Assembly: GCA_030530315.1 (NCBI GenBank)
Contig: JAUMVG010000016.1
Location: forward strand, 1 to 52,987
DNA length: 52,987 nt
Direction: 5' to 3'
Origin: Clostridia bacterium
Lineage (GTDB): Bacteria; Bacillota; Clostridia; Christensenellales; Aristaeellaceae
Of the stretch, positions 1 through 52,987 are shown in pieces. The position numbers and the translations under genes are program-made. The notes under the pieces were generated by a model that saw only the letters and a list, made by a program, of their open reading frames with translations, was not told the origin of the DNA and searched no databases. Position 1 is the first letter of the stretch; each line of letters opens with the position of its first letter.

Positions 1-1
1 A

Positions 2-23
2 GCACGAACTCGCTTGTTCGTGC
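2..23. terminator. Inverted repeat, possible terminator of the secreted-protein gene
   Basis: Perfect 8-bp arms (GCACGAAC at 2-9 and GTTCGTGC at 16-23) enclose a 6-nt loop. It lies about 80 nt downstream of the leftward gene that ends at 106. Whether a T tract follows on the minus strand cannot be seen because the window ends here. Confidence 0.35.
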
Positions 24-105
24 CCCTCGTTGCCCTATCTTAGTGACATTGCCCTCACGGGGGCGGCTCCTTTGTGTTTGGTCAATCCCGGGACTTGCCG
101 GTCGC

Positions 106-1044
106 TTACGCGGCGATGCCGAGGGCGCCGACGACGAACATCAGCAGGCCGGAAGCGGCGGTCATGATCTCGTTGCCCAGCGCTTCCGTCTCTTCCTCGC
201 TCAGGGCGGTGATGTCGATGGCGTTGGTGCCGTCGATCTCGGTCATGGCCGGGGTGGCATCGTTGGTGCTGGCGGTGAAGGTCAGCTCAAAGTCGGTGCC
301 TTCCGCGGAGCCGCCGATGGTGATCCTGTCGCCGTTGGTGGCGAAGTGGACGGTAGCCTGGCCCATCAGGTCGAGGGTGAAGTCCACGTTCTCGCCCAGG
401 GTCAGGTTCGCGTTAAAGACGTTCTGGCCGGTGGGGGTGCCATCCTGCACCAGCTCGCCCTTGGCGCTGATGGTCATGGCGCCGTCGGCATCGCCGAGGC
501 TGGCCTCGATGGTGATGCCGGAGTTGCCGTCCTTCAGCTGGGTCAGGGCCTGGGCGATCTCAGCGCCGCTGACGCCCGCGATCTCGATGCCCTCAAGCTG
601 GGGCGCGATCTGGGCCAGGGCCTCGTTGATCACGTTGTAGGGGATACGGATGGTATCGCCGTCCATCTCGATGCCGGCGCTCAGGGTTTCGATCACGCCA
701 TCGAGGTCGAGCTGGGGCAGCTCAATATTCTGCAGGTTGCCGACATCCATGGGAACGTCCATGTAGTAGACGTTGCTGATGCCATCGGGTGCGATCAGGA
801 CGTGGCCGTCCGGCGTCACATTGAGGGTGATGCCGTACAGCTTCTGGCCGTTGCCGTTGAAGTCGATCTGGACGACGGCAAAGTCATCGTTGCCGTTGAC
901 GCCCGCGGCGATCTCAAGGCCGGTCAGGTCGATGGTCTGGCCCGCGGCGCTCAGAACCGGGTCGGAAATCAGCAGGGTCTCAGCGGACGCGAAGGGCAGC
1001 GCGAACACCATCAAGGCGATCAGAAGCGCAATCAGTTTCTTCAT
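106..1044 (-). CDS. Secreted protein of unknown function
   Basis: A 312-residue protein that I cannot assign to a family. The first 21 residues form a clear Sec signal peptide: a Lys-Lys n-region, a Leu/Ala-rich core and an ASA|E cleavage site. The mature part is acidic, rich in Gly, Asp, Ile and Thr, and looks beta-rich, with no Cys cluster or catalytic motif that I recognise. A small hydrophobic segment near the C-terminus (about residues 290-310, ending in GALGIAA) could be a membrane anchor. The start is supported by an AAGGAGGAG ribosome binding site 6-8 nt upstream. The gene stands alone, divergent from the XRE regulator gene at 1290, so that regulator might control it; this is only inferred from position. 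Confidence 0.75.
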   Translation of the reverse strand: MKKLIALLIALMVFALPFASAETLLISDPVLSAAGQTIDLTGLEIAAGVNGNDDFAVVQIDFNGNGQKLYGITLNVTPDGHVLIAPDGISNVYYMDVPMDVGNLQNIELPQLDLDGVIETLSAGIEMDGDTIRIPYNVINEALAQIAPQLEGIEIAGVSGAEIAQALTQLKDGNSGITIEASLGDADGAMTISAKGELVQDGTPTGQNVFNANLTLGENVDFTLDLMGQATVHFATNGDRITIGGSAEGTDFELTFTASTNDATPAMTEIDGTNAIDITALSEEETEALGNEIMTAASGLLMFVVGALGIAA

Positions 1045-1227
1045 AAGTCATTCTCCTCCTTGCCTTTGCATGCTCCTTGCTTATATATTAACACAATAAA
1101 CTTTCCACGTCTACCATTTGCGCGGTTTTTCTTGAATTTCCTCGCCTTTTCGCAATTATCGACGCCTTCCGCGCGACCCGCGCGATTCCATACGGCATCC
1201 CCTTCAGGCGAAATTCCCCCGCGTCGC

Positions 1228-1256
1228 TTGCCTCTGCCGTTATTTTATGCTATCAT
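1228..1256 (+). promoter_or_regulatory. Sigma-A promoter for the XRE gene
   Basis: TTGCCT (1228-1233) and TATCAT (1251-1256) are separated by 17 bp and match the consensus at 4/6 and 5/6 positions. Transcription would begin near 1263, giving a leader of about 27 nt before the ATG at 1290. Confidence 0.55.
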
Positions 1257-1289
1257 CAAAGTATTAGCGACAGACAAGGCAGGTAAGGC

Positions 1290-2084
1290 ATGATGCAGAC
1301 ATTCGGCAAACGGCTTGCCGCGGCGCGCAACGCCAAGGGACTCACCCAGGAGGAGCTGGCGCGGGCCCTCGACGTGGCACGCAACACCATTTCCAGCTGG
1401 GAGCGGGACCGCACGCTGCCCGACGTGGAGATGCTCCGTCGGATTTCCGCCGTGCTCAATTGCGACCTGATGGCCCCGGATTCCCCCGCCCAGGAGGAAC
1501 CCGCCGTCGCGACGGACGCTGCCGGACCTGTTTCCGAACCGGAAGCCGCGCCGCAGCCGGAGGGCACGAGCGCTCCTGCGCCCGCATCCCGGCGGAAGAA
1601 GCTGGCGTGGATCATCGCCGCCGTGGCGGTGCTCTGCGCCTGCGCGGTCGCCGGCTGGCTCCACTTCCGCGCGCCCGCGTCCGACGGAGACCCCTTCTCC
1701 GTGGAATACTACCAGCAGGAGACCCCCAACGTGCCCGGGCAGGCCTGGTTCGTCTTCGACAACCAGTCGTGGATAGCCTCGGGCGAAAACATGAGCTTCC
1801 AGCACTGTCTGATCAAGATGGAGGAGCAGAACGGCGTCGCCTTTAACGTCACCCGCCTTGAAGTCAAGGTCCAGTCGGCCAAGAGCAACCGTGTCACCCG
1901 CGTCTTCAACATGGGGGTCAGCGACATGCAGGTCAACATGGTGGAGACGGACATCCCTCCCTACGGCACCTTCTCGATCGAGGGCGGCTTCCCCATGGGT
2001 GAATTCCGCCGCGTCGGCATCGCCGTATTCGGCAACGACGCCAACGGCACGCCCCTCGCCTTCTACAGCCTGATCGAATACTGA
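1290..2084 (+). CDS. Membrane-anchored XRE-family HTH regulator
   Basis: A 264-residue protein. Residues about 1-60 are a Cro/C1-type helix-turn-helix (GLTQEELARALDVARNTISSW pattern, the usual XRE recognition helices). A Pro/Ala/Glu-rich linker (about 65-100) follows, then one transmembrane helix (about 106-126), then a beta-rich region of about 135 residues that should lie outside the membrane. This design suggests a DNA-binding protein tethered to the membrane that senses an external or membrane signal; the ligand and target genes are unknown. A purine-rich AGGTAAGG site precedes the ATG, and a second ATG follows at 1293. The gene ends 35 bp from the IS630-type element. The C-terminal domain is not one I can name. 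Confidence 0.8.
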   Translation: MMQTFGKRLAAARNAKGLTQEELARALDVARNTISSWERDRTLPDVEMLRRISAVLNCDLMAPDSPAQEEPAVATDAAGPVSEPEAAPQPEGTSAPAPASRRKKLAWIIAAVAVLCACAVAGWLHFRAPASDGDPFSVEYYQQETPNVPGQAWFVFDNQSWIASGENMSFQHCLIKMEEQNGVAFNVTRLEVKVQSAKSNRVTRVFNMGVSDMQVNMVETDIPPYGTFSIEGGFPMGEFRRVGIAVFGNDANGTPLAFYSLIEY

Positions 2085-2120
2085 TACTTCCTCCCCTCTT
2101 GACGAATTTGGCGCCTCATA

Positions 2121-3225
2121 CTAATTTCCATCTAAAACATAGATAAAATCCACTGTCTGCCAGTGATGCTTTGAATGGCACTGGCAGGCAGATTTATAAT
2201 CACGTCACACAGGCGATCAATCACCTTATCCAGAGAATGAAAGATTTCATTTCGGAAACCCCGTTTGCGAATCTCCTTCCAAATCTGTTCTATAGGGTTC
2301 ATTTCTGGGGTATAAGGCGGAATAAAGATCAGTGTGATGCGTTTCGGAATCTTCAGTTCGTTTGCCTTGTGCCACACTGCTCCGTCACATAGCAGCAGGA
2401 TTTGGTCATCTGGATACGCCTTGGCCAGTTCAGAGAGAAACACATTCATACAATCTGTATTGCAGTAGGGAAGCACCAGGAAGAAACTGTCTCCGTTCTT
2501 CGGTTCCACAGCCCCGTATACATAGCGGTATTCGCGGATGTGGTGGCATGGAACCGATGGCCGCTTCCCCTTCCCGCACCAGCAGTTCTTTGGCTTGTTG
2601 ATGCGCCCGAAGCCCGCTTCATCCTGAAACATCAGCCTCACGTTTTGGCCGGGGTTTTGGGAAACTATTTTGGCGTATTGAGATTTATTTTTTTTGAGGA
2701 GTCCTGCTCCTCTTGACTTGCCGCCTTCGGATGCCTCGATCTTGGCATCACCTTTCGCCATCCGTTCCGCTCCATGACCCGGTATACATAATTCGTGCTC
2801 GTCTCTCTTCCCAGCTGTTCTTCCAGCTTCCTGCGCACCGTCTCCGCCGTCAGTACCTTTCCCGCTTCCGCTTCTTCTTCGCACTGCGCAAGCACCTTTG
2901 CTTCTTCTTCCTCGCTCATATTCCGACGGTGGCTTGTCTGTTTGATTCGGATATATTCCTCCAGACCTTGCTTCTTGTATATCTGGATCAGCGTCGTCAC
3001 ATATAGCTTGTTGAAGCCTGTCTTCTCTGCTATTTCTGCATTGTTCTTCCTCGCATACCGTAGTTCCAGCACTTCCAGCCGCTTGGCTACACGCTTATTT
3101 TTGTTCGCCTTGCTCGCCGTTTTGATTCTTTCGTACTCCGCTTCGCTGATCTTTAGCATTTCTCATCACCCATATACATTATTCCATATCTTGATTGATT
3201 TGTATATTGTTTAGATGGAAATTAG
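2121..3225 (-). mobile_element. IS630-family insertion sequence (1105 bp)
   Basis: The ends are a perfect 16-bp terminal inverted repeat: CTAATTTCCATCTAAA at 2121-2136 and its reverse complement at 3210-3225. Each end is flanked by TA (2119-2120 and 3226-3227), the target duplication typical of IS630/Tc1-mariner elements. The interior holds one transposase split over two frames. Perfect ends, a perfect TA duplication and a complete DDE triad suggest a recent and possibly active copy. Confidence 0.93.
2132..3159 (-). CDS. IS630-family DDE transposase made by -1 frameshift
   Basis: Two overlapping frames encode one enzyme. The first (3159 to 2665, 164 residues) holds the helix-turn-helix DNA-binding part. 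The second (about 2695 to 2132) carries the RNase-H-like catalytic domain with the DDE triad: D in MFQDEAGFGR, D in LLLCDGAVWH and E in NPIEQIWKEIR. The frames join at a run of eight A residues on the coding strand (T8 at 2688-2695), where a -1 shift moves SSKKIN into LKKNKS. This is the known way IS630 transposases are expressed, so I read it as programmed frameshifting or transcriptional slippage and not decay. The stop codon lies inside the terminal inverted repeat. Confidence 0.9.
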
Positions 3226-3708
3226 TATCAGGTGAAGGTCGCCGATGAGCACCAGGTCCATGGTCTCCCCCTGCTCCGCGGCGGGCTTGTCCACGTCCAG
3301 ATCGTAGGACACCACCACCGTCTGCTGGGCATGGTGAAGCCCATAGCCCAACAGGCCCAGCGCCAGGATCAGCGACAGGCACAGCACGCCGCCGTACCAG
3401 CGCCTCGCCGGCCGCTTCCCGCAGAGGGCCCGAAGGACCAGCGTCAGGAGCATCAAAACGCACAGCATTCCCCCGAAATACACATAGAAGCCCAGCCACA
3501 CGTTCCCCGCCGCCTGGAGCGCGAACTTCACCGGGCTGTCCGGCAGCAGCGCGCCCGCCACGGGCAGCAGGGAGAGCAGGACGAAGGGGATCAGCCAGTA
3601 TTTCCGGATCCTGGCCGAGCGCGCCCAGCGCTCCACGCACCGTTCCACCAAAGAGATTGCCAGCGCGTTCTGCGCGATATAGATGGCAACCATGACGATC
3701 ATTCGCAT
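3211..3708 (-). pseudogene. Membrane metallophosphoesterase, truncated by the IS element
   Basis: A 165-residue open frame. About four hydrophobic segments (residues about 5-20, 40-55, 65-90 and 105-125) are followed by a cytoplasmic or extracellular stretch that reaches LVLIGDLHL, the first metal-binding motif (D-x-H) of calcineurin-like phosphoesterases of the YkuE type. Four codons later the reading frame runs into the IS630 terminal repeat and stops (ILISI*). The catalytic domain, normally some 200 residues more, is absent: the 35 bp on the far side of the element give an immediate in-frame stop and then run into the XRE gene. The protein therefore has the membrane part but almost no enzyme domain. 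Confidence 0.85.
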
Positions 3709-4081
3709 AAGTTTGTTTTCTCTCGCTTTCTATCACATCGCGGGCATCCCGGCCCGAACCGCTTCGGCGCCCATTGCCGTTCATTATAGCACCCCTTGTC
3801 CAACCAACTTCCAACCAGAGCGCGAATAATTCGCCGAATTGGCCCGCCGGTGGACAGAACAAACGCGAAAACCGGCGTAAAGCCCAAAATGAGGAAAAGC
3901 CCAAAACCATACGGTTCAGGGCTTTAATAAACGACATTGCACAATCCATTCACGAGGACAATAGAAGGGTCGTTCACGGGCGCCAATTATGGAGTCCCTG
4001 CGGCGTATTCTGAATCAGCCCCCAACGATCTCATCGCAGGATGTTGTTTATGGCAATCCTTTTCGGCCGGTCAGGGGCCCG
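3709..4081. other. Intergenic region, 373 bp
   Basis: No gene is visible. It contains the terminator at 3896-3925 for the long glycan operon, and must hold any promoter of the truncated metallophosphoesterase gene, which I could not identify convincingly. Confidence 0.6.
3896..3925 (-). terminator. Intrinsic terminator of the long glycan operon
   Basis: AAAGCCC (3896-3902) and GGGCTTT (3919-3925) are perfect arms, with inner AACC/GGTT pairing. On the minus strand the stem is followed by a short T run (TTTTCC). A near twin with the same AAAGCCC/GGGCTTT arms lies at 43548-43581. Confidence 0.7.
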
Positions 4082-5239
4082 TCAGCGGCCCGCATGGCCG
4101 GATGCGGTGTTCCTGTCCCGCTGCCTTCCGTAATGAACTATTCTGCGGTGCCGGCGCTTATACTTCTTTCTTCCCAGGGCCGCCCAGGCGCAATGGAACA
4201 GGCACGCGAGCAGGCATGAGAAAACGATGCCCAGCGTGAACGCAACGCCCTTGGAGAGGCCGGCATTTGTCCGATACAGGCAGATGATGATTTCGATTAC
4301 GGTATAGTGGGTCAGGTAAAGCGGATAGGTGATATCCGAAAGAAACGAAAGGACTCCCCTTTCCACAGAGCGCGTGCCCGTGTCGCTTTGGCAGATCAGC
4401 AGGATGATAAAAATGAAGAGCGAAAGCAAAAGCGCCATGGGCAGCGTATACGCTTCCTTTTCGGTGACAGCGTGAAAAATGAACAAGAGCAGCGCTATCA
4501 GAAGGAAAAAGTATCCAATGATGGGTCTGGGGCGAACAAACACGGGCAGCACCTTTTCGATCAGTACGCCTCCCAGGAAGCACAGTATCATCAGCAGCCC
4601 TCTGAAATCCAGAAGAAGCGCAAAGATCACAAAGCATGCCAGCATCACACCGTCAGCCGCGTTCATGCGGAATTGGTGTTTCCTGGCAATAATCAAGGCC
4701 CCGTACCCATAGAAAACGTACATATTCCACTCAATAAACAACGTCCACAGGGGTCTGCCCGACCCAAAGGGTTGGTTCACCAACAGGGCGTGGACCAGTG
4801 GACTGTTATTCAAGAAGCCCACTTTCCCAATATTGGGGAGAACGGGAATCATGAACAGGTTGCGTATGAGAGTGGGCAAATTGAAATACGCATAATGGCT
4901 GTAAATCTCGGGAAACAGCCAGATCATCATGCCATCCGCAATGGCAATAAAAGCCAGGGCGGGAAGGAAAGAGGCGTATATCCTTTTGACGCGATTGATA
5001 AAGAAGGCCGCGTAAGAGTAATTCGGATGCTTATCTATCGAATATGCGGTCAAAAAACCCGATAAAACCAGGAAAATCAGCACGGCAATGCTCTGGATAT
5101 AGGGAAAATAATCCTGGTTTTTCAAGGGCCCAAGCTGATAGAAAGAAAAGCTGTGTCCAAGCAAGACAAGCCCAGCCGCAGCGAAGCGGATAATATACAG
5201 AGCGCGCGATTGTGCCCTTGTCATGGTGTATGTCCGCAT
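4082..5239 (-). CDS. Acyltransferase family 3 (OafA/NolL type) membrane protein
   Basis: A 385-residue polytopic protein with about ten transmembrane segments. The N-terminus shows the family signature: an early helix ending in LLGHSFSF (active-site His), then IFLVLSGFLTAYS and an NRVKRIY loop. Such enzymes move acetyl or other acyl groups onto sugars of surface glycans at the membrane. It is the last gene of the long operon, 14 bp after the CMP-nonulosonate synthetase gene, so O-acylation of the repeat unit, perhaps of the nonulosonic acid, is a fair guess. An AGAGGG site stands 5-6 nt before the ATG. The C-terminal tail is basic (KKYKRRHRR), as expected for a cytoplasmic end. Confidence 0.88.
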   Translation of the reverse strand: MRTYTMTRAQSRALYIIRFAAAGLVLLGHSFSFYQLGPLKNQDYFPYIQSIAVLIFLVLSGFLTAYSIDKHPNYSYAAFFINRVKRIYASFLPALAFIAIADGMMIWLFPEIYSHYAYFNLPTLIRNLFMIPVLPNIGKVGFLNNSPLVHALLVNQPFGSGRPLWTLFIEWNMYVFYGYGALIIARKHQFRMNAADGVMLACFVIFALLLDFRGLLMILCFLGGVLIEKVLPVFVRPRPIIGYFFLLIALLLFIFHAVTEKEAYTLPMALLLSLFIFIILLICQSDTGTRSVERGVLSFLSDITYPLYLTHYTVIEIIICLYRTNAGLSKGVAFTLGIVFSCLLACLFHCAWAALGRKKYKRRHRRIVHYGRQRDRNTASGHAGR

Positions 5240-5253
5240 GTTGACCCTCTTCC

Positions 5254-6048
5254 TTATTCGTCACGCGCCTTTACTTCTTCGTAGAAAGCCTTTGTGGCGT
5301 TGTACATCTCGTTAAACTCTTTGTTCCCCTCGAACAGATACTTCGCGATCACGGTCATCAGCTCAAAATCCTCTTCCGAATCGATGTCCAGAATCGCCGT
5401 ATCGTACATCTGATAGATGATGCTGCGGCCGTTCAATATCAGGTGCTGGTTCTCATCCCGCACAAAGCCTGACCGCAGCACATAAATGCTCGCGTTCATG
5501 TCATACACCTTGGGGGCCTGCTGCCGCGCCTCGATGGGGATATTGATGACCTTTTTCACAAAGCTGCCGTCTTCCTCGACCATGTTGAAATAGGGGTTCC
5601 GGCGGCTCGGGCAGCCCGTGATCGTCAAATCCGCGTCCGGGCAGGCGCGGTGGCAGTTCAGGGCGTTCAGCGAATCGTCGAGCTTGCGCATCGGGCTGGT
5701 AATATCCAGATCGATCATATAATCATAGAGATAGCCCTTTCTCTCCTCCATCACCTTCAGGCAATGCTTGTACACCTCAAACTTGCCGACCGTGCCGCCG
5801 CAAAGGTACTCCGGCCGCCTGATGATCTCAACGCCGCACCGGGCCTTTTCCACCAGCCCGATCAACTCCTCGCTGTCTGTGTTCAGGCAGATATCCACCT
5901 GAGCGTCAGCCGTGTGCGCTTTCAAATACATGGCGTTCGCCAGGGAGTAGTACACCAGCGGGATGCCCAGAAGGCTCTTCAGGTTCTTGTTCTTGAACCC
6001 CTTGCTGCCCGCGCGTCCGCATATCGTGATAAGCATGTTCTGTTTCAT
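5254..6048 (-). CDS. CMP-nonulosonate (N-acylneuraminate) cytidylyltransferase
   Basis: A 264-residue enzyme that activates a nonulosonic acid with CTP to give the CMP-sugar. The nucleotide-binding signature GRAGSKGFKNKNL lies at about residues 10-22, with LNTDSEE and ITSPMR(K) further on as in NeuA/LegF proteins. I place the start at the ATG at 6048 because an AGGTGGAG site lies 4-8 nt upstream; a longer frame reaching 6090 lacks one. Gene context (LegB, LegC, PtmE-like, NeuB and NeuC homologues upstream) points to CMP-legionaminic acid or a close relative and not plain CMP-sialic acid. The substrate is inferred, not shown by the sequence. Confidence 0.87.
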   Translation of the reverse strand: MKQNMLITICGRAGSKGFKNKNLKSLLGIPLVYYSLANAMYLKAHTADAQVDICLNTDSEELIGLVEKARCGVEIIRRPEYLCGGTVGKFEVYKHCLKVMEERKGYLYDYMIDLDITSPMRKLDDSLNALNCHRACPDADLTITGCPSRRNPYFNMVEEDGSFVKKVINIPIEARQQAPKVYDMNASIYVLRSGFVRDENQHLILNGRSIIYQMYDTAILDIDSEEDFELMTVIAKYLFEGNKEFNEMYNATKAFYEEVKARDE

Positions 6049-6167
6049 CTGTCCACTCCACCTTTCTGTAATAAGTGCCGGGGGCTGCAAAACAGCGCCC
6101 CATCCAAACGAGCGATCTGGTTCCTTCGATCATGTGACCGGAACGCTGCTCTCGTCTGTCCTCGGCC

Positions 6168-7097
6168 TCAGGTTTCCGCCTCCAGCGCAAGCCGCAATAC
6201 CTTGTAGGCCAGGGACGGCGGGTTCGCGTTCGTCGCCTTGCCCTGGGCAAAATCAATGAACCTTTCCATCTCCTGGATATAGCGCTCATTGACCGGCTCC
6301 TCGCAATGAATCACCGTGCCATCCGGGCGGGTCACGGTTCCAGCGCCAAAGTCCGCCACGATGCTTCCATCCTCGCAGAAGCATTCACAGGTGCGCCTGT
6401 AGGTGCGCCCAAAGTAATCCAGGTGCACTTCGACCGCCTTGTCGGCATACCGCGCGATGAGCAGGCACAGGTCATCCGTATTGATTTCCAGCGGGCTGTA
6501 ATGCCCGCGTATCATAAAGCAGTCCTCTGAGAAGCCAAACAGGTCAACCATGTAATCCACTTCGTGGATCAGGTCTATGGCCACGCCGCCGCCCAGCTCC
6601 TTGCGCGCGGAATAGACCTGCCGGTAATCCTGCTGCGGGCGCCAGTCCGGCAGATAGCTCGAGCAGAGAATGCGCACGGCAAACACATTGTTCATGCTCA
6701 CTTCTTTTTTTAGCTGAGCATAGGTCTTGCAGAACCGCATCGGCGCGGCAACATACACATTGCTGTCGTCCATGCCGATCTGCTCCGGGGTCATCGAAGT
6801 ATCCGCGAAGACGGGCTTTTCCACAAAGAAGAACTTCGCCTTCTCCCGGACCTTCTGAAATGCCTCCGCATGCAGTGTGGTTGGGTTCGTTATGAACGCG
6901 AGATCATAGCTTTCCTCATCCAACTCAGTAATCATGCGGTCCACCTGCGGAAATTCCTTGTTCCGCAGAGATCCATGCTGGCTGCGCAAAGCCGTTATGG
7001 ACAGCGGGATCCCGCGTTTCTCGCAAATGTCTCGCAGGTTTTTGGAGTGCCTGTTCCCTATGGAACCCAATCCGATAAACAAGGCCTTCATCATCAT
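6168..7097 (-). CDS. Gfo/Idh/MocA family oxidoreductase
   Basis: A 309-residue NAD(P)-dependent dehydrogenase. An N-terminal Rossmann fold with GLGSIGNRH at about residues 8-16 is followed by the family's EKP motif (FFVEKPVF, near residue 107) and a HEVDYMVDLFG segment that carries the expected His. These enzymes oxidise or reduce a ring hydroxyl of a sugar or sugar nucleotide. The gene overlaps its upstream neighbour by 4 bp (ATGA), so the two are translationally coupled and may act as a pair. Three ATG codons in a row begin the gene; an SD-like GAGGG precedes them. Gfo-type genes are often found beside nonulosonate cytidylyltransferase genes, as here, but the exact reaction is unknown. Confidence 0.85.
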   Translation of the reverse strand: MMMKALFIGLGSIGNRHSKNLRDICEKRGIPLSITALRSQHGSLRNKEFPQVDRMITELDEESYDLAFITNPTTLHAEAFQKVREKAKFFFVEKPVFADTSMTPEQIGMDDSNVYVAAPMRFCKTYAQLKKEVSMNNVFAVRILCSSYLPDWRPQQDYRQVYSARKELGGGVAIDLIHEVDYMVDLFGFSEDCFMIRGHYSPLEINTDDLCLLIARYADKAVEVHLDYFGRTYRRTCECFCEDGSIVADFGAGTVTRPDGTVIHCEEPVNERYIQEMERFIDFAQGKATNANPPSLAYKVLRLALEAET

Positions 7098-8062
7098 TGT
7101 CCCTCAATTTCATCGATCCACTGTAGAACGGCTCCATCGTCCGCCAAGGTGTATTCAGGCTGCGCCTCGCCTTCCACCTGGCTGAGGAAAGCGCGGATCT
7201 CGTCCATATACGCGTTTTCAATGATGTTGGACGCATACCCGCTCTGGTGGGAAACGGCATCATAGGTCTTGATCGGGCGCTTTTCGCCGGTCACGGGATC
7301 ATAGGCAAACAGCGTGTCCGGCTGTCCGGCCCAGAATATCTGCAGCTTTTCGCCGACCACTTCCAGGGAACGAATCGCCACGGGAGAGGCCACGTCGACC
7401 AGCAGCGATCCAATGTGCCCGGATTCATGCCTCACCCGAACCATCCTGGTGTCGTCGTAGTCGATGTTCAGCGAGGTCAACCGCCTCGAAACGGAGTTGA
7501 CTTCGACGATCGGCCCGAAGGCCTTGATCAGCCACGGCAGCTCCAGCGCGAGGATCTCCCTGCACGCGTTCGTCTTGGCGCTGCCGATAAAATAGCTGTT
7601 GTAGCTTTCCCAGGGGTGCCAGTCGGGCAGATACTGGCCGATGTGGTAGGTATAGACGCATGTCCCACCATGCCTGCCGACCTCCGAGGTTATGTACTGC
7701 ATCTCCTTCCGATAGAGCCACGTGGAGGAGGGAAACGCGATCAGCTTCTTGGCGCCGGCTATCGATATCAATTCGTCGTAGCCCTGATTGACCAGGTTCA
7801 GTTCGGAAAAGACATGTACCCCCGCTTCCAACAGCTTTTTCACTATTTCGTGGTGCGAAAGGGGCGACGTGCAGACAAACGCGACCTCGGGCTGGCAGGC
7901 CAGCGCCTCATCGATCGTGGCACAGCAGATCTGCGCCGAATCCTTTGCGTCCGCCAAGCGCTGCGGATTGCTGTCCACCGCTATGACGTCAATATCCAGT
8001 TGCCGCAAAAGCCTCATCCGCCTTCTCCCCATGGAGCCCATACCAACAATTAATGCTTTCAT
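7094..8062 (-). CDS. Gfo/Idh/MocA-like protein lacking the EKP lysine
   Basis: A 322-residue protein with the Rossmann signature GMGSMGRRR near residue 7 and the overall plan of the Gfo/Idh/MocA family. Where family members have EKP it reads VFSELNL, so the Lys that normally helps catalysis is absent; the His of the first enzyme's HEVDY segment is also replaced (LELPWLI). It may be a non-catalytic partner of the next gene's enzyme, or may have a changed mechanism. I chose the ATG at 8062 (MKALIVGMGS), preceded by AAGGG-rich sequence; an open frame continues upstream to 8188 but looks non-coding. It overlaps the next gene by 4 bp. Confidence 0.82.
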   Translation of the reverse strand: MKALIVGMGSMGRRRMRLLRQLDIDVIAVDSNPQRLADAKDSAQICCATIDEALACQPEVAFVCTSPLSHHEIVKKLLEAGVHVFSELNLVNQGYDELISIAGAKKLIAFPSSTWLYRKEMQYITSEVGRHGGTCVYTYHIGQYLPDWHPWESYNSYFIGSAKTNACREILALELPWLIKAFGPIVEVNSVSRRLTSLNIDYDDTRMVRVRHESGHIGSLLVDVASPVAIRSLEVVGEKLQIFWAGQPDTLFAYDPVTGEKRPIKTYDAVSHQSGYASNIIENAYMDEIRAFLSQVEGEAQPEYTLADDGAVLQWIDEIEGQ

Positions 8063-8082
8063 ACCCTTTTTCCCTTCGTCGA

Positions 8083-8220
8083 TCAGTCGATGATCGTCAA
8101 TGTATTCCCGCGGCTCCCGCCGACCGTAAAACAGGCGTCCCGCTTTTCCAATCCGATGTGATCCCAATAAGGCGCGGCATCCACCCATCCCGTGAATGCG
8201 CCCTTTTCGTCATCCTTCAT
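8083..8220 (-). CDS. Possible 45-codon ORF or 3' gene remnant
   Basis: The 181-bp gap between the GT2 gene and the Gfo-like gene holds a short frame starting MKDDEKGAFTGWVDAAPYW and ending GNTLTIID. Its composition looks like real protein, with Trp, Asp and Gly turns and no repeats. There is no clear ribosome binding site, and an in-frame stop closes the frame 11 codons upstream of the ATG. It may be the C-terminal remnant of a lost sugar-modifying enzyme gene or a small protein of its own. I recognise no family. Confidence 0.3.
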   Translation of the reverse strand: MKDDEKGAFTGWVDAAPYWDHIGLEKRDACFTVGGSRGNTLTIID

Positions 8221-8243
8221 GCCAGACGCGAACGCTACCGAAG

Positions 8244-9194
8244 CTATTTCTCATCAAAATTGATGCGCTTCTCTTCAATCACCAGGGGCCGGTTCATCAC
8301 CCTGGTATTGATGGCCATGACATATTCTCCCATGAAGCCGAGGAAGGCCAATTGGACTCCCCCCATGAAGAAGAACGCGATCATGGTCGGCGCGTATCCC
8401 GCAGTGAACTTGTCCCAGAACAGCAGCTTGCCGATCAGATAGCCCAGGCCGATGATAAAACTGATGAAGGCCGTGAGGAATCCAAAGACCGTGGCTATTC
8501 GCAGGCCCGCCTTTGTATAGCTGGTAAAGCTGAGCATTGCGGCGTCATAAAGCGTATACCAGTTGTTGTGCGTCTTCCCGGCCCGGCGCTTGGGCTGCTC
8601 ATATTCAATCTCCTTGCGCTCCGGGCCCAGCTCCGCCACTATGCCCCGAATAAAGGGCGTAGGATCGTGCAGATCCCGCAGGGTGTTGATAAAGGACTTG
8701 TCATAGAGCCCGAACCCGGTGAACTGCTCGATCTGTTCGGTGGTGCTCATCTTTCTGATCAACTTATAGTAGCGCCCCCTCAGCCAGTACACAAAGGGGG
8801 ATTCCTTGCTTCGCGTCTTTCGCCCAATGACGATCTTGTAGCCCTCTTCCCAGGCCGCAATGAACTTGGGCAGCAGTTCAACGGGGTCCTGGAAGTCAGA
8901 GCACATGGTGATCGTGCAGTCCCCGGTCGTCTGGAGCATGGCGTGATAAGGGCTGTTGAACTGCCCAAAGTTCTTCACGTTGAAGATCGCCTTTACGTTC
9001 TTGTCCTCTTTGCAGATCTCGGTGATGATCTCGCGGGTCCTGTCGCTGCTCTTGTTGTCTATGAACAGTATCTCGTAGTTGTAGGCAGGGCACTTGCTCT
9101 TGAGCTCATCCCGCACCGCTTCGTAAATCTGCCTGGCGTTTCCCTCTTCGTTATAACACGGAAGCACGACAGAAACCGTCTTTGTGGCCGCCAT
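8244..9194 (-). CDS. GT2 glycosyltransferase, DPM1/GtrB-like, membrane anchored
   Basis: A 316-residue enzyme. The N-terminal GT-A domain carries VVLPCYNEEGNA (about residues 9-20) and a CSDFQDP acidic metal-binding motif near residue 104. Two C-terminal transmembrane helices (about 228-250 and 265-290) match polyprenyl-phosphate sugar synthases such as GtrB and DPM1. It most likely transfers a sugar from a nucleotide donor to undecaprenyl phosphate at the inner membrane face. I place the start at the ATG at 9194, with GGAGG about 9 nt upstream. It sits between the C-methyltransferase and the Gfo-like gene in the long operon. The donor sugar is unknown; a lipid-linked modified deoxysugar for a GT-C enzyme is possible. 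Confidence 0.85.
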   Translation of the reverse strand: MAATKTVSVVLPCYNEEGNARQIYEAVRDELKSKCPAYNYEILFIDNKSSDRTREIITEICKEDKNVKAIFNVKNFGQFNSPYHAMLQTTGDCTITMCSDFQDPVELLPKFIAAWEEGYKIVIGRKTRSKESPFVYWLRGRYYKLIRKMSTTEQIEQFTGFGLYDKSFINTLRDLHDPTPFIRGIVAELGPERKEIEYEQPKRRAGKTHNNWYTLYDAAMLSFTSYTKAGLRIATVFGFLTAFISFIIGLGYLIGKLLFWDKFTAGYAPTMIAFFFMGGVQLAFLGFMGEYVMAINTRVMNRPLVIEEKRINFDEK

Positions 9195-9240
9195 AATCGT
9201 TATCCTCCATCCATCTGTGTCCTTGTGCGCGCGCTCTTCT

Positions 9241-10383
9241 TTACTCCGAGTAAAGCTCAATAGACGCGGAACGAAGCACGGCTATCTCCACAGCATCGCC
9301 GTACCGCGTGCGGATCGTCTTCGCAATTTCGTCGGTATAGCCCGGAGCGATTATCAGGATGCAATCCACAGCGTGATCAAAGAAGTAGTCCGGGGAGACG
9401 ACCGGGAGATGCGACGCAGGCGCAAACCGTCCCTGCTTAAAGGGGGCCGAATCGATGATATAGCTCACCTTGTCCGCCACATCCGTTGTTGAGATCGCCG
9501 TAAAGCCCTGGTGGCTGGCTCCCCACACGGCAACCTTTTTCCCGAGCCCGATGCGCTGATCCAGGAAAGCCTGCATCTGAGCGGACAGCAGGTCAAAGTT
9601 GTTTCGCAGCCCGGCGACATCCACCTTCCGGCGCTTTTGAACGATCATCGCATGGGTATCCCGATTCAGCCGGGTGCACTCCAACACGATGAATCCATTC
9701 TTGTTTACGAGGTAGCGCAGCGTTTCCTCCGAATAGTTCGCGATATGATCCCGAAGCAGTTCATAGAAGCTGGCATTTTCAAGGATATACTCCAGGCTTG
9801 GAACGGTGATCAGTCCGTAGCCATCGTCCGTAAGATTATTGTAGATGCACCGCAGCATGGCGTTGGGGTCAGGCTGGTGCTCCAAAAAGTTAAACGAAAG
9901 AAACGCGTCGTACGGCGCACCGCTCAACTCTGTCTCCGCGGTTTCCGTGAAGGCTTTCCAGACATTCAACCCCTTGGCGCGCGCCTTCTCGACGAGCGCC
10001 TCGCTGTGTTCGATGCCGAACCCCTGGACGGGAAACTCGCCGAGCACCTGCAGAAACTCACCCTGGCCGCATCCGATTTCTATGATTTTCTTGCCTTCCA
10101 GGCCGCAGGACTCTATAAAATGCTTGTACTGATCCCGCCGCAGCTGGGTCATCGTCGAGCTGAACCCGCCCGCACGAATGACGTCCCGATAGTAGTCCAC
10201 GGGTTCGCAGTCAAACTGGACAAGGCCGCAGCCCGAGCACTGGCACAGCTGCAGATCGACCGGCCGGTCGTCGTCGACCTCCTCTTTTGTGAGGATATAT
10301 TGCGCGCCTCTGGGCATTCCGGAGATCCGCATCAGGTGCGTGCGTTCATCCAATTCCTTCCCGCAAACAATACACTTATGCAT
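9241..10383 (-). CDS. Sugar-nucleotide C-methyltransferase (TylC3/NovU type)
   Basis: A 380-residue SAM-dependent enzyme with three parts typical of deoxysugar C-methyltransferases. An N-terminal zinc-binding segment has Cys pairs (CIVCG at 4-8 and CQCSGCG near 47-53). A Rossmann methyltransferase core carries IIEIGCGQGEFL at about residues 100-111. The C-terminal C-methyltransferase domain contains VAVWGASHQG near residue 285. Family members methylate carbon 3 or another ring carbon of an NDP-4-keto-deoxyhexose. In this operon the likely substrate is a CDP-linked 4-keto-deoxysugar, but that is inferred. It overlaps the upstream SDR gene by 8 bp, so translation is probably coupled. Confidence 0.87.
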   Translation of the reverse strand: MHKCIVCGKELDERTHLMRISGMPRGAQYILTKEEVDDDRPVDLQLCQCSGCGLVQFDCEPVDYYRDVIRAGGFSSTMTQLRRDQYKHFIESCGLEGKKIIEIGCGQGEFLQVLGEFPVQGFGIEHSEALVEKARAKGLNVWKAFTETAETELSGAPYDAFLSFNFLEHQPDPNAMLRCIYNNLTDDGYGLITVPSLEYILENASFYELLRDHIANYSEETLRYLVNKNGFIVLECTRLNRDTHAMIVQKRRKVDVAGLRNNFDLLSAQMQAFLDQRIGLGKKVAVWGASHQGFTAISTTDVADKVSYIIDSAPFKQGRFAPASHLPVVSPDYFFDHAVDCILIIAPGYTDEIAKTIRTRYGDAVEIAVLRSASIELYSE

Positions 10384-11314
10384 GGTTTTCTTCCCCCATT
10401 TGTTCTACCAGGTGACGGATTCCCTCAGAAAAGGAGATCCTCGCCTTCCAGCCGAAGGTCTTTTCGACCTTCGTCATATCCGGCAATATGGACATCGCGC
10501 TGTCGGCGCCCTGCCGGAACGCGCCGAACTTCAGCTCGCTCGTGCTGTTCGTGATTCGATGAATCTCCTCCACGAATTCCCTCAAGGGACGGGTGTCATC
10601 GGTGGCAACGTTGAAAATGCCATTGTCATTCCCGGGGATCATGTCTCTCTTTTCAAAGAAGGTCATGAACAGGTCGGAGGTGTCCCGGACGTCCATGAAA
10701 TTCCACATCTGCGTGCAATGGGACAATTCCATTTCCTGATTCCGCATCATTTTGCTGACCGCGGTATAGATCAAAGACCACGGATGATCGTCCACGCCGT
10801 AGACGCTGAAGATGCGGGCATGTATGAATCGCATTCCGCTCCCCTTGCACATTGCATGCGCCTGCTGGTAGAATTTCAGCTTGTTGCGCCCATACGCGAC
10901 GAGCGGGTGGCACTCCAGGTCTTCCCTGAACATTTGCTTTTCCGCGCCATACTCGCTTCGAGAGCCCGCGTCGATAAAGCATTTGACGCCGTGGTCCAGC
11001 GCAAATTGAACGGCCGCCAGGGAGTCTTCCCGGCTCCGGCTGTGGATCTCTTCGCTGTTGATCTGTTCCCGGTTGACCCCGCCCCACGCAAAATGGAAAA
11101 AGCAGTCGCAATCCGCGGGAAACAAATCCGCACGCGCAGGCAGATCCGCCAGCGAGCAGCGGACCGGCGTGACATTCTCATGCTTCGGCAAAAGATCTGT
11201 GTTGACGCTCTCAGGACGAACCACCGCATAGATGTGGTAATTATCCGCGCACAGCCTTCGTATGAGATTTCGCCCCAAAAAGCCAGTGCCGCCTGTAACG
11301 ATCACATTCTTCAC
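10376..11314 (-). CDS. NAD-dependent epimerase/dehydratase family protein (SDR, copy 1)
   Basis: A 312-residue extended SDR protein. It has the Rossmann motif TGGTGFLGRNL at residues 7-17 and the catalytic pattern with GSRSEYG and YGRNK (Y-x3-K) in the middle. It resembles CDP-paratose/abequose synthase-like and other 4-ketoreductases of deoxysugars. I chose the GTG at 11314 because GTGA overlaps the stop of the upstream gene and GGAGGG lies 7 nt away; the open frame continues another 113 codons upstream without protein-like sequence. Its neighbour at 11311-12249 is a paralogue of the same length. It probably reduces or epimerises a keto-deoxysugar nucleotide made by RfbF/G/H and YerE-like enzymes. 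Confidence 0.83.
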   Translation of the reverse strand: MKNVIVTGGTGFLGRNLIRRLCADNYHIYAVVRPESVNTDLLPKHENVTPVRCSLADLPARADLFPADCDCFFHFAWGGVNREQINSEEIHSRSREDSLAAVQFALDHGVKCFIDAGSRSEYGAEKQMFREDLECHPLVAYGRNKLKFYQQAHAMCKGSGMRFIHARIFSVYGVDDHPWSLIYTAVSKMMRNQEMELSHCTQMWNFMDVRDTSDLFMTFFEKRDMIPGNDNGIFNVATDDTRPLREFVEEIHRITNSTSELKFGAFRQGADSAMSILPDMTKVEKTFGWKARISFSEGIRHLVEQMGEENHA

Positions 11315-12249
11315 CGGTTTTTCCCTCCATCCATCTCTTCTCTTTCCATTGCGATCAGGCCGCTGATGCCCTGCTCGAAAGTCACGCGAGGGCTCCACCC
11401 CGTCAGCCGCTGCAAACGGCTGATGTCCGGCCAGTTGTCCACCGGCCGCTCTGTGCTGTGCCTCGCGCCGTAGGCGCATTCCCCGCGTCCGCCCGCGAGC
11501 CTGTGTATCTCTTCGACGAAGTCCTTCAATCGCCGGGTATCCGTGCCGGCCACGTTTACAATGGTCACCGGGCTTTCCAGTTTGCACTCTGCCAGACGCA
11601 CCGCCGCCTCCGCGGCATCCTCGACGTGAAGGAAATTCCACTTGTTCTTGCACTCGGACAGCGGTATGGTCTCTCCCTTCAGAAAGCAGCGGATGCAGCT
11701 GGGAACGAGCGTGTACGGGTGGTCGTTGGGGCCATAGACGCTGAAAAAGCGCATATGGACATACTCGATTCCCAGTCTGGGCATCAGCTCCGTGGCTTCC
11801 TGGCAGACCGCCACCTTCCCCTTCCCATATTCAAGGACCGGATGGCACGGCAGTTCCTCGGGCATGATTCTGTCAAACACGGCCCCATATTCCGCCTGGC
11901 TGCCAGAAAAGAGGAACCGCTTCGCCTTCAATTCCGCCGCGCCGTGCATGCAGCCGACGGCCAGCCTGACATTCTTCTTTTGAAGGTCAGGGTCTGCCCG
12001 TCCATTGGCGCCCGGGCCCTCCCACGCGAAATGGAAAAAAACGTCCGCGCTTCCGATATCGCCGACCCACTTTTTCGTATCCGCCAAATCACAGGTCACT
12101 TCGTGAAAATTCGGATGGGTCGGCAGCATCTTCCTCGCCGCGCTCTCCGGACGCACAAGCGCGTAAACCTGGCAGCCCCGATCCAACAGGACCCGGCTGA
12201 CAGCAGAACCTATAAAACTGGTTGCCCCAGTGATAACCACCCGTCGCAT
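11311..12249 (-). CDS. NAD-dependent epimerase/dehydratase family protein (SDR, copy 2)
   Basis: A 312-residue extended SDR protein. It carries the NAD-binding motif TGATSFIGSAV near residue 7, SGSQAEYG for the catalytic Ser region and YGKGK (Y-x3-K). The FFHFAWEGP and FFSVYGPNDHPYTL segments are shared in form with the next gene (FFHFAWGG, FSVYGVDDHPWSL), so the two arose by tandem duplication and then diverged. The ATG at 12249 is preceded by GGAAGGAAAT; an upstream in-frame ATG (12282) would add 11 residues. Role inferred: ketoreduction or epimerisation of a CDP-deoxysugar or its branched derivative. A 125-bp gap separates it from the NeuC-like gene, with nothing recognisable in it. Confidence 0.83.
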   Translation of the reverse strand: MRRVVITGATSFIGSAVSRVLLDRGCQVYALVRPESAARKMLPTHPNFHEVTCDLADTKKWVGDIGSADVFFHFAWEGPGANGRADPDLQKKNVRLAVGCMHGAAELKAKRFLFSGSQAEYGAVFDRIMPEELPCHPVLEYGKGKVAVCQEATELMPRLGIEYVHMRFFSVYGPNDHPYTLVPSCIRCFLKGETIPLSECKNKWNFLHVEDAAEAAVRLAECKLESPVTIVNVAGTDTRRLKDFVEEIHRLAGGRGECAYGARHSTERPVDNWPDISRLQRLTGWSPRVTFEQGISGLIAMEREEMDGGKNR

Positions 12250-12374
12250 AGACTGCTTATTTCCTTCCCCGGCAAGCTGCATGTTTCCAATTTGTCTTTG
12301 CTCCTCATGATAAAGGACGGCAATTCCATGCAAAATGCCGTTTAGAATACAATAGAAACTGATTTATCAATCCA

Positions 12375-13553
12375 TCACAGGTCATAGAACGACTTGAGGT
12401 AGTGGGCGCCATCCATGGAAAAATAGCTCTCGATCCGATCCGCGATGGCCGCGCTCGTACCGGGCTTTTCATATGGGTTGACGGCCCGGGCGGCTTTCTC
12501 GCGGAAATCCGCGCTCAGCGCCCTTTCCATCGCCGCGGCGATCGAGTCGGCGTCATTGCCGCAGTGGATCACGCTCTCGCCAGCAATTCTCCCCTTTTGC
12601 CTGTTTCCGATATTCACCGTCGGCTTGTGAAAGCTGGGCACTTCCAAAATGCCGCTGGAGGAGTTGCCCAGGACAAACGCGCATTCGTGTATGGCCGACA
12701 GGTAACGCCGCATGCCGAGCGTCTTCACGAAGATCATGTTCTCATGCGCATCCGCATACTCGGAAAGCATCTGATTGATGATCATGCCGCCGGCATCCGC
12801 GTTGGCCTGGGTCGCCAGATAGTTCAGCGCGGGGAATCTGCCCATCGCGTCCAAAAGGGCCCTGCACTCCTTTTCGGCGCCTTCGCTGTCCACCGTGACC
12901 GGATGATAGGTCATCAGCACGAACGGCTTTTTCAGCGGTCGATTCAGGCTGTCCGACAGTTCCTGCAGGGACATCAGCGCGACGTTTGCCGCGTTTTCAA
13001 CGCCCAGGGCTCCGACGTTATACACGCGCTCGGGATCCTCTCCCAGTTGGATCACGCGGCGTCGGTATTCCTCCGTGCTGGTAAAGTGCAATTGGCTGAG
13101 CTTTGTGATGCAGTGGCGATAGGCGTCGTCAGCGGCACCTTCGGTTTTCTCGCCGCCATGGATGTGCACGATGGGAATCCGCTCGTTGAACGCCGCGCAG
13201 CACACGGCCAACGTTTCAAAGCGGTCTCCCAGCACCACCAGGCAATCGGGCCTGCGCGCGGCAAAATGATCCGCAAATCCCAGGGTGGCAAGGGCCATCG
13301 ACTTGCTGGTGGCGCACGCGCTGTCACCGCCCACCAGGATCGGAATTCGGGCGGCGATCTCAATCCCGTCCGCCTCGATCTGGTTCACGGTCATGCCATA
13401 CTCGGGCGACAGATGCATGCCCGTAACGATCATATAGGGATGCATCCCCGGCCGCTCCTGCATCGCCCGCACGACCGGCACCAGCAGGCTGTACTCGGCG
13501 CGGGTCGCGGTCAGCACCGCGACATTCAGTTTCCTCTCAGAGCTCAGAGGCAT
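12375..13553 (-). CDS. Hydrolysing NDP-N-acetyl-sugar 2-epimerase (NeuC/LegG type)
   Basis: A 392-residue enzyme of the hydrolysing UDP-GlcNAc 2-epimerase family. Motifs include LTATRAEYSLL (about 11-21), VVLGDRFE (near 104), HIHGGEKTEGAADDAYRH and, towards the C-terminus, LGNSSSGILE and NIGNRQKGR, which bind the nucleotide. It releases the nucleotide and epimerises C2 to give the free ManNAc-type sugar. In the legionaminic pathway (LegG) the substrate is a 2,4-diacetamido-2,4,6-trideoxyhexose nucleotide; LegB/LegC genes nearby support that over plain ManNAc. The ATG at 13553 lies inside the end of the synthase gene (17-bp overlap), with AAGGA upstream. Confidence 0.9.
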   Translation of the reverse strand: MPLSSERKLNVAVLTATRAEYSLLVPVVRAMQERPGMHPYMIVTGMHLSPEYGMTVNQIEADGIEIAARIPILVGGDSACATSKSMALATLGFADHFAARRPDCLVVLGDRFETLAVCCAAFNERIPIVHIHGGEKTEGAADDAYRHCITKLSQLHFTSTEEYRRRVIQLGEDPERVYNVGALGVENAANVALMSLQELSDSLNRPLKKPFVLMTYHPVTVDSEGAEKECRALLDAMGRFPALNYLATQANADAGGMIINQMLSEYADAHENMIFVKTLGMRRYLSAIHECAFVLGNSSSGILEVPSFHKPTVNIGNRQKGRIAGESVIHCGNDADSIAAAMERALSADFREKAARAVNPYEKPGTSAAIADRIESYFSMDGAHYLKSFYDL

Positions 13554-14541
13554 CAATCTGTTCGTCCTTTCCGTAGTTGCGCGAGGCGGTGCGCCCGATG
13601 ATTTCCGTCCAGCGCATCGGCGTAATCCCCGTGCCGGGGCGCTTTGTCGTGAGGTTCTCCTCGGTGAACTGCTCGCCGGCGCAGATCGGGCGGGCGGCTA
13701 TGATGCTCTTGCGCGCGACCCGTCTGTTGCCATACTCATCGGGCGCGGGTTCCTTGACGCCGGACCCCAGCATCTTTTCCACCTTGCGAATGCGGCGAAT
13801 CATGTCCGAGAACTGGCTGACCTCCAGGCTCGCCTTATGATCGGGGCCCGGCAGATTCCGGTCAAGAGTGAAGTGCTTTTCAATAATGGTCGCGCCCATC
13901 GCGGCGGCGGCAATGGAGGCCGTGATGCCCTTGGTATGATCGGAATACCCCACCGGGCAATTGAAATGCTGGCGCAGGGTCTCCATCGCCCGAAGGTTGA
14001 CCGATTCGGGCTTTGCGGGGTACTCCGTCGTGCAGTGGAGCAGCGTCAGATCGTCGACCCCATTGTCCCTGAACACGCGGACCGCGTCTTCCACATCCTG
14101 CAGCGTGCACATTCCCGTGGAGAGGATCATCTTTCCACCGTATTCGGCGACCTTGCGCAGATAGGGGTAATTGGTGATCTCGCCGGAGGGCAGCTTCCAG
14201 CACGTCATGCCTATCTCGTGCAAGAAGTCGATGCTCTCCAGGTCAAACGGCGTAGACAGGAACTGAATGCCCTTCTTCTGGCAATAGTCGGACAGCCTCC
14301 TGAAATCGTCAAAGGAAAGCGCGATCCGCTTCAGCATTTCCAGCTGAGACGAGGCGTCCGTAACCCTCTTCTTCTGATAATCGGCCATGGGGGCGGTATT
14401 GGTCACCAGGTTTTCCGGTATGAACGTCTGGAACTTGATGACGTCCGCGCCGATCTCGCACGCCGCGTCTACAAGCTGACAAGCCATGTCAAAGCTGCCG
14501 TTGTGGTTTACTCCCGCTTCTGCGATCACAAGAATACTCAT
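13537..14541 (-). CDS. Nonulosonic acid synthase (NeuB/LegI type)
   Basis: A 334-residue enzyme that condenses phosphoenolpyruvate with a ManNAc-type six-carbon sugar to give a nine-carbon acid. The TIM-barrel part shows the family signatures IAEAGVNHNG (6-15), VIKFQTF, STPFD, VGYSDHT and IIEKHFTLDR..PGPDH. The last 60 or so residues form the antifreeze-like SAF domain (VARKSIIAARPICAGE), which completes the active site of the partner subunit in the dimer. The length is usual for the family. With LegB and LegC homologues in the same operon it is best read as a legionaminic acid synthase. It lies 20 bp after the acetyltransferase gene. Confidence 0.9.
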   Translation of the reverse strand: MSILVIAEAGVNHNGSFDMACQLVDAACEIGADVIKFQTFIPENLVTNTAPMADYQKKRVTDASSQLEMLKRIALSFDDFRRLSDYCQKKGIQFLSTPFDLESIDFLHEIGMTCWKLPSGEITNYPYLRKVAEYGGKMILSTGMCTLQDVEDAVRVFRDNGVDDLTLLHCTTEYPAKPESVNLRAMETLRQHFNCPVGYSDHTKGITASIAAAAMGATIIEKHFTLDRNLPGPDHKASLEVSQFSDMIRRIRKVEKMLGSGVKEPAPDEYGNRRVARKSIIAARPICAGEQFTEENLTTKRPGTGITPMRWTEIIGRTASRNYGKDEQIDASEL

Positions 14542-14561
14542 TGCAGTTTTTCACTCCCAAA

Positions 14562-15221
14562 TTATTTAGTCTCGTAAGGAACACAAGGACAGCCGTATGC
14601 AACCACTCCCGCGGGAATATCGCGGGTCACGACGCTTCCCAGCCCAATGATCGTCTTTTCCCCAATGGACAGCCCCTGTTTGACGACGGCGCGCGCGCCA
14701 ATGTGCGCCCCATATCCCACGCGAACCCCGCCGCACAGAACGGCGGCAGGCGCGACGTGTACAAAATCTTCAACCCGGCATTGGTGCTCCACGATGGCCC
14801 CGGTATTGATGATCGCGTTCGCCCCGATGACCGCCTGCGCGTTTACGGCGGCCTGCGGCCCGATGAACACCCCTTCTCCCACCTGAGCAGAGCGGCTCAC
14901 AGACGCGGTGGGATCGATGATGCCGGGCAGCTCAAAGCCGATCACCTTCAGCATGGACGCTAGCCTGATGCGCGTCTCAGGATGGCCGATGCTTCCCAGG
15001 GTGACAAAGGCCTTGCGCCAGCCCTCGCGAAACAGCCGGGGAACATCCTGATCGCAGCCGACAATGGGCACGTCCAGCTCCGAGGGGGCCGACGACCCAT
15101 CCTTGGCGACCAATCCAATGACAGCGTCCGGGCACATTCTCCTGAGGGACTCAATCACCACGCTGCAATGGCCCCCGTTGCCAAGCAGCAGAATGCGGTC
15201 AATCGTTGATCTGCAACACAT
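14562..15221 (-). CDS. NeuD/PglD-family sugar N- or O-acetyltransferase
   Basis: A 219-residue protein. The N-terminal PglD-type domain has a Rossmann-like LLLGNGGHCSVVIE segment at about residues 11-24. The C-terminal left-handed beta helix is built of hexapeptide repeats (IDPTASVSRSAQVGEGVFIG, then IGANAIINTGAIVEH), with the catalytic His in EHQC. In legionaminic and bacillosamine pathways such enzymes acetylate the 4-amino group of the UDP- or GDP-4-amino-trideoxy sugar, which fits the position after the LegC-like aminotransferase. It starts with a 23-bp overlap of the upstream nucleotidyltransferase gene, so coupled translation is likely. O-acetylation of the finished acid is the alternative. 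Confidence 0.87.
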   Translation of the reverse strand: MCCRSTIDRILLLGNGGHCSVVIESLRRMCPDAVIGLVAKDGSSAPSELDVPIVGCDQDVPRLFREGWRKAFVTLGSIGHPETRIRLASMLKVIGFELPGIIDPTASVSRSAQVGEGVFIGPQAAVNAQAVIGANAIINTGAIVEHQCRVEDFVHVAPAAVLCGGVRVGYGAHIGARAVVKQGLSIGEKTIIGLGSVVTRDIPAGVVAYGCPCVPYETK

Positions 15222-16260
15222 GCTTCATATGCTCCATTTGATCGAACTGGCCCATGTCGAGGAATTCGTCCTTTTTGCACGGATAAATGCCGACGGTTCC
15301 GCCCTGCCGCATTTGCCGCGCCAGGCACGTCGGGAAATCGATCCGCTCCCCCTTCTCCATGGAGTCAACCAGCGATGAATCCACGATATAGCTTCCCGTA
15401 TTGATCAGCATGGGCAGGACGGGCTTCTCCTCCAGGTAATCCAGCTGTCCGCTCTGGGTGGTGTGCACCACGCCATAGGGGATGGTCGTCTTCTGAGCGG
15501 AGCAAATCATCGTCGCCACATGCCCGTGCTCCCTGTGCTGTCGCACGACATCGGCGTAATTGATGTTGATGATCGTATCGCAGTTGGTGAATATGAACGT
15601 CCCCTGGACCAGGCCCTTCAGCAGGGACAATCCGCCGCCCGTTCCCAGCGGCACGTCTTCATCGATGAAGGTGAGCTCATAATCCCCCTTCGCCTCATTG
15701 AAATACGCCTTGATCATGTTCTTCATGTGGTTCACGATCATATAGAACCTGTGGCAGCCCTGCTGGCAGAAGAACTGGATGATCCGCTCTACGATGGGAA
15801 CCTCCCCGATCGGGATCAGGGGCTTGGGCAATACCTTTGTATACGGGTACAGGCGCGTGCCCGCGCCGCCTGCCATGATCACGACCGGCACATCTATCTT
15901 CTCATCGGCGTGATCGTGGATATGATCCCCCGCGACCAGCATCGCCACGATGTGGTCGTCGTCGTCAACCTGGGGAATCACCGTCACGTGATACAAGTCC
16001 ACAAGCTCATTGAAGGCCGCCTCAGAGGCTTCCTTGAGCGTCTTGGGCTTATAGTGGGCAAATTGGTTGACCGTCGCGTTCAAGTCGCCGCTCTTCAAAA
16101 TCCATCGCCGGATATCTCCATCCGTCAGGGACGCGGTCAGCTTTCCATCCTTGACTACAAACAGCGTCTTTTTGGCATTGTTGTCCAGGGCGCTCATTGC
16201 GTCAAGCAGCTTCGTATCCTCGGAAACAAGATACTGGTCGAATGAATCAAGCACTCTCAT
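15199..16260 (-). CDS. CBS-domain sugar-1-phosphate nucleotidyltransferase (PtmE-like)
   Basis: A 353-residue protein. Residues about 1-115 form a CBS-type pair (KTLFVVKDGKLTASLTDGDIRRW, then VIPQVDDDDHIVAML). Residues about 120-350 are a nucleotidyltransferase with VIMAGGAGTRLYPYT and LPKPLIPIG. This architecture is that of Campylobacter PtmE, which makes GDP-GlcNAc for legionaminic acid, so the pathway here may be GDP-linked and the LegB/LegC substrates GDP-sugars. The CBS pair may bind an adenine or guanine nucleotide as a regulator. The ATG at 16260 has GGAAGGG about 8 nt upstream. It lies 58 bp after the LegC-like gene. Confidence 0.87.
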   Translation of the reverse strand: MRVLDSFDQYLVSEDTKLLDAMSALDNNAKKTLFVVKDGKLTASLTDGDIRRWILKSGDLNATVNQFAHYKPKTLKEASEAAFNELVDLYHVTVIPQVDDDDHIVAMLVAGDHIHDHADEKIDVPVVIMAGGAGTRLYPYTKVLPKPLIPIGEVPIVERIIQFFCQQGCHRFYMIVNHMKNMIKAYFNEAKGDYELTFIDEDVPLGTGGGLSLLKGLVQGTFIFTNCDTIININYADVVRQHREHGHVATMICSAQKTTIPYGVVHTTQSGQLDYLEEKPVLPMLINTGSYIVDSSLVDSMEKGERIDFPTCLARQMRQGGTVGIYPCKKDEFLDMGQFDQMEHMKHVLQIND

Positions 16261-16318
16261 AATTATTCCCTTCCTTTTTCCCTCGGGAGGCAATGATGCG
16301 TTCAAACGCGGGAATCGA

Positions 16319-17500
16319 TCAGCGGCCGCCGAGGATCTGCTTGACCGCCTCGACGACGCGGACGACATCGTCTTTTGTCAGGTTTGTGCTGCAGGGCAGG
16401 TTGACCACCCGGTGATGATAATACACGGCCTTTTCGATCTGATAGCTGAGGCTGTTGACATAGGGCTTCTGCTGGTGGATCAATCCCCAAATGGGCCGCG
16501 TCTGGATCTTCATCCGGGACAGCTCAGCGATCATATCGTCGCGCCTATGCCGCTCGGGATCCTCGATATTCAGGGAATAGAACCAGTAATTCGTGCGAAT
16601 GCCGCTCTCAAAGGGCAGGATCGAGACCCCCTCCACATCGCTCAGCAGTTCGCAGTACAGGCGGTAGTTCTCGCGCTTCGTCTGAATGAAGCCCTCCAGC
16701 TGCTCCAGCTGCGCGATTCCCAGGGCGGCCTGCAGATTGGTCATGCGATAGTTGTACCCTATCTCGTCGTGTATGAAGTTGAGCTCGTCGCTCTTCGCCT
16801 GCGTGGTGAGATGCTTCGCGTGCTCCGCGTCCTCCGGACGCTTCGCCACGATCATGCCGCCGCCGCCGGTGGTGATGATCTTATTCCCGTTGAAGGAGTA
16901 GACGCCAAAGTCCGCCATCGTTCCGGCGAAGCAGCCGGGATAGCAGGGCGCGTCGTCAAGGTACTTGGTTCCCAGGGCCTCCGTGGCGTCTTCAATGACC
17001 TTCATGTTATAGCGGGCGGCAATCTCCAGGATCCTGGGCATGTTGGCCATATTGCCAAAGACGTGAACCACGATCAGCGCCGGAATGCGCTGGCCGGTTT
17101 TTTTGTAGCGCAGCGCCTTCCCGTCAAAATCACATTCGTTTTCGCAGAACGCGGCCAGCTTGACGGGATCCATGCACAGCGTGTCGTCGCAGTCCATGAA
17201 GATCGGCGTCGCCTGCTGATAGCAAACCGGGTTCACCGCCGCAATAAACGTTAATGTGGGCACGATGACCGCGTCACCGGGCATCACGCCGCTCAATATC
17301 AGGGATATATGCAGGCCGGACGTGCCGCTTTGACACGAGACCGCGCGGTCCTTGTTGACGTACCTCGCCACGTTCTCCTCAAACTCGGAAACATAGCGCC
17401 CCGCGGTGGACACCCAGCCCGTTCGAACCGCCTCGGTGACATAATCCAGCTCCCTCCCGCTGAGGTTCGGGACGGAAAGCGGAATAAACTGATCAGACAT
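16319..17500 (-). CDS. PLP-dependent sugar aminotransferase (LegC-like)
   Basis: A 393-residue DegT/DnrJ/EryC1 family enzyme. SCQSGTSGLH near residues 54-63 and EDATEALG near 190 bind PLP, and SFNGNKIITTGGGGM holds the Schiff-base Lys. The sequence SVPNLSGRELDYVTEAVRTGWVS at the N-terminus is typical of LegC proteins that aminate C4 of an NDP-4-keto-6-deoxy-GlcNAc with glutamate. It directly follows the LegB-like dehydratase gene (36-bp gap), the same pairing as in legionaminic acid clusters. It keeps Lys at the position where the RfbH enzyme of this operon has His, so the two PLP enzymes have different chemistry. Confidence 0.89.
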   Translation of the reverse strand: MSDQFIPLSVPNLSGRELDYVTEAVRTGWVSTAGRYVSEFEENVARYVNKDRAVSCQSGTSGLHISLILSGVMPGDAVIVPTLTFIAAVNPVCYQQATPIFMDCDDTLCMDPVKLAAFCENECDFDGKALRYKKTGQRIPALIVVHVFGNMANMPRILEIAARYNMKVIEDATEALGTKYLDDAPCYPGCFAGTMADFGVYSFNGNKIITTGGGGMIVAKRPEDAEHAKHLTTQAKSDELNFIHDEIGYNYRMTNLQAALGIAQLEQLEGFIQTKRENYRLYCELLSDVEGVSILPFESGIRTNYWFYSLNIEDPERHRRDDMIAELSRMKIQTRPIWGLIHQQKPYVNSLSYQIEKAVYYHHRVVNLPCSTNLTKDDVVRVVEAVKQILGGR

Positions 17501-17536
17501 ACTGTAGCCTTCTTTCCTGAATGTGCAAATACCAAA

Positions 17537-18517
17537 TCAGATATTGTAAATGTCCGTCTTGTAGCGATGCAGGTTATGCCTGAAAAACTCTATCGTCTCC
17601 GCCAGCCCCTGCTCGAACGTATACTGGGGCGCCCAGTCCGTGAGCGACCGGATCTTCTCGTTGCAGCCCAGCAGCCGATTGACCTCGCTCTTCTCCGGGC
17701 GCAGGCGCTCCTCGTCACAGACGATCTTCGCGTTGGGATTGATCTGCTTTATCAGTTCCTGCGCAAGCTGACCGATGGAGATTTCCTTCTGGGTCGCGAT
17801 GTTCACTTCCTCGCCGATCGCCTTGTCGCAGAGGGCGAGCTTCAGGAACCCATTGGCGGTATCCTTGACATAGTTGAAATCCCGGGTGGGCGTCAGGGAG
17901 CCGAGCTTGATCTCTTCCTTCCCGCTGAGCAGTTGGGTGATGATCGTCGGGATCACCGCGCGCGCGCTCTGGCGGGGGCCGTAGGTATTGAAGGGCCGGA
18001 CGATAGTCACCGGCGTCTGGAAGCTGCGATAGAATGATTCCGCCAGGCGATCCGCGCCAATTTTGGTGGCGGAATAGGGAGACTGTCCCTGATAGGGATG
18101 CTTTTCGTCGATCGGCACATACTGCGCGGTCCCGTAGACCTCGCTGGTCGACGTCACGAGGACCCGCTGGGTATCCAGCGTGCGGGCCGCCTGCAGAACA
18201 TTCAGCGTGCCCTTGATATTCGTGTCCACATAGGAATCCGGAGAGTGATAGCTGAAGGGAATGGCGATCAGCGCCGCCAGGTGGAAAACCGTATCGACTC
18301 CCTTCATCGCTTCCTTTACGCCGTTGGGATCCCGGATGTCCCCGGTGAACACGTCGATCTGCGAAAGGATATCCTTGTCAAAGGTGTCCAGCCATCCCCA
18401 GCTGTTGAACGAATTGTAATAGGCAAACGCCCTTACGGAGTATCCCGATCTCACCAACAGCTCTGTCAAGGTGCTGCCAATAAACCCGTCAGCACCGGTA
18501 ACCAATACTCGCTTCAT
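17537..18517 (-). CDS. NDP-GlcNAc 4,6-dehydratase (LegB-like SDR)
   Basis: A 326-residue extended SDR enzyme. The NAD-binding motif TGADGFIGSTL lies at residues 7-17, STSEVYG gives the catalytic Ser/Thr region, and YSATK is the Y-x3-K pair. The GPRQSARAVIPTII segment is characteristic of LegB proteins. It removes water from an NDP-GlcNAc to give the 4-keto-6-deoxy sugar that the LegC-like enzyme aminates. I chose the ATG at 18517 with GGGGGA 7 nt upstream. It is the first of the nonulosonate genes in the transcript, 26 bp after the giant membrane protein gene. Confidence 0.89.
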   Translation of the reverse strand: MKRVLVTGADGFIGSTLTELLVRSGYSVRAFAYYNSFNSWGWLDTFDKDILSQIDVFTGDIRDPNGVKEAMKGVDTVFHLAALIAIPFSYHSPDSYVDTNIKGTLNVLQAARTLDTQRVLVTSTSEVYGTAQYVPIDEKHPYQGQSPYSATKIGADRLAESFYRSFQTPVTIVRPFNTYGPRQSARAVIPTIITQLLSGKEEIKLGSLTPTRDFNYVKDTANGFLKLALCDKAIGEEVNIATQKEISIGQLAQELIKQINPNAKIVCDEERLRPEKSEVNRLLGCNEKIRSLTDWAPQYTFEQGLAETIEFFRHNLHRYKTDIYNI

Positions 18518-18543
18518 ATTGAGTCCCCCATTCAGATTGTCGC

Positions 18544-21500
18544 TTACAGCCTGTATATCGCGATGTCCTCGTTGGAATAAACGCATTCCAGGCCTCTTGT
18601 ATATTCATCCCCGGTCTTGAACCGGGAGAGAACAATCGAATATGTCACCCCTGAATCCCGCATCTTCCCATAGGCATACCTGCTGTCCTTGGTAAAGAAG
18701 CGCACGATTTGATCGATGCGCACGTCGGCGATCGCCTTTGGGACAGAGGGTGACTTCATGCTCTCCACCCAGCACCGCCGCTCGGTAAACACGCCCGTCA
18801 TCAAGGGGCTGGTCGTGTAGACCGTGGCGTTTGTGATCAGGATCGAATCCTCGTCGGTATTCTCCCGGATCCATCGATATCCCTCCGCTTCCAGCGGGGT
18901 GACTATCCCCGATTTATAGGATTCGCTGAAGTAGGAGGTCAATTGAACGCTTCCCGTCCGCATCGTTGCGACCGCGTCGCTGACGAGCGGCTGTACGTAC
19001 AGGTACGCATTCAGCAGGCAGGCAATGATCAGCGGCGTGGCGACCGCCCATTTTACCCTCTCTGCCTTGCTGGCAGGCGCAGGCTCTTTCCCATCCTTCC
19101 ACGGGTTGTACAGCGCCAGTATTATGCCAAACGGCAGCGCCCCCTGTATGAAGTAGCTCTGGGAATAGCCCTCCAGCGATATCAGAAGGGAAAGCGCCAA
19201 TCCGGCAATGATCACCGCGATGCAGGCATAGAGTATGGCATTGTTGCCGCGCAGATGGCGGAACATGGCGATCACCGTGCACAGGCCCAGGAACGCCACG
19301 GCCATATGCGAATAGAACAGGTAATGCAGGATGATCTTCGCCAGCAGTACAAACCTCGAGACCGGCCGCAGGTTCGCGTATTCCTCGCCATACCATTGCT
19401 TTACGACTTGCGCGTAAGCCGCCGTGCCATTAAAGGACAGGTTCAAGCCGCCGCCGGCCGCTGCTTCGGAAGGCACGGACTCTGAAGCCGTCGCGACCTG
19501 CCACCCGCTGGTATCCATCATGAAGGCCAGATACACCGCTCCGCAGATGACCAGGGACGCAACGCCCAGGATGACGCTCTTTTTCCACGTCTTCCTGTCA
19601 AAGAGCCAGATGAAGCACAGGACGCCCTCAAATCCCAGCATCAACACCCCGATGGGCGCCTTTGCGCCCAGGCATATCCCAAGGAACAGGACGCAGAGCA
19701 CAGATTCATTCCATCGGATCCTCTTCTCCCGCGCCATGCCGGTCAACAGCTGCAGCCCAAACCCACAGATGGCTATGGCATAGTCAAAGCCGAAGGGCGT
19801 GGTGAGGATGTGCGCCGTTAAGAAATTGCCCGTCTTTTCCACCGATCCCATCGAAAAAAACAGGAGAACCAACGCCAGCACGGTCTTCCACCGGCTTTGG
19901 GTCAGTGACTTAAACAGGCTGTAGTAGCCGAAGAACAGGAGCGTGGCGCTCTGCCCGCACGTATAGGCCAGGCCAAATACCGCCACCGGGATCCCCGTGG
20001 CCTTTTCAATGCTGGCAAACTGCATGCTGGAAAGGTAATGATAGCTCATGATGTGTCCCACGCCGCGCATCGACTCCGGCGGGAACCCCCTCGAGAGCGA
20101 AATGCCATTGCCTATCCAGTACAACGTATCAAAATAATACGCCTGCTCCGAGCCCAGATCGGGCAGCCGGTTCGGCAGGCCCTGGGCCAGGAAGGAAAGG
20201 ACAAACATGCCGATCCACAGCCCAAAGACCAGCATCCATTCGCGGGATGAAACGCCCCGCATTTTGTCAAAGGATTGGCACGGCCCTTTCCCCCGAAGGG
20301 CGCTGCATACAACATAGAGCAGGGAAAGGCCCGCGAAGAGGTAATTCACCCTGGCAATCCAGACCATCCAGTTCTCCATGAAGAAGGAAAATGGTATGGC
20401 CGCGATATAGGCCAGAATGCTGACGCAGTACCCCGAGGCATAGCTAAATCCAAACATCTGGATTGGATTGCGGCATTTGATGCGGAGGATCCTCAGCAGC
20501 GCATATCCCGGCACCAGCATGCAGAAGACCTGATAGACGAACAGCTTCAGCATTGTCGCAACGCTCTGCTGGTTCAGGAGCGTCTCCGCGAGGAAGAACA
20601 GCATCAAAGCGCCCGTACAGGCCAATAGAAATCCCACTTTGCCTGAACGAGAACTTTTCATATTGCCTTCCTCTTCGTGGTGCTGCATTCTTTCCCTCGG
20701 CCTCGCAATTCTGTTCCTGACCGTCTCGCATATCGCCGCGACAGCGCTCACAATCAAAAGGCATCCGCTCGTTAGCGCGGCAAGCGCAGGGCGTCCAATG
20801 CTCGTCTCCTGCCACAGCCGCAAATTGGCGATTTTGGTGATCTCGCGGGCCGGCAGGAGCGCGAACATGCAGATCAGCAGAAACAGCTGCAGACCTTGAG
20901 GCTTATTGGCCTCTTTGGAGGCCGTGGCGGCGCAGAGCCCGAGGGGAATGACCATGAAGGTCAAAGCCGCCATCGTGTTGTTCCGGGCGATCCCGCAGGC
21001 CAGCAGGGACAGGCAAAGCGCCTTCCGCCATCCATGATTCAAAAAGGCGGCAACCGCCAACAACCCGCACAGGAGATACCCGATGATATCAAACTGCGGC
21101 AAGTATGCGCTGATGCCGGTGAGCATCTCGGCGAGATAGCTCAGCGTGCCTCCGAAGGAGACCCTCCCCGCGCCCATCGCTGTACCGCCGGCGGAAGCGA
21201 TCGGATTAAACGATGCCGCCAGTACGGAAACCGCATTCCTTCCAAAGCACAGGGCCGCGGGCAGCACGGTCAGAATCACGCAGTATCCCAGATAACGGGC
21301 CAGCGCCGGCAGGCGTTCCCGCTTTGCCAGGACCAGCGCGAATACCGCGGCGGCCGGGAACAGCCCCGTGGCCGCCGCCAGGAAGACCGGCGCCAGCTCC
21401 CGCGTGACCCGCTTCTTCGATCTCATGCAGTAGAAGAACAGCAAACAGCATGAAGCCGCCAATAGGCTCATGCTGCCCGTAGCTATGGCCGCAAGGAACG

Positions 21501-23079
21501 GCCCGCTGACCACCAGCAGCGCGGTCAGCGCCCATCCTGCGCATTTTTTATGCTTCAGCGTGAAAAACGCGGCGACGCCCATCGAAACCAGGCCGAGCCC
21601 GGCAAACACCGACAGCGCGGCATTCCCCGACGGGTGGTTCATGATCGCCATAGGCGCATTCGCATCCGCAAACAGCTCGGCCGGCACCAGGCATCCAAGC
21701 AATTTCAACAAAGCCCACCCGAGCGGGCCGCATGAAATTCCCGCGGCGAATTGGCTCTTCCTGGCCGCGACCATCTGTTCAAAGAAGGCGATCCTTCCGC
21801 CGGTTTTCGCCGTGCCCAGCGCCGAGGGAAGGCCTGCCGGTCCAAAATAGGCTATCAGCGGGAGGGAAAACAACTGCAGCAGCGCATACAGCGCGATAAA
21901 GTATATTCCCGGGTTCAGGCTCCTCTTCTTTCCCCGGCGGTCGTCCGCCTTCAAATTCAAGGCAAAGACGCACAGGCTGAGCACAAGCATCCGGGGCACG
22001 ACCAGCGCTGCCGCTTCCCAAATCAGCTGCGGCCACAGGTGGAAGAGGACAAAGCTGTATCTTCCGAGGCAAAACCCGACAAAGGCGACCGCGAGATAGG
22101 ACAGGATCAGGCATGCCGCGCCCTTCCATTTTCCCAGACGGGCTCCATAGTAGCCGATGAGAAGGGCGAGCCCGCCCAATGCGATGATCGCGGCGATGCT
22201 GATGGATATTCCGTTGACATCCTCCTTCAGCGCTTCGCTCAGCGCGCTCCCCGCCACTGCGGCCTTCGTAATGCGCTGTTCGCTCAGCGTCAATTCGTCG
22301 TCAAGCATGCGCCACTCGCACAGCTCGGCTGGGATCGAATAGGAAGAACCCTTCGTGGCCGCCCAGTTCCATCTGTTCAGCTCGTTCTCCAGGTCTTCCC
22401 TGTCCATTTCCTCGTTGTCTGTGGCGGGAACGTCTCCGACGCCGGAGCTCTCGTTTGAAAAGCTGTGAACGACATTCGCGGCCTCCGCGACAAAAAAACC
22501 TCCGACCGCCACGCCATACAGCTCGCCCTCGAACCAGCAATTCAGGATCTGGCCGTCGGCGAAGCCATTCGTCAATCCGCCCGCGGTGAGGGCCTCAACG
22601 ACGCCCGTGGCGTAGCAATTGATGATCTTCGCGGACTTTCCGGCGCTGTAGCAGGTAATGATGCCCGCCCGGTTGTCAGAATCGATCTCGCAGTTCTCCA
22701 GCCCGAGGTTTATCACCGTGCCGCCCAGCATTCCAAAAAAGCCCGCGTCGTCAACGCCCTCCATATGAAGGCCCTGGATCACATGGCCGCCGCCGTCATA
22801 GACACCGCTGAAATACGAGCCGCCGTAGGCAATGCCTATGGGTTCCCAGGCGACGTCCTCCAGGTTCAAGTCCGCCGTCTGCAAAAAATACACCCCGGGG
22901 AAGCCCGTCCCGCCGTTGACGGCCTCCCTGAGTTCGATCAGATCCTCCTGAGACTGAATCAAATAGGGTTCCTTCGCCGTGCCGGCGCCGGAAAAAAGCG
23001 CCTCCTCCTGGGCAAAAGCAGGAAAACCTGCGTACAGCAAGAGAAGGGACAACAGAAGAAGCGCGCATATTCTCTTCAT
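18544..23079 (-). CDS. 1511-residue GLUG-domain/GT-C-like membrane fusion protein
   Basis: One uninterrupted frame encodes what looks like two proteins. Residues 1-24 are a signal peptide (MKRICALLLLSLLLLYAG). Residues about 30-270 form a GLUG-type beta-helix (YDGGGHVIQGL, GGTVINLGLENC, SAKIINCYATG) that should lie outside the cell, followed by about 15 membrane segments to residue 790. The second half (from 20661, residue 807 on) is again polytopic, with the acidic loop after the first helices and the soluble C-terminal WIRENT-type domain of GT-C glycosyltransferases. An in-frame ATG at 20661 (MKSSRSGKVGF) has a strong GAGGAAGG site, so a separate 705-residue protein may also be made. The first ATG (23079) overlaps the flippase gene by 4 bp. 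Specific functions are unknown; lipid-linked sugar transfer or polymerisation is likely. Confidence 0.78.
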   Translation of the reverse strand: MKRICALLLLSLLLLYAGFPAFAQEEALFSGAGTAKEPYLIQSQEDLIELREAVNGGTGFPGVYFLQTADLNLEDVAWEPIGIAYGGSYFSGVYDGGGHVIQGLHMEGVDDAGFFGMLGGTVINLGLENCEIDSDNRAGIITCYSAGKSAKIINCYATGVVEALTAGGLTNGFADGQILNCWFEGELYGVAVGGFFVAEAANVVHSFSNESSGVGDVPATDNEEMDREDLENELNRWNWAATKGSSYSIPAELCEWRMLDDELTLSEQRITKAAVAGSALSEALKEDVNGISISIAAIIALGGLALLIGYYGARLGKWKGAACLILSYLAVAFVGFCLGRYSFVLFHLWPQLIWEAAALVVPRMLVLSLCVFALNLKADDRRGKKRSLNPGIYFIALYALLQLFSLPLIAYFGPAGLPSALGTAKTGGRIAFFEQMVAARKSQFAAGISCGPLGWALLKLLGCLVPAELFADANAPMAIMNHPSGNAALSVFAGLGLVSMGVAAFFTLKHKKCAGWALTALLVVSGPFLAAIATGSMSLLAASCCLLFFYCMRSKKRVTRELAPVFLAAATGLFPAAAVFALVLAKRERLPALARYLGYCVILTVLPAALCFGRNAVSVLAASFNPIASAGGTAMGAGRVSFGGTLSYLAEMLTGISAYLPQFDIIGYLLCGLLAVAAFLNHGWRKALCLSLLACGIARNNTMAALTFMVIPLGLCAATASKEANKPQGLQLFLLICMFALLPAREITKIANLRLWQETSIGRPALAALTSGCLLIVSAVAAICETVRNRIARPRERMQHHEEEGNMKSSRSGKVGFLLACTGALMLFFLAETLLNQQSVATMLKLFVYQVFCMLVPGYALLRILRIKCRNPIQMFGFSYASGYCVSILAYIAAIPFSFFMENWMVWIARVNYLFAGLSLLYVVCSALRGKGPCQSFDKMRGVSSREWMLVFGLWIGMFVLSFLAQGLPNRLPDLGSEQAYYFDTLYWIGNGISLSRGFPPESMRGVGHIMSYHYLSSMQFASIEKATGIPVAVFGLAYTCGQSATLLFFGYYSLFKSLTQSRWKTVLALVLLFFSMGSVEKTGNFLTAHILTTPFGFDYAIAICGFGLQLLTGMAREKRIRWNESVLCVLFLGICLGAKAPIGVLMLGFEGVLCFIWLFDRKTWKKSVILGVASLVICGAVYLAFMMDTSGWQVATASESVPSEAAAGGGLNLSFNGTAAYAQVVKQWYGEEYANLRPVSRFVLLAKIILHYLFYSHMAVAFLGLCTVIAMFRHLRGNNAILYACIAVIIAGLALSLLISLEGYSQSYFIQGALPFGIILALYNPWKDGKEPAPASKAERVKWAVATPLIIACLLNAYLYVQPLVSDAVATMRTGSVQLTSYFSESYKSGIVTPLEAEGYRWIRENTDEDSILITNATVYTTSPLMTGVFTERRCWVESMKSPSVPKAIADVRIDQIVRFFTKDSRYAYGKMRDSGVTYSIVLSRFKTGDEYTRGLECVYSNEDIAIYRL

Positions 23080-24371
23080 TGCTTTTCCCTCTCTCTCTTG
23101 TGAATATAGAAGCCCAGAAAACCCGTGACGCAGGCCAGCATGAGCGCCACCAGGATCGCATATGAAACCGCGGCTCCCAGCAAGCCCCTGCTCCTCACCA
23201 GCAGAGCGCAGAGCGGAATGGAGATGATGGCGGAGGGCAGATAGGACAGTATGACGGACTTCTGCTCCCGGATGATCGTCAGGACCATGGCCTGGAAAGA
23301 GGTCATGGACAGCAGCCCGCTTCCGACCAGAAGGATCGCAAAGGGGATCCACTGTGATTTCAACGGATAATTAAAGGCGATGCTCAGCACCGGCAGCCCG
23401 ATGACGACTCCGCCGACAACGCATACGACCGTGATGCCGACGATCACAAAGATAATGTACAGGACGCGCTTCTTAAAGGCCTTCAGGTTTCCCTCCCACC
23501 AGTCCGTCGTCAGCGAATTGGTCATCGGGCGGAAAACGAACTCCGCCAGGAGAGCGACGATAAAGATGGGCATGCTGATGAATCCATAGACCGCCTGGTC
23601 GCTGGATGTCAAAACGGCATCGATCGCGAACTTGGGAATGTTGACAATGAACATCAGCAGGAACGCGCCGGAAAAGAGCGGAAAGCAGTCCCGCGTCAGC
23701 GTCTTAACCGCCGGCGAGCGCATCATAACCGAGGATACGCGCACCTCTCCTCGGACGCAGTTCAGCAAATAGAGCATCGCGGCGGTGCCAACCACGACCG
23801 AGCCCAGCGTGCTCAGCACCAAATTCCGACTTGCAACAAAAATCGCGAGGAACGAAATGATAACCGCCAAAAGGCGAACGGTCATAACGCGTCCCGCGAT
23901 ATCCAGCTTCCCATTGCGATGCAGTTCGCCCAGGAAGACATCTTCAATGCAGTCGATCAGCTTCTGCGCGCACATGAGAAAGCACACCAGGGCCTTGTCC
24001 ACCGTGTACTGGCCAAAGGCGTACTGAAAAACACAGTAGAGCACGGCCGCCACCATCATGGCCATGCATGTATACATGCGCTGGGTGAAGTATATATCAA
24101 AGGAATACTTGCCCTTTTCGTCGGAGGCCTGGAAATACCTGACCCCATACCGCCCGATGTTTTGCAACAGATTGGCCGCCGCAAAGGCGATTATGAACAC
24201 CCCTGAAACATCCGTGGAAGCGACCCTCTGGATAAAAAACAGTATGAACGTCGATTGCAGCGCGTTGATCATCCCTGACACGCTGTTCCACAGGAAGCTG
24301 TTTTTCGTTCTGTTCTTTTCTTCGCCGTACAGCCATTTCTGCATCGGCAGTTTTCGGCCCTTTTTACCCAT
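23076..24371 (-). CDS. Polysaccharide flippase (Wzx-like, MOP superfamily)
   Basis: A 431-residue integral membrane protein with about 12-14 transmembrane helices and the N-terminal pattern SFLWNSVSGMINALQSTF, typical of oligosaccharide flippases of the RfbX/Wzx group. It should move the undecaprenyl-linked repeat unit across the membrane. I favour the ATG at 24371, which has AAAGGAAG 7 nt upstream. An ATG at 24401 would overlap the upstream stop as ATGA but has no good site. The C-terminus is charged (HKREREKQ). No separate Wzy polymerase is obvious; one of the two large membrane proteins of the operon could do that job. Confidence 0.85.
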   Translation of the reverse strand: MGKKGRKLPMQKWLYGEEKNRTKNSFLWNSVSGMINALQSTFILFFIQRVASTDVSGVFIIAFAAANLLQNIGRYGVRYFQASDEKGKYSFDIYFTQRMYTCMAMMVAAVLYCVFQYAFGQYTVDKALVCFLMCAQKLIDCIEDVFLGELHRNGKLDIAGRVMTVRLLAVIISFLAIFVASRNLVLSTLGSVVVGTAAMLYLLNCVRGEVRVSSVMMRSPAVKTLTRDCFPLFSGAFLLMFIVNIPKFAIDAVLTSSDQAVYGFISMPIFIVALLAEFVFRPMTNSLTTDWWEGNLKAFKKRVLYIIFVIVGITVVCVVGGVVIGLPVLSIAFNYPLKSQWIPFAILLVGSGLLSMTSFQAMVLTIIREQKSVILSYLPSAIISIPLCALLVRSRGLLGAAVSYAILVALMLACVTGFLGFYIHKREREKQ

Positions 24372-24397
24372 TGCGAACTTCCTTTGATTTGATGTGA

Positions 24398-25498
24398 TCA
24401 TCCCAGATGAACGATCCGGTCCTCCGGCAGCTGGAGCTGTTTTTGCAGCTGCGGAAAGACCTGATTGTAATACTTTCCCTTTATTGAGTCAAAGCGAATG
24501 ACCTGATAGTCGGTCTCCTTGCCCAGGATTTCTACGATAGAAGTCGAGACAAAGGAGAAGACGATTCTCTGCCGCCCGGACTGAGAGAGTATCAGCTCGG
24601 CGGGAATCCCTGGATCGATAAACGAAATGTCCATGTCTTCCCAGTCGTACTGATATGCTTCCCGGGGATGCTTCTTGATCAGGAGCTTGCCGCCGTGCAG
24701 CTGTTCCTTCAGCCAATCGTGCAGGAGCTTCTGCTCGGCGTCTCCTCCCCCCAAAGGATCCATGACCGTGGTGAACAGGATGATGTCCGCCTGCTGGTAC
24801 AGGCCCCAATCCAGCTGGGGGAACACCCGCTGGATGGCAGATTTGAACGTATCATTCCCCTCGTGCTGGAAGATATCTTCGATCGCGGCAAACTGCCTGT
24901 ACAACAGGCGCTGGGGAAAGGAACTCAGCTTCGTGCAGAACTGCGTCTTGCGAAGCTTGTAATACACGCCCGGATTGCAGTAGCCCATACGGGCAACCAT
25001 GTAAAACGCCAGCTGCTTTGCCGACCGATCCGGGCGCGACTTCCTCTCCAGGATGTCTGATACGCCCTCCTGCATGATGACGACGCGGTATCCGGCATCC
25101 GAATGGTCGATAAAGGCGCCGCTCAGTATGCTGTTCTCGCTGTCTACGAGCGCCAGGCTGTACTTCTCGTCCCCAATCTCCCTTCGGATGATCTGCCTGG
25201 TCAGGCGGCGTCTCTGTCCAAAGAGATAGTACAGGCACATCTTCAGCATTAGCAGGCTCTGGTTCAAAAGTCCAGAATCCATATTGACGCCGTGAGACAC
25301 GCTTATGGAGCGAAAAAATCCGCTCCTTTCACAGTTCGCCTTGATCTGCTCTCTCACCAATTCGCTCAACTGGGCGTTCTTGATGATTGCATGATACTCA
25401 TACTGTGGGTGCTCCGAGCAATACCACAGCGCCTGGAGCAGCTGGTACGGCCCGGTAATGATCACGATTGCTTTTTCCTGCGACTGATCCGCCATCAT
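24398..25498 (-). CDS. Putative CMP-nonulosonate transferase (sialyltransferase-like motifs)
   Basis: A 366-residue soluble protein. I do not recognise it by overall sequence, but it has the three signatures of bacterial sialyltransferases of the GT38/GT52/POLYST group in the right order: an acidic-Gly motif (MQEG, residues 142-145), an HP motif (IKKHPRE, HP at 277-278) and a Ser/Thr motif near the C-terminus (VSTS, 317-320). It begins with a Rossmann-like VIITGPYQLLQA. These motifs bind CMP-sialic acid or CMP-Kdo in known enzymes. As the same operon makes a CMP-nonulosonic acid, transfer of that sugar to the glycan is the natural inference. Start at 25498, with GGGAGAAG just upstream. Confidence 0.65.
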   Translation of the reverse strand: MMADQSQEKAIVIITGPYQLLQALWYCSEHPQYEYHAIIKNAQLSELVREQIKANCERSGFFRSISVSHGVNMDSGLLNQSLLMLKMCLYYLFGQRRRLTRQIIRREIGDEKYSLALVDSENSILSGAFIDHSDAGYRVVIMQEGVSDILERKSRPDRSAKQLAFYMVARMGYCNPGVYYKLRKTQFCTKLSSFPQRLLYRQFAAIEDIFQHEGNDTFKSAIQRVFPQLDWGLYQQADIILFTTVMDPLGGGDAEQKLLHDWLKEQLHGGKLLIKKHPREAYQYDWEDMDISFIDPGIPAELILSQSGRQRIVFSFVSTSIVEILGKETDYQVIRFDSIKGKYYNQVFPQLQKQLQLPEDRIVHLG

Positions 25499-25539
25499 AC
25501 TTCTCCCATCTGAATCATGCGGAATATTCCGCATTGACC

Positions 25540-27369
25540 TTACTCATCGATCAGGGGTATAAACATGTTCCTCTCCAGCTCTTCCCGGGGCAGGAACGGC
25601 GCCAGATCCTCCAGCGGCGGGCTCACCAACGTGCCGTCCGGCAGGCGCTTGGTGCTGCTCTTCGGCTCCCAGACCTGCCGCGTATCCGTGAAGATCTCGC
25701 AGAACACCGGGCCCTCCAGCGCGAGCACCTCATCCACGACCCGCTTCATCTCCGCGTTGCTGTGCGCGCTGAAATAGCGGAAGCCGAAGGCTTCGGCGAT
25801 CTTCCTGAACTCCGGGAAGCTGAGATCGCCGGATTCCGGGCCGATGCCCACCTTGCAGTGATTGCTGAACAGGTTCGTCTGGGTGATGCGAATGGAGTGA
25901 TAGCCGTTGTTGTTGATCAGGAACAGCTTGATGGGCAGCTTGTTGGTCAGGACGGTCTGCAGCTCCTGCAGGTTCATCATGATGCTGCCGTCGCCCTCGA
26001 GGCAGATCGTGTCCCTGCGTCCGCCGCTGATGCAGGTACCGATGGACGCCGGGAGGCCGTAGCCCATGCTGGCGATGGCGCTGTTGTTGTGCATGCGGCT
26101 GCCCTTCTGGATGACGTAGGCCTGGTTGCCCACGACGCAGCACGCGCCGTTGGACACCGCCGTCAGGCTGTTCTCCGGCAGCCGGCTGCTCAGATACCGC
26201 ACAAAGGCGTACACGTTCGCCGTCTCGCCGTTCTCCTCCCACTGGCGCGGAAGCACAGCGGGATAATTCGCCTTCCAGCCCTGGCACGTTGCGATCCACG
26301 CGTCGGCACGGCTCACCGGGCCTTCCGCGCAGGCGTTCAGCCGGGTCAGGAAGTCCTTCGCGTCGGCCCAAATGGGCATCTCCACGTGCAGCGTGGGCTT
26401 CTTCATCTCGGCCTGGTCCACGTCCACCATGATGACCTCCGCCTCGCGGGCCCAGGTCTTCCAGTTGTACCCCACCTGGCGAATGGAGATGCGCGTGCCG
26501 ATGGCGAGGATCAGGTCGGCATTCTGGATCGCCCAGTTGCCGGGCCGGTCGCCCATGTTGCCCGCGCGGCCGCAGTACAGCGGATGCTCGTCCTCGATCA
26601 GATCCGCGGCGTTCCAGTATGTGACCACCGGGATGTTCAGCTTTTCCACCACCTGGTGGAAGAGCGGATACGCGCCGGAGAGACGAATGCCGTATCCCGC
26701 GTGGAACACGGGGCGCTTTGCCTTCTTGATCTTCTCCAGCACCGTCCGGATCACTTCATCGGAGACCTTCGGCGGCAGCTTGGCGTCGTCCTCGGCAGGG
26801 TCATAGCCCTCCAGCTCGTCGGTTTCGATCATGCCGCCCTGGTAATTGACCGGGATATCCACCCAGACCGGGCCCGGCCTGCCCGTGGTCGCCAGATGCC
26901 AGGCCTTTTCCAGCGCGTAGCGAATCCGCTTGGGGTCCTCGATCATCGTGGCGTACTTCGTCATCGGCGCCACGGATTTGACGATGTCATACTCCTGGTC
27001 GCCCATGGCGCGCAGCGGCTCGCCGGTGAACTGGAGCGCATAGCGGGCGGTCGTGTCGTAACGGACCTGTCCGCTGATGATGAACATCGGAATGGAATCC
27101 AGCCAGCCGCCCACCACGCCGGTCAGCGCGTTCGTGCCGCCGGGGCCGGTGGTCACGCAGACCGCCGCGATCCTGTTGTCCAGGCGCGCATAGGCCTCCG
27201 CCGCAATGGCGCAGGCCTGCTCGTGATGATTGTATGTAACGTGGAGCCCGGGCGCGTGTCCCAGCGCATCGTTCAGATGCATGGCGCCGCCGCCCACGAC
27301 GGAAAAGACATCGGTCACCCCATGCCGGACAAGAAAATCCGCAACGTAATCCGCAAGCCTCTGTTTCAT
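25540..27369 (-). CDS. Thiamine-diphosphate enzyme, YerE-like (acetolactate synthase family)
   Basis: A 609-residue member of the acetolactate synthase/pyruvate decarboxylase family. Residue E50 (in YNHHEQACAIAAEAYAR) is the Glu that activates thiamine, TTGPGGTNAL binds the cofactor, and GDGSIMMNLQELQT...NNNGY is the C-terminal TPP/Mg motif. The gene follows rfbF, rfbG and rfbH homologues, exactly the setting of Yersinia YerE, which adds a two-carbon unit from pyruvate to CDP-3,6-dideoxy-4-keto-glucose to start yersiniose. A housekeeping acetolactate synthase would be expected beside ilvN or other branched-chain genes, which are absent. AAGGAGAG stands 8 nt before the ATG at 27369. Function is inferred from family and context. 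Confidence 0.8.
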   Translation of the reverse strand: MKQRLADYVADFLVRHGVTDVFSVVGGGAMHLNDALGHAPGLHVTYNHHEQACAIAAEAYARLDNRIAAVCVTTGPGGTNALTGVVGGWLDSIPMFIISGQVRYDTTARYALQFTGEPLRAMGDQEYDIVKSVAPMTKYATMIEDPKRIRYALEKAWHLATTGRPGPVWVDIPVNYQGGMIETDELEGYDPAEDDAKLPPKVSDEVIRTVLEKIKKAKRPVFHAGYGIRLSGAYPLFHQVVEKLNIPVVTYWNAADLIEDEHPLYCGRAGNMGDRPGNWAIQNADLILAIGTRISIRQVGYNWKTWAREAEVIMVDVDQAEMKKPTLHVEMPIWADAKDFLTRLNACAEGPVSRADAWIATCQGWKANYPAVLPRQWEENGETANVYAFVRYLSSRLPENSLTAVSNGACCVVGNQAYVIQKGSRMHNNSAIASMGYGLPASIGTCISGGRRDTICLEGDGSIMMNLQELQTVLTNKLPIKLFLINNNGYHSIRITQTNLFSNHCKVGIGPESGDLSFPEFRKIAEAFGFRYFSAHSNAEMKRVVDEVLALEGPVFCEIFTDTRQVWEPKSSTKRLPDGTLVSPPLEDLAPFLPREELERNMFIPLIDE

Positions 27370-27507
27370 TCGGCAACTCTCCTTTATGCTCAGCATCTCC
27401 AGGGAAACTCATGGAAGATGTCCTGTTGTTTTCCGGGTATCGCTCGCCTTTGCGGCGACGTGTCATCGCGGCTTCGCGCCGGGAACCGCCTTCCCGGCTT
27501 CTGCGCG

Positions 27508-29073
27508 CTAAGGCGCGCTTTCCCTCGCCAGGTATCTGTAAAAAAGCTGGTGTTCCATATCGGAGGTCAGGAAATTGACCAAATGGGGATAGTTCCCCAG
27601 CGTCGTGAGGGCGTCCTTCCCCAGGTGTATGGATCCCTCCGTAACCACGTGATACAGGCCCCGGTAGATCTCCAGGCAGGGCGTCGCGGCGCCGATCAGC
27701 AGGGCCAGCGCCAACAGAAGCGCGCAGATGCGGCGTCTGCCCTCCTTGCCCTTCAGCCGCTCCCCAGTTCTTGCCTGAAGGTGCGTGTTGAGATACTTCG
27801 CCGAATAGGCCAGGGTCACAAGGATCGCCGGAATGGAGGCCCGCATGCAGAAATCCGTGCTCAGCCCCACGTGGAAATAGGGGATGAGCATCAGAGACGC
27901 GGCGACCACATACAGCAGAAAATCCTTCTTGTGGTCGTTCCAGATCAGCAGGATGTAGATCCCAACCTCCAGGGAAAAGAAGCGCAGCAGTTCCCGGTTC
28001 CAATACCTTCTTGAGAAAAGGGAGGTGCCTTCCTGGACCAACGCAGAGCTTTCGGTCGCGCCGATGGCGCGGCTGCACAGCAAATACGCCGCTATACAGG
28101 GCACGCACAATAGCAGCAGCACATTGGACACCGAGAACACCGAGCGCAGCCACTGTCCGCCCTCTCCCGTTCGCAGGCAGTGAAAAAACCGCCCCGCGGC
28201 GCGCCCGACCATCAGTATGGCCAGTCCGACCAGGGGCAGCGGGCCGCAAACCAGGCAGGACACCGCGTACAGCATATAATGCCTTTCATCCTGATCCATC
28301 AGGAAGCATATGGTCGCGATCCAGGGGATGATGGACTGGTTGAACACCCAATAGATGCACGCGGTGATCGAGGTATACTGATTGCCATTGGGCATCCACC
28401 ACTCCAGATGCAAGACGTCCGGAGTCAGCAGATAATCCAGCTTGCCGGTCCGGACAGCTCCCAATATGTCCATGCCGCTGAAGAATACGAACAGCAAGAA
28501 CACGCCGACCCGCTTGGCGGGAGAATTTGCCGACGAATACGCAAACAGGCACAGCACCAGTATCGTCAGGCCAATCGAGGACCAGACCCACAGCGCCATC
28601 CGCCCGATAGCCCAGGTCACACTCTCCGAATGAAACAGCGCTTTGGCCAGTTTTCCAATCAGAGCCGGCGGAAGCCAATGGCCCACGTAGTACACCAGTG
28701 CCGTCCCGTTTTCATAGACGACCGGCCATCGATGCGTGATCAGGTCGCGAAACACCGCGTTGCGCTCATGCCAGTCCTGGGTCTGGAACAGGAGGCCGTT
28801 CATGCCGCCAAGCTGCGTCCAGACCATGATCGCGAGGAAGAGCAGCAGGAGCGACAGGGGCCTGACGGAAACGGCATAGCGCGGCTGCTCCTGCGCGCGC
28901 GTTCGTACCACCGACCACAGGGAAACCAGGCAGATGAGAATCGCGGGGATGGCCCAGTACCATCTCAGAAAGCCGCCGAGAAAAAGGATGACCGGCAAGA
29001 TAATATACGCAGAGGCGATGATTCTCAATGACCCCTGCGTAATATTGAATTCCCGTCTCCAAACGCTCTGCAT
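27508..29073 (-). CDS. Polytopic membrane protein, probable GT-C glycosyltransferase or polymerase
   Basis: A 521-residue protein with about 11-13 transmembrane helices. After the second or third helix comes a loop with QTQDWHERNAVFRDL, an acidic stretch like the first extracytoplasmic loop of GT-C enzymes, followed by YYVGHWLPPALIG. A basic cytoplasmic loop (RTGERLKGKEGRRR) precedes the last helix, and about 45 residues at the C-terminus lie outside. I cannot name the family. The start codon overlaps the rfbH stop by one base (TGATG), so the genes are coupled. A role as polymerase (Wzy) or lipid-linked-sugar transferase of this glycan is possible. A 138-bp gap to the next gene holds nothing I recognise. 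Confidence 0.75.
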   Translation of the reverse strand: MQSVWRREFNITQGSLRIIASAYIILPVILFLGGFLRWYWAIPAILICLVSLWSVVRTRAQEQPRYAVSVRPLSLLLLFLAIMVWTQLGGMNGLLFQTQDWHERNAVFRDLITHRWPVVYENGTALVYYVGHWLPPALIGKLAKALFHSESVTWAIGRMALWVWSSIGLTILVLCLFAYSSANSPAKRVGVFLLFVFFSGMDILGAVRTGKLDYLLTPDVLHLEWWMPNGNQYTSITACIYWVFNQSIIPWIATICFLMDQDERHYMLYAVSCLVCGPLPLVGLAILMVGRAAGRFFHCLRTGEGGQWLRSVFSVSNVLLLLCVPCIAAYLLCSRAIGATESSALVQEGTSLFSRRYWNRELLRFFSLEVGIYILLIWNDHKKDFLLYVVAASLMLIPYFHVGLSTDFCMRASIPAILVTLAYSAKYLNTHLQARTGERLKGKEGRRRICALLLALALLIGAATPCLEIYRGLYHVVTEGSIHLGKDALTTLGNYPHLVNFLTSDMEHQLFYRYLARESAP

Positions 29074-30416
29074 CAGCCCTTGGCTCCCTCAATAATGACC
29101 TTTGCCATATAGTCGATCATCTCGTCCGTCATGCCGGGGTACACGCCGACCCAGAACGTGTTGTTCATGACAAATTCAGTGCACTCCAGTCCCCCGGAAA
29201 CCCGGTAGGCATCCGTCCCGCGGATCGAATCGAAGCAGGGGTGCTTGATCAGGTTCCCGCTGAAGAGCAGCCGGGTCTGCACGTTGTGCGCCTCCACATA
29301 GCGGGTGATGTCGTTGCGCTTGAGGCCGCTCTCCGGGCGCACGCTGATCAGGAAGCCAAACCAGGAGGGACGGCTGTTGTCCGCCGGTTCCGGCAGGATC
29401 AGCCGGTCCTCCACGCAGGCGAGCGCCTTGCGCAGGCGATCCCAGTTGTGGCGGCGGCGCTCGATAAAGGTCGGGAACTTCTTCAGCTGCTCGCAGCCGA
29501 TGGCCGCCTGCATGTCCGTCACCTTCAGATTGTATCCGAAGTGGCTGTAGACGTACTTGTGGTCATAGCCCTGGGGCAGCTCGCCGAACTGGCCGTCAAA
29601 GCGGTGCCCGCAGAAGTTGTCCCGGCCGGACGGGCAGATGCAGTCGCGGCCCCAGTCGCGATAGGAGAGGATCAGCCGGTGCAGCTGCGGATTGTTCGTA
29701 TACACCGCTCCGCCCTCGCCCATCGTCATGTGATGCGGCGGATAGAAGCTGCTGGTTCCGATGTCTCCCCAGGCGCCCGTAAACCGGGTCTCGCCGTCGA
29801 TGGTATACTGCGTGCCCAGCGCGTCGCAGTTATCCTCCACGAGCCACAGCCTGTGAGCGTCGCAGAAGGCCTTGACGGCCTTCAGGTCAAAGGGATTGCC
29901 CAGCGTGTGCGCGATCATGACCGCCTTGGTCTTTTCCGTCAGCGCGGCTTCCAGCTTGGAGACGTCGATGTTGTATTGGGGCACCGTCACATCCACAAAG
30001 ACCGGCACCGCGCCGTAATTCAGTATGGGCGTCACCGTGGTCGGGAAGCCGCAGGCCACCGTGATGACTTCGTCTCCCCTCTTGATCTGCCGCTCGCCGA
30101 GTTCGGGGGCCGTGAGCGCCATGAACGCGATCAGGTTGGCGGAGGACCCGCTGTTGACCAGGTGCACGTACCGCACGCCGATCCATCTGGCGAATTCCTT
30201 CTCAAACTGATCGGCAAAGCGACCGGTGGTAAGCCAGAAATCCAGCGTCGCGTCGGTCAACGCGCACATTTCCTTCTCATCGAACACACGCGCCGCGTAG
30301 TTGATCCGCTCGCCCTCATGATAGGGCTCCTTTTTCTCCTTGAAGTCGTGATAATATTCAGCCACCAGCGCCTTGATCTGTTCGCGAGCCTCTGCCTCGT
30401 TCTTCCAGGCTGCCAT
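29073..30416 (-). CDS. rfbH: CDP-4-keto-6-deoxyglucose 3-dehydrase (E1)
   Basis: A 447-residue PMP- and iron-sulfur-dependent enzyme that removes the C3 hydroxyl of CDP-4-keto-6-deoxyglucose. In SSFYPPHHMTMGEGG the PLP Lys of the aminotransferase fold is replaced by His (228/229), the mark of this dehydrase. The [2Fe-2S] cysteines are present: C197, then C259-x-C261 and seven residues on C269, close to the known E1 pattern. I place the start at the ATG at 30416 (MAAWKNEA) since GGAGGT at 30423-30428 is 6 nt upstream of it but touches the alternative ATG at 30422. Its substrate is made by the RfbF and RfbG homologues just upstream. A dedicated E3 reductase is not seen. Confidence 0.94.
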   Translation of the reverse strand: MAAWKNEAEAREQIKALVAEYYHDFKEKKEPYHEGERINYAARVFDEKEMCALTDATLDFWLTTGRFADQFEKEFARWIGVRYVHLVNSGSSANLIAFMALTAPELGERQIKRGDEVITVACGFPTTVTPILNYGAVPVFVDVTVPQYNIDVSKLEAALTEKTKAVMIAHTLGNPFDLKAVKAFCDAHRLWLVEDNCDALGTQYTIDGETRFTGAWGDIGTSSFYPPHHMTMGEGGAVYTNNPQLHRLILSYRDWGRDCICPSGRDNFCGHRFDGQFGELPQGYDHKYVYSHFGYNLKVTDMQAAIGCEQLKKFPTFIERRRHNWDRLRKALACVEDRLILPEPADNSRPSWFGFLISVRPESGLKRNDITRYVEAHNVQTRLLFSGNLIKHPCFDSIRGTDAYRVSGGLECTEFVMNNTFWVGVYPGMTDEMIDYMAKVIIEGAKG

Positions 30417-30535
30417 TGCCATACCTCCATATTTATGCGGGGATACCCGAACAGCCCGTCCGAAACCCCGCTTCATTGCCTTGAATCATCCGAAATGCCG
30501 TAAAACCGCCTGAAACCAATGATCCTCCTGACCGG

Positions 30536-31603
30536 TCACGGCTGACATCCGGTGAGGAAGCTGTCGATCTGGCGGTCCATGCAGGCCCGCACGTCGCCGC
30601 CGGAAAGCCAGCACTTGCTCCACTCCACCACCTTTTCAATGGCGGTGTCCAGATTCCAGCGCGGCCTCCAGTCAAACGTACTCTTGAGCTTCGCGCAGTC
30701 CAGCTTCAGGAAGTTGGCCTCGTGGGGGCCGCCGTCAGAGCGGTTCACCCAGCTGAGGCCGTCGCCCCACTTGCACACGAACAGGTCGACCAGCGCTCCG
30801 GTCTCAAAACAGTCCACATCATCCGGCCCGACGTTGTAATAGCCCGCATATTTGCCATCCATATACTGCTTCGCGGCAATCATCATGTAGGCATACAGCG
30901 GCTCGAGCACGTGCTGATACGGCCGCGTGGAGAAGGGGTTCCGCACGATGATCTGCTCGCCCTTCTGCGCGGCCCGCACGCAATCGGGAATGATCCGATC
31001 GTTGGCGAAGTCGCCGCCGCCGATCACGTTGCCGGCCCGGGCGGTGGAGATCGCCACGCGTCCATCCGCGAAAAAGCTGTTCTTGTAGGAGTGGGTCACC
31101 AGCTCCGAGCAGGACTTTGAGTTCGAATACGGATCGAAGCCGTCCAGCTCCTCATCCTCGCGATAGCCCCAAATCCATTCCCGGTTGCGGTACACCTTGT
31201 CCGTCGTCACGTTCAGGAAGGATTTTACGGTCTCGCTGCCGCGCACGCACTCAAGGATGTTCACCGTGCCCATGACATTCGTCCCATATGTATAGGCCGG
31301 GTCTCGATAGCTGTCCCGCACGATGGGCTGGGCCGCCAGGTGGAACACGATCTCCGGCCTTGCCTCGTCAAAGGCCGCCTTCAATGAGTTTAGATCCCGA
31401 ATGTCGCCAATCACGGAGTGAATGTCTCCGCCGATGCCGGCGATCTCATAAAGAGAGGGCTGAGTGGGCGGTTCCAGGGAATAGCCGGTCACCTCGGCGC
31501 CCAGGCGGCTGAGCATCTTGCACAACCACGAGCCCTTGAAGCCGGTATGTCCCGTCACGAACACCCGCTTGCCCTGATAAAATGTCATGTCAAAGTTGTT
31601 CAT
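30536..31603 (-). CDS. rfbG: CDP-glucose 4,6-dehydratase
   Basis: A 355-residue SDR enzyme that turns CDP-glucose into CDP-4-keto-6-deoxyglucose. VTGHTGFKGSWL (about 16-27) is the NAD-binding motif and is typical of RfbG proteins. TTDKVY and the catalytic YSNSK (Y-x3-K) follow, and AGNVIGGGDFANDRIIPD and RNPFSTRPYQHVLEPL are family hallmarks. The ATG at 31603 overlaps the rfbF stop as ATGA, so the two are translationally coupled. A 119-bp gap leads to rfbH. Product and pathway are clear from the RfbF-G-H order. Confidence 0.95.
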   Translation of the reverse strand: MNNFDMTFYQGKRVFVTGHTGFKGSWLCKMLSRLGAEVTGYSLEPPTQPSLYEIAGIGGDIHSVIGDIRDLNSLKAAFDEARPEIVFHLAAQPIVRDSYRDPAYTYGTNVMGTVNILECVRGSETVKSFLNVTTDKVYRNREWIWGYREDEELDGFDPYSNSKSCSELVTHSYKNSFFADGRVAISTARAGNVIGGGDFANDRIIPDCVRAAQKGEQIIVRNPFSTRPYQHVLEPLYAYMMIAAKQYMDGKYAGYYNVGPDDVDCFETGALVDLFVCKWGDGLSWVNRSDGGPHEANFLKLDCAKLKSTFDWRPRWNLDTAIEKVVEWSKCWLSGGDVRACMDRQIDSFLTGCQP

Positions 31604-32379
31604 TCTTCCCACAGCTTCCAAGGCGCTTTCTCCCCGGCCCATAAATCCTCCAGCATTTCCTTTTCTCTCTTGGTATCCATGCACTGCCAGAAGCCCTTGT
31701 GGTAGTAGCTCATCAGCTGCCCGGCGCTTGCCAGCTGGCGCATGGGCTGCCTTTCGAGCACCGTCCAGTCCCCTTGCAGATAGTCAAATATCTGGGAATT
31801 GCAGACCATGAAGCCGCCGTTGATGAGCGTGGCGTCCTGGTTGTCCTTCTCCCGGAAGGCGGTGATCATATTGTCCTTGTTGATCTCCAGCACGCCCTTC
31901 TGCTGGGCGATGTTCACCGTGGTCATCGTCACGCACTTATTGTGCGAGCGATGGAATTTCAGCAGCGCGCCGATATCCACGTCCGCCACGGCGTCCCCGT
32001 AGGTCAGGAAGAACGGCTTGTCCTCCACAAATTTACGGATCCGCAGCACCCGGCCTCCGGTCATGGTGTTGAGACCCGTGTCCACCACCGTTACCCGCCA
32101 GGGCTCGCAGCGCTGGTCATGGATGATCACGTCGTGCCCATTGGTAAAGTCAAAGGTCACATCCGACGTGTGAAGGAAGTAGTCCGCAAACCACTCCTTG
32201 ATGACGTGCTGCATGTAACCGGCGCAGATGACAAAGTCCCTGACGCCATAGTGCGAGTATATCTTCATGATATGCCAGAGTATCGGCATACCTCCGATTT
32301 CGATCATCGGCTTCGGGCGCAGATGCGACTCCTCTGATATTCGGGTGCCCAGTCCCCCGGCTAAAATGACTGCTTTCAT
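31600..32379 (-). CDS. rfbF: Glucose-1-phosphate cytidylyltransferase
   Basis: A 259-residue nucleotidyltransferase that makes CDP-glucose from CTP and glucose 1-phosphate, the first step to CDP-dideoxyhexoses. AGGLGTRISEESHLRPKPM (residues 7-25) is the family signature, including the ISEES/RPKPM pattern specific to RfbF. FLTYGDAVADVD and PWRVTVVDTG are also typical. It is the first gene of the operon. GGGGGGAGA lies about 7 nt before the ATG at 32379. A longer frame upstream to 32529 lies in the untranslated leader and lacks coding character. Confidence 0.95.
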   Translation of the reverse strand: MKAVILAGGLGTRISEESHLRPKPMIEIGGMPILWHIMKIYSHYGVRDFVICAGYMQHVIKEWFADYFLHTSDVTFDFTNGHDVIIHDQRCEPWRVTVVDTGLNTMTGGRVLRIRKFVEDKPFFLTYGDAVADVDIGALLKFHRSHNKCVTMTTVNIAQQKGVLEINKDNMITAFREKDNQDATLINGGFMVCNSQIFDYLQGDWTVLERQPMRQLASAGQLMSYYHKGFWQCMDTKREKEMLEDLWAGEKAPWKLWEE

Positions 32380-32866
32380 TGAAGTATCTCCCCCCTGCAG
32401 TAGGATACTCACGTGGGGCCAATTCAAGTCCGTGTTGTCGTTGTGTCCGCGGCCCATCAAGAGCCGCCGCTCCCCTGATTCTCCGTGCGTTTGACGGATA
32501 ACAGACAACAAACGCCCGTCCGAACACATGGTAACTCCGGGCGGACGTTTGGTTCAGCTCCGTCTGCCGGCGATGCCTGAACGCATCGCGAACGTCCTGC
32601 GTATCGGCCTGCATTTGTATGTGCCGTTAAGTGCAAATTGACTTTGCGTAAAGTGGCATATGGATACGCGCCTTAAACAAAAAAGGGCACAGTTCCACCC
32701 AGCGCCGGAGGCGGGCTTTCGCCGCGTCCTGCGCTCAGCAGGCTATTTCCCAGGTTTCCGCGACCCGCCAATCCAGCCAGTGTCGCTGCCACCTCGTCCT
32801 ATGCGTATCGCGCGGGCTCAATGCCGACGCCCGCCAATCCCCCTGATGCATCCGATACGTATATTG
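32380..32866 (-). promoter_or_regulatory. Long untranslated leader of the glycan operon
   Basis: About 480 nt lie between the predicted transcription start (near 32860) and the rfbF ATG. No convincing gene is present. On the transcribed strand there is a GNRA-looped stem (GCGGCGAAAGCCCGC, 32712-32726), a weak stem GGGTG/TGCCC ending in a run of six T (about 32678-32700), and a hairpin AAACGTCCGCCCG/CGGGCGTTT-like at about 32508-32550. An 11-bp direct repeat (CCCGCCAATCC on the plus strand) occurs at 32764 and 32830. This layout could allow attenuation or antitermination, but no known riboswitch or leader class is recognised. Confidence 0.45.
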
Positions 32867-32895
32867 ATTATAGTGAAATTCCTCAGCCCTGTCAA
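32867..32895 (-). promoter_or_regulatory. Perfect-consensus sigma-A promoter of the glycan operon
   Basis: On the minus strand TTGACA (32890-32895) and TATAAT (32867-32872) are spaced by exactly 17 bp, a full match to the consensus. Transcription would start near 32860 and read into rfbF. No other promoter as good is seen before the terminator at 3896-3925. Confidence 0.85.
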
Positions 32896-33049
32896 TTGAT
32901 TTTCAGGCTATACCACATTTTGTCCATATTGGCCTCACACTTTGTCACAATTCCTCCGCCCCCTGTCGATGCTCCGGATGGCCGGTCCATCCCCGCCCTG
33001 AAACAAGGAAACGGCCCCGCATTGTCACATCTGTTTTCGGTAAAAACGA

Positions 33050-33078
33050 TTGACGCGGCATGGCTTCCATTGTACAAT
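33050..33078 (+). promoter_or_regulatory. Sigma-A promoter of the ABC exporter operon
   Basis: TTGACG (33050-33055) and TACAAT (33073-33078) with a 17-bp spacer match the consensus at 5/6 positions each. The start site would be near 33085, which rules out the more upstream in-frame start of the permease gene at 33060. Confidence 0.8.
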
Positions 33079-33161
33079 ATAAATGGGATTTTGTACTTTC
33101 CAGATATGGGTGTAGGAGCGTGGAACTCTTGGGTATTGATCGCATAAGGCACGAAATAAAG

Positions 33162-33920
33162 ATGACGATCCGGTATTCGCACTTGATCGCAGAGCTGGTG
33201 AAGCGCGATCTGAAGCTGAAGTACCGGCGCAGCTTCCTGGGCTATTTTTGGAGCCTTTTGAACCCGTTGATGATGATGTCGGTGATGATGGTCGTGTTCA
33301 GCTACATGTTTCGCTTCGACATCGAGAACTACCCCCTGTATCTGATCTGCGGACAGACGCTCTTCAATTGCTTCAATGAGTCCACCAACAAGGCGATGTA
33401 CGCCATTCTGGACAACAGTTCGCTTCTGAAAAAGGTCTACGTGCCCAAGTGCGTGTTCCCCCTGGCTCGGGTGCTTTCCAACTTCGCGACGACGGCCCTG
33501 AGCCTGTTGGCGGTGCTGATCGTCATGATCTTCACCCGGGTGCGCTTTCATTTCTCGATGCTCCTCTTCCCCGTACCGCTGGTATTCCTGCTGTTCTTCG
33601 CCAGCGGCGTGGGTATGATCCTCTCCGGCCTGGCGGTAAAATTCCAGGACATCACCCACCTGTACAGCGTGTTCACCATGATCCTGATGTACGCCACGCC
33701 GATCTTCTATCCGGTAAGCGCGCTGCCGGCAAACGTAGCCCGGATCATCAAGCTGAACCCCATTTATACGATCATCTACCTGTTTCGCGAATTGTTGCTG
33801 TCCGGGCACATCCCCTCGGCGGTAAACTGGCTGTACGCTGCGGGGGCATCGCTGTTGATGTTCATGATTGGCGCCCTCGCATTCGACCGGATGCGCGATA
33901 ACTTCATTTTCTATATTTGA
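33162..33920 (+). CDS. ABC-2 polysaccharide export permease (Wzm type)
   Basis: A 252-residue membrane protein with six transmembrane helices. The N-terminal amphipathic segment SHLIAELVKRDLKLKYRRSFLGYFWSLLNP is shortened here, but its core RDLKLKYRRS-LGYFW-LNP is the hallmark of Wzm/TagG-type permeases. It would pair with the ATPase encoded next to export a lipid-linked polysaccharide. I use the ATG at 33162; a TTG at 33129, with a better-placed GGAG, would add 11 residues and is a real alternative. It heads the rightward operon, with an 18-bp gap to the ATPase gene. Confidence 0.88.
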   Translation: MTIRYSHLIAELVKRDLKLKYRRSFLGYFWSLLNPLMMMSVMMVVFSYMFRFDIENYPLYLICGQTLFNCFNESTNKAMYAILDNSSLLKKVYVPKCVFPLARVLSNFATTALSLLAVLIVMIFTRVRFHFSMLLFPVPLVFLLFFASGVGMILSGLAVKFQDITHLYSVFTMILMYATPIFYPVSALPANVARIIKLNPIYTIIYLFRELLLSGHIPSAVNWLYAAGASLLMFMIGALAFDRMRDNFIFYI

Positions 33921-33938
33921 CGGACCGGAGAGGGAACC

Positions 33939-34685
33939 ATGCGTAACGGAATTGAAGTGAAGAATGTCTCCATGGCCTTCATCATGGAACAGGAGCGGAC
34001 AAACACAATAAAGGAATACCTCGTGAAGCTCGTTCAGCGCAAGCTGCGGTTCTCATCGTTCAGGGCGCTCAACGACGTCAGCTTCAGGGTCAAGCAGGGC
34101 GAGTCTGTGGCGTTGATCGGCAAGAATGGCAGCGGCAAGAGCACCATGCTGAAGATCATCGCGGGCGTCATGAACCCCACCGAGGGCAGCGTAACGCTCG
34201 ACGGCAACATCGCGCCGCTGATCGAGCTCGGCGCGGGCTTTGATCCGGACCTGACCGGCCGTGAAAACGTGTTTCTCAACGGCGCGCTGCTGGGGCACAG
34301 GCGCAAGTACATGCAGGCCAACTTCGACAGCATCGTGCAATACGCGGAGCTTGAGCAGTTCATCGACGTGCCCGTGCGCAGTTATTCCTCCGGCATGATC
34401 GCCCGGCTGGGCTTTTCCATTGCCATTCACGTACAGGCGGATATCCTGGTGGTGGACGAGGTGCTCGCCGTGGGCGACTACAGCTTCCAACAAAAGTGCT
34501 ACAAGACCATGGACCAGCTGCTGCGCCAGGGCAAGACGCTGCTGTTTGTGTCGCACGACACGGAGCAGGTCAAGAAGCTCTGCCAGCGCGCCATCTGGCT
34601 GGATCACGGCCGCGTGATGGCCGACGGACCCGCCGGGGAAGTCTGCGATTCCTACCTGAGCTGGATGAAAGGACAAGAGACATGA
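33939..34685 (+). CDS. ABC polysaccharide export ATPase (Wzt type)
   Basis: A 248-residue ATPase. Walker A is GKNGSGKST (about residues 61-69), the signature is YSSGMIARLGFS, and Walker B is ILVVDEVLAVGD; IAPLIELGAGFDPDLTGRENVFLNG is specific to the polysaccharide (Wzt/TagH) class. The protein ends shortly after the ATPase domain and lacks the extra C-terminal carbohydrate-binding domain found in some Wzt proteins, so substrate choice probably does not depend on a modified glycan end. Its stop overlaps the next start (ATGA), linking export to the GlfT2-like transferase. Confidence 0.92.
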   Translation: MRNGIEVKNVSMAFIMEQERTNTIKEYLVKLVQRKLRFSSFRALNDVSFRVKQGESVALIGKNGSGKSTMLKIIAGVMNPTEGSVTLDGNIAPLIELGAGFDPDLTGRENVFLNGALLGHRRKYMQANFDSIVQYAELEQFIDVPVRSYSSGMIARLGFSIAIHVQADILVVDEVLAVGDYSFQQKCYKTMDQLLRQGKTLLFVSHDTEQVKKLCQRAIWLDHGRVMADGPAGEVCDSYLSWMKGQET

Positions 34686-36487
34686 TTGTATTGCAGGAGC
34701 TTCTGTTCCCGGACATGGAAACCTGCCCCAATTTTGACATGTACTTCCGCGCCGACGCGGACCGGAAGCATGCCTACGCCGACCCGGAGGCCGAGTCGAT
34801 CGTCGTGCCCCAATGGTGCACGCTGGATTTGGATACCTTCTTCAACAGCTTCTCCATCGGCAAGTGGGTCACCTACACGCGCCTGGAAAACCTGCGCCTG
34901 CGCCTGGAGCTTTCGGGGACGTTCAGGGTGCAGCTGATCCACTGGCAGAGGCTGCGCGGCAAGTGCGAAAAGACGGTGGTGGTGGAGCGGGTCTGCCGCG
35001 CGGAAGGGCGGCAAGCCTTCGACCTGTCCTTCCCGGAGGCGCTCGCACCCCGGGGGATCTACGCCGCCTCGCTGTACGCCGTGAGCGAGGGCTGCGCCTT
35101 TTACGGCGGAGGCTACGCAACCGATGTCGACGCAGACACCCTGAATGAGGTGAACATCGCGCTGGACATCTGCACCTACAGGCGCGAGGAGGCCGTTGCC
35201 AGGAACCTGGCCGTCCTGAACCGGGACATCCTCGAAAGGCCCGGCTGCGAGCTGGGCGCGCATCTGGAGGCGTTTGTCTCCGACAACGGGCAGACATTGG
35301 ATCCTTCCCTTGCCACGGACAAAATCCACCTATTTCCCAATCGAAACGTCGGCGGCGCGGGCGGCTTCACCCGGGGCATGATCGAGATCATCGACCATCC
35401 CAAGTCCTTTTCCCACGTGCTGGTAATGGACGACGACGTCATCCTGAATACCGACGCCATTGCGCGCACCTACTGGCTGCTCAGGCTGCTCAAGCCCGAA
35501 TACGCCGGAAAGACGGTCGCCGGGGCCCTGATGCGCCTGGACAAGCGCTACAAGCAATATGAAAACGGCGCCCTGATGAACAGCTATATCCTCAAGCCCG
35601 TCAAATACGGCCTGGACATGCGCAAAATCGACTGCGTGCTGCGCAACGAACAGGAGGAGACCATCCATTACAACGGCTGGTGGTACAGCTGTATCCCCAT
35701 GTCGAAAATCAGCGACGACAGCCTGCCCCTGCCCGTGTTCGTGCACCGGGACGACGTCGAATTCGGGCTGCGCACCGGCAGCGATATCCTCACCCTGAAC
35801 GGCGTCTGCCTGTGGCACGAGAGCTTTGACAACAAATTCGCCGCGAGCATGGAGTATTACGAGGTGCGCAACGACCTGATCGTCAACGCCCTGCACCGGC
35901 CGGACATTCCCGCCTGGCGCCTGGCCTGGCAGCTGATGCACCGGACCGTGGGCAACGCGATCCGCTATCGCTACAACAACTGCGATCTGATGTTCAGGGG
36001 CTTCGACGACTTCATGGCCGGGCCGGAGCGCCTGATCCAGACCGACCCGACCGCGCTGCACCGGGAAATTTTGGGCATGTCCCAGAAGATGCGGCCGCTT
36101 TCAGAGCTGCAGAAGGAGATCCCCTTCCGGGACAAGCCCCACCGCAAGGGCATCAAGAAGCGGGCCGGCCGATTGAATACCCTGCGCATCTACCTGCTCA
36201 ACGGCCTGTTCCTGCCTTCCAAGGGCACGAACATCGTCAACATCGCCACCCCGTGGCCCAGGAATTTCTACCGGCGAAGCGCCATCTTAAACTATGACGA
36301 GCTGAATCAGATGGGCTTCATCACCCAGCGCAGCATTGGCAAGACCCTGTCCGCGCTGTGGCAGAGCGCAAAGCGCAGCTTCATTCTGGTTCGGAAATAC
36401 GGCGCCGTGAGCCAGGCCTGGCGGGAAGCCCAACCCACCCTCACATCCCGCCCATTCTGGACTGAATACCTTGGGCTCAATCAATAG
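34682..36487 (+). CDS. GlfT2-like galactofuranosyltransferase (copy 1)
   Basis: A 601-residue GT2 enzyme with the GlfT2 layout: an N-terminal beta-rich domain (about 1-160), a GT-A catalytic domain and a helical C-terminal domain. The metal-binding MDDDV motif has its Asp run at 250-252, NGWW places Trp at 333-334, HRDDVEF (355-361) supplies the catalytic Asp pair, and LWH puts a metal-binding His at 379. These match the mycobacterial galactan polymerase GlfT2, which uses UDP-galactofuranose. The ATG overlaps the Wzt stop. No UDP-galactopyranose mutase gene lies in the window, so the donor must be made elsewhere or may differ. Confidence 0.86.
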   Translation: MIVLQELLFPDMETCPNFDMYFRADADRKHAYADPEAESIVVPQWCTLDLDTFFNSFSIGKWVTYTRLENLRLRLELSGTFRVQLIHWQRLRGKCEKTVVVERVCRAEGRQAFDLSFPEALAPRGIYAASLYAVSEGCAFYGGGYATDVDADTLNEVNIALDICTYRREEAVARNLAVLNRDILERPGCELGAHLEAFVSDNGQTLDPSLATDKIHLFPNRNVGGAGGFTRGMIEIIDHPKSFSHVLVMDDDVILNTDAIARTYWLLRLLKPEYAGKTVAGALMRLDKRYKQYENGALMNSYILKPVKYGLDMRKIDCVLRNEQEETIHYNGWWYSCIPMSKISDDSLPLPVFVHRDDVEFGLRTGSDILTLNGVCLWHESFDNKFAASMEYYEVRNDLIVNALHRPDIPAWRLAWQLMHRTVGNAIRYRYNNCDLMFRGFDDFMAGPERLIQTDPTALHREILGMSQKMRPLSELQKEIPFRDKPHRKGIKKRAGRLNTLRIYLLNGLFLPSKGTNIVNIATPWPRNFYRRSAILNYDELNQMGFITQRSIGKTLSALWQSAKRSFILVRKYGAVSQAWREAQPTLTSRPFWTEYLGLNQ

Positions 36488-36546
36488 ACCATCTTTTTGA
36501 ATAATGATTGACATCGCTATCTTCGCACAGGAAGGGAATGGCATTC

Positions 36547-38370
36547 ATGATACTGCAAAGCATTGGCTGGCCGAACCACATCGCCGATCAGGAACTGTTC
36601 TACCGCGCGGACGGCACCATCGAACTCGATCCGAAGGCCGCCGCCTTTCACCTGCACGGCAACACCATCCGCTTCGACACCTACTTCAATGCCTTCTCCC
36701 TGATCAAGTGGAAGAAGTATACCCTGCTGGACGGCGTGGCGCTGACGCTGGAGATCAAGGGAGACGCGGAGGTATCGCTGCTGCGCCACGATTTGCGGGG
36801 CGAGCTGGAAGCCAGGCCCGCCGAATGGGATCAGCCGGAGTTTGAGGCGGTTGAAACCGTCGTGCGCGCGGAGTGCTTTCACTTTGACGATTACACGCCC
36901 GTGACGCTGGACTACGCAGGCATTGACGGCGCGACGGGGCTGAGCTTCTCCGTTCGCCCGCTGTCGGGCGACGCTTCCCTTCGCAGGGCCGCCTACTGCA
37001 CTCTGGCGAGCGCGCCCGAGCTAGCGCCCGCCAAGCTGGCGCTGGCCATCTGCACCTACAAGCGGGAGAGCTATGTCAGCGCGAACATGGACACCCTCCG
37101 CCAGGGCATCTTCAACAATCCGGATTCCACGCTCCACGACAATCTCCACGTCTATATCGCCGACAACGGCCAGTCGCTGGACGCCAGCCAGTTCGCCGAC
37201 ATCCCGGTGAGCGTCTTTCCCAACAAAAACAGCGGCGGTTCCGGCGGATTCAGCCGCGCCGCCATCGAGGCCATTCACGATGAGAGCTTCCCGGCGACCC
37301 ACGTCATCCTGATGGACGACGATATCTCCTTCAACATCTGGGCGCTGGAGCGCAATCACAGCTTCCTGAGCCTCATTCGCCCGGAATACGCCCTCAACCT
37401 GCTGGGCGGCGCCATGCTGAACGCGGACTACAGCCACCTGCTGTACGCCGCGGGTGAGCGCTTCACCCTGCAGGGCATCAAAAACGACAAGGAAGAATGG
37501 GATCTGCGGGACATCAAGTACGTGCTGCTGGGAGAGACGGACATCCCCGTCGACTACTACGGCTGGTGGTACTGCTGCATCCCCGTGCCGCTTCTGAAGC
37601 AGAAGCAGTTCTCCATGCCCTTCTTCGTCCAGTTTGACGACATCGAATTCAGCCTGCGCTGCGCGGAGGTTCCCAAGATCTGCCTGAACGGCGTCTGCTG
37701 CTGGCACAACCCGCTGGAGCACAAGGAAACGGATGCCCGGTACTACTACAACTACCGCAATTTCATCGTCATGGATCTGCTGTACTACCCGGAATTCGAC
37801 GCGAAGCGGTTGAAGCGCATCCTTCGGGAGGACTGTGCCCGCATGATCATGACATACGAATTCCGGCGGGCGCACCTGATCATGCGGGGCATCGAGGACT
37901 TCCTGAAGGGCGTGGACTGGCTGCTCAGCCAGGACCCGGCCGCCCTGAACCGGGAGGTGCTGGCCGCATCGGACCCGATCATGCCCGCGGAGAAGCTTCC
38001 CGTGGCCTTCGACCCGAAGGACGTGCTGCTCAACGACGACATCGATCAGAACCCGCTCAAGCGCCGGCTGCGTTGGATCCTGTTGAACGGCTGGCTGCTG
38101 CCTGCCAAGCGCCGCGTGGTGGTCGTGGAGAAGTTCAGGCCCCCGATGCAGTATTTCTTCCGCGCCGGCACGGTGGTCAAATACGACGTGGACACCCATC
38201 TTGCCCTCGTCGCCAAACGCAGCTATCGCGAAGCATTCTCCGTCATCCGCCACATGCGCAAGACGCTCAGGGCCATCGACGGGGGCTACGACAGGGCCGC
38301 CGCGGAATTCCGCGCGCGGCACGACGAGATCACCTCCGAGGCCTCCTGGCGAAAATTCCTGGGGTTCTGA
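36547..38370 (+). CDS. GlfT2-like galactofuranosyltransferase (copy 2)
   Basis: A 607-residue paralogue of the preceding gene, with the same motifs in the same order: MDDDI (Asp 257-259), YGWWYCCIP, FDDIEFSLR and CCWHNPLEHK. The N-terminus MILQSIGWPN lines up with MIVLQELLFP of copy 1. This alignment, with GAAGGG about 10 nt upstream, selects the ATG at 36547 over one at 36538 that touches the binding site. In mycobacteria GlfT1 starts the galactan and GlfT2 extends it; here two related enzymes may make alternating or branched linkages, or start and extend. The gene ends the rightward operon. Confidence 0.86.
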   Translation: MILQSIGWPNHIADQELFYRADGTIELDPKAAAFHLHGNTIRFDTYFNAFSLIKWKKYTLLDGVALTLEIKGDAEVSLLRHDLRGELEARPAEWDQPEFEAVETVVRAECFHFDDYTPVTLDYAGIDGATGLSFSVRPLSGDASLRRAAYCTLASAPELAPAKLALAICTYKRESYVSANMDTLRQGIFNNPDSTLHDNLHVYIADNGQSLDASQFADIPVSVFPNKNSGGSGGFSRAAIEAIHDESFPATHVILMDDDISFNIWALERNHSFLSLIRPEYALNLLGGAMLNADYSHLLYAAGERFTLQGIKNDKEEWDLRDIKYVLLGETDIPVDYYGWWYCCIPVPLLKQKQFSMPFFVQFDDIEFSLRCAEVPKICLNGVCCWHNPLEHKETDARYYYNYRNFIVMDLLYYPEFDAKRLKRILREDCARMIMTYEFRRAHLIMRGIEDFLKGVDWLLSQDPAALNREVLAASDPIMPAEKLPVAFDPKDVLLNDDIDQNPLKRRLRWILLNGWLLPAKRRVVVVEKFRPPMQYFFRAGTVVKYDVDTHLALVAKRSYREAFSVIRHMRKTLRAIDGGYDRAAAEFRARHDEITSEASWRKFLGF

Positions 38371-38420
38371 CATCCCCTTTCAACCGGTTGGAAACACCAC
38401 CCCATATTCTGCAATTGTAA

Positions 38421-38483
38421 AGGCGGCAGACAAGCATCTCATCGCCCCGACGTTTGCCGGGGGAGATTGCTTGTCTGCCGCCT
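38421..38483 (-). terminator. Long inverted repeat between convergent genes
   Basis: Perfect 16-bp arms (AGGCGGCAGACAAGCA at 38421-38436 and its complement at 38468-38483) enclose a GC-rich inner stem (GCCCCG/CGGGGG). It lies between the GlfT2-like operon and the convergent YerB-like gene. On the minus strand it is followed by TTTACAATT, on the plus strand by no T run, so it better fits termination of the leftward gene. Confidence 0.55.
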
Positions 38484-38595
38484 GTCATCGCCTGGCGCGC
38501 TTCCGCGGCACCCGCGAAAGCGCGCCATATGGCTGTTCGGAACGATTCCCCTCCAAGCGAGAAGAGCCTTCCCGATTCTATGGCCTCGTGAGCGA

Positions 38596-39558
38596 TCAGC
38601 CCGTGATTTCAACGGCCTTCTCAGTCTTCAGCAGCTGGATGAAGGTCACGCCCGGGTTGAACGCGACGACGTTGCCGTCATTGTCATAGTAGACCGTGTT
38701 GGAATTCACGTCGTCACGCTTCCAGTAGCCGCTGAAGTGCTTGCCGCCGATGAAGTACTCGCAGCTGTTGCTGCCAACGGTCTTCACGTTCGGGCGATCC
38801 GACTCCCCGCTGAACCAGCTGTACTCCACGCTCTGAACGATCACGTTGTCCACCTTGACCTGCTCGTTCGTCAGGCCGTCGATAAACGGATTGTCGCCAT
38901 AGAAGCGCAGATAGCGGCCGATGCTGGCATCCCACTGATAGGACGCGGTGTACTTGTCGCGATAGGCGATGCGGAAGCTGTTCACGTTTTCGCCCGCGGC
39001 AGGCACGGTAAACTGCGCATTGAAGGTCAGCGGGCTCTTTTCCGGCTTGTTTGCCCAATTGACGCGCTCCACAATGCTCGGCAGGATGCAGATAACATTG
39101 TTGGGCGCCTTGCGGGACTTGTCGCGATAGAACAGCTTTCCGCCGTCCTGCACAATGCCATCGACACTGACGACGCCCGGCAGCCTCTGGAAGTACTCAT
39201 AGACATTGCTGCCCGCATACTTCTGTCCGCCAAAGTGCACGAGTATGCCGGAATACTCCATCATGATATCGGCATTCACGATTCGGGCGGAACGGACGGC
39301 CTCAACCAGCTCCGGAACGGTGTCATTGAAGATGGCCGTGTACCGGGTATAGCCGCCGTTGTACACTTCGACCTCGTAGACGATGTCCGCCGAGCCAATG
39401 CCCTTCTGGGGGCGCGCGCCGGGCTCGTTGTCCAGCTGTACGGCGATCTCATGGTTCGCATGGTCAATGTTGCGTCCCGTCGTCAGTGAAACCTCTGCGG
39501 AAGCGGTGCAGGCCAGCAGAAGCATGGCCGCCAGTGCGATGATCAGTATCCTCTTCAT
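38596..39558 (-). CDS. DUF3048 (YerB-like) cell-envelope protein
   Basis: A 320-residue exported protein. The N-terminus is a signal peptide with a possible lipobox (LLAC, Cys 16) and also an ASA|E signal peptidase I site. The DUF3048 hallmarks are clear: VQLDNEPGARPQKGIGSADIVYE (ARPQxG...ADIVYE), GGYTRYTAIF and VRSARI, with the second domain from about residue 190 (YDNDGNVVAFNPGVTF near the end). Bacillus YerB is a lipoprotein of unknown function, so no reaction is proposed. GAAAGGAG is 8 nt before the ATG. It stands as a single gene between the glycan export operon and the uronic acid operon. Confidence 0.88.
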   Translation of the reverse strand: MKRILIIALAAMLLLACTASAEVSLTTGRNIDHANHEIAVQLDNEPGARPQKGIGSADIVYEVEVYNGGYTRYTAIFNDTVPELVEAVRSARIVNADIMMEYSGILVHFGGQKYAGSNVYEYFQRLPGVVSVDGIVQDGGKLFYRDKSRKAPNNVICILPSIVERVNWANKPEKSPLTFNAQFTVPAAGENVNSFRIAYRDKYTASYQWDASIGRYLRFYGDNPFIDGLTNEQVKVDNVIVQSVEYSWFSGESDRPNVKTVGSNSCEYFIGGKHFSGYWKRDDVNSNTVYYDNDGNVVAFNPGVTFIQLLKTEKAVEITG

Positions 39559-40005
39559 TATCGTTATCTCCTTTCGGTCTGAAAATGCTCAAAAAGTGCC
39601 TATATCCTGGATTACTCTGACGTAATCTCCTCCTTTCAGTAGTTTCGCCGCAAGAAAAACTCTAAATATGCCGTCTGAGCAAAATAGAGTGTTCACACAA
39701 CGATGCACTCTGTATATGTAGAAGCGGAATCATTGAGCTGTCTGCGGGATAAGCGGGCTCACAGCGCCCTCAACCATCACACAGGTTGAACGATCGCTTA
39801 TCCCATATCAAACCGCAAGCGACACCGCTTGTTACCATAGCCATACCGACGGGACGAATCCAACGCCGCCGTCGGATTGTATCGGGAACAGGAGCGTTCC
39901 TCCCATCCGCCGCCGCCTTTCGCGGCGCGCAATGGATGCCGGCCGTTCCCGCAGCCGGCGACTATCGACGCCCCTTTGCAGGCCCGCGCGGCTGCGAGCG
40001 GCGCG
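39559..40005. other. Intergenic region, 447 bp, with nested inverted repeats
   Basis: No gene is visible. The half next to the YerB-like gene is its AT-richer leader; it includes a second, unused AAAGGAGGAG site (about 39631-39640) and a GATTAC/GTAATC stem. The middle carries a nested structure: outer arms GGGATAAGCG (39746-39755) and CGCTTATCCC (39795-39804), and inner arms TCAACC/GGTTGA (about 39770-39789). A further small stem, CAAGCG/CGCTTG, lies near 39815-39831. No T run follows any of these. Confidence 0.6.
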
Positions 40006-40992
40006 TCACCGTTCCTCGTCCCCGTCGGTCCTCTCGCTGATGATGTACCGGGGCCGCGCCTTGGTCTCGATGTAGGCCTTTCCCACGTATTCCCCCACCA
40101 CGCCGATGGCGCTGAGGGTGCTGCCGCCGAAGAAGCAGATCAGGCAGATCAAACTCGCCCAGCCGGACACCGTGTGTCCGATGATGGCCATGATGACGGC
40201 CCACAGTATGCCCACGGCGCTCAGCGCCATCACGATCAGCCCGAAGGCGGTGATCAGGCGGATGGGCTTGATGGACAGGCTGGTGATGCCGTCGAAGGCC
40301 AGCAGCAGCATCTTTGACAGGGTGTAGTGGCTCTCCCCCGCCAGGCGCTCCTTGCGCTCGTAGTACACCGAGGTGGACTTGAAGCCCACCAGCGGGAACA
40401 TGCCCCGCAGGAACAGGTTGACTTCCCTGAAATCAGCGAACGCCTTCAGCGCCCGGGCGGAGACCAGCCGGTAGTCGGCGTGGTTGAACACGACCTCCAC
40501 GCCCATGCGGTTCAGCAGCTTGTAATAGCCCTCTGCCGTGGCGCGCTTGAAGAAGGTGTCCGTGTCCCGCTTGCTGCGCACGCCGTAGACGATCTCGCAG
40601 CCGTCGGCGTAGGCGTCCAGCATGGCGTCCATGGCGTTGATGTCGTCCTGGCCGTCGCAGTCGATGGAGATGGTGACGTCGCACTTCTCCCGGACCTCCA
40701 TCAGCCCGGCGAGCACCGCGTTCTGGTGCCCCCGGTTGCGGCTCTGGGCGATGCCGGCGTAGTGGGCGTCCTGCGCCGCAAGTCTCTTGATGATGTCCCA
40801 GGTGCCGTCCTTCGAGCCGTCGTTGACGAACAGGATCCGGCTGTCGTCCGCGATCTTGCCCGCGCCGATCAGCGACGTCAGCTTCTCCAGAAACATCGGC
40901 GCCGTCAGCGGCAGCACCTCCTGCTCGTTGTAGCAGGGGATCACGATGACCAGTGTCGGTCTTTTCATTTCTGATTTGGTCGCTGCAATCAT
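40006..40992 (-). CDS. GT2 glycosyltransferase, GtrB/DPM1-like
   Basis: A 328-residue membrane-anchored GT2 enzyme. IPCYNEQEVLPLT (about 18-30), FVNDGSKDGTW and SIDCDGQDD form the nucleotide-sugar site, and NRGHQNAVLAG is typical of the polyprenyl-phosphate transferase group. Two C-terminal transmembrane helices (about 235-258 and 270-298) end in VGEYVGKAYIETKARPRY, a standard end for this family. It likely loads a sugar onto undecaprenyl phosphate. The start at 40992 is favoured by AGGGA 7 nt upstream, within the end of the dehydrogenase gene. As the last gene of the uronic acid operon it may use a UDP-hexose or UDP-uronic acid. Confidence 0.88.
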   Translation of the reverse strand: MIAATKSEMKRPTLVIVIPCYNEQEVLPLTAPMFLEKLTSLIGAGKIADDSRILFVNDGSKDGTWDIIKRLAAQDAHYAGIAQSRNRGHQNAVLAGLMEVREKCDVTISIDCDGQDDINAMDAMLDAYADGCEIVYGVRSKRDTDTFFKRATAEGYYKLLNRMGVEVVFNHADYRLVSARALKAFADFREVNLFLRGMFPLVGFKSTSVYYERKERLAGESHYTLSKMLLLAFDGITSLSIKPIRLITAFGLIVMALSAVGILWAVIMAIIGHTVSGWASLICLICFFGGSTLSAIGVVGEYVGKAYIETKARPRYIISERTDGDEER

Positions 40993-40995
40993 GGC

Positions 40996-42237
40996 TCAGT
41001 CCCTGAAAAACAAGTCCCTGGTGTAGACCTTCGAAGCGACGTCCTCCAGAGCCCGGTCGTAACGATTGGCGACGATCACGTCGGATTCCGCCTTGAAGCG
41101 CTCGAGGTCGTTGACGACCTGGCTTCGGAAGAACAGGCAGCCGTCCGGCAGCGTGGGCTCGTAGACGATCACCGTCGCGCCCTTGGCCTTCAGCCGCTTC
41201 ATCACGCCCTGCACGCTGCTCTGCCTGAAGTTGTCGCTGTCGCTCTTCATCGTCAGCCTGTAGATGCCGATCGTCACAGCCCTCTCCCGGGAGGCGTCCC
41301 AGGCGCTGTTGGTCGTATAGTAGCCCGCCTTTGCCAAAACCCTGTCCGCGATAAAGTCCTTTCGGGTGCGGTTGCTCTCCACGATGGCCTGGATCAGGTT
41401 GTTGGGAACGTCCTCATAATTCGCCAGCAGCTGCTTGGTGTCCTTCGGCAGGCAGTAGCCGCCGTAGCCAAAGGAGGGGTTGTTGTAGAAATCCCCAATT
41501 CGGGGGTCCAGCGACACGCCCTTGATGACCTGCGCCGTGTCGATCCCCTTCATCTCGGCATAGGTGTCCAGCTCGTTAAAGAAGCTCACCCGGAGCGCAA
41601 GATAGGTGTTGGCGAACAGCTTCACCGCCTCGGCCTCCGTCAGGCCCATCATCAGCACGTCCACCGGGTCCTTCTCCGCACCTTCCACCAGCAGGCGCGC
41701 GAAGACCTCGGCCGCCTCGCGGCTGCCTTCGTCGCAGCCCACGATGATGCGGCTGGGGTGCAGGTTGTCATACAGCGCCCGGCCCTCCCTCAGGAATTCC
41801 GGGCTGAACAGAATGCGATCGGTGTCGTAGCGCTCCCGCACACCCCGGGTATACCCCACGGGAACGGTGCTCTTGATCACCATCACGGCGCGGTCGCTGC
41901 ACCGAAGCACCTGCTCAATCACCTGTTCGACCGCGGTGGTATCGAAAAAGTTCCTCTGGCTGTCATAGTTGGTGGGCACCGCGATGATCACGATGTCCGC
42001 TCCCCGATAGGCTTCGGTTCCATCCGTGACGGCCGACAGGCGCAGTTCCCCGGAGGCCATGGCCGCCTCGATCTCCCGGTCCTGGATGGGGCTTATGCCG
42101 CGGTTGATCTTCTCAACCTTTTCCGGCATTATGTCCACCGCGGTCACTTCATGGCGCCGCGCCAGCAGCACCGCAAGGCTCAGCCCCACGTAACCGGTGC
42201 CGGCCACGGCGATCTTCAATTCCTCAAACGCCCTCAT
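40996..42237 (-). CDS. UDP-glucose 6-dehydrogenase
   Basis: A 413-residue NAD-dependent enzyme that oxidises UDP-glucose to UDP-glucuronate. The N-terminal Rossmann motif is [13 protein letters not shown] (about 11-23), VPTNYD and KSTVPVGYT are family signatures, and [13 protein letters not shown] holds the catalytic Cys. The form is the short bacterial class. The ATG at 42237 lies inside the end of the upstream epimerase gene (14-bp overlap), with GGGAG ahead of it. Its product is the substrate of the upstream-encoded 4-epimerase, giving UDP-galacturonate. Confidence 0.92.
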
Positions 42238-43315
42238 GCTCTTTTTCTCCCGACTTCCCATAATACTGCCGGTACCACCGCGCGAAGCGTCTCAAACCGT
42301 CCTGAATGCCGATCTCCGGCTTGAAGCCAAAGTCCCGTTCCAGCGCCTCGGAGTCCGCATAGGTGACCGGCACATCCCCGGGCTGCATGCCCACCAGCTC
42401 CCGATGGGCCTCGAAGTCATAATCCCCGGGAAGCACGCCTTCCTCCACCAGCACGCGCTGTAGCGTCGAGACATAATCCAGCAGATTCTCCGGATTTCCC
42501 CCGCCGATGTTGTACACCCGGTAGGGCGCCATCGGCAGTCCGTCAGGGCCGGTGCGCTTTTCCGGCGCGCCGCGCATCACGCGAACGATACCCTCCACGA
42601 TGTCGTCGACATAGGTGAAGTCCCGGCGGCAATCGCCATAGTTGAAGATTTGGATCACGCCGCCCTCGCACAGCCTGCGCGTCGCGGAATAATAGAACAT
42701 GTCCGGGCGCCCCGCCGGGCCATACACCGTAAAGAACCGAAGCCCCGTGCTGGGGATATTGTACAGCTTGCTGTAGGCATGCGCAAGAAGTTCATCGCTC
42801 TTTTTCGTGGCGGCGTACAGGGAAACCGGGTTGTCCACCCGATCCTCCGTCGAAAAGGGAACCTTGCGGTTTCCGCCGTACACGGAGCTGCTGCTGGCGT
42901 ACACCAGGTGCTCCACCGGGTGATGCCGGCACGCCTCCAGGATATTGTAAAAGCCGACGATGTTGGATTCGATATAGGCGTCCGGGTGGTCGATGGAATA
43001 GCGCACGCCCGCCTGGGCGGCCAGGTTCACCACCACCGCGGGCCGCGTCTGCTCAAACAGCTCCTCCACCAGCGCTTTATCGGCGATGGAGCCCTTGACA
43101 AAGCGCCACTGGCCCGGCTTCGCCGCCTTTCCGATGCGCTCCAGCCGGTATTCCTTCAACGACACGTCGTAATAGTCGTTGAGGTTGTCCAGGCCTATGA
43201 TCTCGCTGTCCGGCGCTTCCCGAAACAGCCGCTCCGTCAGCGCCGCGCCGATGAACCCCGCCGCGCCCGTGACCAATATCGTCTTTTTGTTCAACTCGAC
43301 ATTCAGTTCGACCAT
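42224..43315 (-). CDS. UDP-glucuronate 4-epimerase
   Basis: A 363-residue extended SDR enzyme. [16 protein letters not shown] (about 15-30) binds [21 protein letters not shown], the segment after the first beta strand, is typical of uronate 4-epimerases and differs from Gal[10 protein letters not shown] and [10 protein letters not shown] (Y-x3-K) supply the catalytic residues. The [17 protein letters not shown] segment is another hallmark. It interconverts UDP-glucuronate and UDP-galacturonate. The ATG at 43315 has GGGGAGAAG upstream, and the frame beyond it is not protein-like. It heads the operon with UDP-glucose dehydrogenase next. Confidence 0.9.
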
Positions 43316-43428
43316 TCTGCTCTTCTCCCCGGCAATGTACAACCCGTTCTTCCCCAAATCCGCCTTTGCGGCTCCGCCATAGGAGCCAAAGGCGCTTGCA
43401 GCGGGCATAGCTATCCTGTTATTCTCTT

Positions 43429-43457
43429 ATTTTATCCCAAACGCACCTATAAATCAA
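43429..43457 (-). promoter_or_regulatory. Sigma-A promoter of the uronic acid operon
   Basis: On the minus strand TTGATT (43452-43457) and TAAAAT (43429-43434) are 17 bp apart. Transcription would begin near 43422, about 107 nt before the epimerase ATG. Confidence 0.65.
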
Positions 43458-43547
43458 TATCTATTTGATTTTATCTGCTCGAATGCCGGACCGCAGCATT
43501 GATGTTGCCCAGTTCTTTCCCAAAGCCAGTGCATACGCCAAATAGCG

Positions 43548-43581
43548 AAAAGCCCGAAAACCGTCGCGGTTCCGGGCTTTT
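43548..43581. terminator. Strong hairpin terminator after the tRNA relic
   Basis: AAAAGCCCG (43548-43556) and CGGGCTTTT (43573-43581) are perfect arms with inner AACCG/CGGTT pairing; A and T tails make it usable on both strands. It begins 4 nt past the 3' end of the tRNA relic in the tRNA's direction and shares its arm sequence with the terminator at 3896-3925. Confidence 0.75.
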
Positions 43582-43584
43582 CAA

Positions 43585-43638
43585 TGGAGCTGATGGCCGG
43601 GTTCAAACCGGCGACCTCATCCTTGCAATGGAAAGGAT
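43585..43638 (-). pseudogene. tRNA 3'-half relic
   Basis: Read on the minus strand this segment has an anticodon-stem-like AAGGAT, a variable loop (GAGGTC), an intact T stem (GCCGG/CCGGC) around the loop TTTGAAC, and an acceptor-like CAGCTCCA end. The anticodon loop is one base too long and the T loop has T where the invariant C56 belongs. Further upstream there is no D arm or 5' acceptor strand. It therefore looks like the 3' half of a decayed tRNA gene, or an attachment-site copy, and not a working tRNA. The original amino acid cannot be told. Confidence 0.6.
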
Positions 43639-43762
43639 TCACAGTTAACCGGGCGGATTTGCGCGTTGATCCGTATAGCCGTTTGGGACGATTTCCATGT
43701 TAAGCAGAGCGCAAGACGACGTGTTTGTATTCTGGTATGTAAATAGTCCCCCATGGGCAAAA

Positions 43763-45070
43763 ATTTCAATCCACTCGCCCCGTGCGGGGCGAGACGGCGA
43801 CGATACTAAAGTTGCGTCCACAAAGATAAATTTCAATCCACTCGCCCCGTGCGGGGCGAGACCGGCGACCATGCTGGACGGCACGACCGCGTTGAAATTT
43901 CAATCCACTCGCCCCGTGCGGGGCGAGACGGCGACGATACTAAAGTTGCGTCCACAAAGATAAATTTCAATCCACTCGCCCCGTGCGGGGCGAGACATGA
44001 CGGAGCGCTCGATCCGCTATAAATCGTCTATTTCAATCCACTCGCCCCGTGCGGGGCGAGACATACGCCGTTGATGGTCAAACCGTGATCCTGCTGATTT
44101 CAATCCACTCGCCCCGTGCGGGGCGAGACCGCAGCGCGATCAAGCGCCGGTTGATCCCGTATATTTCAATCCACTCGCCCCGTGCGGGGCGAGACTGGTT
44201 CCGGACGCCGCTATTACGATGGCGAGAAGATTTCAATCCACTCGCCCCGTGCGGGGCGAGACACTCAATGCCGTTAGTGGTATTATCGGATTTAAGCATT
44301 TCAATCCACTCGCCCCGTGCGGGGCGAGACGATGGCAAGCCTGACGGCGACTGGTACATCATCATTTCAATCCACTCGCCCCGTGCGGGGCGAGACGCCG
44401 CAGTTCCGGCACCTTGGTCGCACCCGGTATATTTCAATCCACTCGCCCCGTGCGGGGCGAGACGCAGGAGCCACGAGTGATGACGCTGGAGGAGGTCAAG
44501 AATTTCAATCCACTCGCCCCGTGCGGGGCGAGACCCTGGCCGCTGCCGATCTGCGTGGCGGCCTGCGCGATTTCAATCCACTCGCCCCGTGCGGGGCGAG
44601 ACGCGGCCTAATTGCGGACGGCATTAACGGCGCGTTTATTTCAATCCACTCGCCCCGTGCGGGGCGAGACGTGAGATCGGTAAAGTAGTTGGGATAGATG
44701 GTAATTTCAATCCACTCGCCCCGTGCGGGGCGAGACAGCCGGGAAGGGTGCTATGCATGGATTGCCAGCAATTTCAATCCACTCGCCCCGTGCGGGGCGA
44801 GACTGGACAGGCCGAGGAGGACAAGGCTCTGGTACGATTTCAATCCACTCGCCCCGTGCGGGGCGAGACAACTGCGCAAGCGTTATCCAGACTTCCCCGC
44901 CGTATTTCAATCCACTCGCCCCGTGCGGGGCGAGACGCAAAAGATTTTTATCGCGTGCGTGGCAGATAGAATTTCAATCCACTCGCCCCGTGCGGGGCGA
45001 GACACCCTTGACCCGCTTTAGCTGCCCGACTGAGGCAATTTCAATCCACTCGCCCCGTGCGGGGCGAGAC
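43763..45070 (-). CRISPR. Type I-C CRISPR array, 20 repeats and 19 spacers
   Basis: Twenty 33-bp repeats, all identical, begin at 43763, 43830, 43897, 43964, 44030, 44097, 44163, 44230, 44298, 44364, 44431, 44502, 44570, 44638, 44704, 44771, 44837, 44904, 44971 and 45038. In the transcribed (minus) direction each starts GTCTCGCCCC and ends GTGGATTGAAAT, with an internal palindrome, as in type I-C arrays. Spacers are 33-35 bp except number 11 (38 bp). Spacers 1 (43796-43829) and 3 (43930-43963) are identical. The leader lies on the right, next to cas2, so the newest units are at 45 kb and the oldest at 43.8 kb. The last repeat at the old end shows no decay. No spacer was seen to match the rest of the window by eye. 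Confidence 0.97.
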
Positions 45071-45243
45071 AGCAATTATGCCTAAGCAACGTATGATCAT
45101 TTAGGCATAAATGCACATATAACCTCTATATCTTATCCTAAAGCAAGTGGAAATAAACAGCAATGCAGCTTAGATCCTCGCTTGCTGCTCTCATTATCTG
45201 GTGCGAACCAGCCAGAGAAAGCATGATTGCTTCACGTTCGCAC
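45071..45243 (-). promoter_or_regulatory. CRISPR leader
   Basis: An AT-rich stretch between cas2 and the first leader-side repeat. Perfect 10-bp inverted arms (TTATGCCTAA at 45076-45085 and TTAGGCATAA at 45101-45110) lie within 40 bp of the repeat. A second small stem (CTGGT/ACCAG) lies near 45200-45213. Several weak promoter-like pairs are present on the minus strand (for example TTGCTG, 17 bp, TAGGAT), and I cannot choose between them. Confidence 0.75.
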
Positions 45244-45534
45244 TCAGATCATCAACACCTCCTCCGGCGAATAGCTCCGCTTTGCACCTATGTGTTCCAC
45301 TTTGTTCTGATACTTGTTTCCCAGTTCGTAAAACCGGAGGCTGTCCGATTTCTCATCAATGATCTGCGTCAGTTCCGCCTTCAGTATACGGTATTGGGTC
45401 TCGTCCAGTAGGCATTCAAAAACCGAGTTCTGCACCCTCTGACCTCGTGCCACACACTTCTTCGCCACATTCCTCAGCCGCCGTTTTCCGTCGGCATTCG
45501 TGGTATTTACATCATATGTAACCAATACGAGCAT
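45244..45534 (-). CDS. cas2: CRISPR-associated endoribonuclease Cas2
   Basis: A 96-residue Cas2 protein, usual length. MLVLVTYDVNTTNADGKRR starts with the beta strand and the conserved Asp (YDV), and FECLLDETQYRILK and GNKYQNKVEHIG are typical of type I-C Cas2. It forms the adaptation complex with Cas1, bridging two Cas1 dimers. It begins 4 bp after the cas1 stop, with GGAAGTGATG ahead of the ATG. If Cas1 is impaired by the deletion described at its start, Cas2 would have no adaptation role. Confidence 0.95.
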   Translation of the reverse strand: MLVLVTYDVNTTNADGKRRLRNVAKKCVARGQRVQNSVFECLLDETQYRILKAELTQIIDEKSDSLRFYELGNKYQNKVEHIGAKRSYSPEEVLMI

Positions 45535-45538
45535 ATCA

Positions 45539-46516
45539 TCACTTCCACAAGAACGGCGGATAGCCGTCCAAATCACCACGCAGGTATCTTGCCAACAGTA
45601 ACGCCTGTACATATGGCACAAGCCCCCAATAGATCTTTTCCTTCAGGTACGGATGCGTCAGGGTTTCCCGCTTGCGCTCCTGCCATGCGCTCAGGAACAC
45701 CTTGCGGCCCTCATCATTCAACAGCACCGCGCTGTTTGCCTGCCTGCAGAAGTGCCTTACCTGAATTGCACGCGTGTTGATAAGTGTCAACGCCATGCGA
45801 TCTGCCATGGGGCCTCGCAGTTCTTCCATCAAATCCAAACTCAAGGAGGCGCGACCAGGGCGATCCCGATGCAAGAAGCCCACGTAAGAATCCAATCCTA
45901 CGCTTTCCAGGGCCGCGCCACAATCATTTGCCAGTATCGTGTAGGCAAATGACAAGAGTGCATTGATATTGTCCATCGGCGGACGGCGATTCCTGTCCTG
46001 AAAGCAAAAATCCTCTTTCTGATTCAGGATCATCTGATCGAATGCGCCAAAATAGCGGGACGACGCTTCTCCCTCCAGCCCACGGAGCACATCCAAATCC
46101 GTTGCTTCGGCAATCGCAGGAAGTTGATCTGCCATCTGCCTTGATATGCGCTTCAGTTCGTCGGTTTCCACGCGCATGGAGTGATCCCGCACGGTCCGCT
46201 CAATCATCCAACGGGTGTTATAGACTTTGCCGAAGACAAAGTTCCGGGCGATCATGCAACTCTGTTCCGTATCATCAGAGATGCGATACTGCCGTTTGCG
46301 CAGTAACACATTGCCCCGGTCTTCCCCGCATGTTCTCGCCAGAAAACGGCCATTTGGCGTCATGAAGCACAACTGCACGCCCCGCTTTGCGCATGCGCCC
46401 ATCAAAGCGGGCGACGCCCCCTTGTAGTTGAAGCATACAATGCCTTCCAGAATCGACAGAGGAAATTGCCCCTTTTTCTCTTCGCCATTCAGCACCACTA
46501 CGTTTTCGTTTTCCAA
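45539..46516 (-). CDS. cas1: CRISPR integrase Cas1, N-terminus missing
   Basis: A 325-residue frame of type I-C Cas1. The catalytic residues are present: Glu in [14 protein letters not shown], His in [11 protein letters not shown], and the acidic SLDLMEELR. The frame begins abruptly at a TTG in the sequence [11 protein letters not shown]. Family members have about 20 more residues before this point (of the form MKKLLNTLYVTTP..YLAL), and QYLA can still be read just upstream, but then the frame meets a stop after 13 codons with no ATG or GTG and no ribosome binding site. The start is thus lost, apparently in the same event that removed cas4. The protein may not be made, or may be made poorly from TTG, and would lack its first beta strands. 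Confidence 0.88.
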
Positions 46517-47337
46517 TGCCAGATACTGGAGGCTGCACGGCGTACCTTCACGATGTCAAACAGCTTATGGGCCGGAGCATTGCCGAGTTCGCTATCGTGC
46601 TTGAACACGATCAGTTCCCGTACAGCCATCTTCCCCCGCGCCGCAGAACGATCGTTTTCAAACATGTTGATGATCGCCTGCCAAAGCAGGGCGAGATCGT
46701 CCTCGCTGAAACCCGTTACCTTCCGCGCAAGGTTTGCGGAAACAAATCCCTCTGCGCGATAGAGGCCATAGGGTACAATGTACTTTCGACCCATCTCAGT
46801 CCCCTTGTTCTCGGCATCTGCCTCCGTGGTGATGGCGACACGGGTAATTGTCACTTCCTGGGGGATGATGGGGTCAACGCTCTTTGCAAAGCCCAGCTGC
46901 ACAGGGCCGCGCACCTGGCCACAATTCAAATTTGCCTTCACAAAGGTCGTCATCACCGCGCCAAAGGTACGTACATCATAGAAGTTTCGGCACATAAAGT
47001 CCCTCAGCTTCATGTCCAGTTCCGGATCTTCCTTTTTCGCCTTCTTCAGGGCCTTTTCGTCGTCAGGATCCAGGTTGACATACTGAACGGCACTCTTATC
47101 CATGCGGTTCAGCGGCACCTTTCCCTGGATGTAAATCTGATAATTGGGATCGCCTTCCTTTACCATCTGCACATAGTTGCGAATCTTGCGCTTCAGGCAG
47201 ACGTCCGTTACCAGCCCGAGGCCGGTCTCCGGGTCTATGCGGGGCATGTTGCCCGCATCGGGGTCGCCGTTGGGATTGCCGTTCTCCACATCAAAAAGGA
47301 TCACAAAATCATAGCGGTTGCGAATGGCTTCGGACAT
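46498..47337 (-). CDS. cas7: Type I-C Cascade backbone Cas7 (Csd2), altered C-terminus
   Basis: A 279-residue Cas7 protein that coats the crRNA in type I-C Cascade. [58 protein letters not shown] and [21 protein letters not shown] are all family signatures. After KVRR the sequence turns into [12 protein letters not shown] and stops; these codons are the cas1 region read in another frame. Related proteins continue about 25 residues in a different way, so the tail appears to have been cut by a deletion. The core RNA-binding parts are intact, and interference may still work. AGGAGGAG precedes the ATG. Confidence 0.93.
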
Positions 47338-47338
47338 C

Positions 47339-49087
47339 TTATTTCTCCTCCTTCTTCATATAGCGGGTCTGCACCTGATAGTAGTAGCCAAGCTGGAAAA
47401 TGCCCTGATCATACAGGCTCAGGCGAGTGGGATAGTCTGCATTGAAACGGCAGAGGATATCCCCCAGTTGCCTGTTGTAGTAAACCGCCAGACCTCCGTC
47501 CAGTTTCTTCAGGTGCGCCTGCGCCAGCTTGATCAGCTGTGGAAATACAATACTGGGCGTGGCGCATGCAGAATTGAAGTAGCGGTCCCGAATGGTCGCG
47601 TTGATGCCGGGATTGGCAGCCTGTTGCAAGCCCTCCAGCACGGCAAATAGCCGCCCCAGCAAATAGGGTTGGTAATTGGTGTTCTCGTTCAGTTCCACTT
47701 CCAGCGCCTCCTTGTATTGATCAAATTTATCCGAGCCCCTTGTATTCCTCAGCAGAAAGGCCTTGATGATCGCCGCCCGTCCCCGCGTTATTCGGTGTTC
47801 AGCGCGTATACGCAGTTCTACCTGCTCCAGCAGCAGCACGGGATATGGAAGCCCCTGCAGCACCGAGCGAACAAGCGCGCCGGAGAGCAGCGGTGATGGC
47901 GATTTGTCGCGGGACTTTTGATTCACTGTTTCGTCCAGCATCTGCCGGAAGGAGAGTACCGATCGCATGTCAAAATCAGGCTTCACGATGCGCATGCGTT
48001 CATGGTGCGCCGCGAGGTTCTTCGCAAAATCGCCAAAGGTATTTTGCAGGAAGAAGCGCACTGCCAACCTCGCCGCATTCGGCGAAAGTCCAAGGACATA
48101 GAAGTGCTCATCAGGGCTCAAATCACTTTCCCGCCAGGTTACATTGCGCCCGGCAGCCAATCCCTTCAATGCGTCAAACAGGTCGTCATCTGTCAGTGCC
48201 GCGTCTTCGCCGAACATTGCGGCAAAACAGGCCGCATAGCCGTCGTTCCCGCTTTCCGCCCAGAATACAATGGTGGCGTCACTCAGGCGGAGATGGTGCC
48301 CCTGCTCTGCGATCATGTAGTTCAGCGCAGCGCTGTAGGCGAAAGCAGCCCTTTCACTGACCGGGGCGTTCAAGCCCTGTCCTCCGTCGCGACCAAAGGA
48401 TTCAAACGCCGGAGCGTTGAAACCCACCAACGTCGTGCCCATCGGCTGGCCGCCCGCCACGCCCCTGATGCTCGGGTGAATGCGCGCCGGTATCCCTTCC
48501 TCACCCGTCACAAGGCAACGCATGGTCCGACCATCGCCTGTGTTGTTATAGTGATCGTCCCAGGCTTGCTGGACCTCCGTCCAGTTTTCAACATCGCTTT
48601 GCCCGTAGGCAAAGGTGATATTGGCCCCGCCCAGCAGATCATCCATAAACGGCGCAAGCAATTCACAGTCCCTGGCGGCCTGCGGCTGCCAGCTTTCAAA
48701 GAATCGACATATGGCGCGTGCCGGAGCGCTGTCCACAGCTTTAAGCAGTTCAATGTGCAAGTCTCGACACGCTTCAAAACATTTGACGGTGCGTTCCGGC
48801 TTTCCCTTGTTGTCCAGCCCCAGGATATAGGTTGAGTTGTCGCAGAGGAAATTGGAAACAATACCAACGGAGCGTTTTACCTGCGCGGGCAGGTTCATCG
48901 CCATGGGCACCATCACCTTTTTCTTGCCTCGTTCAACCTCTATCATCCGCGGAAGCACATGCACCAGCTGTCCTTCATCATTGATTTGCAGGGCATAGGA
49001 AACCTTCACCGGCTGCCAGCCGGGTCTCTCCAACTTGCCGTCCCGAACCAAGCGGTCGTAATACCGATTGAGCGATTGCAGGATCAT
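47339..49087 (-). CDS. cas8c: Type I-C Cascade large subunit Cas8c (Csd1)
   Basis: A 582-residue Cas8c protein, the PAM-reading large subunit. It begins [13 protein letters not shown], the usual Csd1 start, and shows [18 protein letters not shown] and [17 protein letters not shown], which are typical of the family. The ATG at 49087 overlaps the cas5c stop (ATGA). Only one base separates its stop from the cas7 start, so the Cascade genes are tightly coupled. Type I-C operons also make a small subunit from an internal start in cas8c; I did not identify that start here. Confidence 0.94.
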
Positions 49088-49740
49088 CGAACCACCTCGC
49101 AATTCGAGACATCCACAACGCCATTTTGCATTTGAGCGCGGAAGAACATGGGCGCGATATCGTTCAGGTCCGAGTAATCCATGTCGTACAGCATCCATCC
49201 CAGATCCCGGGATTCCGGGATCGTCGGGATCTCCCCATTCTCCCACAGGGCAAAATGTGCGGAACATTCCCGACAGCCGAGGTATGGTTGGGCAAAAGCC
49301 TGACCCCGACGAAGCCGACGCTTGATAATGTCCTGGAATTTCCCTGGGTTGTCGGAAGGCGCCGCACGATCCGTCATTTCAAAATGAGCTTCAATGACGT
49401 AATGCACATCCTTCAGCATCAACGACGCCCTCTGCTGGATATGCTCCGATGTTGCGAGATACAGCGGTTTAATGCCACCCTGCGCAACGGAGCGTAGATC
49501 AGATGCCAGTATCTTGGCGTCCACTTCATTGCGACGAAGGTTGGTAAAGCGTATGGGGTTCAGTATGTAGATTTTGTCAACCTTCCACACGAGGCCTGGA
49601 TGATAATAGATCGCCTCCAGCATCCCTCGCGCCGCGCTGGGCGTCGGAATATCATAGGAAACGCGTTCCACTTTCATCTCTGGTCTGGTGAAGAGCGCAT
49701 AATCTCCCCATACCTCCATCTTTACGGACAAGCTGTTCAC
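49084..49740 (-). CDS. cas5c: Type I-C Cas5c, crRNA-processing Cascade subunit
   Basis: A 218-residue Cas5c. KMEVWGDYALFTRPEMKVERVSYDIPTPSAARGMLEAIYY contains the family core, seen here as VWGDYALF and PSAARGMLEAIY. In type I-C this subunit replaces Cas6 and cuts the pre-crRNA repeat, and the absence of a cas6 gene in the operon agrees. The start is GTG at 49740, with AAAGGAAGT just before it; the spacing is short, so an ATG at 49719 is possible. It is followed by cas8c with a 4-bp overlap. A gap of 105 bp separates it from cas3. Confidence 0.93.
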   Translation of the reverse strand: MNSLSVKMEVWGDYALFTRPEMKVERVSYDIPTPSAARGMLEAIYYHPGLVWKVDKIYILNPIRFTNLRRNEVDAKILASDLRSVAQGGIKPLYLATSEHIQQRASLMLKDVHYVIEAHFEMTDRAAPSDNPGKFQDIIKRRLRRGQAFAQPYLGCRECSAHFALWENGEIPTIPESRDLGWMLYDMDYSDLNDIAPMFFRAQMQNGVVDVSNCEVVR

Positions 49741-49845
49741 TTCCTTTCGTCATGTTCTGAATGCATTATAACATAGCCTTTTTATCGGCTTCAACAGGAA
49801 ATCTTCCCGGGCTGTCCAAAATTTCGTACTCGATCTCATTGTCTG

Positions 49846-51987
49846 CTAAATCCACAGCCCGCGCGCAATGTCTGACTCAATTTTCAGGCCGCACAGCGGA
49901 TCATAGGCCTCTGAATCCGCCAGGATACCACAGTTACCCGCTACAACTTCAATCATGCCGGCATCAACCAGCTTCTCCCAATCCCAGGGATAGACACTGA
50001 CTGCGCTTCGACCCAATCGCCGCATCAAACTGCGGCTGAACATTCCCTTCCGCAGCTGTTCAATGTCATCCGCATTCTCTTCGGTCGGAATATAGATTGT
50101 CCGTGTATCCGATTCAATCATGTGAAAGGACTCAGCGATGGATTTCATCTTCATCTGAGCGCACATCTCCAATATATGCCTGTCATCGAGCGATTGGTCA
50201 CCTCTCTGCCAGTACAGCTGTTCAAAATAACGACGAATCGTAGTGCTGTCATCGAGATGCCATGAACCCTCCATTGCAATCTGTGCAGCCGCAGCATTGG
50301 GCTGAATCCCCTTTGGCACCCCTCTTTGCAGTGTGAAGACGACCACTTCACTCTCATCAGCAGTATGACGGCCCTCGCGATTGCAACGCCCAGCCGCCTG
50401 CAATATCGAATCCAACCCAGCCATCTCCCGCCAGACCTCAGGAAAGTCCACGTCCACTCCGGCTTCAATCAGGCTGGTAGAGACCACACGGCATTCTTCA
50501 CCATCATGCAGCCTTTGCCGGATTTCATCTAGTGTCTTTGAACGATGATCCGGTGTCATACGCGTGGAAAGATGAAAACTGCCTTGCTTAGGCAACAGGG
50601 AAAACACTTCCTGAGCATCTTTACGCGTGTTTACGATACAAAGAACCGTCCTGCGTTTGACCAATTCGCTCGCCAATTCAGAGGTGTTCGTGTTTCTTTT
50701 CTGCTTATAATGCACTCGGCGAAAAAAAACCTGATGCTCTTTCACATCATTGCAAATCTCTGATGGGATCAGATCCTGTTGATACTCAGTAAAGAACCGA
50801 TTCAAGGCGGGCTGTGTCGCCGTGCACAATACCGCCGTCGTATGATAATGGCTTACCAATTCCGCAATTGTCGATACGCAGGGTTTCAGATATGGCAGGG
50901 GCATCATCTGCGCTTCATCAAAAACAATAACGCTGTTGGCAATGCTATGGAGTTTTCTGCACCTTGAGGGTTTATTTGAGAAAAGCGACTCAAAAAACTG
51001 TACCGCTGTCGTTACAATCACCGGCGCATCCCAGTTTTCAGTCGCAAGCATTCGACGCAAGGCGTCCGGTGTTTCCATATCCTCATTTTCATCGCAGGCT
51101 ATGCCGGAATGATGTTCAATGACATTCTCCTCGCCCAATATTGATTTAAAAACAGCGGCGTTCTGCTCAATAATGCTTGTATAAGGAATGACATAGATGA
51201 CCCGATCCAGACTATGTTTTACTGCATGGGTCAACGCAAATGCCAGCGAAGAAACTGTCTTGCCTCCCCCGGTCGGAACTGTCAGTGTATATAGCCCATG
51301 ATCATTTTCACCATTATTAATACAATCGCGAAGAATTGCGCAACGCCGACGGTTGATCTCTGTCTCGGGGGCCTCTAACCACGGTTGGATATGCTTTCGC
51401 AATTTATTCAGCAGCACATCCATGCCATCGTAATCACCACGAGGCATCTCGCCTTGCATAAAGCGTTCAGTATCAAGGAAATCTGCATCCACCAAGCAGG
51501 AGAAGATCATTCGAGTGTAAAACTGAGGCGCAAAGCTCGTTTTCATTATCCACTGCGGCAGCAGCATCGACTGGTCTATATTATTCTCCTGCCAAAATGG
51601 TGAATAATCCAAATTGCCAGACAAATCCTTACACATGCGACCAAAAAGCGTGCCGTCTCCCTCGGAAGCCATCCTACGGCTTCCCAAATCTGGCATGCCT
51701 CCATGGTGACCCGCAATGGCAATCGCTCCCGAGCCGTCCTTACACCGGTTCCAGGCTATCATGGCACCTGCCGTGGAATGATCTACTTTGGGTGTATGCT
51801 CCGGATCCGCCATACGTCTTTGTGCTGCTCTGCTGTATTTCCCTGCATCATGCAGAATACCAACGCGCTGTGCATGGAACTCTGCGTCAAATCGTTCTGC
51901 AAATTTCCCCGCCAGTTCAGCTACATCCAACAAATGTTCTCTTAACGGCTGAATTGTTCCGTCTTTTTTCCTGTGGCCAATATACAC
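49846..51987 (-). CDS. cas3: CRISPR helicase-nuclease Cas3
   Basis: A 713-residue Cas3 with an N-terminal HD nuclease and a DExD/H helicase. HD residues include H18, the pair H46-D47 (ILHDAGKYS) and GHHGG near 93-97. Walker A is PTGGGKT (238-244), the DEAD-type box is DEAQ (357-360), ATQPA follows as motif III, and QAAGRCNREG is motif VI. Cascade recruits it to unwind and degrade target DNA. It starts at GTG 51987 with AAAGGAG 9 nt upstream. It is the first gene of the cas operon, and all key residues are present, so the interference nuclease appears functional. Confidence 0.95.
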   Translation of the reverse strand: MYIGHRKKDGTIQPLREHLLDVAELAGKFAERFDAEFHAQRVGILHDAGKYSRAAQRRMADPEHTPKVDHSTAGAMIAWNRCKDGSGAIAIAGHHGGMPDLGSRRMASEGDGTLFGRMCKDLSGNLDYSPFWQENNIDQSMLLPQWIMKTSFAPQFYTRMIFSCLVDADFLDTERFMQGEMPRGDYDGMDVLLNKLRKHIQPWLEAPETEINRRRCAILRDCINNGENDHGLYTLTVPTGGGKTVSSLAFALTHAVKHSLDRVIYVIPYTSIIEQNAAVFKSILGEENVIEHHSGIACDENEDMETPDALRRMLATENWDAPVIVTTAVQFFESLFSNKPSRCRKLHSIANSVIVFDEAQMMPLPYLKPCVSTIAELVSHYHTTAVLCTATQPALNRFFTEYQQDLIPSEICNDVKEHQVFFRRVHYKQKRNTNTSELASELVKRRTVLCIVNTRKDAQEVFSLLPKQGSFHLSTRMTPDHRSKTLDEIRQRLHDGEECRVVSTSLIEAGVDVDFPEVWREMAGLDSILQAAGRCNREGRHTADESEVVVFTLQRGVPKGIQPNAAAAQIAMEGSWHLDDSTTIRRYFEQLYWQRGDQSLDDRHILEMCAQMKMKSIAESFHMIESDTRTIYIPTEENADDIEQLRKGMFSRSLMRRLGRSAVSVYPWDWEKLVDAGMIEVVAGNCGILADSEAYDPLCGLKIESDIARGLWI

Positions 51988-52172
51988 AGTATAGCACTCC
52001 TTTGCTATTCAATTCTGGTATCATTTCCCTCTTACATTCTTCCTTGCTCAGATCACGATATAGGAAAGATTTACATATATATGGTATATGGACGCGAAAC
52101 AAGCATCATAGCATATCTTTTTCAATCATCCGAACCCATTTGGATAAAGCCTTATTCAATTGTACCATATAA
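51988..52172 (-). promoter_or_regulatory. AT-rich upstream region of the cas operon
   Basis: A sharply AT-rich region upstream of cas3. Promoter-like pairs on the minus strand are TTGTTT with TATATG (17 bp) and a TATGAT box at 52105-52110 with a poor -35. A short out-of-frame reading frame (52102 to 51917, TTG start) overlaps the cas3 start. The exact promoter is not settled. Confidence 0.4.
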
Positions 52173-52415
52173 GGAGAAATCCCACAATCAATAACATTCA
52201 TCAGCCAGCGCTTCTACACAAGCCTTTTCAAGAAGCCGTACCCCACGCTGGCAAAGGACTTCATTAACCACGCAGAGCTGGAAATCGCAAAGAGCTTCCG
52301 CAGCAGCGCCGCCTGCATCCAGAGCTGGCTCCAGGCCCTGAAGAATGGCAAGCGCTTCATCATCAGCGTGGCGGGCAAGGCTGAAAAGGGTGTCGCCCTG
52401 ATCGTGGGAGAATGA
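52173..52415 (+). pseudogene. 3' fragment of an ArdC-like antirestriction/zincin gene
   Basis: The plus strand reads about 80 residues, ITFISQRFYTSLFKKP to the end, then SSAACIQSWLQALKNG, FIISVAGKAEKGVALIVGE and a stop. The last part matches the C-terminus of ArdC-like zincin metallopeptidases carried by plasmids and integrative elements (form: SAAYIQSWL.ALKND...AAGKAEKA). The frame is closed by a TAA at its left end, has no start codon, and the N-terminal DNA-binding and metallopeptidase parts are absent. It is a relic of a mobile element beside the cas operon. Confidence 0.65.
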
Positions 52416-52442
52416 AAAAACGGAAGGGCAAAAGCTCCTTCC
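52415..52442 (-). terminator. Intrinsic terminator of the GG-peptide operon
   Basis: GGAAGG (52422-52427) and CCTTCC (52437-52442) form a stem with further inner pairing; on the minus strand it is followed by six T residues (52415-52420). It ends the leftward two-gene operon. Confidence 0.8.
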
Positions 52443-52463
52443 GACCAAATGTGATTCACGCAG

Positions 52464-52655
52464 TCACTGCTTCAACGCTTTCCTCGTAAATCCGATGTAG
52501 CTGCCAATGATCGCGGCTACGCCGATGAAGATGTTGTACGGGTCAACGATGGCCTTCCCAAAGGGAATGCCCCTTACCAGGTCCAGGACCAGAGCAACCA
52601 GGAAAAAGCTGATGATGCCATTGAGCAGGGATTTGATGATAATGTTCTTATTCAT
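52464..52655 (-). CDS. Small two-helix membrane protein
   Basis: A 63-residue protein. Two hydrophobic helices (about residues 8-26 and 40-56) flank a short loop with DLVRGIPFGKAIVDPYN, and both ends are basic (MNKNIIIK and TRKALKQ). I do not recognise a family. A strong AAAGGAGGT site stands 7 nt before the ATG. It lies 60 bp downstream of the GG-leader peptide gene in the same transcript and just before a terminator, so an immunity, export-helper or membrane-partner role for that peptide is possible but unproven. Confidence 0.75.
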   Translation of the reverse strand: MNKNIIIKSLLNGIISFFLVALVLDLVRGIPFGKAIVDPYNIFIGVAAIIGSYIGFTRKALKQ

Positions 52656-52715
52656 GATCTCTACCTCCTTTGAGCGCTTCGACGGAAATAGGTTCCTTTC
52701 AGACTGTAGTGGCGC

Positions 52716-52919
52716 TTAGCCCTCAGTTGTGTACTTATGGCCGCCCGCGTCGTAATACGTCACCTTCTGAGCGATGATGTCAGGCAGCTCGTTTTCCTTG
52801 GCTTTGACGATGATCGTGTACTCATGACCGTTTTCGTCGTAATACGTGACCTTCTGCTCAATGATCATCGGCTCCTCGCCGCCAGTGACTTTCTCCAGTT
52901 CATTCATCGCGATGGGCAT
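52716..52919 (-). CDS. GG-leader peptide with an internal duplication
   Basis: A 67-residue peptide. Residues 1-14 (MPIAMNELEKVTGG) look like a double-glycine leader that a peptidase-containing ABC transporter would cut. The 53-residue remainder has no Cys and is charged. It contains two copies of the unit QKVTYYD..GH.YT (about residues 22-35 and 50-63), which at DNA level share a run of about 20 bases with a single mismatch, so the duplication is recent. Start at 52919 (weak GAGG site) or at Met 5. No transporter or modifying enzyme is in view, but the window ends 68 bp upstream. It could be a bacteriocin-like or signalling peptide. Confidence 0.6.
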   Translation of the reverse strand: MPIAMNELEKVTGGEEPMIIEQKVTYYDENGHEYTIIVKAKENELPDIIAQKVTYYDAGGHKYTTEG

Positions 52920-52987
52920 GATGTTCTTCTGCCTCTATAATAAAAGTTGGGGTGAGCGAGAAAAAGGAAGACAAAGCAGCCACGAAC

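Follow-up and report, generated by a model that had tools for sequence, protein, structure and literature searches.

We have found that a type I-C CRISPR-Cas operon in a Clostridia bacterium has lost cas4, together with the adjoining ends of cas7 and cas1, as is confirmed at the level of sequence by comparison with an intact operon from the same genus; one deletion of ~0.8 kb is well supported as the cause. The operon lies on the minus strand of the window, by which we mean the whole stretch of 52,987 nucleotides that was analysed; the window is a complete contig (G000:C74) of a genome in 144 contigs, with an estimated completeness of 94% and contamination of 6.1%. It is probable that this was an ordinary type I-C operon that suffered a recent internal deletion of ~0.8 kb, which begins close to the 3′ end of cas7 and reaches codon 15/16 of cas1. 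The locus itself is a damaged form of a known system, and its interest is the repeated pattern around it.

A cas7-cas1 junction in place of cas4

In the window cas3, cas5c, cas8c and cas2 are full-length open frames, all on the minus strand, and a leader and an array are present. The cas3 gene (49846..51987), which encodes an HD nuclease and helicase, is complete, matches TIGR01587 and TIGR01596 and aligns with residues 1-712 of 712 of the sister protein; cas5c (49084..49740) is also complete (TIGR01876 positions 1-197 of 203; sister residues 1-218 of 218), as are cas8c (Csd1; 47339..49087; TIGR01863 positions 1-587 of 588) and cas2 (45244..45534; 96 amino acids; TIGR01573 positions 1-94 of 96). 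The full-length match of Cas8c to TIGR01863, at 435 bits, is the type I-C signature; in the profile search Cas5c, Cas7 and Cas1 also matched I-C models, and Cas2 and Cas3 matched general ones. Cas5c, Cas7 (Csd2) and Cas3 are encoded in one operon, as expected of type I-C, with Cas7 covering only positions 1-255 of 284 of TIGR02589. The adaptation module departs from type I-C in that cas7 leads directly into cas1, with no cas4, and in that the start of Cas1 is lost, Cas2 being complete. Type I-C arrays have hairpin repeats of ~33 nt and adjoin cas2. Here a leader element (GTGCGAA-N29-TTCGCAC; 45201..45243, minus strand) that is conserved in the family stands directly after cas2, and the array (43763..45070, minus strand) holds 20 identical 33-nt repeats and 19 spacers.

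The nearest relative found to carry the operon is a genome of the same genus (G014), in which the order is cas3-cas5-cas8-cas7-cas4-cas1-cas2-array, so that the intact cas7-cas4-cas1 arrangement does exist in a sister genome. By blastn, the window follows the sister DNA (L050) with 82% identity as far as base 8782, and alignment begins again at base 9580 with 72%; the 797 bp between (8783-9579) are replaced by 12 nt at 46526..46537 on the minus strand, a net loss of 785 bp. These 12 nt give no blastn alignment to either sister flank, and part of them may be diverged flank. Removed relative to the sister are the last 32 codons of cas7, the whole of cas4 and the first 15 codons of cas1, and gene order and strand are exactly preserved on both sides of the junction. 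Of 60 cas7 matches in 308 family genomes, 43 have a same-strand cas1 no more than 5 kb away. The two genes stand 664-753 bp apart in 41 of these pairs and 2971 bp apart in G205, where cas3 sits between them; the spacing is -4 in the window alone, and a value unique among the 43 argues that the junction is not due to chance. The short Cas1 start and the Cas7 tail, which would have told against a deletion had relatives shared them, occur in none of the other 42 pairs. The proposal made in a preliminary description of this DNA, that a single deletion of roughly 0.8 kb took cas4 and the ends of both its neighbours, is thus supported by the exchange of 797 bp for 12, by the intact relatives and by the unique spacing.

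The junction is known from one assembly of one genome of its species, and we considered whether cas4 and the gene ends were lost through collapse or chimeric joining in a draft contig. The number of contigs and the contamination of the genome are in keeping with such an artefact, as is the fact that many I-C loci of the family hit contig ends at the array. Nevertheless, we think it quite unlikely. Breakpoint flanks of ~200 bp have no exact match longer than 7 nt in G014 or 8 nt in G318, another relative, and since these lengths are far below usual assembly word lengths a collapse is not to be expected; moreover, no alignment joins the 12 junction nucleotides to either flank, gene order and strand are unchanged, and similar lesions are found in genomes of few contigs (G170, two contigs; G051, three contigs). 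Another reading of the junction is that of a rare strain variant. As to how a deletion could have arisen, matches of no more than 7-8 bp between the flanks in relatives suggest repair by end joining or through short microhomology.

We note that the cas7 and cas1 frames overlap, with Cas1 in the -1 frame, an arrangement from which a programmed frameshift could in principle yield a Cas7-Cas1 fusion. By inspection, though, a slippery heptamer of the form X-XXY-YYZ is absent from the zero frame, and cas7 and cas1 overlap in no other family pair. Such a fusion was rejected because the slippery site is absent, and we regard it as extremely improbable.

Consequences for adaptation and interference

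The absence of cas4, noted in the preliminary description for the locus, extends to the whole genome: PF01930 has no match in either, and the same model detects the genes of G014 and G318. Nor does the genome give a second Cas1 match besides the truncated one, using models that likewise detect the G014 and G318 genes. Homology of the window cas1 (45539..46525, minus strand; TIGR03640 positions 13-340 of 340) begins at the tyrosine (codon 46525-46523) that corresponds to residue 16 of the sister and continues to the stop at 45539. Two in-frame codons are candidate starts, a TTG at 46516, from which the protein would lack 18 residues, and a GTG at 46498, from which it would lack 24; the GTG shares bases with the cas7 stop (TAGTG), which makes it a potential site of coupling. 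It had been claimed that the frame lacks its first 20 or so residues and has neither start codon nor binding site. The N-terminus is indeed missing and no ribosome-binding site is visible by eye at the TTG or the GTG, but the loss by homology is 15 residues and candidate starts exist.

The start of Cas1 is strongly conserved in the family (consensus MRKLLNTL) and is also present in the PDB relative 8d3l; it is absent from the window. All 21 other I-C Cas1 loci over the cut-off, the sister's included, have cas4 and match the sister Cas1 from residue 1. In a structure model of Cas1 (pLDDT 88), a predicted helix at residues 2-5 and a predicted strand at 7-10 fall in the lost part, and predicted strands at 15-20 and 23-28 would be hit by the candidate starts. 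The frame is open and retains E166, H234 and D246, which we take to be the catalytic residues. The claim of damaged adaptation is thus upheld by the lack of Cas4, of a second Cas1 match and of the conserved Cas1 N-terminus, and the genome, at ~94% completeness, contains no complete adaptation module. With no Cas4 for PAM-dependent processing and no normal Cas1, spacer acquisition would be dead or nearly so, and the locus probably can no longer record new infections.

A different view of the same genes is that they form a working minimal variant, in which a truncated Cas1 made by termination-reinitiation at the GTG or from the TTG supports adaptation without Cas4. An open frame with a conserved active-site region and no increase in rate would be expected of such a variant, as would the identical repeats of the window, which resemble those of intact loci, and an independent cas4-less locus (G700) has a Cas1 without ~7 residues and an array of 36 repeats. 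However, the residues lost are the strongly conserved ones of the family and of 8d3l, and a start at residue 19 or 25 would remove from the N-terminal domain the first predicted strand and all or most of the second. Furthermore, removal of cas4 reportedly reduces adaptation and yields non-functional spacers (PMC6519985). The variant had been put forward as an alternative in the preliminary description, and it finds no support in the family, where 0/42 other cas7-cas1 pairs have the architecture. A working short Cas1 is unlikely, and so is the variant as a whole.

The scar left by the deletion looks recent, because neither Cas1 nor Cas2 of the window shows acceleration and because the repeats are identical. 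On a Cas7 tree the window is placed in a group with G014 and G318, both intact loci (support 100/98). With G014 as the reference and two or three outgroups (one for cas3), relative-rate tests that included the foreign end residues of the window proteins showed none of the Cas proteins of the window to have changed in excess (14 tests, lowest p 0.29). Rough dN/dS values between the window and G014, at dS 1.0-1.7, were 0.11 for cas1, 0.16 for cas2 and 0.06-0.11 for cas5, cas7 and cas8; cas3 was saturated in this comparison. Rates, dN/dS and repeats would fit a recent loss and a still-working Cas1 alike, and these data do not separate the two.

The deletion also reached an interference gene. Window Cas7 (46498..47337, minus strand) matches the sister through residue 267 (native part 46537-47337) and then has 12 foreign residues before a TAG at 46500-46498 (tail and stop, 46498-46536). 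It had been noticed that Cas7 leaves its family sequence and ends in 12 residues of cas1 DNA in another frame, and this is the case, except that most of the tail, not all of it, is cas1 DNA. The description of the interference genes as intact is accurate for cas3, cas5c and cas8c, which are full length, but not for cas7, whose conserved C-terminal tail was removed by the same deletion. With Cas7 lacking its last 32 residues, the locus is not an interference-only system in which every interference gene is intact.

Interference may therefore have been lost as well, and it is a substantial possibility, if not one we would assume, that the whole locus is decaying and that nothing useful is frozen in it. 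The tail lost here is missing from none of the 11 other Cas7 sequences in one alignment (A2), and in a Cas7 model that is weak overall (mean pLDDT 65; last 60 residues 76-91) it contains two strands, at 280-284 and 293-298, that are predicted with high local confidence; the complex is, moreover, reported to be built from seven copies of Cas7 (PMC7684278). Against decay, cas3, cas5c and cas8c are open and full length, and some intact I-C loci have a Cas7 whose tail is shorter or divergent, the tail being short in G034 and G066b; after so recent a deletion, decay would not yet be visible. Cascade activity would depend on the importance of the tail, and interference by the window system is unproven.

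The template for crRNAs is in place, 20/20 repeats of 33 nt being identical, and crRNAs would still be producible from it; a putative frozen memory in the window is plausible. Spacers 17 and 19 from the leader, with one spacer between them at the leader-distal end of the array, are identical. The array stretch had no match among 50,697 phage records, and exact patterns of 24 nt (spacer 15) and 21 nt (spacer 11) had none among viral contigs, in a small search that tried 2 of 18 distinct spacers singly and found no target showing that the memory matters. We also note that a leader element of the form G[TC]GCGAA-N-TTCGC[AG]C, 42-43 nt long and in most cases immediately downstream of cas2, is found in 35/47 family loci in which an array was detected. 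Since 9/15 adaptation-damaged loci retain it as well, it may serve array expression rather than integration.

Damaged adaptation genes in the family and the phylum

The I-C loci of the family show many separate adaptation lesions, of which the window would be one; most leave the interference genes and the array untouched. A survey of 308 family genomes yielded 60 cas7 loci, six of which end too early to judge (G029, G066b, G317a, G197, G364 and G079b), and in 15/54 assessable loci adaptation genes are damaged, by different lesions. Apart from the window, a few cas4 codons are followed by the array in G033 and G324; cas7 is followed by leader and array in G040a and G220 and by the array in G170 and G184; a 5′ stub of cas4 is joined to cas2 in G036, G040b and G304 and to the last cas1 codons in G309; G217b has a cas1 tail and a broken cas2; G317b has a cas4 frameshift and has lost the cas1 start; cas2 is cut in G051; and G082, in which cas7 is the sole interference gene visible, has an in-frame loss of 43 residues in cas1. 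These 14 loci resemble the window in having kept the array and lost or broken cas4, cas1 or cas2, but they have different breakpoints, and no cut in cas7 was seen in any of them. The remaining 39/54 show no adaptation damage, G296, G341 and G200 among them being cut by contig ends inside cas1. In G040:C35 (L108; 7487-7834, minus strand), approximately the first 43 residues of Cas4 are fused in frame to Cas2 from residue 21, and the resulting open frame of 115 codons lies between cas7 and the array.

Damage is hardly clustered on the Cas7 tree. The label requires 11 changes (bootstrap 10-12), of which 7 are forced by well-supported branches; shuffled labels required a mean of 13.3, and 44/500 shuffles were as low. 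The tree cannot separate gain from loss, but the stubs and scars do. Breaks in interference genes were found five times among the 60 loci (cas3 in G029, G066b and G296, cas8 in G318 and cas7 in the window), so that 15/20 breaks are in adaptation genes. With targets of 1980 and 5450 bp this is above the expectation from length (p = 9e-6), a figure to be read in light of the fact that loci were found through cas7, so that lost effectors are under-counted (G316, G342 and G346 have cas1-cas2 with little or no effector), that divergent cas8 is not always alignable, that some loci are partial, and that draft errors count as breaks in a set with many draft genomes. The reverse case is seen in G316:C221 (L120), where a 3′ fragment of cas4, and then cas1 and cas2, follow cas3, and where cas5, cas8 and cas7 have no match between cas3 and the fragment. 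In 12/15 damaged loci no more than ~130 bp separate the left end of the lesion from the cas7/cas4 border, a pattern that may be due to a hotspot or to a limit set by selection on cas7.

No stops were found in the visible interference genes of the 14 other damaged loci. Substitution rates and stop counts speak for selection on the interference genes after such losses. Between G040a and G220, sister loci that lack cas4-cas1-cas2, the four interference genes have dN/dS of 0.06-0.12 at dS 0.5-0.8, and between G033 and G324 dN/dS is 0.05-0.23 at dS 0.06-0.17. Per-site divergence among the repeats is 4-5% in G170 and G217b; assuming that the array was homogeneous when the genes were lost, 10-13 interference stops would be expected under neutrality and 0 are seen; seven other damaged loci also have 0 stops, but there only 0-5.6 are expected. 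G033 (L117) and G324 (L113) belong to different genera and have near-identical adaptation-less operons (protein identity 99% for Cas7 and 94% for Cas8), with cas4 stubs that break within a few bases of each other; their similarity at the sequence level suggests horizontal transfer.

Arrays of damaged and intact loci also differ. Scored over 31 nt in arrays of at least four repeats, repeat differences average 0.45 per repeat in 14 damaged loci and 0.04 in 27 intact ones (p = 0.005). When only the first five repeats are taken, 6/14 damaged and 5/27 intact loci differ (p = 0.10; p = 0.03 as mean pairwise differences), both measures being weaker than that for the whole array. The repeat variants of G036 and G051 are arranged in blocks and could have arisen before the loss. 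Many family I-C loci run into contig ends at the array; away from contig ends, damaged arrays have 7-25 repeats (n = 10) and intact ones 19-45 (n = 7; p = 0.004), as counted by a simple script that detects 30 of the 58 repeats of G014. No spacers are shared between G040a and G220 or between G033 and G324 among the few that are visible, G324 showing three clear repeats before its contig ends; apparent shared spacers in loci with short consensus repeats were made of repeat ends and were discarded. The repeats of G040a and G220 also differ from each other, implying either independent losses or a later change of the array. Pairs that share a loss without sharing spacers count against a simple frozen memory. 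Since no match to Cas1 of any kind was found in the genomes of nine damaged loci (G033, G324, G036, G040, G220, G170, G184, G309 and G304; completeness 63-97%), acquisition in trans is unlikely in them.

Tentatively, then, type I-C systems of this family may repeatedly turn from adaptive to hard-wired through many independent deletions of cas4-cas1-cas2 with left ends grouped at the cas7/cas4 border, with cas3-cas5-cas8-cas7 and the array under purifying selection, and the window may be a very recent case that overshot into cas7.

A phylum sample of 398 genomes provided a baseline. At least 98 had a Cas7 over the cut-off, the window's genome (G000) among them, and the Cas1 search covered the best 80 of the 97 others, the 17 left out being the last by score, some as split matches. 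The best 80 contain 84 Cas7 loci, of which 74 pair with Cas1, 73 at 649-917 bp and one (G700) at 139. The ten unpaired loci are at a contig edge (G721, G597, G494b and G512b), consist of a lone cas7-like gene (G726b), are rearranged but intact (G398) or have no cas1 downstream (G661, G563, G435 and G646). Together with G700 and with G547, which has a cas1 frameshift, the last four make up the damaged set, giving 6/79 among the best 80 of 97 genomes as against 14/54 in the family (Fisher p = 0.006), the latter count omitting G051, damaged in cas2 only, and the baseline being judged without cas2. G700, of the same phylum and another family, is like the window in that codons 1-43 of cas4 run into Cas1 from about residue 8, with the start lost, and unlike it in having independent breakpoints, an intact Cas7 and 36 repeats.

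Relation to known systems

Whether bacteria profit from retaining old CRISPR memory when they no longer learn is a question for which this family offers natural replicates: separate lesions have broken adaptation in approximately one quarter of its assessable I-C loci, with interference mostly open, and intact and broken sister loci can be compared in the turnover of their arrays, in the selection that acts on interference genes and in exposure to phages. The window contributes a recent case and, in addition, a natural truncation of Cas7 and Cas1 that hints at what the lost ends do. A description of recurrent cas4-cas1-cas2 deletion in type I-C was not found in titles and abstract openings, subscription literature being mostly outside the scope of this search, and the available part of a phylogenomic study of Cas4 (PMC5704561) says nothing of cas4 loss in type I-C.

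CRISPR types and subtypes devoid of an adaptation module have been described (PMC12669027, PMC6452270), the repeats of type VII are reported to carry substitutions (PMC12669027), and the supply of adaptation machinery in trans has been discussed (PMC8092290). Like the adaptation-less systems (type VII, new type III subtypes, and VI-B using II-C machinery in trans), the window has an effector and an array without working adaptation. Those systems, however, are whole subtypes, whereas the window represents a normally complete subtype with a deletion in a single lineage and no donor Cas1 in the genome. With the canonical type I-C system (cas3-cas5c-cas8c-cas7-cas4-cas1-cas2, as in Bacillus halodurans and Desulfovibrio vulgaris) the window shares gene set, gene order and the position of the array, and its proteins have canonical relatives in 7kha and 8dej (Cas7) and 8d3l (Cas1); it differs from that system in that cas4 is absent and in that the N-terminus of Cas1 and the C-terminus of Cas7 are cut.
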